A DNA stretch of 64,000 nt from Flavobacterium sp. (GTDB lineage: Bacteria; Bacteroidota; Bacteroidia; Flavobacteriales; Flavobacteriaceae), in assembly GCF_025352015.1 (NCBI RefSeq), contig NZ_JANXUG010000066.1, forward strand, positions 1 through 64,000. The letters are read 5' to 3'. Positions 1 through 64,000 of the stretch are shown one piece after another (within the stretch, counting starts at the first letter, position 1; every line of letters begins with the position of its first letter). A model generated the notes under the pieces. The model did not search any database. It saw only the letters and a list, made by a program, of their open reading frames with translations, and was not told the origin of the DNA. A program made the position numbers and the translations under genes.

Positions 1-65
1 GTGAAGACATCTTCGCACTTTGTTTCTTTTACGAGGAATTGACCTCCTCTTGTTTTGTCGCTCAT
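1..65 (-). CDS. Acyl-CoA dehydrogenase, N-terminal fragment (cut by window edge)
   Basis: Reading the minus strand from the ATG at 65 gives MSDKTRGGQFLVKETKCEDVF, which runs off the window. This opening (GGQFLVKET followed by an acidic 'EDVF') resembles the N-terminus of the acyl-CoA dehydrogenases common in flavobacteria. Only 21 codons are visible, so no catalytic residue can be checked. It follows the thioesterase on the same strand after 25 bases and would fit the beta-oxidation-like lower steps of a CoA-thioester aromatic pathway. The assignment is from recall of the family N-terminus and could be wrong. Confidence 0.55.
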   Translation of the reverse strand, partial: MSDKTRGGQFLVKETKCEDVF

Positions 66-90
66 GACTTATTATTTTAAATTTTGAATT

Positions 91-513
91 TTAAATTATG
101 AATGAAGATATTTTGTTTTTCATTTCCTCATTAAAAGGTTCTGCTTTAATGTTATTTCGGTCTTCGGCAATGGCTACGTTTACTAATGTTACTTCACCTT
201 CCATGCAGGTTTTTCCTTGTTCGTCTTCAAAGAGGAAACCACAAGTTACAGATGCTACACCCAGCTTTATCACCCAAAGTTTTTTGGTTAAGGTTTCTCC
301 TAAGCGTACCGCTTTTTTGAATTGTACTTTCAAATCCACCGTTGGAATTCCGTTAGTCTCATGAATTTTTGAAAACGGACGCTTTAAAGCTTCTTCGAAC
401 CAATCTTCGACCAAGTCGTTTAGCATTTCTAAAAATCGCGGATAGAAAACAATCCCTGCAAAATCAACATGCTTGAAACGGATTTTTTCCTGTTTTGTGA
501 AAGTTTGGTTCAT
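91..513 (-). CDS. Acyl-CoA thioesterase, 4-hydroxybenzoyl-CoA thioesterase (hot-dog) family
   Basis: A 140-residue protein, the usual size for a single hot-dog domain thioesterase. Near the N-terminus it has FKHVDFAGIVFYPRF, which matches the family signature in which an Asp in an 'xxVDxxGxVyyxrY'-like motif is catalytic. Such enzymes hydrolyse aryl- or acyl-CoA to the free acid and CoA. It lies in the same orientation as the upstream aryl-CoA ligase and monooxygenase genes, so a proofreading or CoA-recycling role for benzoyl-CoA-type esters is a fair inference. A 199-base gap with a palindromic repeat separates it from the gene upstream, so it may have its own promoter. Confidence 0.8.
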   Translation of the reverse strand: MNQTFTKQEKIRFKHVDFAGIVFYPRFLEMLNDLVEDWFEEALKRPFSKIHETNGIPTVDLKVQFKKAVRLGETLTKKLWVIKLGVASVTCGFLFEDEQGKTCMEGEVTLVNVAIAEDRNNIKAEPFNEEMKNKISSFII

Positions 514-587
514 ATTCTTTATGTTTTGCCACAGATTAAACTAATTAGCACAGATTTTTAAATTAATTACTTATCGTTGCAAATATG

Positions 588-706
588 TTTAGCCCGGATA
601 GTAGTGGAAATCCTTTTTATTGTTTTGAAAATAATCATCTCCACTGCGTTCTATGTCACCAAACAATAAAAAGATTGTAACGAATAGCGGGAAATAGCTC
701 CCGAAA
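588..706. repeat. Palindromic intergenic element between operon genes
   Basis: A perfect 13-bp inverted repeat (CTTTTTATTGTTT at 613-625, AAACAATAAAAAG at 661-673) encloses a 35-base loop. It is flanked by AGCCCGGATAGTAGTGG on the left and by AGCGGGAAATAGCTCCCG on the right, the latter with its own short CGGGA/TCCCG pairing. I recall this AGCCC...GCGGGAAATAGC layout as a repeat that recurs in intergenic regions of Flavobacterium genomes, but I cannot confirm copy number here. It sits at the 3' end of the glutamate-synthase-like gene (minus strand) and could end or process transcripts. Just beside it (530-537 and 549-556) CACAGATT occurs twice. Confidence 0.6.
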
Positions 707-712
707 TAAATC

Positions 713-2293
713 CTAAAATTTCTCTACCGAAGCTTTCCTCCAAAAGTACAAAAAATCTAAAGGAACGGTGCCTTCATTTAGCAAACAACCATTATCTAAT
801 TCGGGATATATTTCGTAGAAAGTTTTGACTTGTGTTCTATCGATGCGGGTACTGACGACTGTTCTGTCAACGTCATCTGGGTGTTCAATTCCTGCCGATG
901 CCATCAAATCCATCGCACTTTTTACAGTTTCCTTTTGGAATCGGGCAACTCGAATACTTTTTTCTTCGGGAACCAAGCCTTTCATCAATCTTTCATCTTG
1001 TGTCGCAACTCCAGTCGGGCAAGTATTGGCGTGACATTCCAAAGCCTGGATGCAACCTAGGGCAAACATCATTCCGCGGGCAGAATTGCACAAATCGGCT
1101 CCTATAGAAAGGTTTTTGATAATATCGAAACCAGTAATGACTTTGCCACTGCATATAATTTTGATTTGATTTTTGATTCCGAAACCATTCAGAGCATCGT
1201 AAACAAACGCCAACGCTTCGCGCAATGGCATTCCCACATGATCTGAATATTCTTGTGGCGCCGCACCAGTTCCGCCTTCGCCGCCGTCAACAGTAATGAA
1301 ATCCATATATGTTTTGGTTTCCACCATCGCTTTGCAAATGGATAAAAACTCCGATTTATTTCCGATGCAGATTTTCATTCCGATGGGTTTTCCGCCGGAA
1401 CCTTTTCGCAGTAATTTAACAAAATCCATCAATTCCAATGGCGTTGTAAATACTGAGTGTGTTGGTGGCGAAACAATATCGTGACCTTTCGATACCAGTC
1501 GGATTGCCGCAATTTCGTCGGTTACTTTTTCTTTGGGTAAGATTCCGCCATGTCCAGGTTTGGCACCTTGCGAAAATTTTATTTCAATCATTTTTACGTT
1601 ATCCAAAGTGGCTCTTTCGACAAATTTATCATAAGAAAATTTACCATCATCAGTTCGGCAGCTGAAATATCCAGTTCCAATATTCCAAACGACATCGCCA
1701 CCTTGCAAATGATAGGGAGATAATCCGCCTTCGCCAGTGTTATGGTAAAAACCTCCTTGTTTTGCTCCGTTATTTAAAGCTAAAATGGCATTCTTACTTA
1801 ATGCACCAAAACTCATTGCGCTAATATTAAATAGACTCGCATCGTATGGTTTTTCACATTGGGAAGAGCCAATCTTAACGCGTGGATTTTCATTTACATT
1901 CGAAAATGAAATCGCTCTGATGCTGTGATTTATCCATTCGTAACCTTCGTTATAAACATCTAGTTGTGTTCCGAAAGGTTGTGAATCGATCGCTTTTTTA
2001 CTGCGTTCGTAAACTAAATTTCTTTGCAAACGATTGAATGGTTTTCCTTCTAGATCGGTTTCTACAAAATACTGACGCATTTCTGGACCGAGGGATTCCA
2101 ATAAATAGCGCATTCTTCCCAATAGCGGAAAATTTCTGCGTATGGTATGAATAGATTGGTACATATCATATAATCCCATTAGAATTAACGGAATGAATAG
2201 TAATAATAGGAAACTGAATTTCCAATTGATGTAAGTCAATATGCCAATTATGGTTAAAGATGTTATGGCAAAAAGGACGAATACTTTTCTCAT
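713..2293 (-). CDS. FMN-binding glutamate synthase family protein, membrane-anchored
   Basis: This 526-residue protein corresponds to the FMN synthase domain of the glutamate synthase large subunit without the glutaminase domain. Two hydrophobic helices occupy roughly residues 5-45, so it is probably tethered to the inner membrane. The FMN-site motif GGEGGTGAAP and a CIQALECHANTCP cysteine cluster (C-x5-C-x4-C), which binds a 3Fe-4S centre in this family, are both present. Its ATG overlaps the stop of the upstream CoA ligase by four bases (ATGA), so the two are translationally coupled. Such proteins are often annotated as glutamate synthases, but without glutaminase and NADPH modules the substrate is unknown. 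The operon suggests a redox step or ammonia handling during aminobenzoyl-CoA breakdown, which is inference. Confidence 0.8.
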   Translation of the reverse strand: MRKVFVLFAITSLTIIGILTYINWKFSFLLLLFIPLILMGLYDMYQSIHTIRRNFPLLGRMRYLLESLGPEMRQYFVETDLEGKPFNRLQRNLVYERSKKAIDSQPFGTQLDVYNEGYEWINHSIRAISFSNVNENPRVKIGSSQCEKPYDASLFNISAMSFGALSKNAILALNNGAKQGGFYHNTGEGGLSPYHLQGGDVVWNIGTGYFSCRTDDGKFSYDKFVERATLDNVKMIEIKFSQGAKPGHGGILPKEKVTDEIAAIRLVSKGHDIVSPPTHSVFTTPLELMDFVKLLRKGSGGKPIGMKICIGNKSEFLSICKAMVETKTYMDFITVDGGEGGTGAAPQEYSDHVGMPLREALAFVYDALNGFGIKNQIKIICSGKVITGFDIIKNLSIGADLCNSARGMMFALGCIQALECHANTCPTGVATQDERLMKGLVPEEKSIRVARFQKETVKSAMDLMASAGIEHPDDVDRTVVSTRIDRTQVKTFYEIYPELDNGCLLNEGTVPLDFLYFWRKASVEKF

Positions 2294-3876
2294 GATTTTA
2301 GTTTAAATCTTTGGATTTTTCCAGTTTCTGTTTTGGGTAATGTTTCGGTAAAATAAATTATTCTCGGATATTTATATGGAGCAGCTACTTCTTTGAACCA
2401 TTGTTGAATATGGTTTTTCATATTGTCGGTAGCTTTATGTTTTTCTTTGAGAACAATATGCGCACAAACCAACATTCCACGTTCTTCATCGGGCAAACCA
2501 ACTACAGCACACTCCAAAATATCTTCGTGTGATAAAAGTACGGATTCTACTTCAATTGAAGCGATATTATAACCCGAAGAAATTATCATGTCATCTCCAC
2601 GGGCTACAAACCAAAAATAACCATCTTTATCCTGACGAAAAATATCGCCGGTGATATTCCAGCCTTTTTCAACATATTCTTTTTGCTTCTCGATTCGGTT
2701 TAGGTATTTGCAACCAGTGATTCCTCGAACGACTAATCTTCCGGGTTCATTTGTTGGAACTTCATTTCCTTTCACATCAATAATTTTGGCTTCATAGCCA
2801 GTAATTGCAATTCCCGTCGCACCGGGTCTCATGTTTTCTTCGTTAGAGGAAATGAAAATATGGAGCATTTCGGTAGCACCAATTCCGTCGATGATTTTAA
2901 ATCCGGTTGCGTCGTACCAATCTTGCCACACTTTTAAAGGAAGTGTTTCTCCGGCTGAAACACATTTGCGTAAGCTGGAAATATCAAATTCATTTACTTT
3001 TGAAGTAATGATACGCCAGGCGGTTGGTGCCGTAAAACAAATAGTAATTTTATGTTCTTGAATCGCTTTTAGCAACATTTCAGGCGTTGGTTTTTCTATA
3101 AGGAAAGTGGACGCCCCGAAATACATCGGAAACAATACCAATCCGCCTAAACCAAAAGTGAAACCTAATGGTGGACTTCCCGTGAAAATATCTTTTTGCG
3201 TCGGCTGTAGTGAAAAAGATGGAAATGCTTCGCAAATGTTTAATATATCTTTGTGATAATGCGCTGTCATTTTTGGCAAACCTGTTGTTCCTGATGTAAA
3301 TCCGATTAAGGCAATGCTGTCTGATTTTGAATGATAATTGGTAAATTTTTTTGGTTTGGACTGCATCATTTTTTCGAGTTCATCGTAAAAAGAAGTTTGT
3401 TTCAGAAAATCAGATTTCACCAGATTCATTTCGTCCTGCAAAATTTCGGCACATAAGGCGTGTGAGATTTCGGCACAATCAATAATGGTGGTTAATTCTT
3501 TCGAGCGAAGTAGCGGCATTGTGGCAACAACAATTCCACCAGCTTTTAAAACGGCAAACCAACACGCCACCATCATAGGATTATTGGCAGAACGAATCAA
3601 TACCCGATTTCCCGACTGCAATCCTAAATCATCAACTAAAACGTGGGCAACTTGATTAGCCTTTTCATATAAATCATTATAGGTCCAGGTGGTTTCAAAT
3701 GTTCTGATACACGGATTACTGCCGCGATTTTCCCTGATGTGATTGTCCAATAATTTATCGACACAATTCAGCATTTCAGGACGATTAAACTGTGGTGAAT
3801 CCAAAAAAACATAGTCAGGCTGCAAGACCAAACTTGGTAAATTATCGTGAGCAAAATTGTCTGTGTAATGCCTCAT
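2290..3876 (-). CDS. Aryl-CoA ligase, probable 2-aminobenzoate (anthranilate)-CoA ligase
   Basis: An ANL-superfamily adenylate-forming enzyme of 528 residues. The phosphate-binding loop GFTSGTTGLPK, the adenine-site motif GIGATE, the hinge-side TGD and the C-terminal catalytic lysine in PKTETGKIQ are all seen. Family length and overall look fit benzoate / 2-aminobenzoate-CoA ligases, which activate the aromatic acid with ATP and CoA. The preceding gene on the same strand encodes a monooxygenase/reductase of the type that uses 2-aminobenzoyl-CoA, and only 9 bases separate them. This makes anthranilate the favoured substrate over benzoate or salicylate, though sequence alone cannot prove it. 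Confidence 0.78.
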   Translation of the reverse strand: MRHYTDNFAHDNLPSLVLQPDYVFLDSPQFNRPEMLNCVDKLLDNHIRENRGSNPCIRTFETTWTYNDLYEKANQVAHVLVDDLGLQSGNRVLIRSANNPMMVACWFAVLKAGGIVVATMPLLRSKELTTIIDCAEISHALCAEILQDEMNLVKSDFLKQTSFYDELEKMMQSKPKKFTNYHSKSDSIALIGFTSGTTGLPKMTAHYHKDILNICEAFPSFSLQPTQKDIFTGSPPLGFTFGLGGLVLFPMYFGASTFLIEKPTPEMLLKAIQEHKITICFTAPTAWRIITSKVNEFDISSLRKCVSAGETLPLKVWQDWYDATGFKIIDGIGATEMLHIFISSNEENMRPGATGIAITGYEAKIIDVKGNEVPTNEPGRLVVRGITGCKYLNRIEKQKEYVEKGWNITGDIFRQDKDGYFWFVARGDDMIISSGYNIASIEVESVLLSHEDILECAVVGLPDEERGMLVCAHIVLKEKHKATDNMKNHIQQWFKEVAAPYKYPRIIYFTETLPKTETGKIQRFKLKS

Positions 3877-3885
3877 GATTTGAAA

Positions 3886-6174
3886 TTATTTTTTATTGCT
3901 CTTCGGTTTTAACGCTATTTTCATGTTTTCTACTTGTTTTCTTTCTGCAGCTTTAAGCGGATATAAATGTGAAATTCCCATTTTATACTGATTCGGAATA
4001 TCAGTAGTTTCAAACTGCTCGAAAGCTTGTGCATTTCTAACAAAATTAGCATCGATCAATAATGGTCTGCCTAATGCGACTAAATCTGCCTTTCCGTTTA
4101 GAATAATGGTGTTGATTTGATCAATATCTTGAATGTAACCAGCCGTGATTGTTGGAATATGAACGGTATTCCGAACGAAATCAGAAAACGGTGTTTGCCA
4201 CATTCTGCCGGTTTGTGGTTTTTGATTTGCAACTGTATTTCCTGTTGAAACGTTGATGATGTCTGCTCCAGCATTTTTCAAAGCTGTGGCAATAGTCAAA
4301 ACATCTTCTTCTGAAATTCCGTTTTCTGCCCAATCGGTTGCGGATATTCTAACCGACATTGGTTTCTCTTTTGGAAAAACATTTCTCATTTCGTTGAAAA
4401 CTCGTAAAGGAAATTTCAAACGGTTTTGGATGCTTCCCCCAAATTCGTCTTTTCGGATATTTGTTAAAGGCGATAGGAAAGAAGCTAATAAAAAGCCGTG
4501 ATGCGCTTGTAATTCTATCAGGTCGAATCCAGCTTCGTTCGCATTTATTGCAGCTTGTACAAATTGGTTTGTAACTATATCCATATCAGTGGGAGTCATT
4601 TCTTTTGGAGTAGAAAAATTGTTGTTAAATGCCAATGCCGATGCTGAAATTAATTCCCATGGATTTTGAAGTGCTTCACTTTCCCACGGTTTTTTTGTTG
4701 CTCCTTTTCGACCCGAATGACCAAGCTGAATCCCGATTTTTGTTTGCGTAGTTGCATGAATAAAATCAGTAATTGATTTCCATTTAACTAATTGTTCTTT
4801 AGCATATATTCCTGCACAACCTAAAGTGATACGACCTATTTCTGAAACAGCTGTCATCTCCACTATAATCAATCCGATACCGCCAGTTGCCCGGCTTCCG
4901 TAATGTATCAAATGCCAATCGTTGACCAATCCGTTTTTGGCCGAATATTGTCCCATTGATGACATTACGATTCGGTTTGAAAGCTCTAAATTTCTTAAAT
5001 TGAATTTATTAAATGCTGGTGGCATTTCCACTGCGCTCGATGTGCCAGAATTAAATTCAGATAAAACTTTATCAGTAAACGATTGATCTCTTAACCGCAA
5101 GTTTTCATAAGTTACTTTTTTTGAACGCGTCATGCATCCAAAAGCAAATTTATAAAACGGATGTTTAATGTATCTGTCCATATTTTCAAACCATTCAAGC
5201 GACACATTAGCAGCATGTTGAATCATTTCAACTGTATTTCTTCTTGATTTTTCGTAGTGTTCAAATGCTGCGTTTTTATCATTCGGAAAGGCAACAATGG
5301 CATCAGATAAGGCTATGGCACTTTCCATCGCCATTTTTGTTCCCGAACCAATAGAATAATGAGCTGTAGCTTTAGCATCTCCTAGTAAAACAATGTTGTT
5401 TACATGCCATTTTTCATTGGTTATATTTGGAAATTGCCGCCAATGTGATTTATTAGTAATTAATGAATGTCCTTCTAATTCTTCTTTAAAAATTTCCGCA
5501 ATTTTATTGATGGTATCTGTTTCATTGGTGACTTCGAAACCTGCTTTTAGCCAAGTTTCGTTCGAACATTCAAAAATCCAAGTGCTTCTACCTTTTTCGT
5601 ACTGATAGGAATGTGCTACAAAAGTTCCGAATTCGGTAATTCTAAAAAAATAGGTAAAATCATTTAGGGGTTTTGTAGAACCACACCATACAAAACGGTT
5701 TTTTTGAAGTTCAATTTTAGTTCCAAAATCATCTTGAAATTTATTTCTTATCGCACTTGAAATTCCGTCACAAGCCACAATAATGTCCGAATCTGAAAAT
5801 TGAGATAAGTCGTCAACATTATGTTCAAAATACATTTTTATTCCTTCTTCGACGCATCTTTGTTGTAACAATTGCAATAAAGTTTTTCTTGAACATCCAC
5901 AAAATCCGTTGCCAGAAATGTTTACTTTTTCACCATTGCATGCAATTACAATATCATCCCAGTAGGCAAATTTATCTCTAATTAATTCATACGATTGCAT
6001 ATCGCGTTTCAAGAATTCGCCCAATGTTTCATCAGAAAAAACCACTCCAAAACCAAAACTATCATCCGCTTTGTTGCGTTCATAGATGCTGATTTCACAA
6101 CTTGGAATTGCCTTCTTTGTCAGTATAGAAAAATATAATCCGCCTGGGCCGCCGCCTATTATAGTTATTTTCAT
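3886..6174 (-). CDS. 2-Aminobenzoyl-CoA monooxygenase/reductase-type fusion (FAD monooxygenase + old yellow enzyme domain)
   Basis: A 762-residue two-domain flavoenzyme. Residues 1 to about 375 are a class A FAD monooxygenase, with the dinucleotide fold GGGPGG at the N-terminus and the second FAD motif around GDAKATAHYSIGSG. From about residue 384 to the end is an old yellow enzyme-type reductase (NRIVMSSMGQYS, QLGHSGRKG, HHGFLLASFLSP, ALGRPLL). This architecture and length match the characterised 2-aminobenzoyl-CoA monooxygenase/reductase of Azoarcus evansii, which hydroxylates and then reduces the ring to make it non-aromatic. Databases also call the fusion bifunctional salicylyl-CoA 5-hydroxylase/oxidoreductase, so salicylyl-CoA is the main alternative substrate. 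It is flanked by the ligase and by a flavin reductase-like protein. Confidence 0.82.
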   Translation of the reverse strand: MKITIIGGGPGGLYFSILTKKAIPSCEISIYERNKADDSFGFGVVFSDETLGEFLKRDMQSYELIRDKFAYWDDIVIACNGEKVNISGNGFCGCSRKTLLQLLQQRCVEEGIKMYFEHNVDDLSQFSDSDIIVACDGISSAIRNKFQDDFGTKIELQKNRFVWCGSTKPLNDFTYFFRITEFGTFVAHSYQYEKGRSTWIFECSNETWLKAGFEVTNETDTINKIAEIFKEELEGHSLITNKSHWRQFPNITNEKWHVNNIVLLGDAKATAHYSIGSGTKMAMESAIALSDAIVAFPNDKNAAFEHYEKSRRNTVEMIQHAANVSLEWFENMDRYIKHPFYKFAFGCMTRSKKVTYENLRLRDQSFTDKVLSEFNSGTSSAVEMPPAFNKFNLRNLELSNRIVMSSMGQYSAKNGLVNDWHLIHYGSRATGGIGLIIVEMTAVSEIGRITLGCAGIYAKEQLVKWKSITDFIHATTQTKIGIQLGHSGRKGATKKPWESEALQNPWELISASALAFNNNFSTPKEMTPTDMDIVTNQFVQAAINANEAGFDLIELQAHHGFLLASFLSPLTNIRKDEFGGSIQNRLKFPLRVFNEMRNVFPKEKPMSVRISATDWAENGISEEDVLTIATALKNAGADIINVSTGNTVANQKPQTGRMWQTPFSDFVRNTVHIPTITAGYIQDIDQINTIILNGKADLVALGRPLLIDANFVRNAQAFEQFETTDIPNQYKMGISHLYPLKAAERKQVENMKIALKPKSNKK

Positions 6175-6231
6175 TTCGTCATTTAAAGGAACAAAGCAAT
6201 CTGTTCCTGATTATATTTTTTGTAGAGTTTG

Positions 6232-6837
6232 TTATCCTCTTTTGACAGAAAATAATTCTCCCATTTTTGCATAATTTGAACCTGCCAATCGGGAAATCGG
6301 TTTGTAATATTCTAAATTTATCTTATAATTATCAAATAATACTGAATCGTCAAAGTGCATCATAACTATGCGTCCAATAAGGATACATGCGCCTCCATTT
6401 TTATGATTTTCAAGAAAATAATGATGCACTAGCTTACATTCAAAATTAATTGGGCTTTCTTTCACGCGCATTGGTTTTATTTTCATTGAAGCAATGGGTG
6501 TAACACGAGCCAATTGAAACTCATCTACATCAGCATGAACAGACTGCGCTGTTATGTTCATTTGTTCGGTCAAAGATTCAGTGACCATATTAACCACAAA
6601 TTCTTTGTTTGCCAAAACATTATTGAGTGTATCTTTAGTGGTATTATTACCTATTCCGCTAGAAAACATGAGGTGCGGAGGGTCATCGCCAACAGCATTA
6701 AAATAGGAAAACGGAGCAAGGTTATTAATTCCGTTATCGTCAATAGTCGAAATCCAACCTATGGGTCTTGGAATCACAGATCCTGTTAAAAGTTTGTAAA
6801 TTGCGGTATGCTCTAATTCGTTTGGGTCAAATTGCAT
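6232..6837 (-). CDS. Flavin reductase family protein (FMN-binding split barrel)
   Basis: A 201-residue protein whose opening (YKLLTGSVIPRPIGWIST, then NLAPFSYFNAVGDDPP) is the hallmark of the flavin reductase-like FMN-binding family related to NtaB/DIM6. Members reduce flavin with NAD(P)H or bind FMN for other redox tasks. It is the first gene of the minus-strand aromatic operon, 57 bases before the large monooxygenase/reductase, so it may supply reduced flavin to it. The Azoarcus enzyme uses NADH directly, so a different role is possible. Its upstream region is a 178-base divergent intergenic stretch facing the polyketide cluster, in which no convincing promoter pair was seen. Confidence 0.8.
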   Translation of the reverse strand: MQFDPNELEHTAIYKLLTGSVIPRPIGWISTIDDNGINNLAPFSYFNAVGDDPPHLMFSSGIGNNTTKDTLNNVLANKEFVVNMVTESLTEQMNITAQSVHADVDEFQLARVTPIASMKIKPMRVKESPINFECKLVHHYFLENHKNGGACILIGRIVMMHFDDSVLFDNYKINLEYYKPISRLAGSNYAKMGELFSVKRG

Positions 6838-7015
6838 AATGTTTATTGTTTACCACAAATTAAAGCAATTTTTTTATTTTTTTTCGTAATAATAATTTTT
6901 GACCACACGCTCACAACAATAACAACACTTTTCGATAAAAATAAATGATTATAATGATTTTAATTTAAGAATAATATAACACTTTATCAAATGTATTTTT
7001 TAAATTTACTTCGAT

Positions 7016-8128
7016 ATGAAAAGAAAGGATATTATTATAATTGGTGGCGGTTTAGCTGGTTTAACAGCGGCACTACACTTACTTCAACACGGATTTGAAG
7101 TAGTTATTTTCGAAAAAAATGCATTTCCAAAACATAAAGTTTGTGGCGAGTACATTTCAAATGAAGTGCTGTCTTATTTTAAATCATTGGAAATAGACGT
7201 TGCATCATTACATCCTAAACACATAAATAAACTTATATTTTCTTTGGTTTCGGGTAAAATAATTTCAGCAACTTTACCTTTGGGTGGTTTTGGCGTAAGT
7301 CGTTACGCTTTAGATAATTATTTATACAAAGAAGTTTTACGAAGAGGTGGAGTTGTATTGAAAGAAACGGTTATTGACGTATTTTATTCTGATAATATTT
7401 TTACTATCACCTCTCAAAATGCTGTTCATACTACAAAAGTAGTTTTGGGTGCATTTGGGAAGCGCTCCAATCTAGATGTTAAATTAAATCGTAAATTCAC
7501 ACAAAAACCATCCAATTGGTTGGGTGTAAAAGCACATTATAAAGTAGATTTTCCAGATGATATAGTAGGATTACATCATTTTGACGGGGGTTATTGTGGT
7601 GTGTCAAAGGTCGAAAATAATTTGGTTAACATTTGTTATTTAAGTAGTTATGAAACATTCAAGAAGTACAAAAATATTCAAGAATATCAACAGAAAGTAA
7701 TGGGTAAAAACCCACATTTAAAAGCTATTTTTGCAGAAGCTGTTATGGAATTTGACAAGCCGTTGACGGTAAGTCAGATTTCTTTTGAATCAAAAACTTC
7801 TATTGAAAACCATATGTTGATGATTGGAGATACTGCGGGATTAATTCATCCGTTGTGTGGTAATGGTATGGCGATGGCAATTCATAGTGCTAAATTAGCA
7901 GCTTTGGCTGTGATTCCTTTTATGGAAGGAAAATGGTTGCGAAACGAAATGGAACAACAATACTCAAGAAATTGGAACTTTAATTTCAGAAAGCGTTTAA
8001 AAATTGGGAGAATATTAAGTTACTTGTTGAAGCAAGAAATAATAGCTCCATTAGTGATGAAAATTGTTACAGTTTTCCCTTTTGTTTTGACAAGTATAAT
8101 AAAAAACACCCACGGAAAACCTATATGA
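7016..8128 (+). CDS. FAD-dependent oxidoreductase, geranylgeranyl reductase-like, in polyketide cluster
   Basis: A 370-residue flavoprotein with the FAD-binding motif IIGGGLAGLTAALHL at residues about 7-21, the Rossmann-end acidic motif VIFEKNAFPKHKVCGEY, and the second FAD motif MIGDTAGLIHPLCGNG. This places it among the geranylgeranyl reductase / aromatic hydroxylase-like oxidoreductases. It opens a seven-gene operon that includes a type III polyketide synthase and overlaps the methyltransferase gene by four bases. By analogy with the Streptomyces griseus srs genes, where a flavoprotein hydroxylates an alkylresorcinol to a quinone, it may oxidise the polyketide ring; reduction of a lipid double bond is the alternative. 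Confidence 0.78.
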   Translation: MKRKDIIIIGGGLAGLTAALHLLQHGFEVVIFEKNAFPKHKVCGEYISNEVLSYFKSLEIDVASLHPKHINKLIFSLVSGKIISATLPLGGFGVSRYALDNYLYKEVLRRGGVVLKETVIDVFYSDNIFTITSQNAVHTTKVVLGAFGKRSNLDVKLNRKFTQKPSNWLGVKAHYKVDFPDDIVGLHHFDGGYCGVSKVENNLVNICYLSSYETFKKYKNIQEYQQKVMGKNPHLKAIFAEAVMEFDKPLTVSQISFESKTSIENHMLMIGDTAGLIHPLCGNGMAMAIHSAKLAALAVIPFMEGKWLRNEMEQQYSRNWNFNFRKRLKIGRILSYLLKQEIIAPLVMKIVTVFPFVLTSIIKNTHGKPI

Positions 8129-8850
8129 TTTGGATTAATACACAACAAAGAACGCATCAATTTGAGATCATGGATGATTTTGCTTTAGAGGGCGAAGTAC
8201 TTCGAGAGGCTTTAGATAAAATTGCCAGAATTAATCAACTTCTAGGAGGTAACAAACTAACGTTACAAGGGGTCAAAAGTCTGATAAAGTGTGTTGCTAT
8301 TTCAAAAGAGTTAACCATTGTTGATGTAGGTTGTGGTAACGGCGATATGTTGAGAATCTTGGCGAATTATGGAAAAAAAAATAATCTAAATTTTCGTTTA
8401 ATAGGAGTTGATGCAAATAATTTCACCATTAATCATGCTCGTGATTTATCTGCAAATTATGCTACTATTACGTATCGAAATGAAGATATTTTTGAGCAAT
8501 CATTTCAAGAGTTACGTTATGATATTTTATTGTGTACGCTCACGTTGCATCATTTTAACAACGAACAAATAATAAAATTATTAAATATTTTTAAATTAAA
8601 TTCTAAGCTCGGAATAGTAATCAACGATTTGCAGCGAAGTCAAGTTTCCTATCGTTTGTTTCAAGCGTTATGTTTTGTTTTTAAATTAAACAAAATGTCG
8701 AAAGAAGATGGATTAGTTTCTATTTTACGAGGTTTCAAAAAAGATGAATTGGTTGCCTTTTCAAAACAACTTGGCTTCAAAAAATACACCATTTATTGGA
8801 AATGGGCTTTTCGTTATCAATATATTATCAAAACAAATTTGAGCAACTAA
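8125..8850 (+). CDS. SAM-dependent methyltransferase, in polyketide cluster
   Basis: A 241-residue class I methyltransferase. The SAM-binding glycine motif is VDVGCGNGDML (around residue 70), followed by an acidic residue after the second strand (LIGVDANN), and the LLCTLTLHHF motif common to UbiE/ubiquinone-type enzymes. The start overlaps the previous stop (ATGA) and the next gene starts three bases after its stop, so it is certainly co-transcribed with the type III polyketide synthase. A likely job is O- or C-methylation of the phenolic product, as seen with the methyltransferase in the S. griseus srs cluster. The substrate is inferred from context only. Confidence 0.8.
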   Translation: MIWINTQQRTHQFEIMDDFALEGEVLREALDKIARINQLLGGNKLTLQGVKSLIKCVAISKELTIVDVGCGNGDMLRILANYGKKNNLNFRLIGVDANNFTINHARDLSANYATITYRNEDIFEQSFQELRYDILLCTLTLHHFNNEQIIKLLNIFKLNSKLGIVINDLQRSQVSYRLFQALCFVFKLNKMSKEDGLVSILRGFKKDELVAFSKQLGFKKYTIYWKWAFRYQYIIKTNLSN

Positions 8851-8853
8851 AAC

Positions 8854-9906
8854 ATGAGTGTAAAAATAATAGCTGTAGCCAAAGAGTTGCCAAAATATTC
8901 TCGAACAACTGCTGAAATACTTCCGTTTCTTGAGGCATGGCTTTTTGGTCAGGAAGAACGTTTTATTCGCAAAGTAAAAAAGATTTTTGAAGGCGCAATG
9001 GTCGATAAACGGTATTCAATTATGGATCCCGTAGAGGTTTTTACCAAAACATCTTTTGAAGAACGAAATTCTATTTATGTCCGCGAAGTAATTGCTTTGG
9101 GCCAAAAAGTGTTGACCAAAACGCTAAAAAAAGCCAACTGGAATCCCACCGATTTAGATTATATAATCACCGTTAGTTGTACAGGAATTATGATTCCGTC
9201 GCTTGATGCCTATTTGATAAATTCCTTAAAATTAAAGCAAGACATCGTTCGACTTCCCATTACCGAAATGGGATGCGCTGCTGGAATTTCTGGAATTATA
9301 TACGCAAAGAACTTTTTGCAAGCCAATCCAGGCAAACGAGCAGCAGTTATTGCGGTCGAAAGTCCAACGGCTACTTTTCAGCTTGACGATTATTCTATGC
9401 CAAACATTGTTAGTGCAGCTATTTTTGGTGATGGTGCTGCTTGTGTATTGCTTTCTTCCCATGAAGACGATCATGGAGCAAAAATTCTAGCCGATGAAAT
9501 GTATCACTTTTATGATTCTATTCACATGATGGGATTTCAATTGACTAATTCAGGTTTGCAAATGGTTTTGGATATTGAAGTTCCCGAAACTATAGCGTCC
9601 CATTTTCCTGATATTATTCATCCATTTTTATCAAAAAATAATTTAAAAATTGATGATATTCAACATTTGATATTTCATCCCGGAGGAAAAAAAATTGTGC
9701 AAACAGTTGAAGATTTGTTTTCTGATTTGGGTAAAAATATTAATGATACCAAAGAAGTACTACGTTTATATGGAAACATGTCGAGTGCCACCGTCTTATA
9801 TGTTTTAGAAAGAGTGATGGAAAGCCAACCCAAAAAAGGTGAAAAAGGATTATTATTAAGTTTTGGTCCAGGTTTTTCGGCTCAAAGAATTTTAATTGAA
9901 TTTTAA
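8854..9906 (+). CDS. Type III polyketide synthase (chalcone/stilbene synthase family)
   Basis: A 350-residue ketosynthase-fold enzyme with the whole type III catalytic triad: Cys141 in ITEMGCAAG, His in IFHPGGKK and Asn in LYGNMSSAT. Bacterial members extend an acyl starter with malonyl-CoA and cyclise it to alkylresorcinols, alkylpyrones or tetrahydroxynaphthalene. The neighbours encode a dedicated ketosynthase, dehydratase and acyl carrier protein, which suggests a fatty acyl starter made on a private carrier. An alkylresorcinol or alkylpyrone product is therefore more likely than a small aromatic, but the product cannot be read from the sequence. Confidence 0.9.
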   Translation: MSVKIIAVAKELPKYSRTTAEILPFLEAWLFGQEERFIRKVKKIFEGAMVDKRYSIMDPVEVFTKTSFEERNSIYVREVIALGQKVLTKTLKKANWNPTDLDYIITVSCTGIMIPSLDAYLINSLKLKQDIVRLPITEMGCAAGISGIIYAKNFLQANPGKRAAVIAVESPTATFQLDDYSMPNIVSAAIFGDGAACVLLSSHEDDHGAKILADEMYHFYDSIHMMGFQLTNSGLQMVLDIEVPETIASHFPDIIHPFLSKNNLKIDDIQHLIFHPGGKKIVQTVEDLFSDLGKNINDTKEVLRLYGNMSSATVLYVLERVMESQPKKGEKGLLLSFGPGFSAQRILIEF

Positions 9907-9907
9907 A

Positions 9908-10336
9908 ATGTACCACGATATTTTAACCAAATTGCCTTATGCAAAGCCATTTCTTTTTGTAGATAAATTGAGGCATTTAGACGAAAATGGTGTAAAAGGA
10001 AGTTTTACTTTTTCTTCCGATTCTGATTTTTATAAGGGTCATTTTAAAGATAATCCGGTAACTCCAGGCGTTATTTTGACTGAAACTATGGCGCAAATTG
10101 GCGTTGTTTGTTTGGGTATTTATTTACTGGGAAATAATTTTAATAGTAACACCAAAATAGCTTTAACTTCATCCGAAATTGAATACTTTAAACCAGTATT
10201 TCCTGGCGAAACAGTAACTGTTATTTCAGAAAAAATATATTTCAGATTTGGTAAATTAAAATGCAAAGTAAAAATGATAAATTCTAAAAGCGAAGAGGTG
10301 TGTTCTGGAACAATTGCTGGGATTGTCAAAATCTAA
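9908..10336 (+). CDS. 3-Hydroxyacyl-ACP dehydratase, FabZ-like hot-dog protein
   Basis: A single hot-dog domain of about 142 residues. The motif GHFKDNPVTPGVILTETMAQ holds the catalytic His and Glu in the same arrangement as FabZ (GHFP-N-P-MPGV-x-E-AQ), so it should dehydrate 3-hydroxyacyl-ACP to the enoyl form. The ORF track starts at a TTG at 9896 inside the polyketide synthase gene. The ATG at 9908, one base after that gene's stop, is preferred. It sits between the type III synthase and a ketosynthase, so it most likely acts on acyl chains held by the cluster's own carrier protein rather than in bulk fatty acid synthesis. Confidence 0.82.
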   Translation: MYHDILTKLPYAKPFLFVDKLRHLDENGVKGSFTFSSDSDFYKGHFKDNPVTPGVILTETMAQIGVVCLGIYLLGNNFNSNTKIALTSSEIEYFKPVFPGETVTVISEKIYFRFGKLKCKVKMINSKSEEVCSGTIAGIVKI

Positions 10337-10363
10337 AATCGTTAATCTTAATTCGATAATCAA

Positions 10364-11632
10364 TTGAAAAGAGTAGTCATAACAGGACTTGGTGTTGTCG
10401 CTCCAAACGGAGTTGGACTAGCTGCATTTACCAATGCCATCAAAAATGGTGTTTCTGGAATAAAGCATGATGCTGAACTAGAAAGGCTGCATTTTTCTTG
10501 TCAAATTTCGGGAACTCCAGAGATTTCACAAGAATTAAAAGCACAGTATTTTTCCGAATTGGAATTGCGTAATTTTAATTCCACAGGTATTTTATATGGA
10601 GTAATTGCCGGAATGGATGCCTATAAAGATGCCGGATTACTTATAGAAAATAATGAAAACCCCGATTGGGATTCTGGGACAATATTTGGCACAGGAACTT
10701 CGGGTATTGAAAAATTTCGTGAAAGTATTTATAAAATTGATGATTTTCAAACCAGAAAACTGGGAAGCACCGCTGTAGCTCAAACTATGAATAGTGGTGT
10801 AAGTGCATATCTTGGTGGAAAATTAGGACTAGGAAATCAGGTCACGACCAATTCTTCTGCATGTACTACAGGAACCGAAAGCATTTTGATGGCGTATGAA
10901 AGAATAAAGCTTGGACAAGCATTTCGTATTATTGCAGGAAGTACGAGCGACAGCGGCCCCTATATTTGGGGCGGATTTGATGCAATGAAGGTTTGTACTT
11001 TTAAACATAATAATTCACCAGAAAAAGGTTCAAGACCAATGTCGGCAACAGCTTCTGGATTTGTGCCAGGAAGTGGAGCAGGAGCTTTATTACTCGAAGA
11101 TTTAGGAAGTGCTTTGGCACGTGGTGCACGAATTTATGCCGAAGTCTTGGGTGGAAATAGTAACTCTGGTGGACAACGCGGTTCAGGAACCATGACGGCT
11201 CCAAATGGCGTTGCGGTTCAAAAATGTATCATAGATGCGTTGCAAAATGCAGCAATTTCAGCGCGCGATATTGATGTCATTAACGGACATTTAACCGCCA
11301 CAAGTAAAGATAGTTTTGAAATACAAAATTGGAGTGAAGCTCTGCATCTAAAAGGGTTGGATTTTCCTTTTATCAATTCATTAAAATCAATGGTAGGACA
11401 TTGTTTATCAGCAGCGGGAAGTATAGAAAGTGTGGCTTCGGTATTACAAATTTATGAAGGATTTGTTTTTCCCAATAGTAATTGTGAAGATTTAAATCCC
11501 GATATTACAACTATTATTGACCCCTCTAGAATTCCCCAACAATTGATAAAAAAAGAGATTACTATCTTGGCCAAAGCAAGTTTTGGATTTGGGGATGTAA
11601 ATGGATGTGTAATTTTTAAAAAATACAAATAA
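10364..11632 (+). CDS. Beta-ketoacyl-ACP synthase (FabF/KAS II family), in polyketide cluster
   Basis: A 422-residue condensing enzyme starting at TTG (MKRVVITGLGVVAPNG is the expected family start, and no ATG is in frame there). The active-site Cys lies in NSSACTTGTESI, and the two His residues in INGHLTATSKDS and MVGHCLSAAGS, so the Cys-His-His triad is complete. It should elongate acyl-ACP with malonyl-ACP by decarboxylative condensation. Unlike a chain-length factor it is catalytically competent. Its position next to a private acyl carrier protein and dehydratase, with no ketoreductase or enoyl reductase in the cluster, suggests that the missing reductive steps are borrowed from primary fatty acid synthesis. 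Confidence 0.88.
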   Translation: MKRVVITGLGVVAPNGVGLAAFTNAIKNGVSGIKHDAELERLHFSCQISGTPEISQELKAQYFSELELRNFNSTGILYGVIAGMDAYKDAGLLIENNENPDWDSGTIFGTGTSGIEKFRESIYKIDDFQTRKLGSTAVAQTMNSGVSAYLGGKLGLGNQVTTNSSACTTGTESILMAYERIKLGQAFRIIAGSTSDSGPYIWGGFDAMKVCTFKHNNSPEKGSRPMSATASGFVPGSGAGALLLEDLGSALARGARIYAEVLGGNSNSGGQRGSGTMTAPNGVAVQKCIIDALQNAAISARDIDVINGHLTATSKDSFEIQNWSEALHLKGLDFPFINSLKSMVGHCLSAAGSIESVASVLQIYEGFVFPNSNCEDLNPDITTIIDPSRIPQQLIKKEITILAKASFGFGDVNGCVIFKKYK

Positions 11633-11637
11633 AACTA

Positions 11638-11892
11638 ATGGATAAAGCAGCAACAATAGAAAAATTAAAAGGGATTATAAAACCTTTCGTAAAAAATCAA
11701 GAAGCATACGATGCATTAAATGAAAACACTGATTTTATTACTGATTTAAATATCAATTCTTCCAATTTAGTGGACATAGTTTTGGATGTTGAAGAGACAT
11801 TTAAAATTGATATCGATAATGAATCTATGGAGAAGATGCTTACGATTAAGGCGGCATTAGCCATAATTGAAACCAAATTAGCTCAAAAGTGA
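11638..11892 (+). CDS. Acyl carrier protein, cluster-specific
   Basis: An 84-residue helical, acidic carrier protein. Aligning TDLNINSSNLVDIVLDVEE with the classical DLGADSLDxVELVMxxEE motif puts the phosphopantetheine attachment at Ser41, in NSS instead of the usual DSL. The flanking helix II (VDIVLDVEETF) is normal for the family. It begins five bases after the ketosynthase and its stop overlaps the start of the phosphopantetheinyl transferase gene, which probably charges it. The non-canonical DSL motif suggests partner-specific recognition by the cluster's own enzymes, which is inference. Confidence 0.85.
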   Translation: MDKAATIEKLKGIIKPFVKNQEAYDALNENTDFITDLNINSSNLVDIVLDVEETFKIDIDNESMEKMLTIKAALAIIETKLAQK

Positions 11893-12392
11893 TTGGAAAC
11901 GACATTATAGATTTAACACTAGCGCAACAAGAAAGTAATTGGAAACGTACAGGTTTTGTAGAAAAAATATTTACACCATCAGAACAAGTACTTATTTCAA
12001 CTGCTAATAAACCTGAAATAATGGTTTGGTATTTATGGAGTTTGAAAGAAGCAGTGTATAAAATTTATAATCGTCAGACACTTATTCGAGCTTTTATGCC
12101 ATTAGAATTAGAATGTTTTGACATAACTATGAAGAATAAGAAGAACTACGGAAAAGTACGTTGCTTAAATACAATTTATTACACCCAAACTGCAATTACC
12201 ACAGAAAGTATTGACACCGTAGCGGTTCTCAATAGCAAAGACTTTGAAAGAATTAAAACTTTAGATAATACTGTTTCTGTTAAAAAAACTAATGGAATTC
12301 CGAATTATTATTGCTCTGATTCTTTGTCTTTTAAGCCATTTTCCAAAAGCCACCATGGGAGGTTTCAGCGCATCGTAGCTTTGATGGATTAA
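11889..12392 (+). CDS. 4'-Phosphopantetheinyl transferase superfamily protein
   Basis: A 167-residue protein with the two family signatures: GNDIIDL near the N-terminus (Mg-binding Asp) and WSLKEAVYK (WxxKEA-type) around residue 55. Such enzymes transfer phosphopantetheine from CoA to the serine of carrier proteins. It starts at GTG, overlapping the carrier protein stop by four bases (GTGA), so it is the last gene of the seven-gene operon and its target is very likely the adjacent carrier protein. It is shorter than Sfp (about 220 residues) and longer than typical AcpS (about 125). Confidence 0.85.
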   Translation: MIGNDIIDLTLAQQESNWKRTGFVEKIFTPSEQVLISTANKPEIMVWYLWSLKEAVYKIYNRQTLIRAFMPLELECFDITMKNKKNYGKVRCLNTIYYTQTAITTESIDTVAVLNSKDFERIKTLDNTVSVKKTNGIPNYYCSDSLSFKPFSKSHHGRFQRIVALMD

Positions 12393-12518
12393 GATTAAAT
12401 ATTCTTTTCTGGTAATCCTTGAATTTTTTTCAAGCTTAAATTAGATGTCAATGTAATAATGTTATCATACTTTAATGATTATTGTTTATTTTTAACTCAA
12501 AAAAAAATAAATTACAAA

Positions 12519-14426
12519 ATGAGCTACTTCAAAATACTCAATTTAGAACACTATTTTAAAATGTATAAAAAATCGGTTCGTGAGCCTAGAAAGTTCTGGG
12601 ATAAGATTGCCGATGAAAACTTTACATGGTATCAAAAATGGGAAAAGGTTTTTGAAGTGAATTTTCAAGAAGCTAGTTTCAAATGGTTTGTCGATGCCAA
12701 AGTCAATATTACCAAAAATTGTATCGACAGGCATTTAGCGAGACGTGGCGATAAAACTGCTATTATTTTTGAACCTAACAATCCCCATGAAAAAACACTG
12801 CACATAACCTATAACGAGCTTTATGACAAGGTTGCGCGAATGGCAAATGTGCTTTGCGAGCAAGGTGTTCAAAAAGGAGACCGAGTTTGCATTTATTTAC
12901 CAATGATTCCCGAATTAGCTATTGCTACTTTGGCTTGCGCCCGAATTGGTGCAGTGCATTCGGTTGTGTTTGCAGGATTTTCTGCTTCGGCAGTAGCAGC
13001 TAGAATCAATGATTGTGAATGTAAAGTGATCATTACTTCTGATGGAGGTTTCCGAGGAAACAAAACAATTGATTTAAAAGAAATTATAGATGAAGCTGTC
13101 GAAAAAACACCTTGTGTAGAAAAAGTTTTGGTAGTGAAAAGAACTAATACTGAAGTTACTATGAAATCAGGTCGCGATATTTGGTTACAACCTTTATTGG
13201 ATGCTGCCCTTCCAAACAATGTTGCCGAAATCATGGATGCTGAAGATTCGTTATTCATATTATATACTTCGGGTTCAACAGGAAAACCTAAAGGAATGGT
13301 TCACACCACAGCAGGTTATATGGTTTACACGGCCTATACTTTTAAAAATGTCTTTGCCTATGAAGAAAATGATATTTTTTGGTGCACCGCCGATATAGGA
13401 TGGATTACCGGGCATTCTTATATTCTTTACGGTCCATTATTAAACGGTGCGACAACCGTAATTTTTGAAGGAGTACCTTCTTATCCTGATTACAGTCGAT
13501 TTTGGGAAGTAATAGAAAAGCACAAAATAACACAATTCTATACAGCACCAACTGCAATTCGTGCTTTGGCAAAAGAGAGTTTAGATTATGTACAGCGTTT
13601 TCCGATGAAGTCATTGAAAGTGATTGGCTCTGTTGGTGAACCTATAAACGAAGAAGCGTGGCATTGGTACAATGATCACGTTGGTGGAAAACGTTGCCCG
13701 CTCGTAGATACTTGGTGGCAAACAGAAACGGGAGGAATTATGATTTCCCCAATTCCGTTTGTAACCCCAACAAAACCATCGTATGCTTCATTGCCATTAC
13801 CCGGAATACAACCTGTTTTAATGGACGAACTGCGCAACGAAATAGAAGGTAATCAGGTTACAGGAAGTTTGTGTATTAAATTTCCTTGGCCAGCTATTGC
13901 GAGAACGATTTGGGGAGATCATCAACGGTATAAAGAAACTTATTTTACTGCTTTCCCGGGTAAATACTTCACAGGTGACGGGGCTTTGCGCGATGAAGTT
14001 GGTTATTATAGAATTACAGGTAGAATAGATGATGTTATCATCGTTTCAGGGCATAATTTGGGGACGGCACCTATTGAAGATTCCATAAATGAGCATCCGG
14101 CTGTTGCTGAAAGCGCTATTGTTGGTTTTCCACACGAAATAAAAGGAAATGCATTATATGGTTTTGTTATTTTAAAAGAAGTCGGAGAAACCAGAAACCA
14201 GGACAATTTAGCTAAAGAAATAAACCAATTAATTTCGGATCAAATTGGTCCAATTGCAAAGTTGGATAAAATTCAATTTGTTTCAAATTTGCCAAAAACC
14301 CGATCTGGAAAAATCATGCGCAGAATATTGAGGAAGATTGCCGAAGGAGACTTTAAAAATTTTGGAGACACATCCACTTTATTAAATCCAGAAATTGTAG
14401 CGGAGATAAGGGACGGTAAAGTATAA
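12519..14426 (+). CDS. acs: Acetate-CoA ligase (acetyl-CoA synthetase)
   Basis: An ANL-superfamily enzyme that converts acetate, ATP and CoA to acetyl-CoA. It carries the P-loop YTSGSTGKPKG, the motif DTWWQTETGG, the TGD hinge and the acetylatable C-terminal lysine in PKTRSGKIMRR. The track starts at 12459, but the ATG at 12519 (MSYFKILNLEHYF) matches the usual start of flavobacterial acetyl-CoA synthetases and gives 635 residues, close to the family norm of about 635-650. A 126-base gap separates this start from the polyketide operon, so it is probably independently transcribed, although it could feed acetyl- and hence malonyl-CoA to that cluster. Confidence 0.93.
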   Translation: MSYFKILNLEHYFKMYKKSVREPRKFWDKIADENFTWYQKWEKVFEVNFQEASFKWFVDAKVNITKNCIDRHLARRGDKTAIIFEPNNPHEKTLHITYNELYDKVARMANVLCEQGVQKGDRVCIYLPMIPELAIATLACARIGAVHSVVFAGFSASAVAARINDCECKVIITSDGGFRGNKTIDLKEIIDEAVEKTPCVEKVLVVKRTNTEVTMKSGRDIWLQPLLDAALPNNVAEIMDAEDSLFILYTSGSTGKPKGMVHTTAGYMVYTAYTFKNVFAYEENDIFWCTADIGWITGHSYILYGPLLNGATTVIFEGVPSYPDYSRFWEVIEKHKITQFYTAPTAIRALAKESLDYVQRFPMKSLKVIGSVGEPINEEAWHWYNDHVGGKRCPLVDTWWQTETGGIMISPIPFVTPTKPSYASLPLPGIQPVLMDELRNEIEGNQVTGSLCIKFPWPAIARTIWGDHQRYKETYFTAFPGKYFTGDGALRDEVGYYRITGRIDDVIIVSGHNLGTAPIEDSINEHPAVAESAIVGFPHEIKGNALYGFVILKEVGETRNQDNLAKEINQLISDQIGPIAKLDKIQFVSNLPKTRSGKIMRRILRKIAEGDFKNFGDTSTLLNPEIVAEIRDGKV

Positions 14427-14496
14427 TATTTAAAAAGAGTTCCTCTAAAAGAAAAATTTCCGATTGATCCGTTTATAATAGCTCTATAAATGAAAT

Positions 14497-14907
14497 TTAT
14501 CGTAAACGATCGACTGATTTTACGAGATCTTCATCCTTTTTTATGGCTTTGTTGGCCAAGACTAAAAACAATATTGTAAAAATAGGCAAGAACATCCCGA
14601 TACCTTTTTCAGATACTGTTGCCGTTTGCTGGGATAAATTAAGGGTTCGATAAACAAATAATCCTAATAAAATTAAATTCAGTATCATATTTAATCTACC
14701 CATGACAAATTGTTGTTGTCTTTTTTTGTGAGATAAAATACTTAATAACGATAATGTTGTACTTAATCCAAAAAGAGAAACATAAACAATATCCATCATA
14801 AAATAAAACGATTTGCCAGAAGCATCTGTCCATAAAGGAAAAATGAATGGCAAAGCTCCGGTTATGATTATGCAAGCAAGTAAATAATAAGTTTGAACTC
14901 TAAACAT
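14497..14907 (-). CDS. Four-helix membrane protein, DUF4293-like, next to rho
   Basis: A 136-residue protein with four predicted membrane segments: roughly residues 7-27, 38-60, 72-92 and 104-122. The connecting loops are basic (HKKRQQQ). It is transcribed divergently from rho. I recall small DUF4293 membrane proteins beside rho in Flavobacteriaceae, and the start MFRVQTYYLL fits that group. No enzymatic motif is visible and the function is unknown. Confidence 0.7.
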   Translation of the reverse strand: MFRVQTYYLLACIIITGALPFIFPLWTDASGKSFYFMMDIVYVSLFGLSTTLSLLSILSHKKRQQQFVMGRLNMILNLILLGLFVYRTLNLSQQTATVSEKGIGMFLPIFTILFLVLANKAIKKDEDLVKSVDRLR

Positions 14908-15093
14908 CTTCTGAAAAATTGTTGAACAAAAATATAGTTTCTTTTTAAAAAAAATACTATTGTATGATAAAATATTATTTGTATTATTGCATTATAATTC
15001 CGTAAGCACTTCACTCTTCGGATTTTTTATCACAATTTTCCACTCACAATTTGTATTATTTTCCAAAAATAAATTTTAATCATAACAACATTT

Positions 15094-16797
15094 ATGTTTG
15101 ATATTTCTGCCCTGAAAGAAATGAAGCTTATCGAGCTTCAAGAAATTGCCAAGTTGGCAAAAACAATAAAAGTTACTGGAGTAAAAAAGGAGGTGCTTAT
15201 TGCACAAATTTTAGATCATCAGAATAATAAAACTGAAATAGTAAAACCAGAAATTCCAGAGAATAAAGCTTTTAATAACAAATCAAAAAGAGCACGCATC
15301 CTGCCAGATACAAAAAAAGCTACTGAAACCAACCAAAGTGATTTGTTTGGTGAAGAAGTTCAAATTTCTCCATCAGAGGAAGATAAACCAACATTTCAAA
15401 ATAAAAATCCAAAGTTTAAAAAACCACTTTTTGACAAAAAGAAAAACAATAATTTTGAAACATCTTCTCCAAAAAATCCAGATAACGAAGTTCAAATTTT
15501 AGAACAACAACCTACAGCAGAGGAGACAGAAGCTAATCCAAATTCTATTATTGATGCAAATCGTGAACCAAAACACAAACATCAAAATAATAATGGCAAT
15601 GGAAACAATGGTAACAACAATCCCAACTTTAAAGCTAAAAGACAAAATAATTTTCGTGATTCTGATTTTGAATTTGATGGAATTATAGAAAGTGAAGGCG
15701 TACTCGAGATGATTGAAGGTGTAAATGGCGGTTATGGTTTTCTTCGTTCATCAGATTATAACTACTTGGCTTCGCCAGATGATATTTATTTGTCGAACTC
15801 ACAAATCAGATTGTTTGGACTAAAAACTGGAGATACAGTAAAAGGAGTGGTTCGTCCACCTAAAGAAGGAGAAAAATTTTTTCCTTTGGTAAAAGTATTA
15901 AAAATAAATGGTCATGATCCGCAAGTTGTACGTGACCGGGTTTCGTTTGAACATTTGACACCCATCTTTCCACAAGAAAAATTCAATCTTGCAGATAAAC
16001 AATCGACTATTTCTACCCGAATCATCGATTTGTTTTCTCCAATTGGTAAAGGACAACGTGGAATGATTGTGGCGCAACCAAAAACAGGGAAAACAATGTT
16101 GCTAAAAGATATTGCTAACAGCATTGCTGCAAACCATCCTGAAGTTTATTTATTGGTTTTACTTATTGATGAACGACCAGAAGAAGTAACTGATATGCAA
16201 CGTAATGTACGCGGAGAAGTGATTGCATCTACCTTTGATGAACCAGCTGATCGTCACGTAAAAGTAGCCAATATTGTTTTGGAAAAAGCAAAACGTTTGG
16301 TAGAATGTGGTCACGATGTGGTTATTTTATTAGATTCGATTACGCGTTTGGCAAGAGCCTACAATACTGTTCAACCGGCATCAGGAAAAGTGCTGTCGGG
16401 TGGAGTAGATGCAAATGCGCTGCAAAAACCAAAACGTTTCTTTGGTGCAGCTCGAAATATAGAAAATGGTGGTTCGTTAAGTATCATCGCAACAGCACTG
16501 ACAGAAACAGGTTCTAAAATGGACGAAGTTATTTTCGAAGAATTTAAAGGAACGGGTAATATGGAATTACAATTAGACCGAAAAATTGCCAACAAACGTA
16601 TTTTTCCTGCTATCGATTTGACCTCTTCAAGTACGCGTCGCGACGATTTATTATTGGATGAAAAAACCATCAAGCGCATGTGGATTATGCGTAAATATCT
16701 CGCTGACATGAATCCGGTAGAGGCAATGGATTTCATAAATGAACGTTTCAAGAAAACCAGAAACAACGAAGAGTTTCTTATTTCGATGAATGACTAA
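15094..16797 (+). CDS. rho: Transcription termination factor Rho with Asn-rich N-terminal insert
   Basis: A 567-residue hexameric RNA helicase that ends transcription. The N-terminal helical Rho_N segment (residues about 4-37, [17 protein letters not shown]) is followed by a low-complexity stretch of about 145 residues rich in Asn, Lys and Gln (for example [13 protein letters not shown]), then the cold-shock-like RNA-binding domain (about 200-270) and the ATPase. Walker A is [12 protein letters not shown], Walker [17 protein letters not shown]. coli Rho is 419 residues, so the insert explains the extra length. A strong hairpin terminator follows the stop. In Bacteroides thetaiotaomicron the comparable disordered region drives Rho condensate formation; a similar role here is inference. 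Confidence 0.96.
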
Positions 16798-16800
16798 TAC

Positions 16801-16832
16801 AAAATCCTAACGTAACAGTTAGGATTTTTTTT
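16801..16832 (+). terminator. Rho-independent terminator after rho
   Basis: A perfect 11-bp stem, AAAATCCTAAC / GTTAGGATTTT, with a six-base GTAACA loop and a run of eight T immediately after. It begins three bases past the rho stop codon. Confidence 0.9.
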
Positions 16833-16895
16833 GGCATGGGCTTTGGTATGCTTTCTTAAGATTTGCTTAATTCTTTAATCTTAAATTTCTTTCTT

Positions 16896-17466
16896 ATGAA
16901 AACTACGCGTTTGCTTCATGTTTTATCTTTAGTAGCCCTTATGATATTGTTAGCTCCGTTTTATGATTCGTGTGCAGATAAAAAAAATGGTTTTGTTAGG
17001 ACTTATGATGAATATGATTTTAATGGAAAACTGATTTAGAAAACTTTTTTTCAAAATGTATTTAATATTGTTGTAGATGAATTATCATTTAATGGATATG
17101 AAATAGCAAGTATATCATTTTATGCAAGTCAGGATATAACTTTTAAAGAGTTTGAAGAAGAATTTTCAAAAGGTTTTCAAGAGAAAGATTGGTACAAGAA
17201 TTTAGTTATTTTCATTTCCCTCCTTTTTGATTTTATTATTTTAATTTCTTTTACGATTTTCATTTTGTCTTTTACCAAAAGATTGAAACCTCTTAATAAG
17301 TTAGCTTTGGTGAACAGTATTATAATAGTAATCACCTTACTGTATATCATTTTTTTTGGAAAGTTATTTTGATTATTGGTCACAAATCAAATGGGGATAC
17401 TATGCTTTTATAACCACCAATCTAATCATTTTTTATTATTCCAAACCTAACAAAATCAAGACATAA
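16896..17466 (+). pseudogene. Broken membrane-protein gene (internal stop plus frameshift)
   Basis: From the ATG at 16896 the frame reads MKTTRLLHVLSLVALMILLAP, a hydrophobic leader, and reaches a TAG at 17037. The same frame then stays open for about 105 codons (KTFFQNVFNIVVDELS... through two hydrophobic segments) to a TGA in AAGTTATTTTGA. Dropping one T from that T4 run restores a frame that reads DYWSQIKWGYYAFITTN and ends at the TAA at 17464-17466. The restored product would be about 190 residues with a leader, an extracytoplasmic part and three C-terminal membrane helices. No family was recognised. One nonsense and one single-base shift in otherwise coherent coding sequence indicate recent inactivation, or two sequencing errors. 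Confidence 0.7.
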
Positions 17467-17557
17467 CTTCGTACTTCACACATCGTATTTCGTATTTAAA
17501 ATGTCATGTTGTCAGCATAATTTTTTTTAAAACTGACATTTTATTCTCATTTGCCGC

Positions 17558-17576
17558 TTGGCATAGTAGTTGACTT
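17558..17576 (+). promoter_or_regulatory. Sigma-54-like promoter motif upstream of dnaK
   Basis: TTGGCATAGTAGTTGACTT resembles the sigma-54 consensus YTGGCACGrNNNTTGCW with correct GG to G(C/A) spacing; the conserved C of the -12 element is A here. It lies 56 bases before the dnaK ATG. A separate inverted pair, TGTCAG / CTGACA, lies just upstream (about 17510-17540). A sigma-54 activator is encoded elsewhere in this window. Assignment is by eye only. Confidence 0.4.
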
Positions 17577-17631
17577 GGGAGGTATAAGTTTTAAAAATAA
17601 ATTCATAAATAAAAATATAAATAAATTAGAA

Positions 17632-19521
17632 ATGGGAAAAATAATTGGAATTGATTTAGGTACAACAAACTCGTGCGTTTCTGTAATGGAAGGCGGAGAA
17701 CCAGTTGTTATTGCTAATTCAGAAGGAAAACGAACAACACCTTCTGTAATTGCGTTTGTAGAGGGTGGCGAAATTAAAGTAGGGGATCCTGCCAAAAGAC
17801 AGGCAGTAACAAACCCAACTAAAACAATTGCTTCTATTAAACGTTTTATGGGTAACAAATATTCTGAAAGTGCTAAAGAAGCATCTACTGTTGCTTACAA
17901 AGTAGTTAAAGGAGATAATGATACACCACGTGTGGATATTGACGGAAGATTATACACACCACAAGAATTGTCAGCGATGACACTTCAAAAAATGAAAAAA
18001 ACTGCGGAAGATTATTTAGGTCAAACCGTTACCGAAGCGGTTATTACCGTACCAGCATACTTTAACGATGCACAACGCCAAGCAACGAAAGAAGCTGGAG
18101 AAATTGCAGGATTAAAAGTGATGCGTATCATTAATGAGCCAACGGCTGCTGCATTAGCATATGGATTAGATAAAAAAGGAATCGATCAAAAAATAGCAGT
18201 TTATGATTTAGGTGGTGGAACTTTTGATATTTCTGTACTTGAATTGGGCGATGGAGTTTTTGAAGTATTATCCACAAACGGAGACACACATTTAGGCGGT
18301 GATGATTTTGATCAAGTTATCATTGATTGGATGGCTAACGAATTCAATACAGAAGAAGGTATTGATTTGCGAAAAGACCCAATGGCTTTACAACGTTTAA
18401 AAGAAGCTGCTGAAAAAGCAAAAATAGAATTATCTTCTTCCACTCAAACAGAAATTAACTTACCTTATGTTACTGCAACAGCCTCTGGACCTAAACACTT
18501 GGTTAAAACATTGACTCGTGCAAAATTTGAAAAATTAGCAGAAACATTGGTAAAACGTTCGATGGATCCCGTTGTAAAAGCATTAAAGGATGCAGGTTTA
18601 TCTACTTCGGATATTGACGAAATTATTTTAGTAGGCGGTTCCACTCGTATTCCTATAATTCAAGAACAAGTAGAAAAGTTCTTTGGAAAAAAACCATCAA
18701 AAGGAGTGAATCCTGATGAAGTAGTAGCTGTAGGAGCTGCCATTCAAGGTGGTGTATTATCGGGAGATGTAAAAGATGTATTGCTACTTGATGTTACACC
18801 TTTATCTTTAGGAATAGAAACAATGGGTAATGTTATGACCAAATTAATTGAGTCAAATACAACAATACCAACCAAAAAATCTCAAGTATTTTCAACTGCT
18901 GCTGATAACCAGCCGAGTGTTGAAATACATGTTATTCAAGGCGAAAGAACGATGGCGGCAGATAATAAGACGATTGGACGTTTTCATTTAGACGGTATTC
19001 CTCCTGCACCGCGAGGTGTTCCTCAAATTGAAGTAACTTTTGATATTGATGCCAATGGAATCATTAAAGTTTCAGCTACCGATAAAGGAACTGGAAAATC
19101 ACATGATATTCGGATAGAAGCTTCCTCGGGCTTAACACCTGAAGAAATTGAAAGAATGAAAAAAGATGCCGAAATGAATGCAGAATCTGATAAGCTGGCA
19201 AAAGAAAAAGTTGATAAATTGAATGAAGCTGACAGCATGATCTTTCAAACAGAAAGTCAACTGAAAGAAATTGGAGAAAAATTAACTGATGATCATAAAG
19301 TAGCTATCGAACTAGCATTGACCGAATTGAGAATGGCACATCAAAATCAAGATTTGGAAGCTATTCAAAAAGGTCTTGACAATGTAAATGCAGCTTGGAA
19401 AACAGCTACAGAAGCAATGTATGCTAAAGGCGAAACTGCTGGTCAAGCACAAGATGCACAGCCACAAGCTGATGCGCAAGGCGATAACACACAGGATGTT
19501 GAATTCGAGGAAGTTAAATAA
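17632..19521 (+). CDS. dnaK: Chaperone DnaK (Hsp70)
   Basis: A 629-residue Hsp70. It shows the N-terminal phosphate motif [14 protein letters not shown], the [15 protein letters not shown] and [14 protein letters not shown] motifs, GGSTRIP, the [11 protein letters not shown] linker, a substrate-binding domain and a C-terminal helical lid ending in an acidic EFEEVK-like tail (DVEFEEVK), the usual partner-binding end. The track begins at a TTG at 17551; the ATG at 17632 ([10 protein letters not shown]) is the family start. No dnaJ or grpE follows, so the gene is monocistronic here. A bidirectional hairpin ends it, and a sigma-54-like motif lies upstream. Confidence 0.97.
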
Positions 19522-19556
19522 CTTTTAAGATAAAATAGATTAAATTTTGATATATC

Positions 19557-19588
19557 AAACCGAATAAGCAATTATTCGGTTTTTTTTT
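19557..19588 (+). terminator. Terminator after dnaK, overlapping the convergent blh stop
   Basis: An 11-bp stem AAACCGAATAA / TTATTCGGTTT with GCAA loop, followed by a run of T to 19588. The blh stop codon (minus strand, 19572-19574) falls inside the stem, so the two convergent genes share this structure. Confidence 0.85.
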
Positions 19589-20468
19589 GTTTCGTATTGA
19601 ACATTCTTTCAATAACAAACACATGAGGAAATGTTATTGCGGCTAAAAACGAGAAAAATATTGAATCAAATATTTTATATCCTTTTAGTAAAAAATACAA
19701 TACAAAAATCCCAATTATGGAAATTAACCAATAAGCAAAAGCCGATTTAATGTAGCATTTAAAATTAGGAAATGTAACTGTTCCATATAAGAATTTGATT
19801 TGATTAACTAAAGATGGTATACTGTGCCAAAAAATAAAATAAATTGTAAATGCCCATATTAAACTACCAACTTTAAAAATAATCGCAAATACTAATAGAT
19901 ACAATAATTCAATAACAAGATTTTTTTGAAATTCTTTTGAGAAATAACAACTATATAAACATAAAGCAATCAGGAGTAAGCCATCAACAATCAGTAATAA
20001 CGTAAAATTAACAAAAGCTAAATTGATATGAGTAATTTCATAAAGTATAGCAATTACTTCTTTTGTGTGGAATTGAAATAATAATAATAATATAAATAAA
20101 CCATAAATTGTATAAAATGAAGTAATCATTATTTTATTAAAGTAAATAATTTTATTCTCCCAATGTTGTTCTCCAAAGTGATAGCTGCTAACAACTATAA
20201 ATAATACCATCGCCAGCGAAGGAATTAAAATAAATAATACAGCAGCTACTAAAACGATTATTAAATATTTGAATAATATTTTCCAGTATGATTTAGACTC
20301 TTCACTATAAATCTTTTTGATTAAAAGTAAATCATTTGCTCCATGACATATACCGAAAGACAATATTAATATAAACCCTACAATAATTTGAATTTCATTT
20401 TTTATGAATGATATTAACCATAATCCCAGAAAGCTAAGTAGTATTGATAATTTAGCAATTTTAGTCAT
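19572..20468 (-). CDS. blh: Brp/Blh family beta-carotene 15,15'-dioxygenase
   Basis: A 298-residue integral membrane protein with about eight hydrophobic segments. Conserved family motifs carrying iron-ligand His residues are seen: ICHGANDLLL near residue 42, SSYHFGEQHW near 95, IFWHSIPSL near 217 and TFPHVFVIERM near the C-terminus. Blh cleaves beta-carotene with O2 into two retinals. It is divergent from the rhodopsin gene with a 109-base spacer, the typical arrangement in photoheterotrophic marine and freshwater flavobacteria, so it supplies the chromophore. The carotenoid genes that would make the substrate are not in this window. Confidence 0.92.
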   Translation of the reverse strand: MTKIAKLSILLSFLGLWLISFIKNEIQIIVGFILILSFGICHGANDLLLIKKIYSEESKSYWKILFKYLIIVLVAAVLFILIPSLAMVLFIVVSSYHFGEQHWENKIIYFNKIMITSFYTIYGLFILLLLFQFHTKEVIAILYEITHINLAFVNFTLLLIVDGLLLIALCLYSCYFSKEFQKNLVIELLYLLVFAIIFKVGSLIWAFTIYFIFWHSIPSLVNQIKFLYGTVTFPNFKCYIKSAFAYWLISIIGIFVLYFLLKGYKIFDSIFFSFLAAITFPHVFVIERMFNTKQKKTE

Positions 20469-20539
20469 AAATATTTTTTTTTGTTTAAAAATAAGTAAAA
20501 AAAAATAAACAAAATCTTTTTTTATTGTTTAACTTTTTA

Positions 20540-20547
20540 TAAATTTG
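20540..20547 (+). promoter_or_regulatory. Candidate -7 element for the rhodopsin gene
   Basis: TAAATTTG fits the Bacteroidota -7 consensus TAnnTTTG and is 30 bases before the ATG. The only close upstream TTG (20525-20527) is 12 bases away, shorter than the usual 19-21, so the -33 element is not convincing. Confidence 0.35.
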
Positions 20548-20577
20548 ATTAAACAAATTAATCTAAATTATTAAATT

Positions 20578-21303
20578 ATGTTAAACACTATTTTATCTTC
20601 ATTTTTAATTGCAAAAATGCTCCCTACAGATTATGTAGGTTTTACTTTCTTTGTTGGCTGTATGGCTATGATGGCTGCTTCAGCCTTTTTCTTTTTATCA
20701 TTAAACCAGTTTGATAAAAAGTGGCGTACTTCTGTATTAGTTTCAGGTTTAATAACCTTTATTGCAGCGGTACACTATTTCTACATGAGAGATTACTGGA
20801 CTTCATTCCAAGAGTCTCCAACATTTTTCAGGTATGTGGACTGGATTTTAACAGTGCCGTTAATGTGTTTAGAATTTTATTTAATTCTAAAAGTTGCTGG
20901 TGCTAAACAAGGTTTACTTTGGAAAATGATTTTCTATTCTGTTATTATGTTAGTAACTGGTTATTTGGGTGAAGCTGTTTACCCACAAAGCGCCCAAACT
21001 TGGGGCTTTATTTCAGGTGTTGCTTACTTTGCCATTGCTTATGAAATTTGGTTAGGAAGTGCATCAAAATTAGCAAAAGATGCTGGAGGAAATGTTTTAG
21101 CTGCACACAAAATTTTGTGTTGGTTTGTATTAGTAGGTTGGGCAATTTATCCTTTAGGATACATGTTAGGCACCGATGGTTGGTACACAAGTATATTAGG
21201 TAAAGGAAATGTTGATGTTGCTTATAACATTGCTGATGCAATCAACAAAATTGGTTTTGGTTTGGTTATTTACACATTAGCTGTTAAATCTCAAAAAGAC
21301 TAA
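20578..21303 (+). CDS. Proteorhodopsin, light-driven proton pump, green-tuned
   Basis: A 241-residue, seven-helix microbial rhodopsin. In helix C the segment RYVDWILTVPLMCLEF gives the proton-pump DTE triad: Asp88 (counter-ion and acceptor), Thr92 and Glu99 (donor), equivalent to D97/T101/E108 of the reference green proteorhodopsin. His66 in AAVHYFYMR matches the conserved His75. The retinal-binding Schiff-base lysine is Lys224 in DAINKIGFGL. The spectral tuning site equivalent to residue 105 is Met96, which goes with green absorption, whereas blue forms have Gln. The NDQ triad of sodium-pumping rhodopsins is absent. The divergent blh gene supplies retinal, and a hairpin terminator follows, so the gene is a single-gene unit. 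Confidence 0.96.
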   Translation: MLNTILSSFLIAKMLPTDYVGFTFFVGCMAMMAASAFFFLSLNQFDKKWRTSVLVSGLITFIAAVHYFYMRDYWTSFQESPTFFRYVDWILTVPLMCLEFYLILKVAGAKQGLLWKMIFYSVIMLVTGYLGEAVYPQSAQTWGFISGVAYFAIAYEIWLGSASKLAKDAGGNVLAAHKILCWFVLVGWAIYPLGYMLGTDGWYTSILGKGNVDVAYNIADAINKIGFGLVIYTLAVKSQKD

Positions 21304-21323
21304 TTAGTTTATTTTTATTAGAG

Positions 21324-21355
21324 ACCGTCATGTTTAATTATATGACGGTTTTTTT
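21324..21355 (+). terminator. Terminator after the rhodopsin gene
   Basis: An 8-bp stem ACCGTCAT / ATGACGGT with a short AT-rich loop, followed by seven T. It lies 20 bases past the rhodopsin stop. Confidence 0.88.
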
Positions 21356-21421
21356 ATTTTACTTAACGGCAGCCAATAATTTTGTATATTACACACTTAT
21401 TAAAAAACTAATATAGCTGCT

Positions 21422-22000
21422 ATGAAAAAAATATTTTTATTTGTTTGTTTAAGCATAATTTCAGGCAACGCTTTCAGTCAAAAAAGCAAAGCTTTAGCAA
21501 AAAAAACTACATCAATTACTGCCTTTCCTAAAGTTGATAATTTGCAAGTTGAAGTTAAAAACGGAAATTTTCAAATATCTATAAGTGAAAAAGGAAAAAA
21601 TACTACTGCTTTTATAGTGAAAGTAGCTGATGCAACATTCGCACCCAAAGATTGCAAATTGAGATCATTTATGGCAGATGGTATAAAATTATATTTACTA
21701 ACGTGGACAGAAAACAATATGGTGAAATCTGGTCAAAAAACCGAAGATAAAACTTTAGTTTACAACACCATTTATGAATTAAGTTCTAAAAAGCAAGTAT
21801 ATTCCAACTGCCAAGTAACCAATCATATTTCCGAAAGAGTTTCACTGGGCGGGACAGCAGCCTCTGAAACGCAAGAAAAAATTAGAAGAGAAGGATTCGA
21901 ATTTGTATTAAATGCTGATGGATCCATAACACATAAAAGCAAAAACCAACAAACCATTTTTGTTTATGACAAAGACAAAATGGAGTTTAAAAAGAATTAA
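21422..22000 (+). CDS. Secreted protein of unknown function
   Basis: A 192-residue protein with a clear Sec signal peptide (MKKIFLFVCLSIISGNAFSQ, cleavage probably after AFS). The mature part is lysine-rich, predicted mostly beta, with two cysteines (CKLRSF and SNCQV) that could form a disulfide. No family motif, lipobox or T9SS tail was recognised. It stands alone between the rhodopsin terminator and a convergent lipoprotein gene. Confidence 0.65.
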   Translation: MKKIFLFVCLSIISGNAFSQKSKALAKKTTSITAFPKVDNLQVEVKNGNFQISISEKGKNTTAFIVKVADATFAPKDCKLRSFMADGIKLYLLTWTENNMVKSGQKTEDKTLVYNTIYELSSKKQVYSNCQVTNHISERVSLGGTAASETQEKIRREGFEFVLNADGSITHKSKNQQTIFVYDKDKMEFKKN

Positions 22001-22031
22001 AAAAAATCTTTACTATGAAAATTATTTTTAT

Positions 22032-23087
22032 TTATTCCGAAACTTTTATTTCGAACATTTTATCCCAATTTTTACCCGTAACAAAAATGGTATTTGTCTT
22101 TTTGTTGTAAGCAATTCCGTTTAAAACATCTGCTTTGGGATTTTTTATGTTTGCTTTTAAAGCCGTCAAGTCCAGCACGGCTTCTACAGCACCAGACTGC
22201 GGATTTATAATCGCTATCGCATCTTTTTGCCAAATGTTTCCATATATTTTTCCGTTAATCCATTCCAATTCGTTAACGCTTTTAATCTTACTATCATTGG
22301 TATACACATTTATAAAATCAACCATTTTTTGCGTTTCAGGATTCATAGTCCAAATTTTTTCTGTTCCGTCTGATTGGTAGATATTTTTACCGTCGTTGGT
22401 CATTCCCCAACCTTCAATTTTTTTATCGAAAGGAAAAGTCTTAAGCTTTTTTAAAGTATTGGCATCATAAATAAAACCCGTGGCACTAGTCCAAGTCAAT
22501 TGATAAATTTTGTTGTTAATGACTGTTATTCCCTCCCCAAAATATTTTGGATCCAAGGCTACTTTCTTAAATACTTTCCCCGTTTTATAGTCAATTTTAG
22601 CAAAATAACCTTTGTAACCCGCTGGAGTTCCTGTGCTTTCCATCAAAGTATCTCTAAAAAATTCAAAACCTTCTGTAAAAGCATTTATGTCATGCGGATA
22701 GGTATTGAGGATAGTGTATTTTAATAATTTTGGAACGATACCCGAAGCCACCTCAACTCTAGTTTTAGTAGAAATAGTATCACCATCAAAATAAACCACA
22801 GCTTTCAGGTTTTGATAACCTAATTTCTTGCCACTCAAATCCAAAGTAAATTTACCATTGCCTTTTACAGAGGAAATTCTTTTATAATTTACAAAATAAG
22901 CAACACTATCAATGGTTTTATTTTTGGTATTCAAAAGATTCAAAACTACTTTATCAGTAGCTTGGTACATGGGTTTTAAAGCGTTTTCATCAAAACTAAA
23001 AAAAGATTCTTTTTCTTTTTGACTTTTGCTACAACCAGCAAGATTTAGGGCTAATAAAATGGTAATTAATGGATTATAAACTTTCAT
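22032..23087 (-). CDS. Glutaminyl-peptide cyclotransferase, lipoprotein
   Basis: A 351-residue protein with a lipoprotein signal (lipobox LAGCSKS, Cys at about residue 19). Residues 110-351 carry the glutamine cyclotransferase beta-propeller pattern: YPHDINAFTEGFEF, ESTG, YFGEGITV, QLTWTS, EGWGMTNDG, QSDGTEKI, VNELEWINGKIYGNIW. Plant-type glutamine cyclotransferases convert N-terminal Gln to pyroglutamate. T9SS substrates in Bacteroidota often start with Gln after signal cleavage, so a periplasmic or surface pyroglutamate-forming role is plausible. The N-terminal 100 residues look like an added Ig-like beta domain. The gene is divergent from the SRP RNA. Confidence 0.85.
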   Translation of the reverse strand: MKVYNPLITILLALNLAGCSKSQKEKESFFSFDENALKPMYQATDKVVLNLLNTKNKTIDSVAYFVNYKRISSVKGNGKFTLDLSGKKLGYQNLKAVVYFDGDTISTKTRVEVASGIVPKLLKYTILNTYPHDINAFTEGFEFFRDTLMESTGTPAGYKGYFAKIDYKTGKVFKKVALDPKYFGEGITVINNKIYQLTWTSATGFIYDANTLKKLKTFPFDKKIEGWGMTNDGKNIYQSDGTEKIWTMNPETQKMVDFINVYTNDSKIKSVNELEWINGKIYGNIWQKDAIAIINPQSGAVEAVLDLTALKANIKNPKADVLNGIAYNKKTNTIFVTGKNWDKMFEIKVSE

Positions 23088-23139
23088 TTTTTGTAATTAA
23101 TTTTTCATTGACAAATATATTTATATTGCTCTTAAATTC

Positions 23140-23169
23140 TTGCAAAAAAATAAAAAGATTGTATATTTG
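23140..23169 (+). promoter_or_regulatory. Bacteroidota-type promoter of the SRP RNA
   Basis: TTG at 23140-23142 and TATATTTG at 23162-23169 are separated by exactly 19 bases, matching the sigma-A promoter consensus of this phylum (TTG, N19-21, TAnnTTTG). The predicted RNA starts about five bases downstream. Confidence 0.75.
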
Positions 23170-23173
23170 CAGC

Positions 23174-23266
23174 GGCAAGTCCTACACGACCAGCTCCTGC
23201 AAAATCCTCCAGGATGGGAACATAGCAAAGGTATGTGGTTGAGCGGTGCGATGTAGGTCGCTTGCC
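23174..23266 (+). ncRNA. ffs: Signal recognition particle RNA (small bacterial type)
   Basis: A roughly 93-base RNA closed by GGCAAG (23174) and CTTGCC (23266). The two arms pair over most of their length (CCTACA near the 5' end with TGTAGG near the 3' end). The apical part contains CCAGGATGGGAACATAGCAAAGGTA, the conserved Ffh-binding internal loops and GNRA-type tip of SRP RNA. It has an excellent promoter and ends in eight T. The RNA binds Ffh for co-translational targeting. Confidence 0.85.
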
Positions 23267-23274
23267 TTTTTTTT

Positions 23275-23335
23275 ATTCTGAACTTGTTTCAGAATTTTTA
23301 TTTATATTTTAAATTGTCTCCGAACTTGTTTCGGA
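23275..23335. repeat. Two related small hairpins with GAACTTGTTTC core
   Basis: ATTCTGAACTTGTTTCAGAAT (23275-23295) and TCCGAACTTGTTTCGGA (23319-23335) are two perfect hairpins sharing the core GAACTTGTTTC, each followed by T-rich sequence. I recall such short hairpins as frequent dispersed elements in flavobacterial intergenic regions. Here they back up the SRP RNA terminator. Confidence 0.6.
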
Positions 23336-23363
23336 TTCTTTTTTTTAAACCAATTTCTTCTCC

Positions 23364-24362
23364 ATGAAATTACATTGGCAAATAGTACGATTTCAACTCA
23401 AGGAAACTTTTGCGATTGCTTATGGAAATTATACATTTAGAGAAGCACTAATCATAACTTTAGAAAAAAATGCTGCAAGCGGATATGGCGAATGTACATC
23501 AATAGATTATTATCACATCAATCTCGCCGATTTTAATCATATTTTAGAACAAATAAAATTTCAAATTGAAGCCTCAAATATTGTTCACCCTACCGATTTT
23601 TATAAGTTACTTCAACAATTAAAGCTGCCTAGCTTTCTTCGCTCTGCTCTAGATTGTGCTTATTGGGATTTGTTTGGAAAGCTCGAAAAAAAAAGTTTTT
23701 TGGAAATGAATAACATTGATTTTAAAAGCCTTCCTGATTCTTCAATAACTATTAGTATTGACACTGTTGAAAACCAAATTAAGAAAATAGAGCAATCTTC
23801 TTGGTCGAAATTTAAAGTAAAATGCAACCATTTTGATGAAAATGATATTGCCAAACTATTGCAGTTAGATAAAAGTTTGGCACTCGATTCAAACGGAAGT
23901 TTTACGCCAGAAAACTGTCTTTGGCTGGAAGATTATGAAGCAATTTCGAAATTTAATTATTTGGAACAGCCTATGAAAACAGGAATTGAAAATTATGCTA
24001 TACTTAATTCCAGTAAATTTGCCAATTGGATGGCTGATGAAGATTGTCAGGACATTTCAGTTTTAAATGATTTGCAACAACATTACAAAAGTATCAATAT
24101 CAAATTGGTTAAATGTGGTGGATTGACTCCAGCTTTGCAAATGATTACTGTTGCAAAAGAACTTGGATTTAAAATTATGATTGGCTGTATGACAGAATCT
24201 ACTATCGGCATTTCCGCCGGAGCGGTTTTAGCTCCATTTTGTGATTATGCTGATCTGGATGGTGCGAATTTGATCGCCAACGCTATTGCTCAAGGAAGCG
24301 AAATCAATAATGGTAAAATTTATTTGAGTGAAAATTACGGCCTGGGTATCAAAATAAACTAA
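23364..24362 (+). CDS. Dipeptide epimerase, enolase superfamily (muconate-lactonizing subgroup)
   Basis: A 332-residue enolase-superfamily barrel protein. The KxK catalytic pair is in KFKVKC, the metal ligands are in LALDSNGS, YLEQPM and ADEDC, and the second base lysine in NIKLVKCGG. The loop IGCMTESTIGISAGA is typical of L-Ala-D/L-Glu-type dipeptide epimerases (YcjG/YkfB), which act in murein peptide recycling. o-Succinylbenzoate synthase (MenC) is the main alternative, but the GCMTES loop favours the epimerase. No murein recycling gene is adjacent. Confidence 0.8.
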   Translation: MKLHWQIVRFQLKETFAIAYGNYTFREALIITLEKNAASGYGECTSIDYYHINLADFNHILEQIKFQIEASNIVHPTDFYKLLQQLKLPSFLRSALDCAYWDLFGKLEKKSFLEMNNIDFKSLPDSSITISIDTVENQIKKIEQSSWSKFKVKCNHFDENDIAKLLQLDKSLALDSNGSFTPENCLWLEDYEAISKFNYLEQPMKTGIENYAILNSSKFANWMADEDCQDISVLNDLQQHYKSINIKLVKCGGLTPALQMITVAKELGFKIMIGCMTESTIGISAGAVLAPFCDYADLDGANLIANAIAQGSEINNGKIYLSENYGLGIKIN

Positions 24363-24456
24363 TTATATTTAACAAAAAAAGACGAATAGATAATGGATAT
24401 TTCAGTTTGCAAAATATAGTCTCTCATCTCTCCGTCTCTCATCTCTTATCTAAAAA

Positions 24457-25260
24457 ATGAGCAAAGTAGTTTTAATCACAGGCGGTTCATCTGGTATTGG
24501 TAAAGCCATTGGGGAGTTTTTATTTCACAAAGGTTATACCGTTTACGGAACAAGTAGAAATCCGGAGAAGATTACCAATTCAGTATTTCCATTGATAGTT
24601 TTGGACGTGTGCAGTAGCGAAAGCATTCAGCAGGCGGTTGCCAATGTAATTTCGAGTTCAGGAAGAATTGACATCGTAATCAATAATGCGGGTGTCGGGA
24701 TTACAGGACCAATAGAAGAAACCGCAACAGCTGAAATGCGTAATAATTTTGAAACTAATTTCTTTGGACCTATTGAAGTGATTAAGGCAGTTTTGCCACA
24801 AATGCGCGAGCAGAAATCTGGTTTAATTATTAATATTACTTCTATTGCGGGTTATATGGGTTTGCCTTACAGAGGTATTTATTCGGCGTCAAAAGGTGCA
24901 CTCGAAATAGTTTCCGAAGCGATAAGCATTGAAGTAAAATCCTTTGGAATTAATATTGTAAATATTGCGCCAGGAGAATTTGCAACTGATATTGCTTCCC
25001 ATCGTTATCATGCGCCAATACTAGAAAATTCAGTTTATAAAACGCCTTATGAGAATACTCTTGGTATAATGAATTCTAATTTGCATCGTGGCGATAATCC
25101 CGAAGATTTGGCATTAGTAATTTATCAAATTATTAATGACAAAAATCCAAAATTGCATTATAAAGTAGGCGGTTTTATGCAAAAAATCTCCATTGTTTTG
25201 AAACGAATTTTGCCAGACCGAATCTACGAAAGTATGTTGATGAACCATTATAAATTGTAA
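24457..25260 (+). CDS. Short-chain dehydrogenase/reductase
   Basis: A 267-residue classical SDR. It has the NAD(P)-binding motif TGGSSGIGKAIG, the structural NNAGVG motif, the active-site Ser in INITSIAGYMG, and the YSASKG catalytic Tyr and Lys. The Arg after TSR (YGTSRNPEK) suggests NADP(H) preference. No substrate can be assigned; the extended C-terminus resembles SDRs acting on lipids or sterol-like alcohols. It is separated by about 95 bases from the epimerase gene and by 38 bases from the transaldolase-like gene. Confidence 0.85.
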   Translation: MSKVVLITGGSSGIGKAIGEFLFHKGYTVYGTSRNPEKITNSVFPLIVLDVCSSESIQQAVANVISSSGRIDIVINNAGVGITGPIEETATAEMRNNFETNFFGPIEVIKAVLPQMREQKSGLIINITSIAGYMGLPYRGIYSASKGALEIVSEAISIEVKSFGINIVNIAPGEFATDIASHRYHAPILENSVYKTPYENTLGIMNSNLHRGDNPEDLALVIYQIINDKNPKLHYKVGGFMQKISIVLKRILPDRIYESMLMNHYKL

Positions 25261-25298
25261 CTTTGCACTTCATTTTCTAAAACATAATTTACTATCAT

Positions 25299-25955
25299 AT
25301 GAAATTTTTTATTGACACAGCCAATTTAAACGAAATTAAAGAAGCACAAAGTCTTGGAGTTCTTGATGGCGTTACAACAAATCCGTCGTTGATGGCTAAA
25401 GAGGGAATTACAGGAAAAAATAATATTCTAAAACATTATGTTGACATTTGCACTATTGTAGATGGTGACGTAAGTGCCGAAGTTATTGCTATCGATTATA
25501 ATGACATGATTAAAGAAGGCGAAGAATTAGCCGATTTGCATGAACAAATTGTTGTAAAATTACCTATGACCAAAGATGGAATTAGAGCTTGTAAATATTT
25601 TTCAGATAAAGGAGTAAAAACCAATGTCACGTTAGTGTTTTCAGCTGGTCAAGCCTTGTTGGCTGCTAAAGCTGGTGCAACTTATGTTTCTCCATTCTTG
25701 GGAAGGTTAGATGATATTTCTACTGATGGTTTGGCTTTAATTCAAGAAATTCGAGATATATACGACAATTATGCTTTTGAAACACAAATATTAGCAGCCT
25801 CAATTCGTCATACAATGCATGTGGTTAACTGCGCTAAAATTGGTGCCGATGTTATGACTGGACCTTTATCTTCAATCATGGGATTGTTAAAACATCCGTT
25901 AACAGACATTGGATTAGCACAATTTTTAGCTGATTATGCTAAAGGGAATCAATAA
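25299..25955 (+). CDS. fsa: Transaldolase (TalC type) / fructose-6-phosphate aldolase family
   Basis: A 218-residue small transaldolase-family protein. The Schiff-base lysine is in [10 protein letters not shown]. At two positions that distinguish the activities it follows transaldolases: Glu in SAEVIA, where E. coli FsaA has Gln59, and Phe in [10 protein letters not shown], where FsaA has Tyr131. It is therefore more likely a transaldolase of the pentose phosphate pathway than a true fructose-6-phosphate aldolase, even though databases often use the latter name. A bidirectional terminator follows. Confidence 0.9.
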
Positions 25956-25972
25956 TTTGACATATTTAATAT

Positions 25973-26005
25973 AAAAAAAGCGATTTTATTATAATCGCTT
26001 TTTTT
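25973..26005. terminator. Bidirectional terminator
   Basis: AAAAAAAGCGATT / AATCGCTTTTTTT stem with a TTATTAT loop. T-tracts on both strands let it serve the transaldolase gene (plus) and the convergent lipoprotein gene (minus). Confidence 0.88.
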
Positions 26006-26034
26006 ATTGAAATCTTAAAAAATGGTATAGCATA

Positions 26035-27447
26035 CTATTTTAAATTATCTTCAAAGTGGGAATCAAATATATTAGTAAATGCATTTTTGATTAAACCCTT
26101 GTTGTCAAGTATTATCGTCCTATGTATTTTATTAATCGCCCATTTATTTTTTATATCGTCAAAATCGGGGCAATGTAATTCAGTGGCAGCTTTAAATTGA
26201 TAATTGAATAATGCTTTTTGCCATTCTTCTTGATTGTCATTAAGATTTACTGCAACAAAATTATAATGAGGAAATTTCGATTTTAGAACTGTAACTTTCT
26301 TGTGAACAGCTTCTAAATGTGATTTTGCGCTCTCTGTCCAAAAGAAAAATACGGTATTTGGTCTAGCTACTGTAGTAGAAGAAACCTTTTTGCCATTTAC
26401 ATCCACAAGCATTACTTCAGGCAAGGAGTTGCCTACTTTTAGCATTTGTATGGCACTGCAAATAGTATTTATTTCGTTTTTCTTACTTTTATCGGTAGAT
26501 ATTTTTTTGTAACAGTCTAAAAATTTTTGATTATTGGCCATGTTCTGATCTTCGAGCAAATAAGTAAAAGCTATATTGTTCAGAATATTATCTTTTATTT
26601 TGGAATTTTTTATCAAGGTATCCGCAATTTTCATTTTGTTGATATTTGTTTTCAAAGCCAAATCGTTTTCAGTAAAATGATTGTGATAATTTATAGTTCC
26701 CATATTGTTGAGCATATTGGATAAATACATCACGTAAGGTGCATAATTGGAGAGTTCAGCGTTACTAAAATCAATAGTAGAGCGATAACTGTAATAGTTG
26801 GCGGGTAATTTTTCGATAATATCTTCTCCAGTTCTAATCTTATGAATTAAAGGATATAGTTCTTTTTTTGAATAATAACTAAAATCAACCGCAGCTTTGG
26901 CATATACATCAAATCCTTCACTCCATTTTATGGCTTCTTTATTGGTTTTATATAACGACTTTGTATTAGAATAAGTAGTATCTATATTTTTTGAAAAAGC
27001 TTCAAAATTATCATCAAAAACATCAAACATCTTGTTTTTATCTTTTTCATTTTTCAAATACAATTCCATCAAAAAGTTATTTTTTTCGCCACCACGACCA
27101 CAATAAACAACAGATTCATCAAAATCTTTTGAATTCACGCGAACCATAATACTATCATTCTTATCAAAATAGACGTATTGATATTCGGGTTCATGTTTGA
27201 AGGAATAAAGTCCGGGCGCAAGTGAATCAAACTGAATAAAAAAACGATTATTTTTATCGAGTTTAAGAGTGTCAATTACTTCATTGTCTTTGCAAAAAAG
27301 CACTAAAGTGTTATTGGGATTGATTACTTCACCACCAAAATAAGCCACATATTCACTACCTTTTGACTCGTTTTTGCACGAACAAAAGAGGACGATTATA
27401 GGAAATATAAAACTTAAAATTTTTACATAAGTATACTTGTACATCAT
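26035..27447 (-). CDS. TlpA-like thioredoxin-fold lipoprotein lacking the CxxC motif
   Basis: A 470-residue lipoprotein (signal with lipobox LFCSCKN). The N-terminal 100 residues resemble the beta domain (DUF4369-like) that precedes thioredoxin domains in Bacteroidota TlpA-like proteins. The middle is helical. From about residue 345 a thioredoxin fold starts (GNSLPEVMLVDVNGKKV, then NTVFFFWTESAKSHLEAV). At the place where CxxC is expected the sequence is WTESAKSH, so no redox-active cysteines remain. It should face the periplasm or cell surface as a non-redox binding protein; the partner is unknown. Confidence 0.7.
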   Translation of the reverse strand: MMYKYTYVKILSFIFPIIVLFCSCKNESKGSEYVAYFGGEVINPNNTLVLFCKDNEVIDTLKLDKNNRFFIQFDSLAPGLYSFKHEPEYQYVYFDKNDSIMVRVNSKDFDESVVYCGRGGEKNNFLMELYLKNEKDKNKMFDVFDDNFEAFSKNIDTTYSNTKSLYKTNKEAIKWSEGFDVYAKAAVDFSYYSKKELYPLIHKIRTGEDIIEKLPANYYSYRSTIDFSNAELSNYAPYVMYLSNMLNNMGTINYHNHFTENDLALKTNINKMKIADTLIKNSKIKDNILNNIAFTYLLEDQNMANNQKFLDCYKKISTDKSKKNEINTICSAIQMLKVGNSLPEVMLVDVNGKKVSSTTVARPNTVFFFWTESAKSHLEAVHKKVTVLKSKFPHYNFVAVNLNDNQEEWQKALFNYQFKAATELHCPDFDDIKNKWAINKIHRTIILDNKGLIKNAFTNIFDSHFEDNLK

Positions 27448-27661
27448 TTAGTATTGGTAAACAAAATTAGAGGGATACTTTGAATTTAACTGTTAAGCTA
27501 TCGTTAAAGTTAGAAGATGCGATATATACTCTTTTTTATTATTTATACCATCTTTTTGAATTGTAGATTCTATTTTTTTAAAGTAAAACTCGGCTATAAA
27601 AACTAGTATTCCAAGACGTATTACTGAACACTATTCATTACTTTTGCACCAAATTTAATAA

Positions 27662-29293
<1,632 letters not shown>

Positions 29294-29300
29294 TGTATAC

Positions 29301-29336
29301 AAAACTCCCGAGTTAATACTTGGGAGTTTTTTGTTT
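29301..29336 (+). terminator. Terminator after the ABC-F gene
   Basis: AAAACTCCC / GGGAGTTTT stem, extended inward by a G-T pair and AGT/ACT to a TAAT loop, followed by T-rich sequence. It lies 8 bases past the stop. Confidence 0.88.
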
Positions 29337-29471
29337 TATTTCGTATTGGATGTAAAATTAATTGCTAAACGAAATTATAATTTTCACAAAATTATAATCA
29401 TTTACGTTACAATTTTCATAGTTGATTTATATGTTAACAAATGAGCTAGTTATAATACTACAGATGAGTTT

Positions 29472-29544
29472 TTTTATTCAATTTTTTAAAAAAAAAACTC
29501 AAATAACTATGTTAAATTTTTCTAAAAAAAGAAATTGAATAAAA
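29472..29544. other. Inverted repeat in the 305-base gap before the fasciclin gene
   Basis: TTTTATTCAATTT (29472-29484) and AAATTGAATAAAA (29532-29544) are perfect 13-bp inverted copies 47 bases apart, in very AT-rich sequence. A weak promoter (TTTG 29555-29558, N18, TAACTTTT 29577-29584) lies between this and the fasciclin ATG. The rest of the 29337-29598 gap shows no gene. Confidence 0.4.
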
Positions 29545-29598
29545 CCGTAAACAATTTGCTGGCGTAAATGGTTGTATAACTTTTAAAATAACAAAATT

Positions 29599-30165
29599 AT
29601 GAAAACTAGAAATTTTTTAACAACAGCTTTTTTTGCAGTAACACTTTTTGCAACAACAGCTATTTTTGCTCAAAAAGAAAAAACAGTAACGGTTGGCGGA
29701 GCACCAATGTATCCTTCAAAAAACATTATTGAAAACGCTGTAAACTCTAAAGACCATACCACATTGGTAGCTGCGGTTAAAGCTGCTGGATTGGTAGAAA
29801 CTTTAGAGGGAAAAGGACCATTCACTGTTTTTGCTCCAACGAACGAGGCATTTAACAAATTACCAAAAGGAACTGTAGAAACATTATTAAAACCAGAAAA
29901 CAAAAAAATGCTACAAAACATTCTTACTTATCATGTTGTAGCAGGTAAAATGAATTCTTCGGATATTGCTAAAGCTATCAAGGCTGGAAAAGGAAAAGCT
30001 TCTTTGAAAACAGTAAGTGGCGGAATTTTAATTGCATCGATGAAAGGCAAAAGTTTATATCTAACTGATGAAAATGGTAAAAGTGCCAAAGTTACAATTG
30101 CCAATGTAAACCAATCCAATGGTGTAATTCACGTTATAAATGCAGTAGTTACTCCAAAAGCATAA
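29599..30165 (+). CDS. Secreted fasciclin (FAS1) domain protein
   Basis: A 188-residue protein with a Sec signal peptide (cleavage near AIFAQ) and one FAS1 domain. The two FAS1 signatures are present: H1 as FTVFAPTNEAFNKLP near residue 77 and H2 as LTYHVVAGK near residue 118, ending with NGVIHVINAVV. FAS1 proteins act in adhesion or surface matrices; single-domain bacterial forms are often stress- or biofilm-related. It is flanked by terminators on both sides, so it is expressed alone. Confidence 0.88.
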   Translation: MKTRNFLTTAFFAVTLFATTAIFAQKEKTVTVGGAPMYPSKNIIENAVNSKDHTTLVAAVKAAGLVETLEGKGPFTVFAPTNEAFNKLPKGTVETLLKPENKKMLQNILTYHVVAGKMNSSDIAKAIKAGKGKASLKTVSGGILIASMKGKSLYLTDENGKSAKVTIANVNQSNGVIHVINAVVTPKA

Positions 30166-30205
30166 TTTTACACTTGTACTTCGAAAATATTTAGTGTAAA
30201 ATACT

Positions 30206-30241
30206 AAAGTCTCCCTTTATAGGTTTGGGGAGACTTTTTTG
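30206..30241 (+). terminator. Terminator after the fasciclin gene
   Basis: AAAGTCTCCC / GGGAGACTTT stem with a 12-base loop and a T6 tail. It lies in the gap to the convergent pheT gene, whose stop is two bases beyond. Confidence 0.85.
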
Positions 30242-30242
30242 T

Positions 30243-32666
30243 TTATTGTCTTAAACTCGCGCCTACTTCGGTTTCTAAATTCTTTTGAAGTTTACTCATA
30301 ACTTTATCAATTTGCTCATCAGTCAATGTTTTAGTTGTGTCTTGCAATGTAAAACTCACCGCATAAGACTTCTTACCATCTGGAAGGTTTTTGCCTTCGT
30401 AAACATCAAATAAATTAATGTCTTTTAGCAACGACTTTTCTGTTTGGCGAGCAATGGTATAAATTGAATCAAAGGCAACAACTTTATCTACTAATAAAGC
30501 TAAATCTCTGCGAACTTCAGGATATTTAGGAATATCAGTAAACTTGATTTTATTGTTAATTAATTTTAAAATAATATTCCAATTAAAATCAGCGAACAAC
30601 ACTTCTTGTTTTATATCAAAGTGTTTTAAGATTGATTTTTTTACGGTACCTAATTCAACTAAAATATCTTTACCACAGCTTATCGCCATTCCTTCTGCAA
30701 ATACATCAGATTCGAGAGGCTTGTTCAGCAGTTTGCAAATGCCTAAACGCTCTAATACACCAATTACATACCCTTTAAACAGGAAGAAATCAGAAGGTTT
30801 TTGAGCAGTTGTCCAGCTTTCATCCATTCGGTTACCGGTTACAAATAAGGTTAAATGTTTTGATTCGTCATAGCCCGAAGGTAATTTGTGATAGGTTTTT
30901 CCGAATTCGAATAATTTCAAATCTCTATTTCGTCGGTTAATGTTATATGAAACTGCCTCCAATCCCGAAAAAAGTAAAGATTGACGCATAGCTGATAGAT
31001 CATTACTCAACGGATTTAACATTATTACGTTATAATCTTCGTTCAACGTTTCGGATAATTTCACATAATCTGGCGATGTCAATGAGTTGGCCATTATTTC
31101 ATGAAAACCAATAGAATTTAATTGTGTTGCGATAATATTTTGTACTTTATAATCTTCGGTTCGAGCCGAATTGGCAACTGTAGCATTGAGTTTTTTGGTA
31201 AAATTAATATTGTTGTACCCATATACCCGAAGAATTTCTTCCACAACATCTACTTCGCGCTGTACATCTACACGATATGAGGGAATAATTAATCCCAAAC
31301 CAGCATCAGAAACCGTATTTACTTTAATATCAAGCGAAGCCAATATTTTCTTGATGGTTTCTTTAGGTAATTCTTGCCCGATTAATTTTGCGGTTTTATC
31401 AAAATGTAAGAATACAGGAAAATCTTCAATCTTTTTTGGATAGATATCCACAATGTCTGAAGTAATTTCGCCACCAGCAACCTCTTTAATCAAAAGTGCG
31501 GCGCGTTTTAATGCAAATTCAGTAATAGATGAATCTATTCCTCTTTCAAAACGAAACGAAGCATCCGTATTCAAAGCATGTCTTTTGGCCGATTTCCTAA
31601 CACTTATCGGATTAAAATAGGCGCTTTCAAGAAAAATACAATTGGTAGTTTCTGTAACGCCTGAACTTTTTCCGCCAAAAACACCAGCAATACAAAGTGG
31701 TCCTTTTTCATCGCAAATCATTAAATCTTCTTCGCTCAAAGTTCTTTCCACATCGTCAAGCGTGGTGAATTTGGTTCCTGCCGCAACGGTTTTTACGATG
31801 ATTTTTCCATTGATTTTAGCAGCATCAAAGGCATGAAGTGGCTGGCCTAAATCGTGTAAAATATAATTGGTGACGTCTACTATATTATTTTTTGGCGAAA
31901 TCCCAATAGCTTTCAAGCGGTTTTGTAACCATGCTGGCGAAGGTTTTACTGTTAATCCAGAAAGGGTAACACCGCAATATCTGGGTGCTAATTTGCTGTC
32001 TTTAATATCAACATCAATTTTCAAGGTTCTTTTATCAATTCTAAAAGTACTTACTGACGGGGTGATAATCTCAATGTTGCTGTTTTTTTGCAATAAATTT
32101 GCGCGCAAGTCACGCGCCACACCATAATGTGACATGGCATCAGCACGATTTGGAGTTAAACCAATTTCAAAAACCTCGTCATTTTCTATATTGAAAACTT
32201 TGGCACACGCTGTCCCAGGTTTTAATTTATCGTCCAAAATCATAATACCTTCATGACTAGTTCCAAGCCCTAGTTCATCTTCAGCACAAATCATTCCGTG
32301 GCTTTCTTGTCCTCGAATTTTTCCTTTTTTGATTTCATATTCAACACCATCTTTATCAAACAATTTTGTTCCAATGGTAGCAACCGGTACTTTTTGTCCT
32401 GCAGCAACATTGTTAGCACCACATACTATATGAACGGGTGATGTTTCTCCAATATCAACCGTAGTGACTTTTAATCTATCAGCATCAGGATGTTTTTCAC
32501 AACTTAAAACATGACCGACCACAACGCCAACTAGACCGCCTCGCACCGATTGATAGTTGCTAACCGTTTCAACTTCTAAACCTAAATCGGTTAAAATGGC
32601 AGCAATATCCTCTGATTTTTTATCAATTTTAATAAATTGTTTTAACCAATTGTATGAAATCTTCAT
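30243..32666 (-). CDS. pheT: Phenylalanine-tRNA ligase beta subunit
   Basis: An 807-residue subunit that, with PheS, charges tRNA-Phe. Domains in order: the EMAP-like tRNA-binding domain (GHVLSCEKHPDADRLKVTTV, about 60-80), B3/B4 editing region, B5, the catalytic-like core and a C-terminal anticodon-binding FDX-ACB domain (FTDIPKYPEVRRDLALLVDK). The track start at 32708 adds 14 residues; the ATG at 32666 (MKISYNWLKQFI) is the normal family start. pheS is not adjacent, as is usual in Bacteroidota. Confidence 0.96.
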   Translation of the reverse strand: MKISYNWLKQFIKIDKKSEDIAAILTDLGLEVETVSNYQSVRGGLVGVVVGHVLSCEKHPDADRLKVTTVDIGETSPVHIVCGANNVAAGQKVPVATIGTKLFDKDGVEYEIKKGKIRGQESHGMICAEDELGLGTSHEGIMILDDKLKPGTACAKVFNIENDEVFEIGLTPNRADAMSHYGVARDLRANLLQKNSNIEIITPSVSTFRIDKRTLKIDVDIKDSKLAPRYCGVTLSGLTVKPSPAWLQNRLKAIGISPKNNIVDVTNYILHDLGQPLHAFDAAKINGKIIVKTVAAGTKFTTLDDVERTLSEEDLMICDEKGPLCIAGVFGGKSSGVTETTNCIFLESAYFNPISVRKSAKRHALNTDASFRFERGIDSSITEFALKRAALLIKEVAGGEITSDIVDIYPKKIEDFPVFLHFDKTAKLIGQELPKETIKKILASLDIKVNTVSDAGLGLIIPSYRVDVQREVDVVEEILRVYGYNNINFTKKLNATVANSARTEDYKVQNIIATQLNSIGFHEIMANSLTSPDYVKLSETLNEDYNVIMLNPLSNDLSAMRQSLLFSGLEAVSYNINRRNRDLKLFEFGKTYHKLPSGYDESKHLTLFVTGNRMDESWTTAQKPSDFFLFKGYVIGVLERLGICKLLNKPLESDVFAEGMAISCGKDILVELGTVKKSILKHFDIKQEVLFADFNWNIILKLINNKIKFTDIPKYPEVRRDLALLVDKVVAFDSIYTIARQTEKSLLKDINLFDVYEGKNLPDGKKSYAVSFTLQDTTKTLTDEQIDKVMSKLQKNLETEVGASLRQ

Positions 32667-32722
32667 TTGAATGTATTTGATTTTACAAGCTGCAAAGATA
32701 ATTATCAATTGTGAATTATGAA

Positions 32723-32832
32723 TTATGAATTATCATTTATTAGCTGTATCGAAAAGGATTTGACGGGTTTTCGCTCGTAAGGAACAGGATTAAATATAAA
32801 ATCAACCACAACTGCACTCGGTGCTTTATATT
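32723..32832 (-). other. Intergenic stretch with palindromes and a possible gene remnant
   Basis: Between pheT and recG the minus strand keeps a 35-codon open frame without a start, reading YKAPSAVVVDFIFNPVPYER and onward to a TAA at 32723, which lies in an AATTCAT repeat tract. The composition looks protein-like and could be the tail of a decayed gene. The same stretch holds the inverted pairs AATATAAA / TTTATATT (32793-32800, 32825-32832), GCAC-TCG-GTGC, and CGAAAA / TTTTCG. No family was recognised. Confidence 0.3.
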
Positions 32833-32925
32833 ATTTAAATATTTTGCACATGTTTAAGCTTAATTGTATACTATATATAAAATTTTGTGATTTAAATTTG
32901 ATAATTCATAATTCACCATTCTTCA

Positions 32926-35058
32926 TTAACTAATATAATTCCAAATGTTTTTCTTTTTTGTTAATTCGAGGAAAACTGTTTTAAGGTTTTGATGTTCGGG
33001 CAAACTCATCGAAGCATCTTTTTTCAACAATTCAATCGCTTTATTTCTTGCTAACAATAAGATGTCTTTATCCCGAACTAAATCTGCAATTTGAAGTTGC
33101 AATACACCACTTTGTTGTTTTCCCATAAGATCTCCTGGACCACGAAGTTTCAAATCTACTTCGGCAATTTCGAAACCATCGTTGGTTTTACACATCGTTT
33201 CTAATCTAATTTTGCTATCGTTTGATAATTTAAAAGAAGTCATCAAAATACAATAACTCTGTTCGGCACCGCGACCCACACGACCGCGCAACTGATGCAG
33301 CTGTGACAAACCAAAACGTTCGGCACTTTCTATAAGCATTACACTTGCGTTTGGAATATTTACGCCTACTTCAATAACTGTTGTGGCGACCATAATATTG
33401 GTTTTTCCTGCGACAAAGCGTTTCATTTCGGCATCTTTTTCGGCAGGTTTCATTTTGCCATGAACCATTGAAATGCTGTATTTAGGCAGCGGAAAATCTC
33501 TTGAAATACTTTCATAACCATCCATTAAATCTTTGTAATCCATCGTTTCACTTTCTTGAATCAACGGATATACAATATAAATTTGACGACCTTTTTCGAT
33601 TTCATCTTTTATAAATTTCCAAACTTTCAATCGGTTGCTGTCGAACCTATGCACGGTTTGAATAGGTTTTCGTCCAGGGGGTAATTCGTCAATCACTGAA
33701 ATATCTAAATCACCATACAAACTCATCGCCAAAGTTCTAGGAATAGGAGTGGCGGTCATGACTAAAATGTGTGGCGGGATTGCCCCACCAACTTCGTTTG
33801 ATGGGCTTCCTTTTTTCCAAAGTTTAGAACGCTGTTCTACTCCAAAACGATGTTGTTCGTCAATAATTGCCAAACCTAAATTGAGAAATTGAACCTTATC
33901 TTCAAGCAAAGCGTGTGTGCCAATAAGTATATGCAGATTTCCGTTTTCTAATGTTTCGTGGATTATTTTTCGCTCGGCAGTTTTAGTGGAACCCGTTAGT
34001 ATTTTGATGGTAATGTTGAGGTCTTTTGCCAGTTCGGTCAATCCGTTGTAGTGCTGATTTGCTAAAATTTCTGTTGGTGCCATCAAGCAACTTTGAAAGC
34101 CATTATCTAATGCAATAAGCATTGCCATTAGCGCCACAATGGTTTTTCCAGAACCTACATCACCTTGTAATAATCGATTCATTTGGGCATTGGTTCCCAT
34201 ATCGTTTCTGATTTCTTTGAGCACTTTTTTCTGGGCATTGGTCAACTCAAAAGGTAAATGATTATTATAGAAATCATTAAAATTAGTACCAATAATGGTA
34301 AACGGATGTCCCTTTATTTTGTGCTTGCGCACCAAGTTTTTGGTTATTAATTGCAATTGGATGAAGAACAATTCTTCAAACTTTAATCTAAACTGGGCTT
34401 TTATTAAAAGCTCCGCACTTTTTGGAAAATGAATGTTGAAAAGTGCCGCATTTTTTGAAATTAATTTTAATTCCTCTATTAAATACTGTGGTAAAGTTTC
34501 AGTAAAATTGGCTTGCGTTTCCTGAAAAAGTTGCTGCATCATTTTATTGATGGCTCTGTTAGAAATACCTCGATTAGTCAAGGTTTCTGTAGAGGGATAA
34601 ACGGGTTGCATGGCGGAACGCAAGCTTTGTTCATGTTCTGCTAACAACTCCATTTCGGGATGCGCCATGTTGTATTGATTGCCATAAGAAGTAACTTTTC
34701 CGAAAATCACATAAGTTACATTGAGTTTTAAACTCTCGCGAATCCATTTGTGACCTTGAAACCACACTAATTCGATTTGCCCAGTTTCATCTACAAAAGT
34801 GGCAACCAAACGCTTTTTGGCTTTGCCAAATTCTACCGTTTTAACGTTGATAATTTTACCAACTATTTGAACCTCGGTAACATTGTTTTGTAGTTCATTA
34901 ATCTTGTAATATCTAGTTCTATCAATGTAACGATTAGGATAAAAATGGAGTAAATCCTCATATTTGTGAATGCCTATTTCTTTGCGCAACAATTCTCCGC
35001 GCTGGGGACCAACGCCTTTAAGGTATTCGATAGGAGTTTGGAGAAGTGAGTTTGACAT
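32926..35058 (-). CDS. recG: ATP-dependent DNA helicase RecG
   Basis: A 710-residue helicase that remodels stalled replication forks and branched DNA. The N-terminal wedge (OB) domain covers about 60-160. The helicase motifs follow: Walker A LLQGDVGSGKT, the DExH-type box IIDEQHRFG, VMTATPIPRTLAM, and VGVNIPNASVMLIE with QLRGRVGRG in the second RecA domain. Length and the start MSNSLLQTPIEYLKGVGP match the family. No neighbouring genes share the pathway. Confidence 0.96.
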   Translation of the reverse strand: MSNSLLQTPIEYLKGVGPQRGELLRKEIGIHKYEDLLHFYPNRYIDRTRYYKINELQNNVTEVQIVGKIINVKTVEFGKAKKRLVATFVDETGQIELVWFQGHKWIRESLKLNVTYVIFGKVTSYGNQYNMAHPEMELLAEHEQSLRSAMQPVYPSTETLTNRGISNRAINKMMQQLFQETQANFTETLPQYLIEELKLISKNAALFNIHFPKSAELLIKAQFRLKFEELFFIQLQLITKNLVRKHKIKGHPFTIIGTNFNDFYNNHLPFELTNAQKKVLKEIRNDMGTNAQMNRLLQGDVGSGKTIVALMAMLIALDNGFQSCLMAPTEILANQHYNGLTELAKDLNITIKILTGSTKTAERKIIHETLENGNLHILIGTHALLEDKVQFLNLGLAIIDEQHRFGVEQRSKLWKKGSPSNEVGGAIPPHILVMTATPIPRTLAMSLYGDLDISVIDELPPGRKPIQTVHRFDSNRLKVWKFIKDEIEKGRQIYIVYPLIQESETMDYKDLMDGYESISRDFPLPKYSISMVHGKMKPAEKDAEMKRFVAGKTNIMVATTVIEVGVNIPNASVMLIESAERFGLSQLHQLRGRVGRGAEQSYCILMTSFKLSNDSKIRLETMCKTNDGFEIAEVDLKLRGPGDLMGKQQSGVLQLQIADLVRDKDILLLARNKAIELLKKDASMSLPEHQNLKTVFLELTKKKNIWNYIS

Positions 35059-35168
35059 TTTTATTTTTTAAGAAAAATTATACAGATAATAGAATATAAA
35101 AACCTATATTTCATCTATTTTCTTTGTTCTATTCTCTTTATTCTTTCTTAAAGCGAAGATAGTTTTTT

Positions 35169-35204
35169 AATTTGAAAATTTGAAAATGACACAATTTGAA
35201 AATG
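35169..35204. repeat. Short direct repeat AATTTGAAAA
   Basis: AATTTGAAA occurs three times in 36 bases (AATTTGAAAATTTGAAAATG, then AATTTGAAAATG) in the recG / M1 peptidase divergent gap. A further copy lies just before and inside the RluA homolog start (about 44336-44355). Confidence 0.5.
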
Positions 35205-35233
35205 ATTATATTCGTATTAAATAATCAATCACA

Positions 35234-37303
35234 ATGCGACTACTATTTTTACTCTTATTTACCGTTATTACTTTTGCTCAACAAACCTCAAAAGTTGATT
35301 TTAAAACGGCTTACGGAAGCATTTCTATTAATCCAACTGAAAAAAAAGTTTTTGGTTCGGTTCGGTATGAATTTGAAGTAAAAGAAATCATTGATACGAT
35401 AAAAATTGATGCTCAAAAAATGACTTTTTCGGATGTTAAAATCAATAATCAGCCAGTCAAATTTAAAAACAATCAGAAGGAATTATTACTTTTTGAAGGC
35501 TTTAAAAAAGGCATAAACTGGGTGAGTTTTAGTTATAGTGCTTTTCCAAAACAAACGATGTATTTTAATGGAGGAGAAACTGAAAATCAACAAATTTGGA
35601 CACAAGGTCAAGGCAAATATACCAGTCATTGGTTTCCGAGTTTTGATGATGTCAATGAAAAAGTAATTTTCAATCTTCAGATAATTTGCCCAAATGACTT
35701 TGTGGTGATTTCAAACGGAGTTTTAAAAAATGTGAAACCTTTAGACAAAAATTTTAAAACTTGTGTCTACCAAATGAAACAGCCAATGAGTTCCTACTTA
35801 CTCGCTGTGGCAATTGGCGATTTCAGAAACAAAGTAGTGGCTTCCAAATCGGGAATACCGTTGCAGTTTTTTATTCAACCGCAAGACACCGCCAAGTTTG
35901 AACCAACTTACAGATATTCCAAAGAAATTTTTGATTATTTAGAAAAAGAAATAGGATACAAGTATCCTTGGCAAATTTATAAACAAATTCCAATTAAGGA
36001 CTTTCTTTATGGAGGGATGGAAAATACGAGTTGCACGCTGTTTGCGCAAGACTATGTAGTTGATGACATTGGTTTTAATGATAGAAATTATGTAAATGTC
36101 AATGCGCACGAGTTGGCTCACCAATGGTTTGGCGATTTGGTAACCGCAAAATCTGGGAAACATCATTGGCTTCAGGAAGGTTTTGCTACTTATTATGCTT
36201 TACTTGCAGAACGAAAGTTATTTGGTGATGATTATTTTTATCTTCAGATGTATCGCAATTCATTACAACTTCGAAATGCTTCCAAGACGGACACAATTTC
36301 CGTATTGAATGAAAAGGCGAGTTCCTTATCGTTCTATCAAAAAGGAGCTTGGGCATTACATGTAATTCGAGAAACTATTGGAGCGAAAGTTTTTCAAAAA
36401 GCGGTTAAAAACTATTTAAAAAAACACCAATATCAAAATATTGAAACTGATGATTTTTTGGATGAAATTAAAAAAGCAGCATCAACATTTGATACCAAAA
36501 ATTTTAAGAAAACTTGGTTAGAGGGCTATCAGTTTCCAACAGACGAAGTCAATAGTTCGTTGCTGAAAAATCAGTTTATACAAACGCTTTTTGAAGTGCA
36601 ACAAATGCGTAAAAAACTATTTGCAGAAAACAAACAAAAGTTCAAAGAGTTGCTGCAATCCAACGTTTTTTATCCTGTAAAGACCGATATTTTATACCAA
36701 CTCAAAGACATTTCGTTTCAAGATAAAAAGGAATTATTGACGTTGGCTTTACAAACAAATGACGTCAAAGTACGTCAGTCTGTAGCTGAATTTACTGAGA
36801 ATATTCCGTTAGAATTTAAAGCTAGTTACGAAACCTTATTGGATGATAAATCATACGAAACTAAAGAAATTGCATTTATGAATTTGTGGAAAAATTTTCC
36901 CGAAAGCCGCAGTTTTTATTTGAAGAAAGCCGAAAACTGGATAGGCAACAATGATAAAAGTTTACGGATATTATTTTTGACTTTTTCTGTAGAAAATGAT
37001 AGTCCAAAAAAATCAAAATATTATAAAGAATTAGTCGATTATACATCATCAAAATATGAAACTACCGTGCGTCAAAACGCAATTATAAATGCTTTAACCA
37101 TTAATCCTAGCGATGAAACGGTATTAAAAAATTTGGTTGATGCTACGACGCATTTCAAATGGCAATTCAGCAAGTTTGGACGCGATAAAATCAGGGAATT
37201 ATTGCGTCAAGATAATTTTAGAAAGTTATTTCAATCATTGATTCCACAACTCAATGAAAATGAAAAAATACAGTTACAAAGATTATTAGACGAAAAAAAA
37301 TGA
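35234..37303 (+). CDS. M1 family aminopeptidase (zinc metallopeptidase)
   Basis: A 689-residue protein with a signal peptide (MRLLFLLLFTVITFAQ). The exopeptidase motif YGGMEN and the zinc site HELAHQW with the third ligand Glu in HWLQEGFATYYA define the M1 family. The C-terminal part (about 450-689) is helical HEAT-like. It should trim N-terminal residues from peptides in the periplasm. The next gene, a patatin-like lipase, overlaps its stop by four bases (ATGA), so the two are co-translated. The start at 35234 is chosen because it opens the signal peptide. Confidence 0.93.
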   Translation: MRLLFLLLFTVITFAQQTSKVDFKTAYGSISINPTEKKVFGSVRYEFEVKEIIDTIKIDAQKMTFSDVKINNQPVKFKNNQKELLLFEGFKKGINWVSFSYSAFPKQTMYFNGGETENQQIWTQGQGKYTSHWFPSFDDVNEKVIFNLQIICPNDFVVISNGVLKNVKPLDKNFKTCVYQMKQPMSSYLLAVAIGDFRNKVVASKSGIPLQFFIQPQDTAKFEPTYRYSKEIFDYLEKEIGYKYPWQIYKQIPIKDFLYGGMENTSCTLFAQDYVVDDIGFNDRNYVNVNAHELAHQWFGDLVTAKSGKHHWLQEGFATYYALLAERKLFGDDYFYLQMYRNSLQLRNASKTDTISVLNEKASSLSFYQKGAWALHVIRETIGAKVFQKAVKNYLKKHQYQNIETDDFLDEIKKAASTFDTKNFKKTWLEGYQFPTDEVNSSLLKNQFIQTLFEVQQMRKKLFAENKQKFKELLQSNVFYPVKTDILYQLKDISFQDKKELLTLALQTNDVKVRQSVAEFTENIPLEFKASYETLLDDKSYETKEIAFMNLWKNFPESRSFYLKKAENWIGNNDKSLRILFLTFSVENDSPKKSKYYKELVDYTSSKYETTVRQNAIINALTINPSDETVLKNLVDATTHFKWQFSKFGRDKIRELLRQDNFRKLFQSLIPQLNENEKIQLQRLLDEKK

Positions 37304-38202
37304 GAGCATTAGTAATTTCTGGCGGAGGTAGTAAAGGAGCATTTGCGGGAGGTGTTGCGCAGTATTTGCTTCAAGAAAAATTACATAAATACGACATTCT
37401 AATAGGTAGTTCAACGGGAAGTTTGCTAATTCCTCATTTGGCTTTGGGGAATGTCAAAAAGATTTATAGTATTTACACGAGCGTTGATATGAATAATATT
37501 TTTGACATCAACCCGTTTGTGGTCAAAAAAAGAGAAGAAGGTGATGTGGTTTCTATCAACCATTTCAATGTTTTATTGCAGTTTTTAAAACGAAAGCGAA
37601 CCTTTGGCGAAAGCAATAAATTAAGGAATTATATCAAAGACAATTTCATTGTTGAAGAGTTTAATCAACTTAAATCTTCAGGTTGTAATATTATAGTTAC
37701 GGTTACTAATCTTTCCAAAAACGAAGTAGAATATAAAGCAATTGCCGATTGTGACTACGATGAATTTTGTGATTGGATATGGATTTCGTGTAATTATATT
37801 CCGTTTATGAGTTTGGCAACCAAAAACAATTGCGAATATGGCGATGGAGGATTTTCGAGCTTGGTTCCCATTCGAGAAGCAATAAATCTTGGAGCCACAG
37901 AAGTAGATGTAGTTATTTTAGAAACTGAAATGCAAAGTGTGCCAAAAAAAATAGGAAAAAATCCATTCTCTTTGATGATTGATTTATTTCAAACTTTGTT
38001 AAATCAAGTCGAAAAACATGATATAACAATTGGTAAACTAGCAGCCAAGACTAAAGATGTGAAACTCAATCTGTATTATACTCCCACACAACTGACCAAC
38101 AATGCATTGATTTTTAACAAAGAAAAAATGAAACTTTGGTGGCAGCAAGGATACGATTATGCTAAAAATAAAAGCGAATTGATGAGTGACAATTTGCAAT
38201 AA
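37300..38202 (+). CDS. Patatin-like phospholipase
   Basis: A 300-residue patatin-family lipid acyl hydrolase. The oxyanion-hole motif is SGGGSKGAFAGG at the N-terminus, the nucleophile elbow is GSSTG with Ser38, and the catalytic Asp lies in YGDGGF, giving the complete Ser-Asp dyad. No signal peptide or membrane segment is seen, so it is probably cytoplasmic or peripheral. It is translationally coupled to the upstream M1 peptidase gene, a pairing whose purpose is unclear. Confidence 0.9.
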   Translation: MRALVISGGGSKGAFAGGVAQYLLQEKLHKYDILIGSSTGSLLIPHLALGNVKKIYSIYTSVDMNNIFDINPFVVKKREEGDVVSINHFNVLLQFLKRKRTFGESNKLRNYIKDNFIVEEFNQLKSSGCNIIVTVTNLSKNEVEYKAIADCDYDEFCDWIWISCNYIPFMSLATKNNCEYGDGGFSSLVPIREAINLGATEVDVVILETEMQSVPKKIGKNPFSLMIDLFQTLLNQVEKHDITIGKLAAKTKDVKLNLYYTPTQLTNNALIFNKEKMKLWWQQGYDYAKNKSELMSDNLQ

Positions 38203-38322
38203 TCAGTAAGTTTTCAAAATTAAAATATAGATTGTTTTCATGCCAACTTATTATTAAAAATATAAAGCTTCAGCCATCTTGATACATTTATTTTAATCTT
38301 AATTATGTATTTTTTTTGAATC

Positions 38323-39141
38323 ATGAAAAAATTTGAACTTTCAGCTTTTGTAGAAGTCCAGGGAATTGGTGCTACATCAGGATTGGTATATTTAAACAAT
38401 TTGCTGTACATTGTTTCAGACAACAGCACGTTTCTTTATCAATACACCATCAGTGATAACAGACTTTTTAAGATAAAACTTTTTGAAAACAGTCAAGAAA
38501 GTATTGTCAAAAAAGACAAAGCTGATTTTGAAGTACTCACGTTTTTTGACAATAAACTTTATCTTTTTGGTTCAGGATCTACTAAAAACAGAAATAGGAG
38601 CGTGATTTATTCTATTGAAAACAAATCGATAAAAGAAAAAGATTTAACCAAAATTTATAAAAAACTTACCGATAAAATTTCAATTGATGACTGTGAATTG
38701 AATATTGAAGGCGTCATTATTACTCCCGAAATTACTTATTTTTTTCAACGCGGTAATAGCATTAATGCACCAAACGGTGTGTTTTGTTACGAACGAGAAA
38801 ATCAAAGCGTTACGTTTAATTTGATTACACTTCCAAAAGTTAACGAAATAGAAGCTACGTTTACAGATGCAATTTTGATAGAAGAAACTATTTATTTTTT
38901 GGCTGCAGCCGAAAATACTAATTCAGCTTATGATGACGGCGAAATTATGGGAAGTTTTATTGGAACTATAAATTTGACTACTTTGAAACTTATTGATTGC
39001 ATTCAAATTAGTGCTAAAAATAAATTTGAAGGACTAACGTTGTATAAAAAAACAGCAACCGAAATAGAATTACTCTTCTGTGAAGATAATGATCAAGAGG
39101 AATTGGCATCTACAATTTATCTTTTGAAAATATTGCTATGA
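38323..39141 (+). CDS. Predicted beta-propeller-like protein of unknown function
   Basis: A 272-residue protein without signal peptide. Repeating short beta patterns (GLVYLNNLLYIVSDN, LTFFDNKLYLFGSGS, EGVIITPEITYFFQRG, FEGLTLYKKTATEIELLF) recall a propeller of the type in the DUF6929 group of Bacteroidota, a match made from memory. No catalytic motif was found. It is convergent with the ABC-F gene, with only nine bases between stops. Confidence 0.6.
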   Translation: MKKFELSAFVEVQGIGATSGLVYLNNLLYIVSDNSTFLYQYTISDNRLFKIKLFENSQESIVKKDKADFEVLTFFDNKLYLFGSGSTKNRNRSVIYSIENKSIKEKDLTKIYKKLTDKISIDDCELNIEGVIITPEITYFFQRGNSINAPNGVFCYERENQSVTFNLITLPKVNEIEATFTDAILIEETIYFLAAAENTNSAYDDGEIMGSFIGTINLTTLKLIDCIQISAKNKFEGLTLYKKTATEIELLFCEDNDQEELASTIYLLKILL

Positions 39142-39150
39142 AACTAATCA

Positions 39151-40785
39151 CTATTTTTCAATTTCCCGTAAATGCTCCATTTTCTTGTGTGACAAAAATC
39201 CTTTGATGTCTTCAAAATGTTCTTTTACTCGTTTTTGTCCAAATTCGAAAACTTTGGTTGCCAATCCGTCTAGGAAATCTCTATCGTGGGAAACTAATAT
39301 CAACGTTCCATCAAAATCGCGCAGTGCATCCTTGATGATGTCTTTGGTTTTCATGTCTAAATGATTCGATGGCTCATCAAGAATTAAAAGATTTACAGGT
39401 TCCAATAATAATTTTACCATCGCTAGACGTGTTTTTTCGCCACCCGAAAGCACTTTTACTTTTTTGGTCACATCATCACCATGAAACATAAATGCTCCTA
39501 AAATATTCTTGATTTGCGTTCTCACTTCACCAACTGCAATGTTATCAATGGTTTCAAAAATAGTAGCATTTTCGTCTAATAATGATGCTTGATTTTGAGC
39601 AAAATAGCCTATTTGAGAGTTATGACCAACCTCTACACTGCCGCTATTAATTTCTATTTCTTTCATGATGGCTTTGATCATAGTTGATTTTCCTTCACCA
39701 TTTTTACCCACGAAAGCTACTTTTTGTCCGCGTTCAATGACCATATTGGCATCTTTAAAAATCAAATTTTCGCCATACGATTTTGTTAAATCCTTTACGA
39801 TGACTGGATATTGTCCGGAACGAATGGCTGGTGGAAATTTCAACTTTAGTGCTGAATTGTCAATTTCATCAATTTCAACAGGAATAATTTTTTCGAGCAT
39901 CTTTACACGTGATTGTACGGATAAGGTTTTAGAAAAAGTTCCTTTAAAACGATCGATAAATTCTTGATTTTCGGCAATCATTTTTTGCTGCTCGTCATAG
40001 GCTTTTTGCTGGTGGATTCTTCTGTCTTTTCGAAGTTCGAGATAATGCGAATACTTGGCTTTATAATCATAAATTCTTCCCATTGTCACTTCAATAGTTC
40101 TGTTTGTAATGTTATCTACAAATGCTCTATCGTGGGAAATTACCACTACGGCTTTCGCCGAATTTATCAAAAAATCTTCCAACCATTGAATACTTTCAAT
40201 ATCCATGTGGTTTGTTGGCTCATCCAGTAAAATCAAATCTGGTTTTTGCAATAAGATTTTTGAGAGTTCAATTCGCATTCTCCAACCTCCAGAAAACTCC
40301 GAAGTTTTACGAGTAAAATCTTCTCTTTCAAATCCTAAACCCGTTAATATTTTTTCAACTTCGGCTTCATAATTTATTTCTTCGATGGCATAAAACTTCT
40401 CGCTTAAGTCTGAAACACGTTCGATAAGTTTCATATATGCATCACTTTCATAATCTGTTCTTACGGTAAGTTGCTCATTAATAGCATCAATTTCGGCTTT
40501 CATTTTAAATATTTCACCAAACGCTTTGGATGCTTCTTCCATTACCGTCGCATCGTCTTTTGTAAATAAATGTTGCGGCAAATAAGCAATGACAGCGTCT
40601 TTTGGAGCAGAAACATTGCCAGTTGAAGGTTTAGTTTCTCCGGCAATTATTTTTAGCAGCGTTGATTTTCCGGCACCATTTTTACCCATTAAGGCAATTT
40701 TGTCATTTTCATTGATAGCAAAAGAAACGTCACTAAAAAGTGTTGTTCCGCCAAATTGCACCGAGACGTCGTTAATTGTAATCAT
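39151..40785 (-). CDS. ABC-F family ATPase
   Basis: A 544-residue tandem ATPase without membrane segments. Both nucleotide sites look complete: domain 1 has GKNGAGKST, signature SGGWRMR and LILLDEPTNHMD; domain 2 has GKNGEGKST, LSGGEKTR and LLILDEPSNHLD. The linker is rich in charged residues. Members of this class bind the ribosome E site and act in translation. It differs from the other ABC-F protein of this window, in which one site is degenerate. Confidence 0.9.
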   Translation of the reverse strand: MITINDVSVQFGGTTLFSDVSFAINENDKIALMGKNGAGKSTLLKIIAGETKPSTGNVSAPKDAVIAYLPQHLFTKDDATVMEEASKAFGEIFKMKAEIDAINEQLTVRTDYESDAYMKLIERVSDLSEKFYAIEEINYEAEVEKILTGLGFEREDFTRKTSEFSGGWRMRIELSKILLQKPDLILLDEPTNHMDIESIQWLEDFLINSAKAVVVISHDRAFVDNITNRTIEVTMGRIYDYKAKYSHYLELRKDRRIHQQKAYDEQQKMIAENQEFIDRFKGTFSKTLSVQSRVKMLEKIIPVEIDEIDNSALKLKFPPAIRSGQYPVIVKDLTKSYGENLIFKDANMVIERGQKVAFVGKNGEGKSTMIKAIMKEIEINSGSVEVGHNSQIGYFAQNQASLLDENATIFETIDNIAVGEVRTQIKNILGAFMFHGDDVTKKVKVLSGGEKTRLAMVKLLLEPVNLLILDEPSNHLDMKTKDIIKDALRDFDGTLILVSHDRDFLDGLATKVFEFGQKRVKEHFEDIKGFLSHKKMEHLREIEK

Positions 40786-40894
40786 TTTAAACTGTTGGAT
40801 TGTTGGACAATAAAATCATCCTGTTTTAAAAAATGCAAATTAATTTAAAAAATGAGGCAACCTAGCTTTTAACTGGTCTTATGAAAAAATATTT

Positions 40895-41248
40895 TCAATA
40901 AGGCGTAAACTGATCTTCGGCATTTTGTTCGGGAACAATATAAATTCTGTGCCAATCGTCTCCTTCCATAAGTTCCCAAGAATGACCTTCGCCTTGAATG
41001 TCTTTGGCGACAAGTAGTATTCCAGGTTCTAAAATAAATTGTTTTCCATTAGAGGTGGTAAACTTCAGTTTTCCTTTTAAAGTAACTACGTATTGCTCTC
41101 GCGGTGCGGTATGCTGGTGTTTTTGGTATTCTTCGATTTTAGTTTGAATAATAAAACAGTCACTTTTTATAGTCACATGTTCGGGTAAAAATCCTTCTTC
41201 AAAGTAGGAATTTCCCATGGTATCATTTTGAATTCTAAAAGCACGCAT
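40895..41248 (-). CDS. Cupin-fold protein
   Basis: A 117-residue single cupin. The segment QKHQHTAPREQYVVTLKGKLKF with a later GEGHSWEL-like His provides possible metal ligands (HxH, E, H). Function is unknown; such small cupins may bind a metal or ligand. It is followed, 15 bases upstream on the minus strand, by a DUF2007-like gene and probably forms a short operon with it. Confidence 0.7.
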   Translation of the reverse strand: MRAFRIQNDTMGNSYFEEGFLPEHVTIKSDCFIIQTKIEEYQKHQHTAPREQYVVTLKGKLKFTTSNGKQFILEPGILLVAKDIQGEGHSWELMEGDDWHRIYIVPEQNAEDQFTPY

Positions 41249-41263
41249 TTCTTTAATTTATAA

Positions 41264-41479
41264 TTAAATACTTAATCGAAATTCCTCAATTATGGGATTG
41301 GCTTTGCCATAATCAATTTCTTGAATGAACAGTTCAACTGCTTTTGCATTTTGAATACTAGGCAAAACATTCGCCTGATTGTTATCTCTAATGACCACTT
41401 TTATAGTAGCCTCTTCTAGTTTCTCCTTTAAACCAACTGCCAGGATTTCATCGCCCGAAAATATTTTTATTAAGCCCAT
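41264..41479 (-). CDS. Small DUF2007-like protein (putative signal transducing protein)
   Basis: A 71-residue protein with the pattern IKIFSGDEILAVGLKEKLEEA..VVIRDNNQ, typical of the DUF2007 'putative signal transducing' family, a ferredoxin-like small domain related to GlnB-like folds. Position between a DEAD-box-like gene and the cupin gene, all minus strand, suggests co-transcription with the cupin. No biochemical function is established. Confidence 0.7.
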   Translation of the reverse strand: MGLIKIFSGDEILAVGLKEKLEEATIKVVIRDNNQANVLPSIQNAKAVELFIQEIDYGKANPIIEEFRLSI

Positions 41480-41524
41480 TGTTTAATTAAGAATTAAAAT
41501 TTACGAATTGTTATTTATTGAAGA

Positions 41525-42139
41525 CTACTCTTCTATTTCAAAGAAGAGTGGTTCAATCATTATCTTATCTGCAAGTGTTTCTACTCTTTCGGTTATTTGT
41601 GTGCAAAAAAACAAGCGTTGTGTTTTTTCGATACTGTTTGACAAACGCATCACAACGGCATCCATTCGGTTTCTAAAAAGTATATCAGCATCGTCTACGA
41701 TTAGCATTTTGATTGTATTGCTGTTAAATCCTGCCGAGGTAAACATGGCGTTGATTTTGTTGGGTGTTCCAATTAAAATATCCAGTCCTAAAGACACAAT
41801 ATTTTTATCATAATCGATGTCACCTTTGTCATGAACACCAAGAATACTCAAATCGTGATAGGTTCCATATTTCAAAAAAAGTTCTTCCATTTCTAAAACT
41901 TTTTCTTTGGTTTCTACGATAATTAAAGCTCTGGTACTTTCCTCCATTGTTTTTTCTAACCGCTGTATAACGTTCAAAACTATGGTAGTTGATTTTCCTG
42001 TTTTGGCAGATGACTGAATTACAGCATCAGCACCGCTTTTGATGGTCGAAAAAGTAAGCTGCTGGATTTCATTTGCTACCGTCAAACCGTTTTCTATTAA
42101 TGCTTGTTGGAGGTTTGGGTTTATTTTTTTTAGATTCAT
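41525..42139 (-). CDS. Stand-alone DEAD-box-like domain, degenerate
   Basis: A 204-residue protein equal to only the first RecA-like domain of a DEAD-box RNA helicase. The Q motif region (ANEIQQLTFSTIKSG) and a P-loop (SSAKTGKST) remain and GTPNKI matches motif Ib. Motif II is DDAD (149-152) rather than DEAD, and motif III is CTQ rather than SAT. The second RecA domain is absent and the next 45 bases contain no continuation, so helicase activity is unlikely. It lies between the sigma-54 regulator and the DUF2007-like gene, all on the minus strand. Confidence 0.78.
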   Translation of the reverse strand: MNLKKINPNLQQALIENGLTVANEIQQLTFSTIKSGADAVIQSSAKTGKSTTIVLNVIQRLEKTMEESTRALIIVETKEKVLEMEELFLKYGTYHDLSILGVHDKGDIDYDKNIVSLGLDILIGTPNKINAMFTSAGFNSNTIKMLIVDDADILFRNRMDAVVMRLSNSIEKTQRLFFCTQITERVETLADKIMIEPLFFEIEE

Positions 42140-42185
42140 TTTTTTAGTTGTCAGTTAAATCCCTAGAATAGATACTAGTTAACTT

Positions 42186-43349
42186 TTATTTAGAGGCAAA
42201 AAGTTTAACATCCGTTTCTGAAATTTCGCTTCCGCCAAGGATTATCAAACGTTCAATCACATTTCTTAACTCACGGATATTTCCAGTCCAATCATATTCT
42301 TGCAATAATGTAATGGCTTGTTTTGAAAATTTTTTTTGGACATTCCCTTGCTCTTCGGCAATCTTCTGTGCAAAATGTGCTGTCAATAAGGGAATATCTT
42401 TACGTCTATCATTTAAAGAAGGCACTTTGATTAAAATTACTGCCAATCGATGGTATAAATCTTCACGAAAACGACCCTCGGCAATTTCTTTTTTCAAATC
42501 TTTATTGGTTGCTGCAATCACTCTCACATTGATTTTGATGTCTTTGTCTGCACCTACTCTTTGAATCATATTTTCTTGCAACGCACGCAAAACTTTAGCT
42601 TGCGCAGATAAACTCATATCGCCAATTTCGTCCAAAAATATGGTTCCGCCATCGGCTGCTTCAAATTTTCCTGCTCTGTCTTTTATGGCTGATGTAAACG
42701 CGCCTTTCACGTGCCCAAACAATTCACTTTCGATTAATTCTGTTGGAATGGCAGCGCAATTAACTTCTATCATTGGTGCATTGGCACGTTCGCTTTTTTC
42801 GTGTAATTGATGCGCTACCAATTCTTTTCCCGTTCCGTTTGAGCCGGTAATCAAAACTCTTGCATCAGTCAAAGCTACTTTTTCAATCATCATTTTGATT
42901 TGATTGACCCCTTCACTTTTGCCTATGATTTCATAGTTTTCGGAAACTTTTTTCTTTAGAATTTTGTTTTCAAGCACTAATTGTTTTTTGTCTAAAGCAT
43001 TGCGAACAGTATTTAATAACCTATTCAAATCGGGTGGTTTTGAGATATAATCAAATGCGCCTAAACGCATAGTGTTTACTGCAGTTTCCAAGTCTCCATG
43101 ACCAGAAATCATTACAATCGGTATTTCAGGTTTAATTTTTTTAACGGCTTCAAGTAGTTCTTCGCCGTTCATTTTAGGCATTTTGATGTCGCAAAGCACT
43201 AGGTCGTACTCTTCGTTTTTTATTTTTTCAAAACCAAGCTTTCCGTCTTCGGCTTCGTCAACTATATAGGTGTCGTTTTCTTCAGAAAGTATTTTTGTAA
43301 GTACCCTGCGGATTGCAGCTTCGTCTTCGATGATTAAAATTTTGGGCAT
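42186..43349 (-). CDS. Sigma-54 activator response regulator (NtrC class) lacking a DNA-binding domain
   Basis: A 387-residue protein. Receiver domain at 1-120 with phosphoacceptor Asp54 (VLCDIKMPKMNG); AAA+ domain from about 140 to 385 with Walker A GSNGTGKE, sigma-54 contact loop GAFTSA (consensus GAFTGA) at 216-221, Walker B GGTIFLDEIGD. The protein ends shortly after the AAA lid (RELRNVIERLIILGG...), so the C-terminal Fis-type helix-turn-helix is missing. Such activators work from solution or through protein partners. A cognate histidine kinase is not adjacent, so it is an orphan regulator here. Confidence 0.9.
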   Translation of the reverse strand: MPKILIIEDEAAIRRVLTKILSEENDTYIVDEAEDGKLGFEKIKNEEYDLVLCDIKMPKMNGEELLEAVKKIKPEIPIVMISGHGDLETAVNTMRLGAFDYISKPPDLNRLLNTVRNALDKKQLVLENKILKKKVSENYEIIGKSEGVNQIKMMIEKVALTDARVLITGSNGTGKELVAHQLHEKSERANAPMIEVNCAAIPTELIESELFGHVKGAFTSAIKDRAGKFEAADGGTIFLDEIGDMSLSAQAKVLRALQENMIQRVGADKDIKINVRVIAATNKDLKKEIAEGRFREDLYHRLAVILIKVPSLNDRRKDIPLLTAHFAQKIAEEQGNVQKKFSKQAITLLQEYDWTGNIRELRNVIERLIILGGSEISETDVKLFASK

Positions 43350-43511
43350 TTTATTTTATGGTGAATTGTAAATGATGAATTCTGAATCATTGTTGTATAA
43401 AACAACTGTTTTTATTGATTTGACAAAAGTAGCATAATTTCACATTAAGAGCTTTACTTTTGTTGCATCAAAAATAGATTTAATACTTTTACAACGTTAA
43501 AATTAGCGACT

Positions 43512-44330
43512 ATGTCTACTGCCAAAAAAGATTATAAAAGAATAACCACAAAGTCATTATTTGACATGAAAGCCAATGGCGAAAAAATTTCTATGCTCAC
43601 TGCTTATGATTTCACAATGGCAAAAATTGTTGATTCTGCTGGAGTTGATGTGATTTTGGTTGGCGATTCTGCTAGTAATGTTATGGCTGGTCATGAAACT
43701 ACGTTGCCTATTACACTTGACCAAATGATTTATCATGCATCTGGCGTAGTTCGAGCCATTGAACGTGCTTTGGTTGTCGTTGATTTGCCTTTTGGAAGTT
43801 ATCAGTCAGATCCCAAAGAAGCATTGCGATCTGCTATCAGAATCATGAAAGAAAGCGGCGGGCATGCTGTAAAACTAGAGGGTGGAAGCGAAATTAAGGA
43901 AAGCATCAAACGTATTTTGAATGCAGGAATTCCAGTGATGGGGCATTTGGGTTTGACACCACAATCTATCTATAAATTCGGAACTTATTCTGTTAGAGCC
44001 AAGGAAGAAGAAGAAGCAGAACAATTAATCGAAGATGCAAAATTGCTAGAAAAATTGGGTTGTTTTGCTTTGGTTTTGGAAAAAATTCCTGCATCATTGG
44101 CATCGAAAGTAGCCAAAACTATTTCTATTCCTGTTATTGGTATTGGAGCTGGTGGTGGTGTTGACGGACAAGTATTGGTCATTCACGATATGCTTGGTAT
44201 GAATAATGAATTTAGTCCACGATTTTTAAGACGTTATTTAAATTTGTACGAACAAATGACTACTGCAATAGGGAATTATGTTGCAGATGTGAAATCGAGT
44301 GATTTTCCTAATATACATGAGCAATATTAA
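43512..44330 (+). CDS. panB: 3-Methyl-2-oxobutanoate hydroxymethyltransferase
   Basis: A 272-residue enzyme of pantothenate (hence CoA) synthesis that transfers a hydroxymethyl group from 5,10-methylene-tetrahydrofolate to alpha-ketoisovalerate. The metal-binding [12 protein letters not shown] motif, the VVDLPFGSY segment, [15 protein letters not shown] and [14 protein letters not shown] are all seen. Length is normal. An RluA-type pseudouridine synthase gene starts 21 bases after its stop (a pair I recall as common in this group). Confidence 0.97.
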
Positions 44331-44351
44331 TTCAGATTTGAAAATTTGAAA

Positions 44352-45041
44352 ATGAAAGAAGTCTCAAATAAAGACAACCTCCACGTCCTTCATGAAGACA
44401 ATCACATTATTGTTGTAAATAAACGAGTTGGCGACCTTGTTCAAGGCGATAAAACGGGAGACAAACCTTTGTCAGAAGTGGTAAAAGTATATCTCAAAGA
44501 AAAATACAACAAACCTGGAGAAGTTTTTCTTGGTGTGGTTCACAGATTGGATAGACCCACAACCGGAATTGTAGTTTTTGCCAAAACCACAAAGGCCTTA
44601 ACTCGTTTGAATGAAATGTTTAGTAAGAGAGAAACGCAAAAAACTTATTGGGCTGTTGTAAAAAACAAGCCCGAAAACGACACCAGTACATTAATTCATT
44701 ATTTAAAAAGAAACGAAAAAAACAATACTTCCAAAGCGCATCTTAAAGAAATTCCAGAAAGTAAAAAAGCTAGTTTAGAGTATAAAATCATTAAAAAACT
44801 AGACAATTATTTTGTGCTCGAAATCAATCTTCTCACAGGAAGACATCATCAAATTAGAGCACAAATGGCAGCCATTGGATGTCCTATAAAAGGAGATTTG
44901 AAATATGGTTTTGAACGCAGTAATCTAGATGGTGGTATTCATTTGCATGCCCGCAAACTGGTTTTTATACATCCTGTTTCTAAAGAGGCACTCGAAATTA
45001 TTGCTCCAACGCCAAAAGATGCTATTTGGAAATCTATTTAG
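44352..45041 (+). CDS. RluA-family rRNA/tRNA pseudouridine synthase
   Basis: A 229-residue pseudouridine synthase. The catalytic Asp is in VHRLDRPTTGIVVFAK, and the family motifs TGRHHQIRAQMA and HLHARKLVFIHP follow. There is no N-terminal S4 domain, so it is the short form. The track start is a TTG at 44346; the ATG at 44352 is preferred. The AATTTGAAAA-type repeat reaches into this start region. The modified base cannot be deduced. Confidence 0.9.
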   Translation: MKEVSNKDNLHVLHEDNHIIVVNKRVGDLVQGDKTGDKPLSEVVKVYLKEKYNKPGEVFLGVVHRLDRPTTGIVVFAKTTKALTRLNEMFSKRETQKTYWAVVKNKPENDTSTLIHYLKRNEKNNTSKAHLKEIPESKKASLEYKIIKKLDNYFVLEINLLTGRHHQIRAQMAAIGCPIKGDLKYGFERSNLDGGIHLHARKLVFIHPVSKEALEIIAPTPKDAIWKSI

Positions 45042-45094
45042 TATTAAAAGCGTATTTTTACTTATATTATTTAACCCAATTAAAAATATCTGCA

Positions 45095-46447
45095 ATGAAA
45101 AAAGTAATTTTAACCGTTGTTTTACTGTTTGGTTTTGGTGCTTTTGCACAAGACCATTTTTCTGGAATAAGCACTTCCAATAGGGTTGGAATTTTAAACG
45201 GAGCTCTTAATCCAGCCGAGTTTTCCAACCTGTCCAAAAAATTTGAAATCAATTTTTATGGTGTTTGTTTTGATGTTTCCAATAATAAAATTGGTTTCAA
45301 AGATTTAACGTCCCACTCTAATCTTGAAACTTTAATTTTTAAAGGAAATGAGCCTGTAAATATGCGTTTTGATGGTGCAATTGTTGGTCCTAGTTTCGCA
45401 ATGAGATGGATGAAATGGGGATTTGGAATTACCACTAAAGCCAATGTTAAATTTGATGTTGTAAATGTAGACACTGCTATTGGAAATGCGATTACAAATT
45501 CGGGAAGTATTCAAGCACTTGTTCCTGTTTTTTTAAATCAGTCTGGAAATCAAAGATTAAACGGGACTTCTTATGGAGAAGTAGGTTTATCTGCGGCACG
45601 AACACTTTTTGATAATGACAAACACACCATTAGCGCAGGAATAACTTTCAAATTTTTGTTTCCAGGCTCTTATTCAAACGTTGGTTTAAGTAATCTAAAA
45701 GGAACTATTACTAAAGATCCTACAGGAGCTTATTTGACTACTGATCAAGCTGCTAATTTGAATATTGCTTATTCTGGTAATTTGGCCGATAGCTTTAAGA
45801 ATTTTAATGATTACACTAAATCTATTTTTGGTGGTCTAAATGGTGTCGCTACCGATATTGGTGCTACTTACCAATGGAAAGATGGTAAAACAAAATATAA
45901 AATTAAAGCTGGATTTGCCATCAGAAACATGGGAAGCATGACTTTTAAAAATAATAATAATTATAACACTAATTATACATTAAACATACAACCAACCTTG
46001 CAAAATCCGAAAGGATTAGATTTAAGTTTGTTCGCTAATGTAAATAATTTAAGTGATGTAGAGCAAATTTTATTAAGCAAAGGCTATTTAACCAAAAACC
46101 CCGAGAAAAAGGAATTTAAAGTAAATATGCCGACATTAATGACGTTATATGCTGACTTCAAAATTGTTCCAAAAGTGTATGTTACAGGATATTTACAACA
46201 AAAATTAAAAAAAGATGACAGCGATGACCAAGTCACAGTTCGTAATATTTTTTCAGTTACACCCAGAGTTAATCTTGGTTTTTTTGAAGCGTATATTCCA
46301 GTTTCAACAGATGATATATCGGGAACAAACGTAGGTTTAGGTTTTAGACTAGCTGGTTTTTATCTTGGATCAAATTCTATCATAACCTCTTTAGCAGATG
46401 GTAAACAAGCCAATTTTTATACCGGTTATCGCCTTGCATTTTTATAA
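45095..46447 (+). CDS. Outer-membrane beta-barrel-like protein, DUF5723-type
   Basis: A 450-residue exported protein. The ATG at 45095 opens a good signal peptide (MKKVILTVVLLFGFGAFAQ); the track start at 45026 would add 23 residues in front. Alternating beta strands fill the sequence and the chain ends in a Phe-Leu (YTGYRLAFL), like outer-membrane barrels. It resembles the DUF5723 group of flavobacterial barrel proteins. Its function is not known. The gene is preceded by the RluA homolog and followed by a 60-base gap to the aldehyde dehydrogenase. Confidence 0.7.
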   Translation: MKKVILTVVLLFGFGAFAQDHFSGISTSNRVGILNGALNPAEFSNLSKKFEINFYGVCFDVSNNKIGFKDLTSHSNLETLIFKGNEPVNMRFDGAIVGPSFAMRWMKWGFGITTKANVKFDVVNVDTAIGNAITNSGSIQALVPVFLNQSGNQRLNGTSYGEVGLSAARTLFDNDKHTISAGITFKFLFPGSYSNVGLSNLKGTITKDPTGAYLTTDQAANLNIAYSGNLADSFKNFNDYTKSIFGGLNGVATDIGATYQWKDGKTKYKIKAGFAIRNMGSMTFKNNNNYNTNYTLNIQPTLQNPKGLDLSLFANVNNLSDVEQILLSKGYLTKNPEKKEFKVNMPTLMTLYADFKIVPKVYVTGYLQQKLKKDDSDDQVTVRNIFSVTPRVNLGFFEAYIPVSTDDISGTNVGLGFRLAGFYLGSNSIITSLADGKQANFYTGYRLAFL

Positions 46448-46507
46448 ATAATAAAGTTGAATTATAAATGTTTAAATCGTAACTTGCTGAACCAATTCTG
46501 TTAAGTT

Positions 46508-47839
46508 ATGAATTTTAAAATCGATATAAATTATCGAAAAATAACGCTAAAAAAATTATTGAATTGTCTTCAACTACATGAACATGAAATAATAAAGGCA
46601 TTGTATGACGATTTTAAAAAACCTGCTTTTGAGGCAGTAGCTACAGAAACTAGTTACATCATTGCGGAACTTAACTATACAATAAAAAACATTCATAAAT
46701 GGGCAAAACCTTCAATGGTTTTGCCTTCTTTTATAAATTTTCCTTCTACCGATTATATTTATAAAGAACCCTACGGTAAAATATTAATTATTGCACCTTG
46801 GAATTATCCGTATCAGCTGGCGTTGTGCCCATTAATTGCGGCAGTTGCTGCCGGAAATCAAGTGGTTGTAAAACCTTCGGAATTAACGCCAAATACGTCA
46901 AGAATCATTGCCAAAATCATTAATGAAACTTTTGAAAAAAACCATGTAGATTGTGTAGAAGGCAATGCAAATGTCGCTAAAGAACTACTAGCACAACGCT
47001 GGGATTATATTTTTTTCACAGGAAGCGTAGCCGTTGGTAAACTCGTTGCGAAAGCAGCCGCAGAAAATTTAACACCAGTAACGCTCGAATTAGGTGGAAA
47101 AAATCCTTGCATCATTGATGAAACTGCGAATTTAAAACTTGCTGCAAAAAGAATTGTTTGGGGAAAATTTCTCAACGCCGGTCAAACGTGTATTGCACCA
47201 GATTATTTATTGGTTTCAGAAAATGTAAAACATGTTTTTATTGAATTATTACAAACAGAAATTACCAATGCTTATGGTATAAATCCAGAAACCTCACCTG
47301 ATTTCCCCAGAATCATAAACGAAAAAAACTATAATAGATTACTTGAAATGCTCAAGGACGAAACCATAATTGTTGGTGGAAATGTCAATAGCACTGATTA
47401 TTACATTGCGCCGACACTACTTGATGAACCTCATTTGAATAGTTTAGTCATGGCAACTGAAATTTTTGGACCTATTCTTCCGATACTTTCCTTTAAAAAT
47501 GAAGCTAATCTAGAAAATGTTATCCGCAACTATGAAAAGCCATTATCACTTTTTATTTTTTCCGAAAACAAGTCTTTTGCAAAAAAAATAATTCAGAACT
47601 ATTCTTTTGGCGGCGGCTGTATCAATGATACCGTAATTCATTTTGCCAACCACCGATTACCTTTTGGAGGAGTTGGTCACAGTGGTATTGGCGCTTATCA
47701 TGGTAAATTAAGTTTTGATACTTTTAGTCATCGCAAAGCCATCGTTAAAAAAGCAAATTGGCTCGACATTTCATTACGATATGCACCTTATCAGGGAAAA
47801 ATGAAAAATTTGAAGCGTATTCTAAAATATCTAAACTAA
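46508..47839 (+). CDS. Aldehyde dehydrogenase, class 3-like
   Basis: A 443-residue NAD(P)-dependent aldehyde dehydrogenase. The general base Glu is in VTLELGGKNP, the nucleophile Cys in NAGQTCIAPDY, and the cofactor-site motif IAPWNYPYQLALCPL and FFTGSVAVGK are seen. Length and the N-terminal helical start fit the class 3 / fatty aldehyde group without the C-terminal membrane anchor of mammalian forms. The substrate is probably a medium- or long-chain aldehyde, inferred from family. It ends 49 bases before the histidine kinase gene. Confidence 0.93.
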   Translation: MNFKIDINYRKITLKKLLNCLQLHEHEIIKALYDDFKKPAFEAVATETSYIIAELNYTIKNIHKWAKPSMVLPSFINFPSTDYIYKEPYGKILIIAPWNYPYQLALCPLIAAVAAGNQVVVKPSELTPNTSRIIAKIINETFEKNHVDCVEGNANVAKELLAQRWDYIFFTGSVAVGKLVAKAAAENLTPVTLELGGKNPCIIDETANLKLAAKRIVWGKFLNAGQTCIAPDYLLVSENVKHVFIELLQTEITNAYGINPETSPDFPRIINEKNYNRLLEMLKDETIIVGGNVNSTDYYIAPTLLDEPHLNSLVMATEIFGPILPILSFKNEANLENVIRNYEKPLSLFIFSENKSFAKKIIQNYSFGGGCINDTVIHFANHRLPFGGVGHSGIGAYHGKLSFDTFSHRKAIVKKANWLDISLRYAPYQGKMKNLKRILKYLN

Positions 47840-47888
47840 ATTTACAGATTAGTATCTCAAATAAAATAACCTAATAAACCCAATTAGT

Positions 47889-50800
47889 TTGAGCGATTTT
47901 TTTACTTTTTCTAATACGAACAATGTAATTATTGTAGCTATTTTGTTGTTGTTGCTCTACGCAGCTTATTTTGCAACTAAAAATTCTTTTCAAAAAAAAT
48001 TAAATCTTACCAACCAATCTGAATTTGAGCCCAAAGAGCAACAATATACATTATATCTGCTTTTTTTTGGGATTTCAATTCCTATGATAGAAATAATATT
48101 GCAGATTTTTTATGTACGCGCAAACAGTCTATTGGTAATTAATTTTTTGGTTGGAATTACGCTTATAATTCTTTTCATTCTTTGTACCAAAACCATTTTT
48201 TTTGCCAAGCATATTAGCTCTATTTTTATGTTTTGCTACTTTGGTTATTTCGCATTTATAATTTACCATGTTTTTTTTAAGCAATTCGAATTAATCTCTT
48301 ATGTTGATTTGATAATTCTGTTTTTCTTATCTTATTTTATTTTAAAAAATATAATACATTATTGGTTATTTGTAATTACGGTTTTACTTCTATTGATTGG
48401 CTCTATTGGTTTTAAATTGATACCACAACAAGAGACCATTATTCTTATTTGCGCATTTATCTTAACGGTAACTATTCATATGGCGCGGCACATAGCAATA
48501 ATAGAAACCAAAAATAAATTTGATTTCACAAACATTATTATAAACAATGGGAATTCATTGATTATGACTGCAAACCGAAAAGGTGAAATATCATTCTGCA
48601 GCGAGTCTATTAAAGAAATTTTAGGATATACTGTTAACGAAGTTTTAGGAAATGGATTTTGGAAACTAACCGAAGATGAAGAATTTATCGGCGAAGCTTA
48701 TCATAATAATTATATTGATGAACGATTGTATATCAGAAAACTAAAATGTAAAAATGGTGAATATAAATATATTCAGTGGAAAGACAAAAAATATTCCGAA
48801 GACATCATTATTGGCATTGGTCAAGATATTACGGGCAAAGTTACTATTGAAAATCAATATAGAAGTTTAGTCGAATCGGCAACCGATTTGATTTATGAAA
48901 TAGATTTAGCATCGTTGATAACTTACGCAAACCAGTTTACAGAAAATACGCTTGGTTACGCTAGAGAAGAGTTTATAGGTGAAATTTTTTTCAATTTCAT
49001 ACGAGAAGATTATGTAAATTATGTTGTTGATTTTTATAAAAAAATTCCAAAATCAAAGGAGTACAACGACTTGGTTTTTCCAATTCTGAAAAAAAATAAA
49101 GAAGTCATTTGGGTTTCTCAAAAAGTAACTTTAAAGAAAAATGATAATGGCGATATAATAGGTTTTTCCGCTATTGCTCGGGATATAACACTTATTAAAA
49201 GTCTAGAATTAGAACATTATAACCGTAGCAAAAAAGTTAGAATACACAACCAAACCTTAAAGATATTAACTTCTCAAAGCTATTCAAACAAAGAATCTTT
49301 CAATACCATATTGAAAAATATTTTAAAAATAGCTAGTGTAAATTGTGCGATTGATAGAGTAAGTTATTGGGAATCTCTGAAAGAAGGTATTCGTTGTGAA
49401 AGTCTTTACTATTTACATAGTGATCGCTATGAAAAAAACTTTTTTTTAGATAAAGATAGTCACCCCATTTATTTTAAAAATATTCAAATGGGAACCCAAA
49501 TTGTAGTTTCCAATGTATATGATAATCCTATAACGGTAGAACTTTGTTTTGAATATTTTCCTAAAAATAATATAAAATCTATACTACATACTCCAATACT
49601 TATCAACGGAGAAATTATCGGAATTTTATGCTTTGAAAAAACAGAAACTTCAACAGAATGGGACAATGAAGATATCAATTTTTCACGATCTATTGCAGAT
49701 CTTATAGCCATAGCCATTGAATCACAATTACTATTGGAATCTGACAAAAAACTCACTTATAAAAGTGAAATTTTGACTGTAATAAATAAAAACACTCAAA
49801 AATTCTTGATGTCTAAAAATACAGATGAAATATTTCACGGCATTCTCGGCACTATCGGTAATGTTATAAGAGTTGACCGATTGTCGTTTTTTGAGAATAG
49901 TCCCGAAACAAAATCCTTAAATCAAAGATACCGATGGTCAGCTGAAACTAAATCCTTGACAGATTTAAATCCATTAATTATGGAAGTTTCATACAATCAA
50001 ATTCCAGATGTGGTAGAAAGTTTACTTCAAAATAAACCGTACTATGCAATTATTAGAAAGTTAAAAAATGAGTCTACCAAAGCGTTTTTTGAAAAGGTAA
50101 ATACAAAATCAATTTTACTTTTACCTGTTTTCGTTAAAAAAAACCTATACGGCATCATAGCATTTGTGATAACTCAATATGAACGTGAATGGACTACAGA
50201 TGAAATTAGTACACTTCAAACGTTGGCTAATAACATATCTTATTCTATAGAACGAAATCTGAACGAGTCCATTATCAAAGAAAGCGAAGAAAAATTCAGA
50301 CTTTTAGCCAGCAATATTCCAGGAACTGTGCATCTTTCTACTTATGATGACAAATGGTCAAAAATATATTTGAACGATGAAATAGAAACACTCACGGGCT
50401 ATCCGAAAGAAGATTTTCTTCAAAATAAAATATATTTTATTGATTTGGTGCATCCAGATGATATCAAAATTGTAAAAAATAAAGCGGATGATTTTTTTAA
50501 AGGAAAGCAAAAAATTCATTTAATATATAGAATTATCAACAAAGCAGGTCATTATATATGGGTTGAAGAATTTGGAGAACCAATTTTTAAAGACAATAAA
50601 ATAGAATATATTGTAGGCATTTTGATAGATATCACCCAAAGAATGGAAGCTGAGGAAGCCATAAAAGCAAAAAATTATGCTGAAGCTGCTAACAAAGCAA
50701 AATCAGAGTTTTTAGCCAATATGAGTCACGAAATTAGAACGCCTCTAAATGGTATTATTGGGTTTACAGAACTTTTAATGAATACAAATTTGGAAAATAT

Positions 50801-51839
50801 TCAATTAAAATACATGGACACCATCAATCAATCAGCCAATTCGTTGATGGAAGTTATCAATAACATTCTTGATTTTTCAAAAATTGAATCAGGAAAATTA
50901 GAACTAAACATAGAAGAAATTAGCCTCCACGAAATTACAGTTCAAGTGATTGATTTGATAAAATATGAATCGGATTTAAAAAAATTAGAAATTAAATTAG
51001 CGATTGATACTAAAGTTCCAAAATATATTTGGGTTGACTACATTCGGTTGAAACAAGTATTGATAAATCTGTTAAGTAATGCTGTGAAATTTACCGAAAA
51101 AGGAGAGATTAATTTAAACGTTTCTGTTTTTAAAATTATTGATACAGATAAAATTCAGTTAAAATTTTCTGTAAAAGATACTGGCATCGGTATAAACAAG
51201 AAAAACCAAGTACGAATATTTGAAGCGTTTTCACAAGAAGATAATTCGACAACCAAAAAATATGGAGGAACAGGTTTAGGACTTAGTATTTCAAATCAAT
51301 TATTAAGTTTGATGGATAGCCAATTAAAGCTTACAAGTGGTTTAGGAAAAGGAAGCGAGTTTAGTTTTGTATTAGAAGTAGCCTATTCTGACCAACAAAC
51401 ATTTGAAAATAACAGATTAGCTACTAAAATAGCCCCAGTATTATCTAACATTATTACTCAAAAAGAAAAAATAATTTACATTGTTGAGGATAATAAAATA
51501 AACATGTTATTGGCAAAAACTTTGATACTACAAATTATTCCAAATGCCGTAGTTTATGAATTTGAAAACGGAAAAGAGGTTTTAGAAAAAACACATACAC
51601 TTTTGCCCGATTTAATTTTGATGGATATTCAAATGCCAATTATGAATGGCTATGACTCGACCACAGAAATTAGAAAAATACCGCACCTCGAAAAAATTCC
51701 TATAATTGCGCTTACGGCAGGAACTATTGTTGGCGAAAAAGAAAAGTGCATCAAATTTGGCATGAATGACTACATTTCAAAACCAATAGATAAGTGTGTA
51801 ATGCTAAAAATTATAAATAAATGGATAGCAGTTAATTAA
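47889..51839 (+). CDS. Hybrid sensor histidine kinase, membrane-bound, PAS/GAF-rich
   Basis: A 1316-residue sensor. Order of domains: about six or seven membrane helices (residues 12-205), PAS at about 215-315 and 325-435, two GAF domains at about 455-610 and 620-780, a third PAS at about 790-915, HisKA with phospho-His947 ([10 protein letters not shown]), HATPase (N-box [22 protein letters not shown]), and a C-terminal receiver with Asp1246 (LILMDIQMP). Start is TTG because the frame is closed by a stop at 47862 and no ATG lies between. No dedicated regulator is adjacent. The signal is unknown, but three PAS and two GAF domains allow several inputs. Confidence 0.92.
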
Positions 51840-52013
51840 AATTTATTACTGCTTTTAAATGTAATTCAAAAAAATAGCCACCAGAGCCAAACTTCAACTA
51901 AACAGAGCAAATCTGGCTACGAACAGAACATATCAGCAAAAAATGTATTGGTTTAAAAAAGGATAAAGCGCAGGCGCCATTTAACAAGGTTACACTTTTT
52001 TAGCGTTGATAGA

Positions 52014-53549
52014 TTAACCTAACCAGCCTTCTCGATCCAAACTTCTATATTGAATAGCTTCCGCAATATGATTAGAAACCACGATTTCTGCAGCTTCTAA
52101 ATCGGCAATGGTTCTCGCAACTTTCAAGATTCGGTCAAAAGCTCTTGCGGAAAGATTCAAACGTTCCATTGCAGTTTTTAGAAGTTGCAACGATGTTTCA
52201 TCCAGCGCACAATATTCTCTGATTTGCTTGGAACTCATTTGTGCATTGTAATGAATGGTATCAAAACCTGCAAATCGAATCGTTTGAATTTCTCTGGCAG
52301 CGGTTACTCGTTTTCTAATCTCAACGCTGCTTTCGCCTTTTCTAGTTTCTGTCAATTTATCAAAAGGAACTGGTGTTACTTCTATATGAATGTCGATGCG
52401 GTCTAATAAAGGTCCCGAAATTTTACCCAAATACCGTTGCATTTCGTGTGGTGAAGACGATTGCGGTGCATCTGGATCATTAAAATAGCCACTTGGACTT
52501 GGGTTCATACTTGCTACCAACATGAAAGAGGATGGATAGGTAATCGTAAATTTTGCTCGCGAAATAGTAACTTCTCTATCTTCCAAAGGTTGGCGCATCA
52601 CTTCCAGAACTTCTCTTTTAAATTCGGGCAATTCGTCCAAAAATAAAACGCCGTTATGCGCTAACGAAATTTCGCCAGGTTGCGGATAACTTCCACCACC
52701 AACTAATGAAACCGAACTTGCGGTGTGATGCGGACTTCTAAAAGGCCGCTGGTTCATCAATCCGCTGTCTTTCACTTTTCCTGCAACGCTATGAATCTTT
52801 GTAGTCTCTAATGCTTCATGTAAGGTCATTGGCGGTAAAATACTGGGCAAACGCTTCGCAAGCATTGTCTTCCCAGAACCTGGTGGGCCAATTAAAATAA
52901 TGTTATGTCCGCCAGCAGCGGCAATTTCCATGCATCTTTTAATGCTTTCTTGTCCTTTGACATCCGAAAAATCAAATTCTGGAAAATCCAGCGTTTTATA
53001 AAACTCTTCTCTAGTATCGATGAGCGTGGGTTGAATAGTGCTTTTTCCTTCAAAAAAATCAATAACTTGAGTGACGTTTTCAATTCCATATACATCTAAT
53101 CCTGCAACTATTGCGGCTTCTTTAACGTTCTGAATCGGAAGAAAAAAACCTTTGAAACCTTCTTCTTTTGCTTTGATAGCAATAGACAAGGCTCCTTTTA
53201 TGGGTTGCAAACCTCCATCCAATGACAATTCGCCCATTATTAAATAGTCACCAACTTCATCAGCTTTTATTTGTGCCGATGCCGCAAGAATTCCAATAGC
53301 CAAAGTCAAATCGTAAGCCGAACCTTCTTTGCGTAAATCGGCTGGAGCCATATTTATAGTGATTTTTTTCCCAGGAAGTTGGTATCCATTATTTTTTAAA
53401 GCAGCCGCAATTCGGTAACTACTTTCTTTAATGGCATTATCGGGTAAACCCACGAGATGGTAGCCAACACCCTTATCAATATTTACCTCGACGGTTATAG
53501 TAGTGGCCTCGACTCCAAAGACTGCACTTCCAAAAACTTTTACTAACAT
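52014..53549 (-). CDS. YifB/ComM family Mg-chelatase-like AAA ATPase
   Basis: A 511-residue protein. The N-terminal domain (1-170) is Lon-protease-like (EVNIDKGVGYHLVGLPDNAIKESS, LPGKKITINMAPADLRKEG). The Mg-chelatase-like AAA domain follows, with Walker A IGPPGSGKTML, the RPFRSPHHTAS and LFLDELPEF motifs, and a C-terminal domain. ComM-type proteins aid homologous recombination of incoming DNA during transformation. It stands alone with its upstream gap facing the PPK2 gene. The length matches the family. Confidence 0.93.
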   Translation of the reverse strand: MLVKVFGSAVFGVEATTITVEVNIDKGVGYHLVGLPDNAIKESSYRIAAALKNNGYQLPGKKITINMAPADLRKEGSAYDLTLAIGILAASAQIKADEVGDYLIMGELSLDGGLQPIKGALSIAIKAKEEGFKGFFLPIQNVKEAAIVAGLDVYGIENVTQVIDFFEGKSTIQPTLIDTREEFYKTLDFPEFDFSDVKGQESIKRCMEIAAAGGHNIILIGPPGSGKTMLAKRLPSILPPMTLHEALETTKIHSVAGKVKDSGLMNQRPFRSPHHTASSVSLVGGGSYPQPGEISLAHNGVLFLDELPEFKREVLEVMRQPLEDREVTISRAKFTITYPSSFMLVASMNPSPSGYFNDPDAPQSSSPHEMQRYLGKISGPLLDRIDIHIEVTPVPFDKLTETRKGESSVEIRKRVTAAREIQTIRFAGFDTIHYNAQMSSKQIREYCALDETSLQLLKTAMERLNLSARAFDRILKVARTIADLEAAEIVVSNHIAEAIQYRSLDREGWLG

Positions 53550-53758
53550 TGAAAAAAATTAAAGATTTGACTCAAAAATAAGTATTATTCTATAATAGTA
53601 ACTTACAACTTTATAGAAATAGTAAGATTTTAATTAAATTGGATATTAATTTCTGCAAGACATGATAACAATTTAACCGTATCGCTAATTCTTTCGATTT
53701 TTAGAAAGCGTAATAGATAAAATATTTCCATAAATTTACAATTATAAAAAGGTACATT

Positions 53759-54634
53759 ATGAAAAAAATACATCCAGAAGATTTTAGAATTGTTAATGCT
53801 ATAACGTTATCAAAAATCCCAACTGCGAGCACCATTGAAGCCGATGATGATGAAAAAAAAGAAGAATTACTAAAAATTCAGCAAAAGTTAAGCAAACGTC
53901 AAGACAAGATGTATGCTCACAACCGACATGCGGTTTTGATTTGTTTGCAAGGCATGGATACTAGTGGAAAGGATGGCATCATTAGGGAAGTTTTTAAAGA
54001 ATTTAATACGCGAGGTGTGGTAGTTCATAGTTTTAAAACTCCTAATTCATCAGAGCTGGAACACGATTATTTGTGGCGTCATTACATCGCTTTGCCCGAA
54101 AAAGGAAAGTTTGGAGTTTTCAACAGAACTTATTACGAAAATGTATTGGTAACTAGGGTACATCCAGAATATCTTTTGTTTGAGAATTTGCCTGGTATAG
54201 AAAAAGTAGAGGATATTACGCCAAAATTTTGGACAGACCGCATGGAACAAATTAATAACTTCGAAAAACATCTATCCCAAAACGGGACGCTTGTATTGAA
54301 ATTTTACCTTCATATTAGTAAAGAGGAACAACGCAAACGATTGTTAAAACGATTGGAAAATCCTGATGATAATTGGAAATTTTCTACAGGTGATTTGAAA
54401 GAACGAGAACACTGGGAGGAATATATTCACTATTATGAAGAGGCTATTAATAACACTTCAAAAGAACATGCGCCTTGGTTTGTGATTCCTGCTGATGATA
54501 AACAAATGGCACGATGTATTGTTGCCAAAATTATTTGGGAAGAAATGCAAAAACTTACAGATATTGCCCAGCCTGAACTAGACCCAAAAGTAAAAGATAA
54601 TATTGATGTGTATAAAGAGGAATTGAGTAAATAA
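53759..54634 (+). CDS. ppk2: Polyphosphate:nucleotide phosphotransferase (PPK2 family)
   Basis: A 291-residue P-loop kinase. Walker A is GMDTSGKDG, the basic pocket HDYLWR, and the RTYYENVLVTRVHPE, DRMEQINNFEKHL and lid EEQRKRLLKRLENP motifs match PPK2. These enzymes use polyphosphate to phosphorylate nucleoside mono- or diphosphates. Which nucleotides it prefers cannot be read by eye. It ends at a bidirectional terminator shared with the convergent surface-protein gene. Confidence 0.92.
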   Translation: MKKIHPEDFRIVNAITLSKIPTASTIEADDDEKKEELLKIQQKLSKRQDKMYAHNRHAVLICLQGMDTSGKDGIIREVFKEFNTRGVVVHSFKTPNSSELEHDYLWRHYIALPEKGKFGVFNRTYYENVLVTRVHPEYLLFENLPGIEKVEDITPKFWTDRMEQINNFEKHLSQNGTLVLKFYLHISKEEQRKRLLKRLENPDDNWKFSTGDLKEREHWEEYIHYYEEAINNTSKEHAPWFVIPADDKQMARCIVAKIIWEEMQKLTDIAQPELDPKVKDNIDVYKEELSK

Positions 54635-54669
54635 AAAAAAGCGTTCATATTACCGAACGCATTTTTTTT
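54633..54669. terminator. Bidirectional terminator
   Basis: GCGTTC / GAACGC stem with an eight-base loop, A-run before and T-run after, so it can end PPK2 on the plus strand and the T9SS gene on the minus strand. Confidence 0.85.
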
Positions 54670-54684
54670 ATAAGAAGTTAAACA

Positions 54685-56898
54685 TTATTCTTTTATCACT
54701 TTTATACATTGTATAATGTCATCAGCGGAAACTTTTAAAATATAAGTTCCTTTAACAAGGTTTGAAAGGTCTATTTGTTTTTGGTCAGCATTTACAGCTT
54801 TAAATGTTACTTGTTGACCCAATAAATTGTAAACCGCAACATTAGAAATTGTTTTGTCATAACTAATTGATATTATATCTTTTACGGGGTTAGGTGATAC
54901 GCTGAATTTTGAAGAATTGAAACTAGTGTTTCCTAAACCAAGTGTAATAGAAATATCATCTACAAAAAGAAAAAACTGGTTAGCAATAGAATATGCATTA
55001 AAACCAAAATAATAATCGCCCGAAGTTGCTGGAATAAAGTTTACTGTATTTTGTGTTTGCGTATTTCCTGTAATATTTGGATGATCTGCTAATATGGTTG
55101 TCATTGCTGCCGCATTGGCTGCAGTACCATAGCTTACTTTTAAATTTTCTCTAAAGGTTAAACTATTATTGCCATATTTATAAGAAATAGTATAATTAAT
55201 TCCCGCACTAAGTGTTACGGCATTTGTATAAAACCATGTATTGGCTGCGTTGGTTTGAGAATAATTATATTGTAGCGTTTTAGAATTAAAACCTGTACTA
55301 GCACTAGGATTATTTACTGTTATCCAATTATTGCCAGTTCCAACGTTTTGAACTGTGGTGCAAATTGGCATTTGAGGAACAAGAGCGGATTCGAAATCTT
55401 GTGTATAAGGCACTGTAGAAACAGTACAAAGTGTGTTGAAATTACTAGATAAACTCCATTCGCTCGAATTGGTTATACTACAAACCGCTCTTACCCAAAA
55501 ATAATAGGTTGTTGATGAGTTTAAACCAGTAAGAATTACAGTTGTGTTGCCAGAAACCACAGATCCCGTAGGAGTTGTAGCTGCAGATGGAACAACATTA
55601 GAAGTTGAAACATAATATTGATAACCGTTTGCAGGTGCTGAAATTGATGCAGTCCATGAAATAGTTGCTCCTGTCAAAGTAATATTTGAGACACTTAAAT
55701 TGGTTGGTTCAACACAACTTGGTAAAACTTCCCAAACGACATCATCTATCAAAATGCTAGTTTCAGGTGTCCCCGAATGTCTAAACGCCAATACTTGACT
55801 ACTTCCAGGTGCAGTTCCTGGTAATAAAGTGAAAGCATCATAGGTAGAATTAGAACTAGTGGTAAACGATTGCATGTTTACAAACGAAGACGCTTCGGCA
55901 GGATTAGGTAGATAACCTACTTCAAAAACACCACCAGCTGTCAAGTTTCCTTTAGCTTTAAAACGTAATCTGTGAGTACCATCTCCAGCATTAGAAACAG
56001 GTCTAATAGCAACAATTGCCTTTCCTCTAATAACAGAGGTAGTAGTATTGGTACCGAATAAATAAATTAAATTTGGAGCTGATGTCGCAGATGCATCTGC
56101 TTGTATTCGAGTTGCTCCACCATTACCAACTCTTTTCCAACAATCTGGAAATGTTAATGCGGCATCAAAGTTTTCAGTAAAATCGGTTACAGGGGTGCAC
56201 ATGGTTGAAAAATCTCGTAAAGAACTCCAACATGATTTACTTGTGCTACTGCAGGCAGAACGCACCCAAACTTTATAGCTTGTATTTATAGACAAACCAT
56301 TAATAGTAACTGTTGTTATTCCAGCTCCAACAGAACCTGTTGGGGTTGTAGTATTATTTGGAGCAATGCTTGAACTAATATAATATTCATAACCATTTGC
56401 TGGATTGCTGTTGGATGCAGTCCAAGATATGTTTACAGAATTTGTGGTAAGGTTTGAAAACATTAAATCAGTAGGAGGATTACAACTTACTGCATTGTTA
56501 CAAATTACTCCTCTAATTCTGTTAATTTGATCTTCGCCACAGAGACCATCATTTAAGTTAGTATAAAATTTAACATCTCCTGAAAAGGTTGCATACCAAG
56601 TTACACTACCAATTCCGTATGCTAAAACAAAATTACTTTCAGTAGTGTTTAAGGTACTAATAGTTATGAGGTCTGAAGTAGTAGAACTTGTAAAAGTATA
56701 GGTTATTCCAGCTGTGACAGTGACTGTTGAGTATTCTCCCGCATAACCATCGGTTACAATTTGATTTATTGTAGTTCCGTCACAAGTTGCAGGTGTATAA
56801 GAAACATTGAATGGATATTGAGTAGTAGAGGTAATACATTGTGCTGAAATATAAGAACCGATTACTAATAGCAAAATGGTAAGCATAATTTTTTTCAT
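54685..56898 (-). CDS. Surface/secreted protein with two fibronectin type III domains and T9SS sorting tail
   Basis: A 737-residue protein with a signal peptide (MKKIMLTILLLVIGSYISAQ). An N-terminal GEVED-like beta domain is followed by FN3 domain 1 (PPTDLMFSNLTTNSVNISW, about 140-230), a jelly-roll-like segment (TENFDAALTFPDCW, about 240-395), FN3 domain 2 (EPTNLSVSNITLTGATISW, about 395-490), a second such segment, and a C-terminal T9SS type A sorting domain (SVSPNPVKDIISI... to IKVIKE). This predicts export by the type IX system, then surface attachment or release. No enzyme motif was recognised. It is the last of three surface-protein genes on this strand. Confidence 0.85.
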   Translation of the reverse strand: MKKIMLTILLLVIGSYISAQCITSTTQYPFNVSYTPATCDGTTINQIVTDGYAGEYSTVTVTAGITYTFTSSTTSDLITISTLNTTESNFVLAYGIGSVTWYATFSGDVKFYTNLNDGLCGEDQINRIRGVICNNAVSCNPPTDLMFSNLTTNSVNISWTASNSNPANGYEYYISSSIAPNNTTTPTGSVGAGITTVTINGLSINTSYKVWVRSACSSTSKSCWSSLRDFSTMCTPVTDFTENFDAALTFPDCWKRVGNGGATRIQADASATSAPNLIYLFGTNTTTSVIRGKAIVAIRPVSNAGDGTHRLRFKAKGNLTAGGVFEVGYLPNPAEASSFVNMQSFTTSSNSTYDAFTLLPGTAPGSSQVLAFRHSGTPETSILIDDVVWEVLPSCVEPTNLSVSNITLTGATISWTASISAPANGYQYYVSTSNVVPSAATTPTGSVVSGNTTVILTGLNSSTTYYFWVRAVCSITNSSEWSLSSNFNTLCTVSTVPYTQDFESALVPQMPICTTVQNVGTGNNWITVNNPSASTGFNSKTLQYNYSQTNAANTWFYTNAVTLSAGINYTISYKYGNNSLTFRENLKVSYGTAANAAAMTTILADHPNITGNTQTQNTVNFIPATSGDYYFGFNAYSIANQFFLFVDDISITLGLGNTSFNSSKFSVSPNPVKDIISISYDKTISNVAVYNLLGQQVTFKAVNADQKQIDLSNLVKGTYILKVSADDIIQCIKVIKE

Positions 56899-56932
56899 AA
56901 TATTTAATTTGTGTTTATGAGTATTTGTATAG

Positions 56933-56956
56933 AAAAAAAGTCCCGTTTTGGGACTT
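56933..56956 (-). terminator. Terminator on the minus strand between surface-protein genes
   Basis: Reading the minus strand, AAGTCCC - AAAAC - GGGACTT is followed by a T-run. It falls 18 bases past the stop of the 337-residue gene, so the two following genes are probably not fully read through. Confidence 0.85.
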
Positions 56957-56973
56957 ATGAATATTTTTTTAAA

Positions 56974-57987
56974 TTAATTCACTACTATTTTTTGAGTAAA
57001 ACGTTGATTAGTTGACGAAAGAATTTCAACTATATATACACCAATATTTTTGATTGGGTTAATAGCCACATCGTTAACCGTTTCTTGTAATGAGATGGTT
57101 TTACTTTCTACTTTTCGTCCTTGAATATCGTAGATAATTAAGCTAGCATTGTCTAAAGACACATTGGATTTGATATTTATAACACCATTATTTACTTGAT
57201 TGCAGGCTATGGTAAATGTATTTTTATTGAATTCATTATTGGAAAGATTTAAAGTTAAACCTGCCCAAGTTGAAGCAACACTTATTAATCCTGCAAAACC
57301 ATTAGGAATTGTTCCTGATGCTGCATTTTGTCTAAAGGCTAAACTTTTAATAGACCCTGCTTGATCCGTTCCGCTAGTAGTGCTTAGTGATGGTGTCATC
57401 GGCTCACCAGCTCCATAAGTAGGGTCTACATATACATTTAAAACATCATCATTTGTACCTGAAAATATAGAGTATTTAAAAATAATTAAATGATTTTGAT
57501 TATAATTGTAGGCGCCTGTAGCATATGTAGGCGTTACACTTGAACCTTTTATGGCTCCAACATTAAAAGTGCCGCCACCTGCAGCTCTTATATATAATCT
57601 AAATGAAGCAGCAAATGCTCCTGTTGAAACTCTAAAACAATCTTGAGGAGAACCAGAAGCACTAGATACATTGATAACAATCCCAACGTAAACATCTGAA
57701 CTTGTCACAGATGTAAATAATGTTCCGTTGCTATCAGAGTCATTTTTTAACTCTACAGATTTAGCTGAACTTCCATAACCAAAATAGCTAATAGGTGTTG
57801 TTGTAACTAAACTAGAACATAATATGCCACTACATGAACCAAGTCCAGCTGGACCTTGATTTGTCCATGTTCCTTGACCGCTTAATTGCATTCCTGCATT
57901 ATAACTTGCAAAAGTTTCTTGAAAGATATTTTGCGCATTAACGGCAAATGCCGTTATAGTTAAAACTGAAAGTAAAATTTTTTTCAT
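56974..57987 (-). CDS. Secreted protein with T9SS sorting tail (paralog A)
   Basis: A 337-residue protein with signal peptide (cleaved near FAVNAQ). The body carries beta-sandwich-like sequence (SYFGYGSSAKSVEL, DVLNVYVDPTYGAGEP, GFAGLISVASTWAG) and the chain ends in a T9SS type A sorting domain (QETVNDVAINPI... to KIVVN). The sequence is clearly homologous to its downstream-strand neighbour (58014-59075): the same blocks occur in the same order. No catalytic residues or known ligand could be assigned. Confidence 0.8.
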   Translation of the reverse strand: MKKILLSVLTITAFAVNAQNIFQETFASYNAGMQLSGQGTWTNQGPAGLGSCSGILCSSLVTTTPISYFGYGSSAKSVELKNDSDSNGTLFTSVTSSDVYVGIVINVSSASGSPQDCFRVSTGAFAASFRLYIRAAGGGTFNVGAIKGSSVTPTYATGAYNYNQNHLIIFKYSIFSGTNDDVLNVYVDPTYGAGEPMTPSLSTTSGTDQAGSIKSLAFRQNAASGTIPNGFAGLISVASTWAGLTLNLSNNEFNKNTFTIACNQVNNGVINIKSNVSLDNASLIIYDIQGRKVESKTISLQETVNDVAINPIKNIGVYIVEILSSTNQRFTQKIVVN

Positions 57988-58013
57988 TGTAATTGTATTT
58001 ATGTTGTTCGTAT

Positions 58014-59075
58014 TTAGTTGGTGATTATTTTTTTAATGAATTTGCTGCCATCTTCAGTGATTAGTTCTACAACATACACTGATGCTTGATGAATAGGGTT
58101 AATAGTAATGTCGTTATTGTTTTCGCCTATACTTATTTTTTTGGTTTCGAGTAATTGCCCAGTAATGGAATAAATGTTTAAAGTGGAATTGGTAAGAGCC
58201 ATTTTTGAATTAATGGTGATAATTCCTTTGGATGCATTGTTTCCTAAAACGGTAAAACTGTTGCTATTAAATTGTTCAACCGATAGCGGAATAAAACCTA
58301 AATTAAACCAAGTACGAGCAGCACTTACTAATCCGGCAAAACCAGTAGGCAAAGCTCCAGCATTATTAAAACCAAATCTAAAGAAGATTCTATCTATATT
58401 TCCAGATTGATTTGTTCCAGTGTTGGTAGTAGCTGATGGAATTACAGGCTCGCCTGATGCATAATCTGGATTTATATAAAGATTCAGTATATCATTGTTT
58501 GTGCCCGATAAATGAGAATATTTTAAGATTACTAAATTGTCTTGATTGTAATTAAAAATACCGTTGGTGTAAACAGTTAAATTGGCAGAGCTTCCTTTTT
58601 TTATTCCAACTTTATATCCTGTTCCTGCATCCTGTACTAAAAGTCTGAAAGTAATTAAAGAAGTATCACTATTTGCAGCTCTAAAAAAATCGGATGCACT
58701 TCCTACAGTAGGGGCAGTGGCGATATTTAGTACCATCCCAACATATAAATCACCACCAATTATAACGGGTTGTAAAGGATGACCAGGATTATCTAAAAAA
58801 CCAGCAATTTCTAAACTTTTTGCTGAAGTGCCATAGTTAAGATACGAAATAGAATTACTCACCACATTACTACTAGAACAACTTCCTCCGCTGGTAACAG
58901 GATTACAAGCCCCAGCACCAAAACCCCCATTGGCAGCATCATTATTATGAGACCACAATCCTTGAGAATGTAATGACGAGCCTACAGTATAGGTAGCTAA
59001 ATTATCTTGAAAGATATTTTGTGCTGTTAAAAAACAACTTGTTAGTAAACAAGCTATAAGTAATTTTTTTTTCAT
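58014..59075 (-). CDS. Secreted protein with T9SS sorting tail (paralog B)
   Basis: A 353-residue protein with signal peptide (MKKKLLIACLLTSCFLTAQ). It shares with paralog A the blocks NIFQ-x-x-(x)-A-x-Y near the start, SYLNYGTSAKSLEI, DILNLYINPDYASGEPVIPS, GFAGLVSAARTW, and a sorting tail ending KFIKKIITN, so the pair arose by tandem duplication. Both are on the minus strand 26 bases apart and probably form one transcript. The function is unknown. Two or three cysteine-rich spots (GACNPVTSGGSCSSSN) could form disulfides outside the cell. Confidence 0.8.
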   Translation of the reverse strand: MKKKLLIACLLTSCFLTAQNIFQDNLATYTVGSSLHSQGLWSHNNDAANGGFGAGACNPVTSGGSCSSSNVVSNSISYLNYGTSAKSLEIAGFLDNPGHPLQPVIIGGDLYVGMVLNIATAPTVGSASDFFRAANSDTSLITFRLLVQDAGTGYKVGIKKGSSANLTVYTNGIFNYNQDNLVILKYSHLSGTNNDILNLYINPDYASGEPVIPSATTNTGTNQSGNIDRIFFRFGFNNAGALPTGFAGLVSAARTWFNLGFIPLSVEQFNSNSFTVLGNNASKGIITINSKMALTNSTLNIYSITGQLLETKKISIGENNNDITINPIHQASVYVVELITEDGSKFIKKIITN

Positions 59076-59183
59076 ACAAATTTATATTTGCGTAAAGATA
59101 AAAAAATATTTTACTATTTTAAGAATTGTTCACCCATAATTATGTTGCTCTAATAGCTTATTTTTGCATACAATTTTGTGTAA

Positions 59184-60563
59184 ATGAATGCTTCTCTGTA
59201 TACCAAAGAGTTCTCCTATAATTTAAAGTTGGCTTATCCTGTAATTATAGGAATGCTGGGTCATACTTTAATAGGAATTGTTGATAATATTATGGTGGGA
59301 AAATTAGGAAGTACAGAGATTGCAGCAGTATCGCTAGGTAATAGTTTGATTTTTATAGCCATGTCTCTTGGTATTGGATTTTCAACCGCCATAACTCCAA
59401 TAGTTGCCGAGGCGGATGCCGAAAATAATAGATTGAAAATTCGTTCTGCTTTTCATCACGGATTGTTTTTATGTGTTTTTCTAGGATTTACACTATTCGG
59501 GTTTGTGATTTTGGTAAAACCAATAATGGAACTACTGCACCAACCCAAAGAAGTAATTACATTAGCCAAACCTTATATAAATTGGGTTGCTTTTTCTCTA
59601 GTTCCGCTTATTATTTATCAGGGATACAAGCAGTTTGCCGATGGATTATCTATGACCAAAGTTTCGATGTATGCTATTGTTATGGCTAATATACTGCACG
59701 TCATTATTAATTATTGTTTAATTTATGGTGTTTGGATTTTTCCAAAAATGGGAATTCTTGGCGCAGGTTTAGGTACTGTGATTTCTCGTATTGCGATGGT
59801 GGTTTTTATGCATCTTATTTTGTCTCAAAAAGAAAGTTTAAAACAATACTTTCATGATTTTAGTTTTGAAGAAATCAAAAAACAAATGATAATAAAAATT
59901 ATCAATCTCGGGTTTCCTTCTGCCATGCAAATGCTGTTTGAAGTAGTTTTATTTACAGCAGGAATTTGGTTATGTGGCACCATAGGCAAAACCAGCCAAG
60001 CTGCTAACCAGATAGCTTTGAGCTTGGCATCAATGACTTTTATGGTTGCTATGGGTTTGAGCGTTGTATCTATGATTAGAGTAAGTCATCAAAAAGGTTT
60101 GAATGATTACAAGCAACTAGTATTTATAGCGCGCTCCATCTTTGTACTGGCTATACTTATTGAAATTCTATTTGCAATACTTTTTGTAGCATTGCACCAA
60201 ATATTACCTTATTTGTTCCTAAATATGGAAAATCAAGCTCAATTATTAGACAATAAAGAAGTAGTAATCATAGCGTCCAAATTGCTTTTGGTTGCGGCAG
60301 TTTTTCAAATATCTGACGGAATACAGGTGGTGGTTCTAGGAGCATTACGAGGTTTACAAGACGTAAAAATCCCCATGTATATTACTTTTTTTGCGTATTG
60401 GGTGGTTGGATTTCCTATTTCTTATTATTTAGGAATTTGTACAGCTTTAAAAGCAGTGGGGGTTTGGATTGGATTATTGGCTGGACTAACTGCAGCTGCA
60501 GTTTTTCTATTCATCCGATTTCATTATTTGACCAAAAAAATGATAATTAATAATAATTCATAA
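59184..60563 (+). CDS. MATE family multidrug efflux transporter
   Basis: A 459-residue, 12-helix protein with the typical twofold MATE pattern: GMLGHTLIGIVDNIMVGKLGSTEIAAVSLGN in the first half and GFPSAMQMLFEVVLFTAGIWLCGTIG with AANQIALSLASM in the second. MATE exporters use Na+ or H+ to pump cationic compounds out. The stop codon lies inside the AATTCAT repeat tract that follows. No regulator is nearby. Confidence 0.92.
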   Translation: MNASLYTKEFSYNLKLAYPVIIGMLGHTLIGIVDNIMVGKLGSTEIAAVSLGNSLIFIAMSLGIGFSTAITPIVAEADAENNRLKIRSAFHHGLFLCVFLGFTLFGFVILVKPIMELLHQPKEVITLAKPYINWVAFSLVPLIIYQGYKQFADGLSMTKVSMYAIVMANILHVIINYCLIYGVWIFPKMGILGAGLGTVISRIAMVVFMHLILSQKESLKQYFHDFSFEEIKKQMIIKIINLGFPSAMQMLFEVVLFTAGIWLCGTIGKTSQAANQIALSLASMTFMVAMGLSVVSMIRVSHQKGLNDYKQLVFIARSIFVLAILIEILFAILFVALHQILPYLFLNMENQAQLLDNKEVVIIASKLLLVAAVFQISDGIQVVVLGALRGLQDVKIPMYITFFAYWVVGFPISYYLGICTALKAVGVWIGLLAGLTAAAVFLFIRFHYLTKKMIINNNS

Positions 60564-60603
60564 TTCATAATTCATAATTCATAATTCATAATTCATAATT
60601 CAT
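60555..60603. repeat. Tandem repeat (AATTCAT)7
   Basis: Seven perfect copies of the 7-bp unit AATTCAT run from 60555 to 60603, starting inside the last codons of the MATE gene and including its TAA stop (60561-60563). Related sequence occurs in other gaps of this window, for example 32705-32732 and 32900-32925. Confidence 0.9.
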
Positions 60604-60732
60604 TCCGTCCTTACACGCCAAATCTGATAAAACATAACTTTAAGTTTCAGCACTCATAAGTTTAAATTTAGAATTGTAACTTCTTTACCACAGTTGCGTA
60701 TAATCATCGTATAATTCAAAAACTTACAAAAA

Positions 60733-61638
60733 ATGATACTTTCACTTATAATTGGTATTATCCTAATTATTATCAGCGTTACGCTAAAAAATAATGTAAA
60801 TCCGGCTTCAAAATTTTCTTCCATTATTAGAATTTTTGGATTTGTCATAATTCTTATCGGACTTTTATCATCGGTTTTTAAACAAATAGATGCAGGTAAA
60901 GTTGGAGTAAAATCTTTGTACGGAAACGTGCAACCCGAAGTTTTAGAAAGTGGTTTACATGTTATTAATCCGCTTTTAGATATTACAATTTTTGATATTC
61001 AAACACAAAACTATACAATGTCTGCAATTCACGATGAAGGAGCAAAACAAGGTGATGATGCCATACGTGTTTTGTCTAATGATGGACTAGAAGTAGTAAT
61101 AGATTTAACGGTTCTGTACCGAGTTTTACCCTTCGAAGCTCCAAAAATTTTAAAGGGAATTGGTGTAGATTATACCGATAAAATTGTCCGTCCGGTTACA
61201 AGAACTCGTATTCGTGACAACGCCGTTTATTATGATGCCGTTGCGTTATATTCGACCAAAAGAAATGAATTTCAACAACGTATTTTCAAATCTATCGAGG
61301 ACGATTTTAAAAAAAGAGGTTTGGTTTTGGAGCAACTTTTAATCAGAAATATCAATCTTCCAAAGTCTGTAAAAGCATCTATAGAAAGTAAAATAAATGC
61401 CGAACAAGATGCTCAAAAAATGCAATTTGTATTGCAAAAAGAAAAACAAGAAGCTGAACGCAAAAGAGTAGAAGCACAAGGTATTGCAGATTATCAAAGA
61501 ATTATTTCCACTGGCTTAACCGATAAACAATTACAATACGAACAAATAAAAGCGCAAAAAGAAATTGCCACATCTGCCAATGCTAAAGTTATCTTCATGG
61601 GCAAAGGAAGTACGCCAGTAATTTTAAGTGATAAATAG
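60733..61638 (+). CDS. Prohibitin-family SPFH/Band 7 membrane protein
   Basis: A 301-residue protein with N-terminal membrane helices (about 3-20 and 33-50) and an SPFH domain (QIDAGKVGVKSLYGNVQPEVLESGLHVINP, about 55-85 onward), followed by a long charged coiled-coil helix (EQDAQKMQFVLQKEKQEAERKRVEAQG). Prohibitin-type proteins form ring-like microdomain scaffolds in membranes; bacterial substrates are unclear. The start at 60733 gives the helix directly. Its neighbour is a small acidic protein gene, 88 bases downstream. Confidence 0.88.
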   Translation: MILSLIIGIILIIISVTLKNNVNPASKFSSIIRIFGFVIILIGLLSSVFKQIDAGKVGVKSLYGNVQPEVLESGLHVINPLLDITIFDIQTQNYTMSAIHDEGAKQGDDAIRVLSNDGLEVVIDLTVLYRVLPFEAPKILKGIGVDYTDKIVRPVTRTRIRDNAVYYDAVALYSTKRNEFQQRIFKSIEDDFKKRGLVLEQLLIRNINLPKSVKASIESKINAEQDAQKMQFVLQKEKQEAERKRVEAQGIADYQRIISTGLTDKQLQYEQIKAQKEIATSANAKVIFMGKGSTPVILSDK

Positions 61639-61726
61639 TTTTTTTTAAAACTTTATTCGGTAATTTGGTTATTCGCTAATCTGTTTCCGAATAATCAAAT
61701 AATCACACAACCAAATTAACAATATA

Positions 61727-61954
61727 ATGCAACTACCAAAATTTGTCCTAGCTGACAACTCTGATTTTCCTGATGATATTTTTGTCATTCATCTTGACTT
61801 TCCACGCTTTATCATTAATTTAAAAGATGATGAAGTTGAATTTATAGAAGATTTAGAAGGAGAAGACGAAACTGAATTAGAGTCTGAAATGGAACATTTA
61901 ATATCGCTCGCCGGAGAATTCTACGATAAAGAAATGGAAGGTTACGAGGAATAA
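61727..61954 (+). CDS. Small acidic protein of unknown function
   Basis: A 75-residue protein with strong acidic bias in its second half (EDLEGEDETELESEMEHLI) and a DFPRF / DDIFVIHLDFP beginning. There is no signal peptide, so it is cytoplasmic. I recall similar short proteins in other flavobacteria but no function. It may be co-expressed with the prohibitin-family gene. Confidence 0.65.
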   Translation: MQLPKFVLADNSDFPDDIFVIHLDFPRFIINLKDDEVEFIEDLEGEDETELESEMEHLISLAGEFYDKEMEGYEE

Positions 61955-62134
61955 TCATCAACTGCTGCTTTATTTTACAAACAGTTTTTATATTGGTTCA
62001 ACCCAATTTTAAAGCTGTTTTTTTTGTTCAAAAGATTTACAAACAAAAGTTTATCAAATGTTAAAATAAGAATTATATTATTATTAACTTGCGTACACAT
62101 TTTTTTATCAAATTTTAATTACTAATCGAAAGTC

Positions 62135-62620
62135 ATGACAAGCAAAAAAAAGTGTACGTGTATAATCTTTTTGATGGTACTCTCCTGTTCAAGTATTACA
62201 GCACAGCAATCTACAAATGCTTCTGGAGGAAATGCTACGGGCAGTAATGGAACAGCAAGTTACTCCATTGGGCAGGTTATTTATACAACAAATACAGGTA
62301 CAAATGGTTCGGTAGCACAAGGTGTACAACAACCTTATGAAATTTCAACAGTTTTGAGTGTGCCAGATGCAAATTCAATACAATTGATAACTGTTTTTCC
62401 GAATCCAACCAACAATATTATGGTACTCAAAGTTGATGACCACGATAATAACAAACTCAATTACCAGCTTACTGATACCAATGGAAGATTAATAGAAAAT
62501 AAAAAAATACGTAACAATGAGACCACAATTGAAATGAATAAATATGCATCATCTATTTATTTTTTGCAGGTATTGGATGCTGAAAAGCTAATAAAAACAT
62601 TTAAAATAATTAAAAATTAA
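62135..62620 (+). CDS. Short secreted protein with T9SS sorting tail
   Basis: A 161-residue protein with a signal peptide that may end at SSITAQ. A glycine/asparagine/threonine-rich segment (NASGGNATGSNGTASYSIGQV) is followed by a T9SS type A sorting domain (ITVFPNPTNNIMVLKV... to FKIIKN). It is little more than a passenger of about 65 residues plus sorting tail. The next gene on the same strand starts four bases after its stop, so the two form a two-gene unit of secreted proteins. Confidence 0.85.
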   Translation: MTSKKKCTCIIFLMVLSCSSITAQQSTNASGGNATGSNGTASYSIGQVIYTTNTGTNGSVAQGVQQPYEISTVLSVPDANSIQLITVFPNPTNNIMVLKVDDHDNNKLNYQLTDTNGRLIENKKIRNNETTIEMNKYASSIYFLQVLDAEKLIKTFKIIKN

Positions 62621-62624
62621 ACTT

Positions 62625-64000
62625 ATGAGAACAAAAACACTAGCTAATATTAAAATGGTTTTAGTTTTACTGATACTCTTTTTTCTTCAAATTACAAATG
62701 CTCAAGCTCCCCAAAAAATGAGTTATCAGGCTGTTGTCAGAAATTTGAGTAGTGCACTTATTGTTTCTAGTCCAGTCGGCATGCGCATTAGTATTTTGCA
62801 AAGTTCAGCTTCTGGTTCATCTGTTTATACCGAAACACAAACGAGTTCAACCAATGTAAACGGACTTGTAAGTTTAGAAATTGGAACAGGAACAGTGGTT
62901 TCTGGAAATTTTGCAACCATAAACTGGGCGACTGGACCTTACTTTATTAAAACAGAAACTGATCCAACAGGCGGAACATCATATACAATTACAGGAACTT
63001 CACAGTTAAGCAGCGTTCCTTACGCATTGTTTTCGGCAGGAAGTGCCAATGGGGAAACTCCAGGCACCGCTGTTGGTGATATGAAATATTGGAACGGAAC
63101 CGCTTGGACAATGATTCCTATTGGCACTCCAGGACAGTTTTTACAAATTAATAATAGCAACATTCCAACTTGGATAGGGGGATCTTTCCCAACGTTAACA
63201 ACAATTTCTAATCCTTCGCAAACTTATTTTGAGCCGAATCCAGCTGGTTTTTGGGGGAATGTTACAAACGTGGGAATTACAGGTTCAGGAGGTTCTGTAA
63301 TCAGTAGTTATGGTGTTTGTTGGAGCATAGCGGTAAACCCGACTCTTGGTGGAACTTATTCATTAATACCCGGATCCACTGGTTTAGGGAACTTTTACGC
63401 GCAGCTCACAAGTTTATTACCAAATACAACATATCATGTAAGAGCATTTGTGATTAATAGTACAGGAGTAACTTATGGTAACGATGTTATTTATACCACT
63501 TTTAATCCAACTTTACCGACTGTAACAACCACTCCCGTAACGGCAATTACAGGCGGAACAGCTAGTTCAGGTGGAACCATCAGCAATGATGGAGGTAGTG
63601 CCATTTCACAAAAAGGTATCTGTTGGAGTACTTCACCATCACCTACAATTGCTGATAATATAACTACAAACGGTGCAGGCAGTACCGCATACACAAGTAT
63701 TGCTTCAGGACTTTTAACAAGCACAGTTTACTATATTAGATCTTATGCAACCAGTATTGCCGGGACAGCCTACGGAAATCAAGTTAGTTTCACGACCACT
63801 TCAACCCTTTCCATTGGTAGCTTTTACCAAGGAGGTGTGATTGGTTATTTCTTGCAACCTGGCGACCCTGGCTATAGTTCTATAGTGCAACATGGGATTA
63901 TAATTTCACAGAATAATATAGGAACAGCTGACTTCGGGTGTTACAATGTAACTTACCCAAATCCATTTGGTAACGCAATTGGTGATGGAATAAACAATAC
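62625..64000 (+). CDS. Large secreted multi-domain surface protein (3' end outside window)
   Basis: Open from the ATG at 62625 through the window end (at least 458 residues), so it is absent from the ORF track. It has a signal peptide (cleaved after QITNAQ) and an SYQAVVRN beta domain typical of large Bacteroidota surface proteins. Two FN3-like units follow with YGVCWS and KGICWS motifs, TYHVRAFVINSTG and YYIRSYATSIAG. The visible end GSFYQGGVIGYFLQPGDPGY looks like the start of a DUF1566-like domain. It is paired with the preceding short T9SS gene. Confidence 0.85.
   Translation, partial: MRTKTLANIKMVLVLLILFFLQITNAQAPQKMSYQAVVRNLSSALIVSSPVGMRISILQSSASGSSVYTETQTSSTNVNGLVSLEIGTGTVVSGNFATINWATGPYFIKTETDPTGGTSYTITGTSQLSSVPYALFSAGSANGETPGTAVGDMKYWNGTAWTMIPIGTPGQFLQINNSNIPTWIGGSFPTLTTISNPSQTYFEPNPAGFWGNVTNVGITGSGGSVISSYGVCWSIAVNPTLGGTYSLIPGSTGLGNFYAQLTSLLPNTTYHVRAFVINSTGVTYGNDVIYTTFNPTLPTVTTTPVTAITGGTASSGGTISNDGGSAISQKGICWSTSPSPTIADNITTNGAGSTAYTSIASGLLTSTVYYIRSYATSIAGTAYGNQVSFTTTSTLSIGSFYQGGVIGYFLQPGDPGYSSIVQHGIIISQNNIGTADFGCYNVTYPNPFGNAIGDGINN

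Follow-up and report, generated by a model that had tools for sequence, protein, structure and literature searches.

The window, by which we mean the entire 64,000-nucleotide stretch of the Flavobacterium sp. contig NZ_JANXUG010000066.1 that was analyzed, contains seven abutting plus-strand genes (positions 7016-12392) that encode, in this order, an FAD oxidoreductase, a methyltransferase (MT), a type III polyketide synthase (PKS), a dehydratase (DH), a ketosynthase (KS), an acyl carrier protein (ACP) and a phosphopantetheinyl transferase (PPTase). The first-pass annotation had described this layout of overlapping or abutting genes, and all seven were found where it placed them, with matching family assignments. 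The unit and its upstream region consist of the following features:

6838..7015, no strand: AT-rich intergenic region, 178 bp, between divergent genes, upstream of the seven-gene unit
7016..8128, + strand: FAD-dependent oxidoreductase, PHBH/GG-reductase-type flavoprotein, 370 aa (profile and fold search)
8125..8850, + strand: SAM methyltransferase, PRK06202-like, 241 aa (profile search)
8854..9906, + strand: type III polyketide synthase, 350 aa; Cys141-His275-Asn308; Phe228 at the resorcinol-marker Trp position
9908..10336, + strand: FabZ-like 3-hydroxyacyl-ACP dehydratase; start ATG 9908, alternative start TTG 9896
10364..11632, + strand: FabF/FabB-like beta-ketoacyl-ACP synthase, 422 aa, TTG start, Cys-His-His intact
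11638..11892, + strand: acyl carrier protein, 84 aa, phosphopantetheine Ser41, motif INS
11889..12392, + strand: 4'-phosphopantetheinyl transferase, 167 aa, GTG start, motifs IGNDxxD and WSxKEAxYK

The FAD oxidoreductase and MT genes overlap, as do the ACP and PPTase genes; the gaps at the other junctions are 3 bp (MT-PKS), 5 bp (KS-ACP), 27 bp (DH-KS) and, with the DH start at ATG 9908, 1 bp (PKS-DH), the listed TTG at 9896 being 12 bp upstream of this ATG. The seven genes most likely form a single lipid-biosynthesis operon, the promoter of which is likely to reside in the 178-bp intergenic region; no convincing match to the Bacteroidetes -33/-7 promoter was detected in this region.

The PKS matches PF00195 (E 1e-20) and PF02797 (E 3e-18) above the Pfam cut-off, and a Foldseek search with its structural model, for which PKS11 is the best match (TM 0.81), places it in the chalcone/stilbene synthase fold. 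The model has a pLDDT of 74.5, with low confidence exactly at residues 171-190 and 221-245, which include the pocket. Identification of the PKS as 3,5-dihydroxyphenylacetyl-CoA synthase (DpgA) was rejected, given the score of 175 bits versus the curated NCBIfam cut-off of 425 bits. The Cys141-His275-Asn308 triad, previously noted as intact in the window protein, is invariant in the alignment of all 116 members of its clade (116/116). A Trp residue at the ArsB/PKS11 marker position is the mark of alkylresorcinol-forming bacterial type III PKSs such as ArsB, SrsA, FtpA and PKS10/PKS11 (PMC5916927). The window PKS lacks this mark: the position (Trp230 in PKS11) is occupied by Phe228, and the same replacement is found in 115 of the 116 clade members, the remaining one having Met, whereas the Trp is kept in all 34 other loci sampled outside the clade. 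Consequently, a resorcinol product is not readable from the analogy with SrsA or HidC, and the ring may be of another type. A resorcinol or quinone product is therefore not established, and neither is the proposed methoxylation, considering that the methyltransferase studied in a comparable trio, that of Gimesia maris, seems to methylate carbon (PMC10896814).

The FAD oxidoreductase (NCBIfam GG-red-SF, 103 bits) and the class I MT (PRK06202, 128 bits) both score below the respective cut-offs. Homologs of the MT adjoin type III PKSs in Planctomycetota, Proteobacteria and Deinococcus. In a fold search, the top PDB matches of the FAD enzyme are FAD halogenases and hydroxylases. Halogenases rank first by fold but have hydroxylases and a geranylgeranyl reductase-like protein close behind them, the identity to the fold matches is about 20% or less, and GGYCGVSK is found instead of WxWxIP, which we take to be the halogenase motif; a halogenase identity was accordingly rejected.

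The remaining four proteins are the DH, with a FabA/FabZ fold (PF07977, E 2e-13); the KS, matching PF00109 and PF02801; the ACP, which has no Pfam match and is recognized by the NCBIfam ACP profile (E 2e-10); and the PPTase of the ACPS/Sfp type (PF01648, E 5e-11). The Cys-His-His residues of the KS, which the first reading had found intact, are kept in 113/113 relatives, and conservation is likewise complete for the DH His/Glu (115/115), ACP Ser41 (111/111) and PPTase Asp5/Lys53/Glu54/Lys58 (96/96). Housekeeping ACP, FabF, FabZ and PPTases are encoded separately, elsewhere in the genome, in agreement with the earlier view of the operon copies as a private module; the operon is thus distinct from the housekeeping fatty-acid genes. 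In 29 of the 113 relatives, an extra gene between those for the PKS and the DH encodes a FabL-like enoyl-ACP reductase (ER), an SDR with a Tyr-x6-Lys motif in which Tyr168 and Lys175 are invariant; FabL is its best match both in NCBIfam (144 vs 121 bits, yet below the 328-bit cut-off) and in the PDB (136 vs 101 bits). The presence of this reductase in the operon provides independent support for a private chain-building module. The ER is absent from most Flavobacterium members of the clade, and no ketoreductase (KR) gene was found in the seven-gene cluster of any clade member, so that chain building would depend on a putative borrowing of reductases, which counts against the private-chain reading. 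The original suggestion of such borrowing may hold for the KR, the only one that is always missing, but not for the ER in the 29 relatives that encode their own.

The claim that the seven genes represent one functional unit is borne out by a genome search for the gene order and the PKS clade: 83 of 100 related loci from Flavobacteriales, Sphingobacteriales and Chitinophagales share the order, which is far beyond chance, and nine further loci of the 100 encompass the first six genes, with no detectable PPTase. Among close relatives, 19 genomes, including that of the window, have the clade PKS, and 18 of these also have the clade KS, which is missing only at a contig end; none of the 41 other genomes has this KS. 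The two proteins are inherited together. One case, G030, has a split block, but its clade ACP gene lies on the same contig. Homologs of the PKS-MT-FAD trio are widespread, also elsewhere in Bacteroidota, and the other type III PKSs sampled in this phylum are accompanied by the trio at most; the DH-KS-ACP-PPTase block thus marks a single PKS clade. The unit was detected in approximately 9% of the sampled Bacteroidota genomes (36/393). Clusters of this kind carry the label "T3PKS" in surveys, and we found no characterized product or functional study of the Bacteroidota unit in the literature searched, which included few subscription papers; as far as we found, related three-gene sets are known, and the seven-gene form that brings along its fatty-acid genes has apparently never been studied. 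Neighbors such as AcsA, IlvC-like and exonuclease-like proteins were rejected as partners because the neighbor-gene analysis points to lineage synteny instead. In some marine relatives, genes for YceI (lipid-binding) and MMPL proteins adjoin the unit, which is suggestive; both are absent from the window.

As recognized in the first-pass annotation, the PKS, MT and FAD oxidoreductase genes make up a trio of the srsABC kind, and the same type of trio, a type III PKS adjoining a methyltransferase and an FAD oxidoreductase, is found in hidABC and pkq. The srsABC genes of Streptomyces griseus and pkq likewise encode a PKS, a methyltransferase and a flavoprotein hydroxylase/oxidoreductase, and yield phenolic-lipid ethers and quinones (PMC9927152, PMC5916927), trio operons being a source of respiratory polyketide quinones (PMC9927152); however, they lack a dedicated fatty-acid module, and their PKSs possess the resorcinol Trp (PMC5916927) that is missing in the window PKS. 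The hidABC (hierridin-type) and planctomycete operons encode the same three classes of proteins but consist of three genes only, in another order, without a private ACP, KS, DH or PPTase; for HidC, a C14 acyl-ACP has been put forward as the starter (PMC8086630), and the planctomycete PKSs make alkylresorcinols (PMC10896814). The Paludisphaera trio is homologous to that in the window (23-29% identity between the proteins), but its PKS has the marker Trp where the window PKS has Phe. Dedicated fatty acid synthase (FAS) parts and an ACP within the cluster are shared with the Azotobacter vinelandii ars system, in which type III PKSs are fed directly from the ACP of an in-cluster FAS (PMC6274091, PMC5916927), with ArsA-bound acyl chains going directly to ArsB/ArsC; use of hexanoyl-ACP by germicidin synthase and SCO7671 is a further precedent (PMC6274091). 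The ars synthase, however, is a large type I FAS, whereas the window encodes discrete type II-like proteins, and no MT/FAD trio is mentioned for the ars cluster in the text consulted (PMC6274091, PMC5916927). In the cylindrocyclophane pathway, too, ketosynthases and a dedicated free-standing ACP act ahead of the type III PKS CylI (PMC8086630), but this pathway includes modular type I PKSs, a halogenase and a dimerizing enzyme, and lacks the DH-KS-ACP-PPTase block. An uncharacterized locus on the Sphingobium yanoikuyae plasmid pKN1 (ACP-KS-PKS-MT-FAD) likewise combines the trio with an ACP and a ketosynthase; given that its KS is only 26% identical, that DH and PPTase are missing and that its PKS has the Trp, it is probably an independent assembly.

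On the reading that we favor, a private ACP-bound acyl chain is probably passed to the PKS and cyclized, and the ring is then methylated and oxidized. The PPTase would load the private ACP, on which the FabF-like KS and FabZ-like DH would build a fatty acyl chain, with the KR and ER supplied by primary metabolism or, in some relatives, with the operon's own FabL-like ER. The PKS would then take the chain from the ACP, a transfer that we infer, perhaps in the form of a beta-ketoacyl-ACP left by a KS round without reduction, add malonyl units and cyclize the product, and the MT and FAD enzyme would methylate and oxidize the ring to yield a phenolic, quinone or pyrone lipid soluble in the membrane.

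Alternatively, the PKS might use an ordinary acyl-CoA or housekeeping acyl-ACP, as in srs, hid and pkq, with the DH-KS-ACP-PPTase block acting later or separately, for example, by placing an acyl group on the finished ring. In many bacteria, and also in other members of the phylum, the trio functions on its own, and the basic residues Lys40 and Lys43, which are invariant across the clade, occupy what we take to be CoA-phosphate-binding positions, which keeps CoA starters in play. Nevertheless, we consider such a division of labor unlikely: the block is strictly co-inherited with one PKS clade, which has specific residues of its own (P171, A173, M216, F228 and Q344), together suggesting an adaptation of this PKS to the block, and the unit encodes no acyl-transfer enzyme, which such a scheme would be expected to need. 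It has also to be considered that a KS working without reduction in the last round might give a beta-ketoacyl-ACP to the PKS, in line with CylI, which accepts a beta-ketoacyl chain, with DH and ER acting in earlier rounds only. There is no KR in the cluster; CylI, one of the closest proteins of solved structure, has been crystallized with a beta-ketoacyl-SNAC; and both the window clade and CylI lack the marker Trp and have Ala at position 173 instead of the almost universal Leu. However, the DH and, in the 29 relatives, the FabL-like ER imply complete reductive cycles, and by sequence the PKS is nearest to PKS11 and not to CylI, which forms a long branch in the PKS tree, so that this scheme appears quite improbable. 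Finally, the divergent genes upstream encode a ligase, a salicylyl-CoA hydroxylase-like protein and a flavin reductase (anthranilate/salicylate-CoA type), and their location next to the unit in the window raises the prospect of a catabolic link, with an aromatic CoA starter fed to the PKS to give a quinolone or a similar compound. These genes are on the opposite strand and are not conserved near the unit (0/20 close loci examined), and accordingly, we rejected this source of the starter as highly improbable.

Under the private-chain reading, we would tentatively go further and propose as a possibility that a Bacteroidota-specific type II-like FAS (KS, DH, ER and ACP) feeds a possibly beta-ketoacyl chain to a PKS with a remodeled pocket, giving rise to an undescribed ring-type membrane lipid, such as a redox carrier or an envelope lipid. 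The unit could serve as a tractable case of a type II-like FAS that supplies a type III PKS, its discrete proteins being suited to reconstitution, and the Trp-to-Phe pocket residue offers a natural test of how one residue sets ring chemistry. Bacteroidota are known for menaquinone; if this unit makes a quinone, the phylum could have a respiratory or envelope lipid that has so far been overlooked.

Gene positions and profile searches bear out the seven-gene cluster and the protein families proposed for it in the first-pass annotation. Consecutive genes of this unit overlap or abut, and a divergent set lies beside it:

7016-12392, forward strand: FAD oxidoreductase, methyltransferase (MT), type III polyketide synthase (PKS), FabZ-like dehydratase (DH), FabF-like ketosynthase (KS), acyl carrier protein (ACP) and 4'-phosphopantetheinyl transferase (PPTase)
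91-6837, reverse strand: 4HBT-type thioesterase, glutamate-synthase-like FMN protein, benzoate-CoA-ligase-family enzyme, bifunctional salicylyl-CoA 5-hydroxylase-like protein and flavin reductase

The genome that holds the window is 2.6 Mb in size, and its nearest relatives are Flavobacterium. The ACP of the unit returned no match in a Pfam search but was recognised by NCBIfam ACP models, and all 111 relatives compared share its serine. Likewise, the catalytic residues of the PKS, KS and DH show no variation across 113-116 relatives, in agreement with the initial reading that those of the PKS and KS are intact.

The PKS family of the unit (hereafter the clade) was detected at 75-100% identity in 19 of the 37 same-genus genomes searched, including the window's own, and one further genome among the 37 encodes a PKS at 62% identity. 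In a sample of the phylum, 36 of 393 genomes encode a member of the clade, with scores of 590 bits or more and the next best PKS reaching only 238 bits. The carriers include Flavobacterium, Kaistella, Halpernia, Myroides, Aequorivita, Winogradskyella, Polaribacter, Pedobacter and Chitinophaga. The genome search that had been suggested as a check, for both the clade and the seven-gene order, showed that the order FAD-MT-PKS-DH-KS-ACP-PPTase is kept in 83 of the 100 loci read; a detectable PPTase is the only gene absent in 9 loci, 2 have no detectable MT, and the remainder are cut off by the end of a contig, hold the unit in split form, or contain a more distant homologue or a different trio. 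The PPTase is not recognisable after the ACP in one branch (loci L159-L161, L163, L164, and Aequorivita L090, L100, L102, L108, L109, L120), where it is either divergent, located elsewhere or replaced by another PPTase.

Within the clade, the DH, KS, ACP and PPTase genes behave as a module of the unit's own. Among 60 relatives, the KS tracks the clade PKS exactly, being present in 18 of the 19 PKS-bearing genomes and in none of the others; in the single exception, the contig stops inside the KS gene. In one relative (G030), the ACP and PPTase are absent beside the KS, and the clade ACP is encoded elsewhere on that contig, at a distance of about 17 kb. The window's genome also encodes further copies outside the unit, namely an ACP and FabF on contig C106, FabZ on C78, and PPTases on C48 and, with a weaker match, on C80. 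Given the co-inheritance of KS and PKS, the clade ACP in G030 and these separate copies, the module can justifiably be called private, as originally claimed. No DH, KS, ACP or PPTase genes were found near lower-scoring Bacteroidota type III PKSs in 24 loci read, 6 of which contain a PKS-MT-FAD trio and the others neither trio nor module. A same-genus genome (G016; loci L167 and L050) encodes a type III PKS-MT-FAD trio that differs markedly (24-34% identity), lacks the private module and thus represents a natural control.

A gene for a short-chain dehydrogenase/reductase (SDR) of about 265 aa is located between the PKS and DH genes in 29 of 113 relatives, including Chitinophaga, Aequorivita, Winogradskyella and even Flavobacterium agri, a distribution that requires about seven gains or losses on the tree. 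The best NCBIfam model for this protein is the FabL enoyl-ACP reductase (144 bits versus 121 for the next, under the curated cut-off), and the closest solved structure is FabL 3oic (136 bits versus 101). The protein has the Tyr-x6-Lys spacing, which is characteristic of enoyl reductases, rather than Tyr-x3-Lys. This predicted reductase independently supports the presence of a reductive module of the fatty-acid type. The proposal that reductases are borrowed accordingly has to be modified for the 29 relatives with their own FabL-like SDR; a ketoreductase, not seen inside the unit of any clade member, would still have to be borrowed.

The clade PKS is also distinguished at one pocket position and by further residues. 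A Trp has been tied to resorcinol formation in ArsB, SrsA, FtpA and PKS10/11 (Trp230 of PKS11) (PMC5916927). At this position, 115 of 116 clade members contain Phe (Phe228), and all 34 other loci sampled, among them those of Planctomycetota, Proteobacteria and Deinococcus, contain Trp; other residues specific to the clade are Pro171, Ala173, Met216 and Gln344. In fungal ORAS, replacement of Phe252, not necessarily the counterpart of Phe228, with Gly is reported to favour pyrones (PMC8086630). Phe228 therefore neither proves nor excludes a resorcinol product.

Named trios located through homologues of the MT occur in Paludisphaera, Paracoccus, Psychrobacter and Deinococcus. The same homologues point to an ACP-KS-type III PKS-MT-FAD cluster on plasmid pKN1 of Sphingobium yanoikuyae (L194, 2486-6805); its KS is only 26% identical to that of the window, and it lacks the DH and PPTase. 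Hence carrier proteins have probably joined the trio more than once, and the joining of carrier protein and ketosynthase on pKN1 is likely to be independent.

The best-supported route has four steps, all of them catalytic and all of which we infer, the observations being gene content, intact residues and co-inheritance. The PPTase would activate the ACP; the KS and DH would build a chain with borrowed or own reductases; the PKS would receive the chain, add malonyl-CoA units and cyclise it; and the MT and FAD enzyme would tailor the ring. Published precedents for ACP-to-PKS transfer are ArsA/ArsB-C and two Streptomyces enzymes that use hexanoyl-ACP (PMC6274091). Methylation would not necessarily take place on oxygen, given that alkylresorcinols are apparently methylated on carbon by the enzyme set of Gimesia maris (PMC10896814).

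The divergent set looks like a pathway for degradation of an aromatic acid, perhaps anthranilate, via CoA thioesters, to judge from its predicted enzymes; its salicylyl-CoA 5-hydroxylase-like protein scores 963 bits, under the cut-off of 1078. In some marine relatives, genes for YceI-like lipid-binding proteins are located immediately upstream of the unit (L128, L126, L129, L155, L156, L158) and genes for large MMPL/RND-type transporters downstream (L122, L124, L126, L129); these neighbours may be involved in lipid carriage or export.

A literature search found no study of a product or enzyme of the clade, and the unit is apparently uncharacterised. We conclude that it is real and conserved, and that among type III PKS operons of the trio type it is a variant set apart by its private type II-like fatty-acid module. 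By analogy with the pkq products (PMC9927152), its product is possibly a respiratory quinone.
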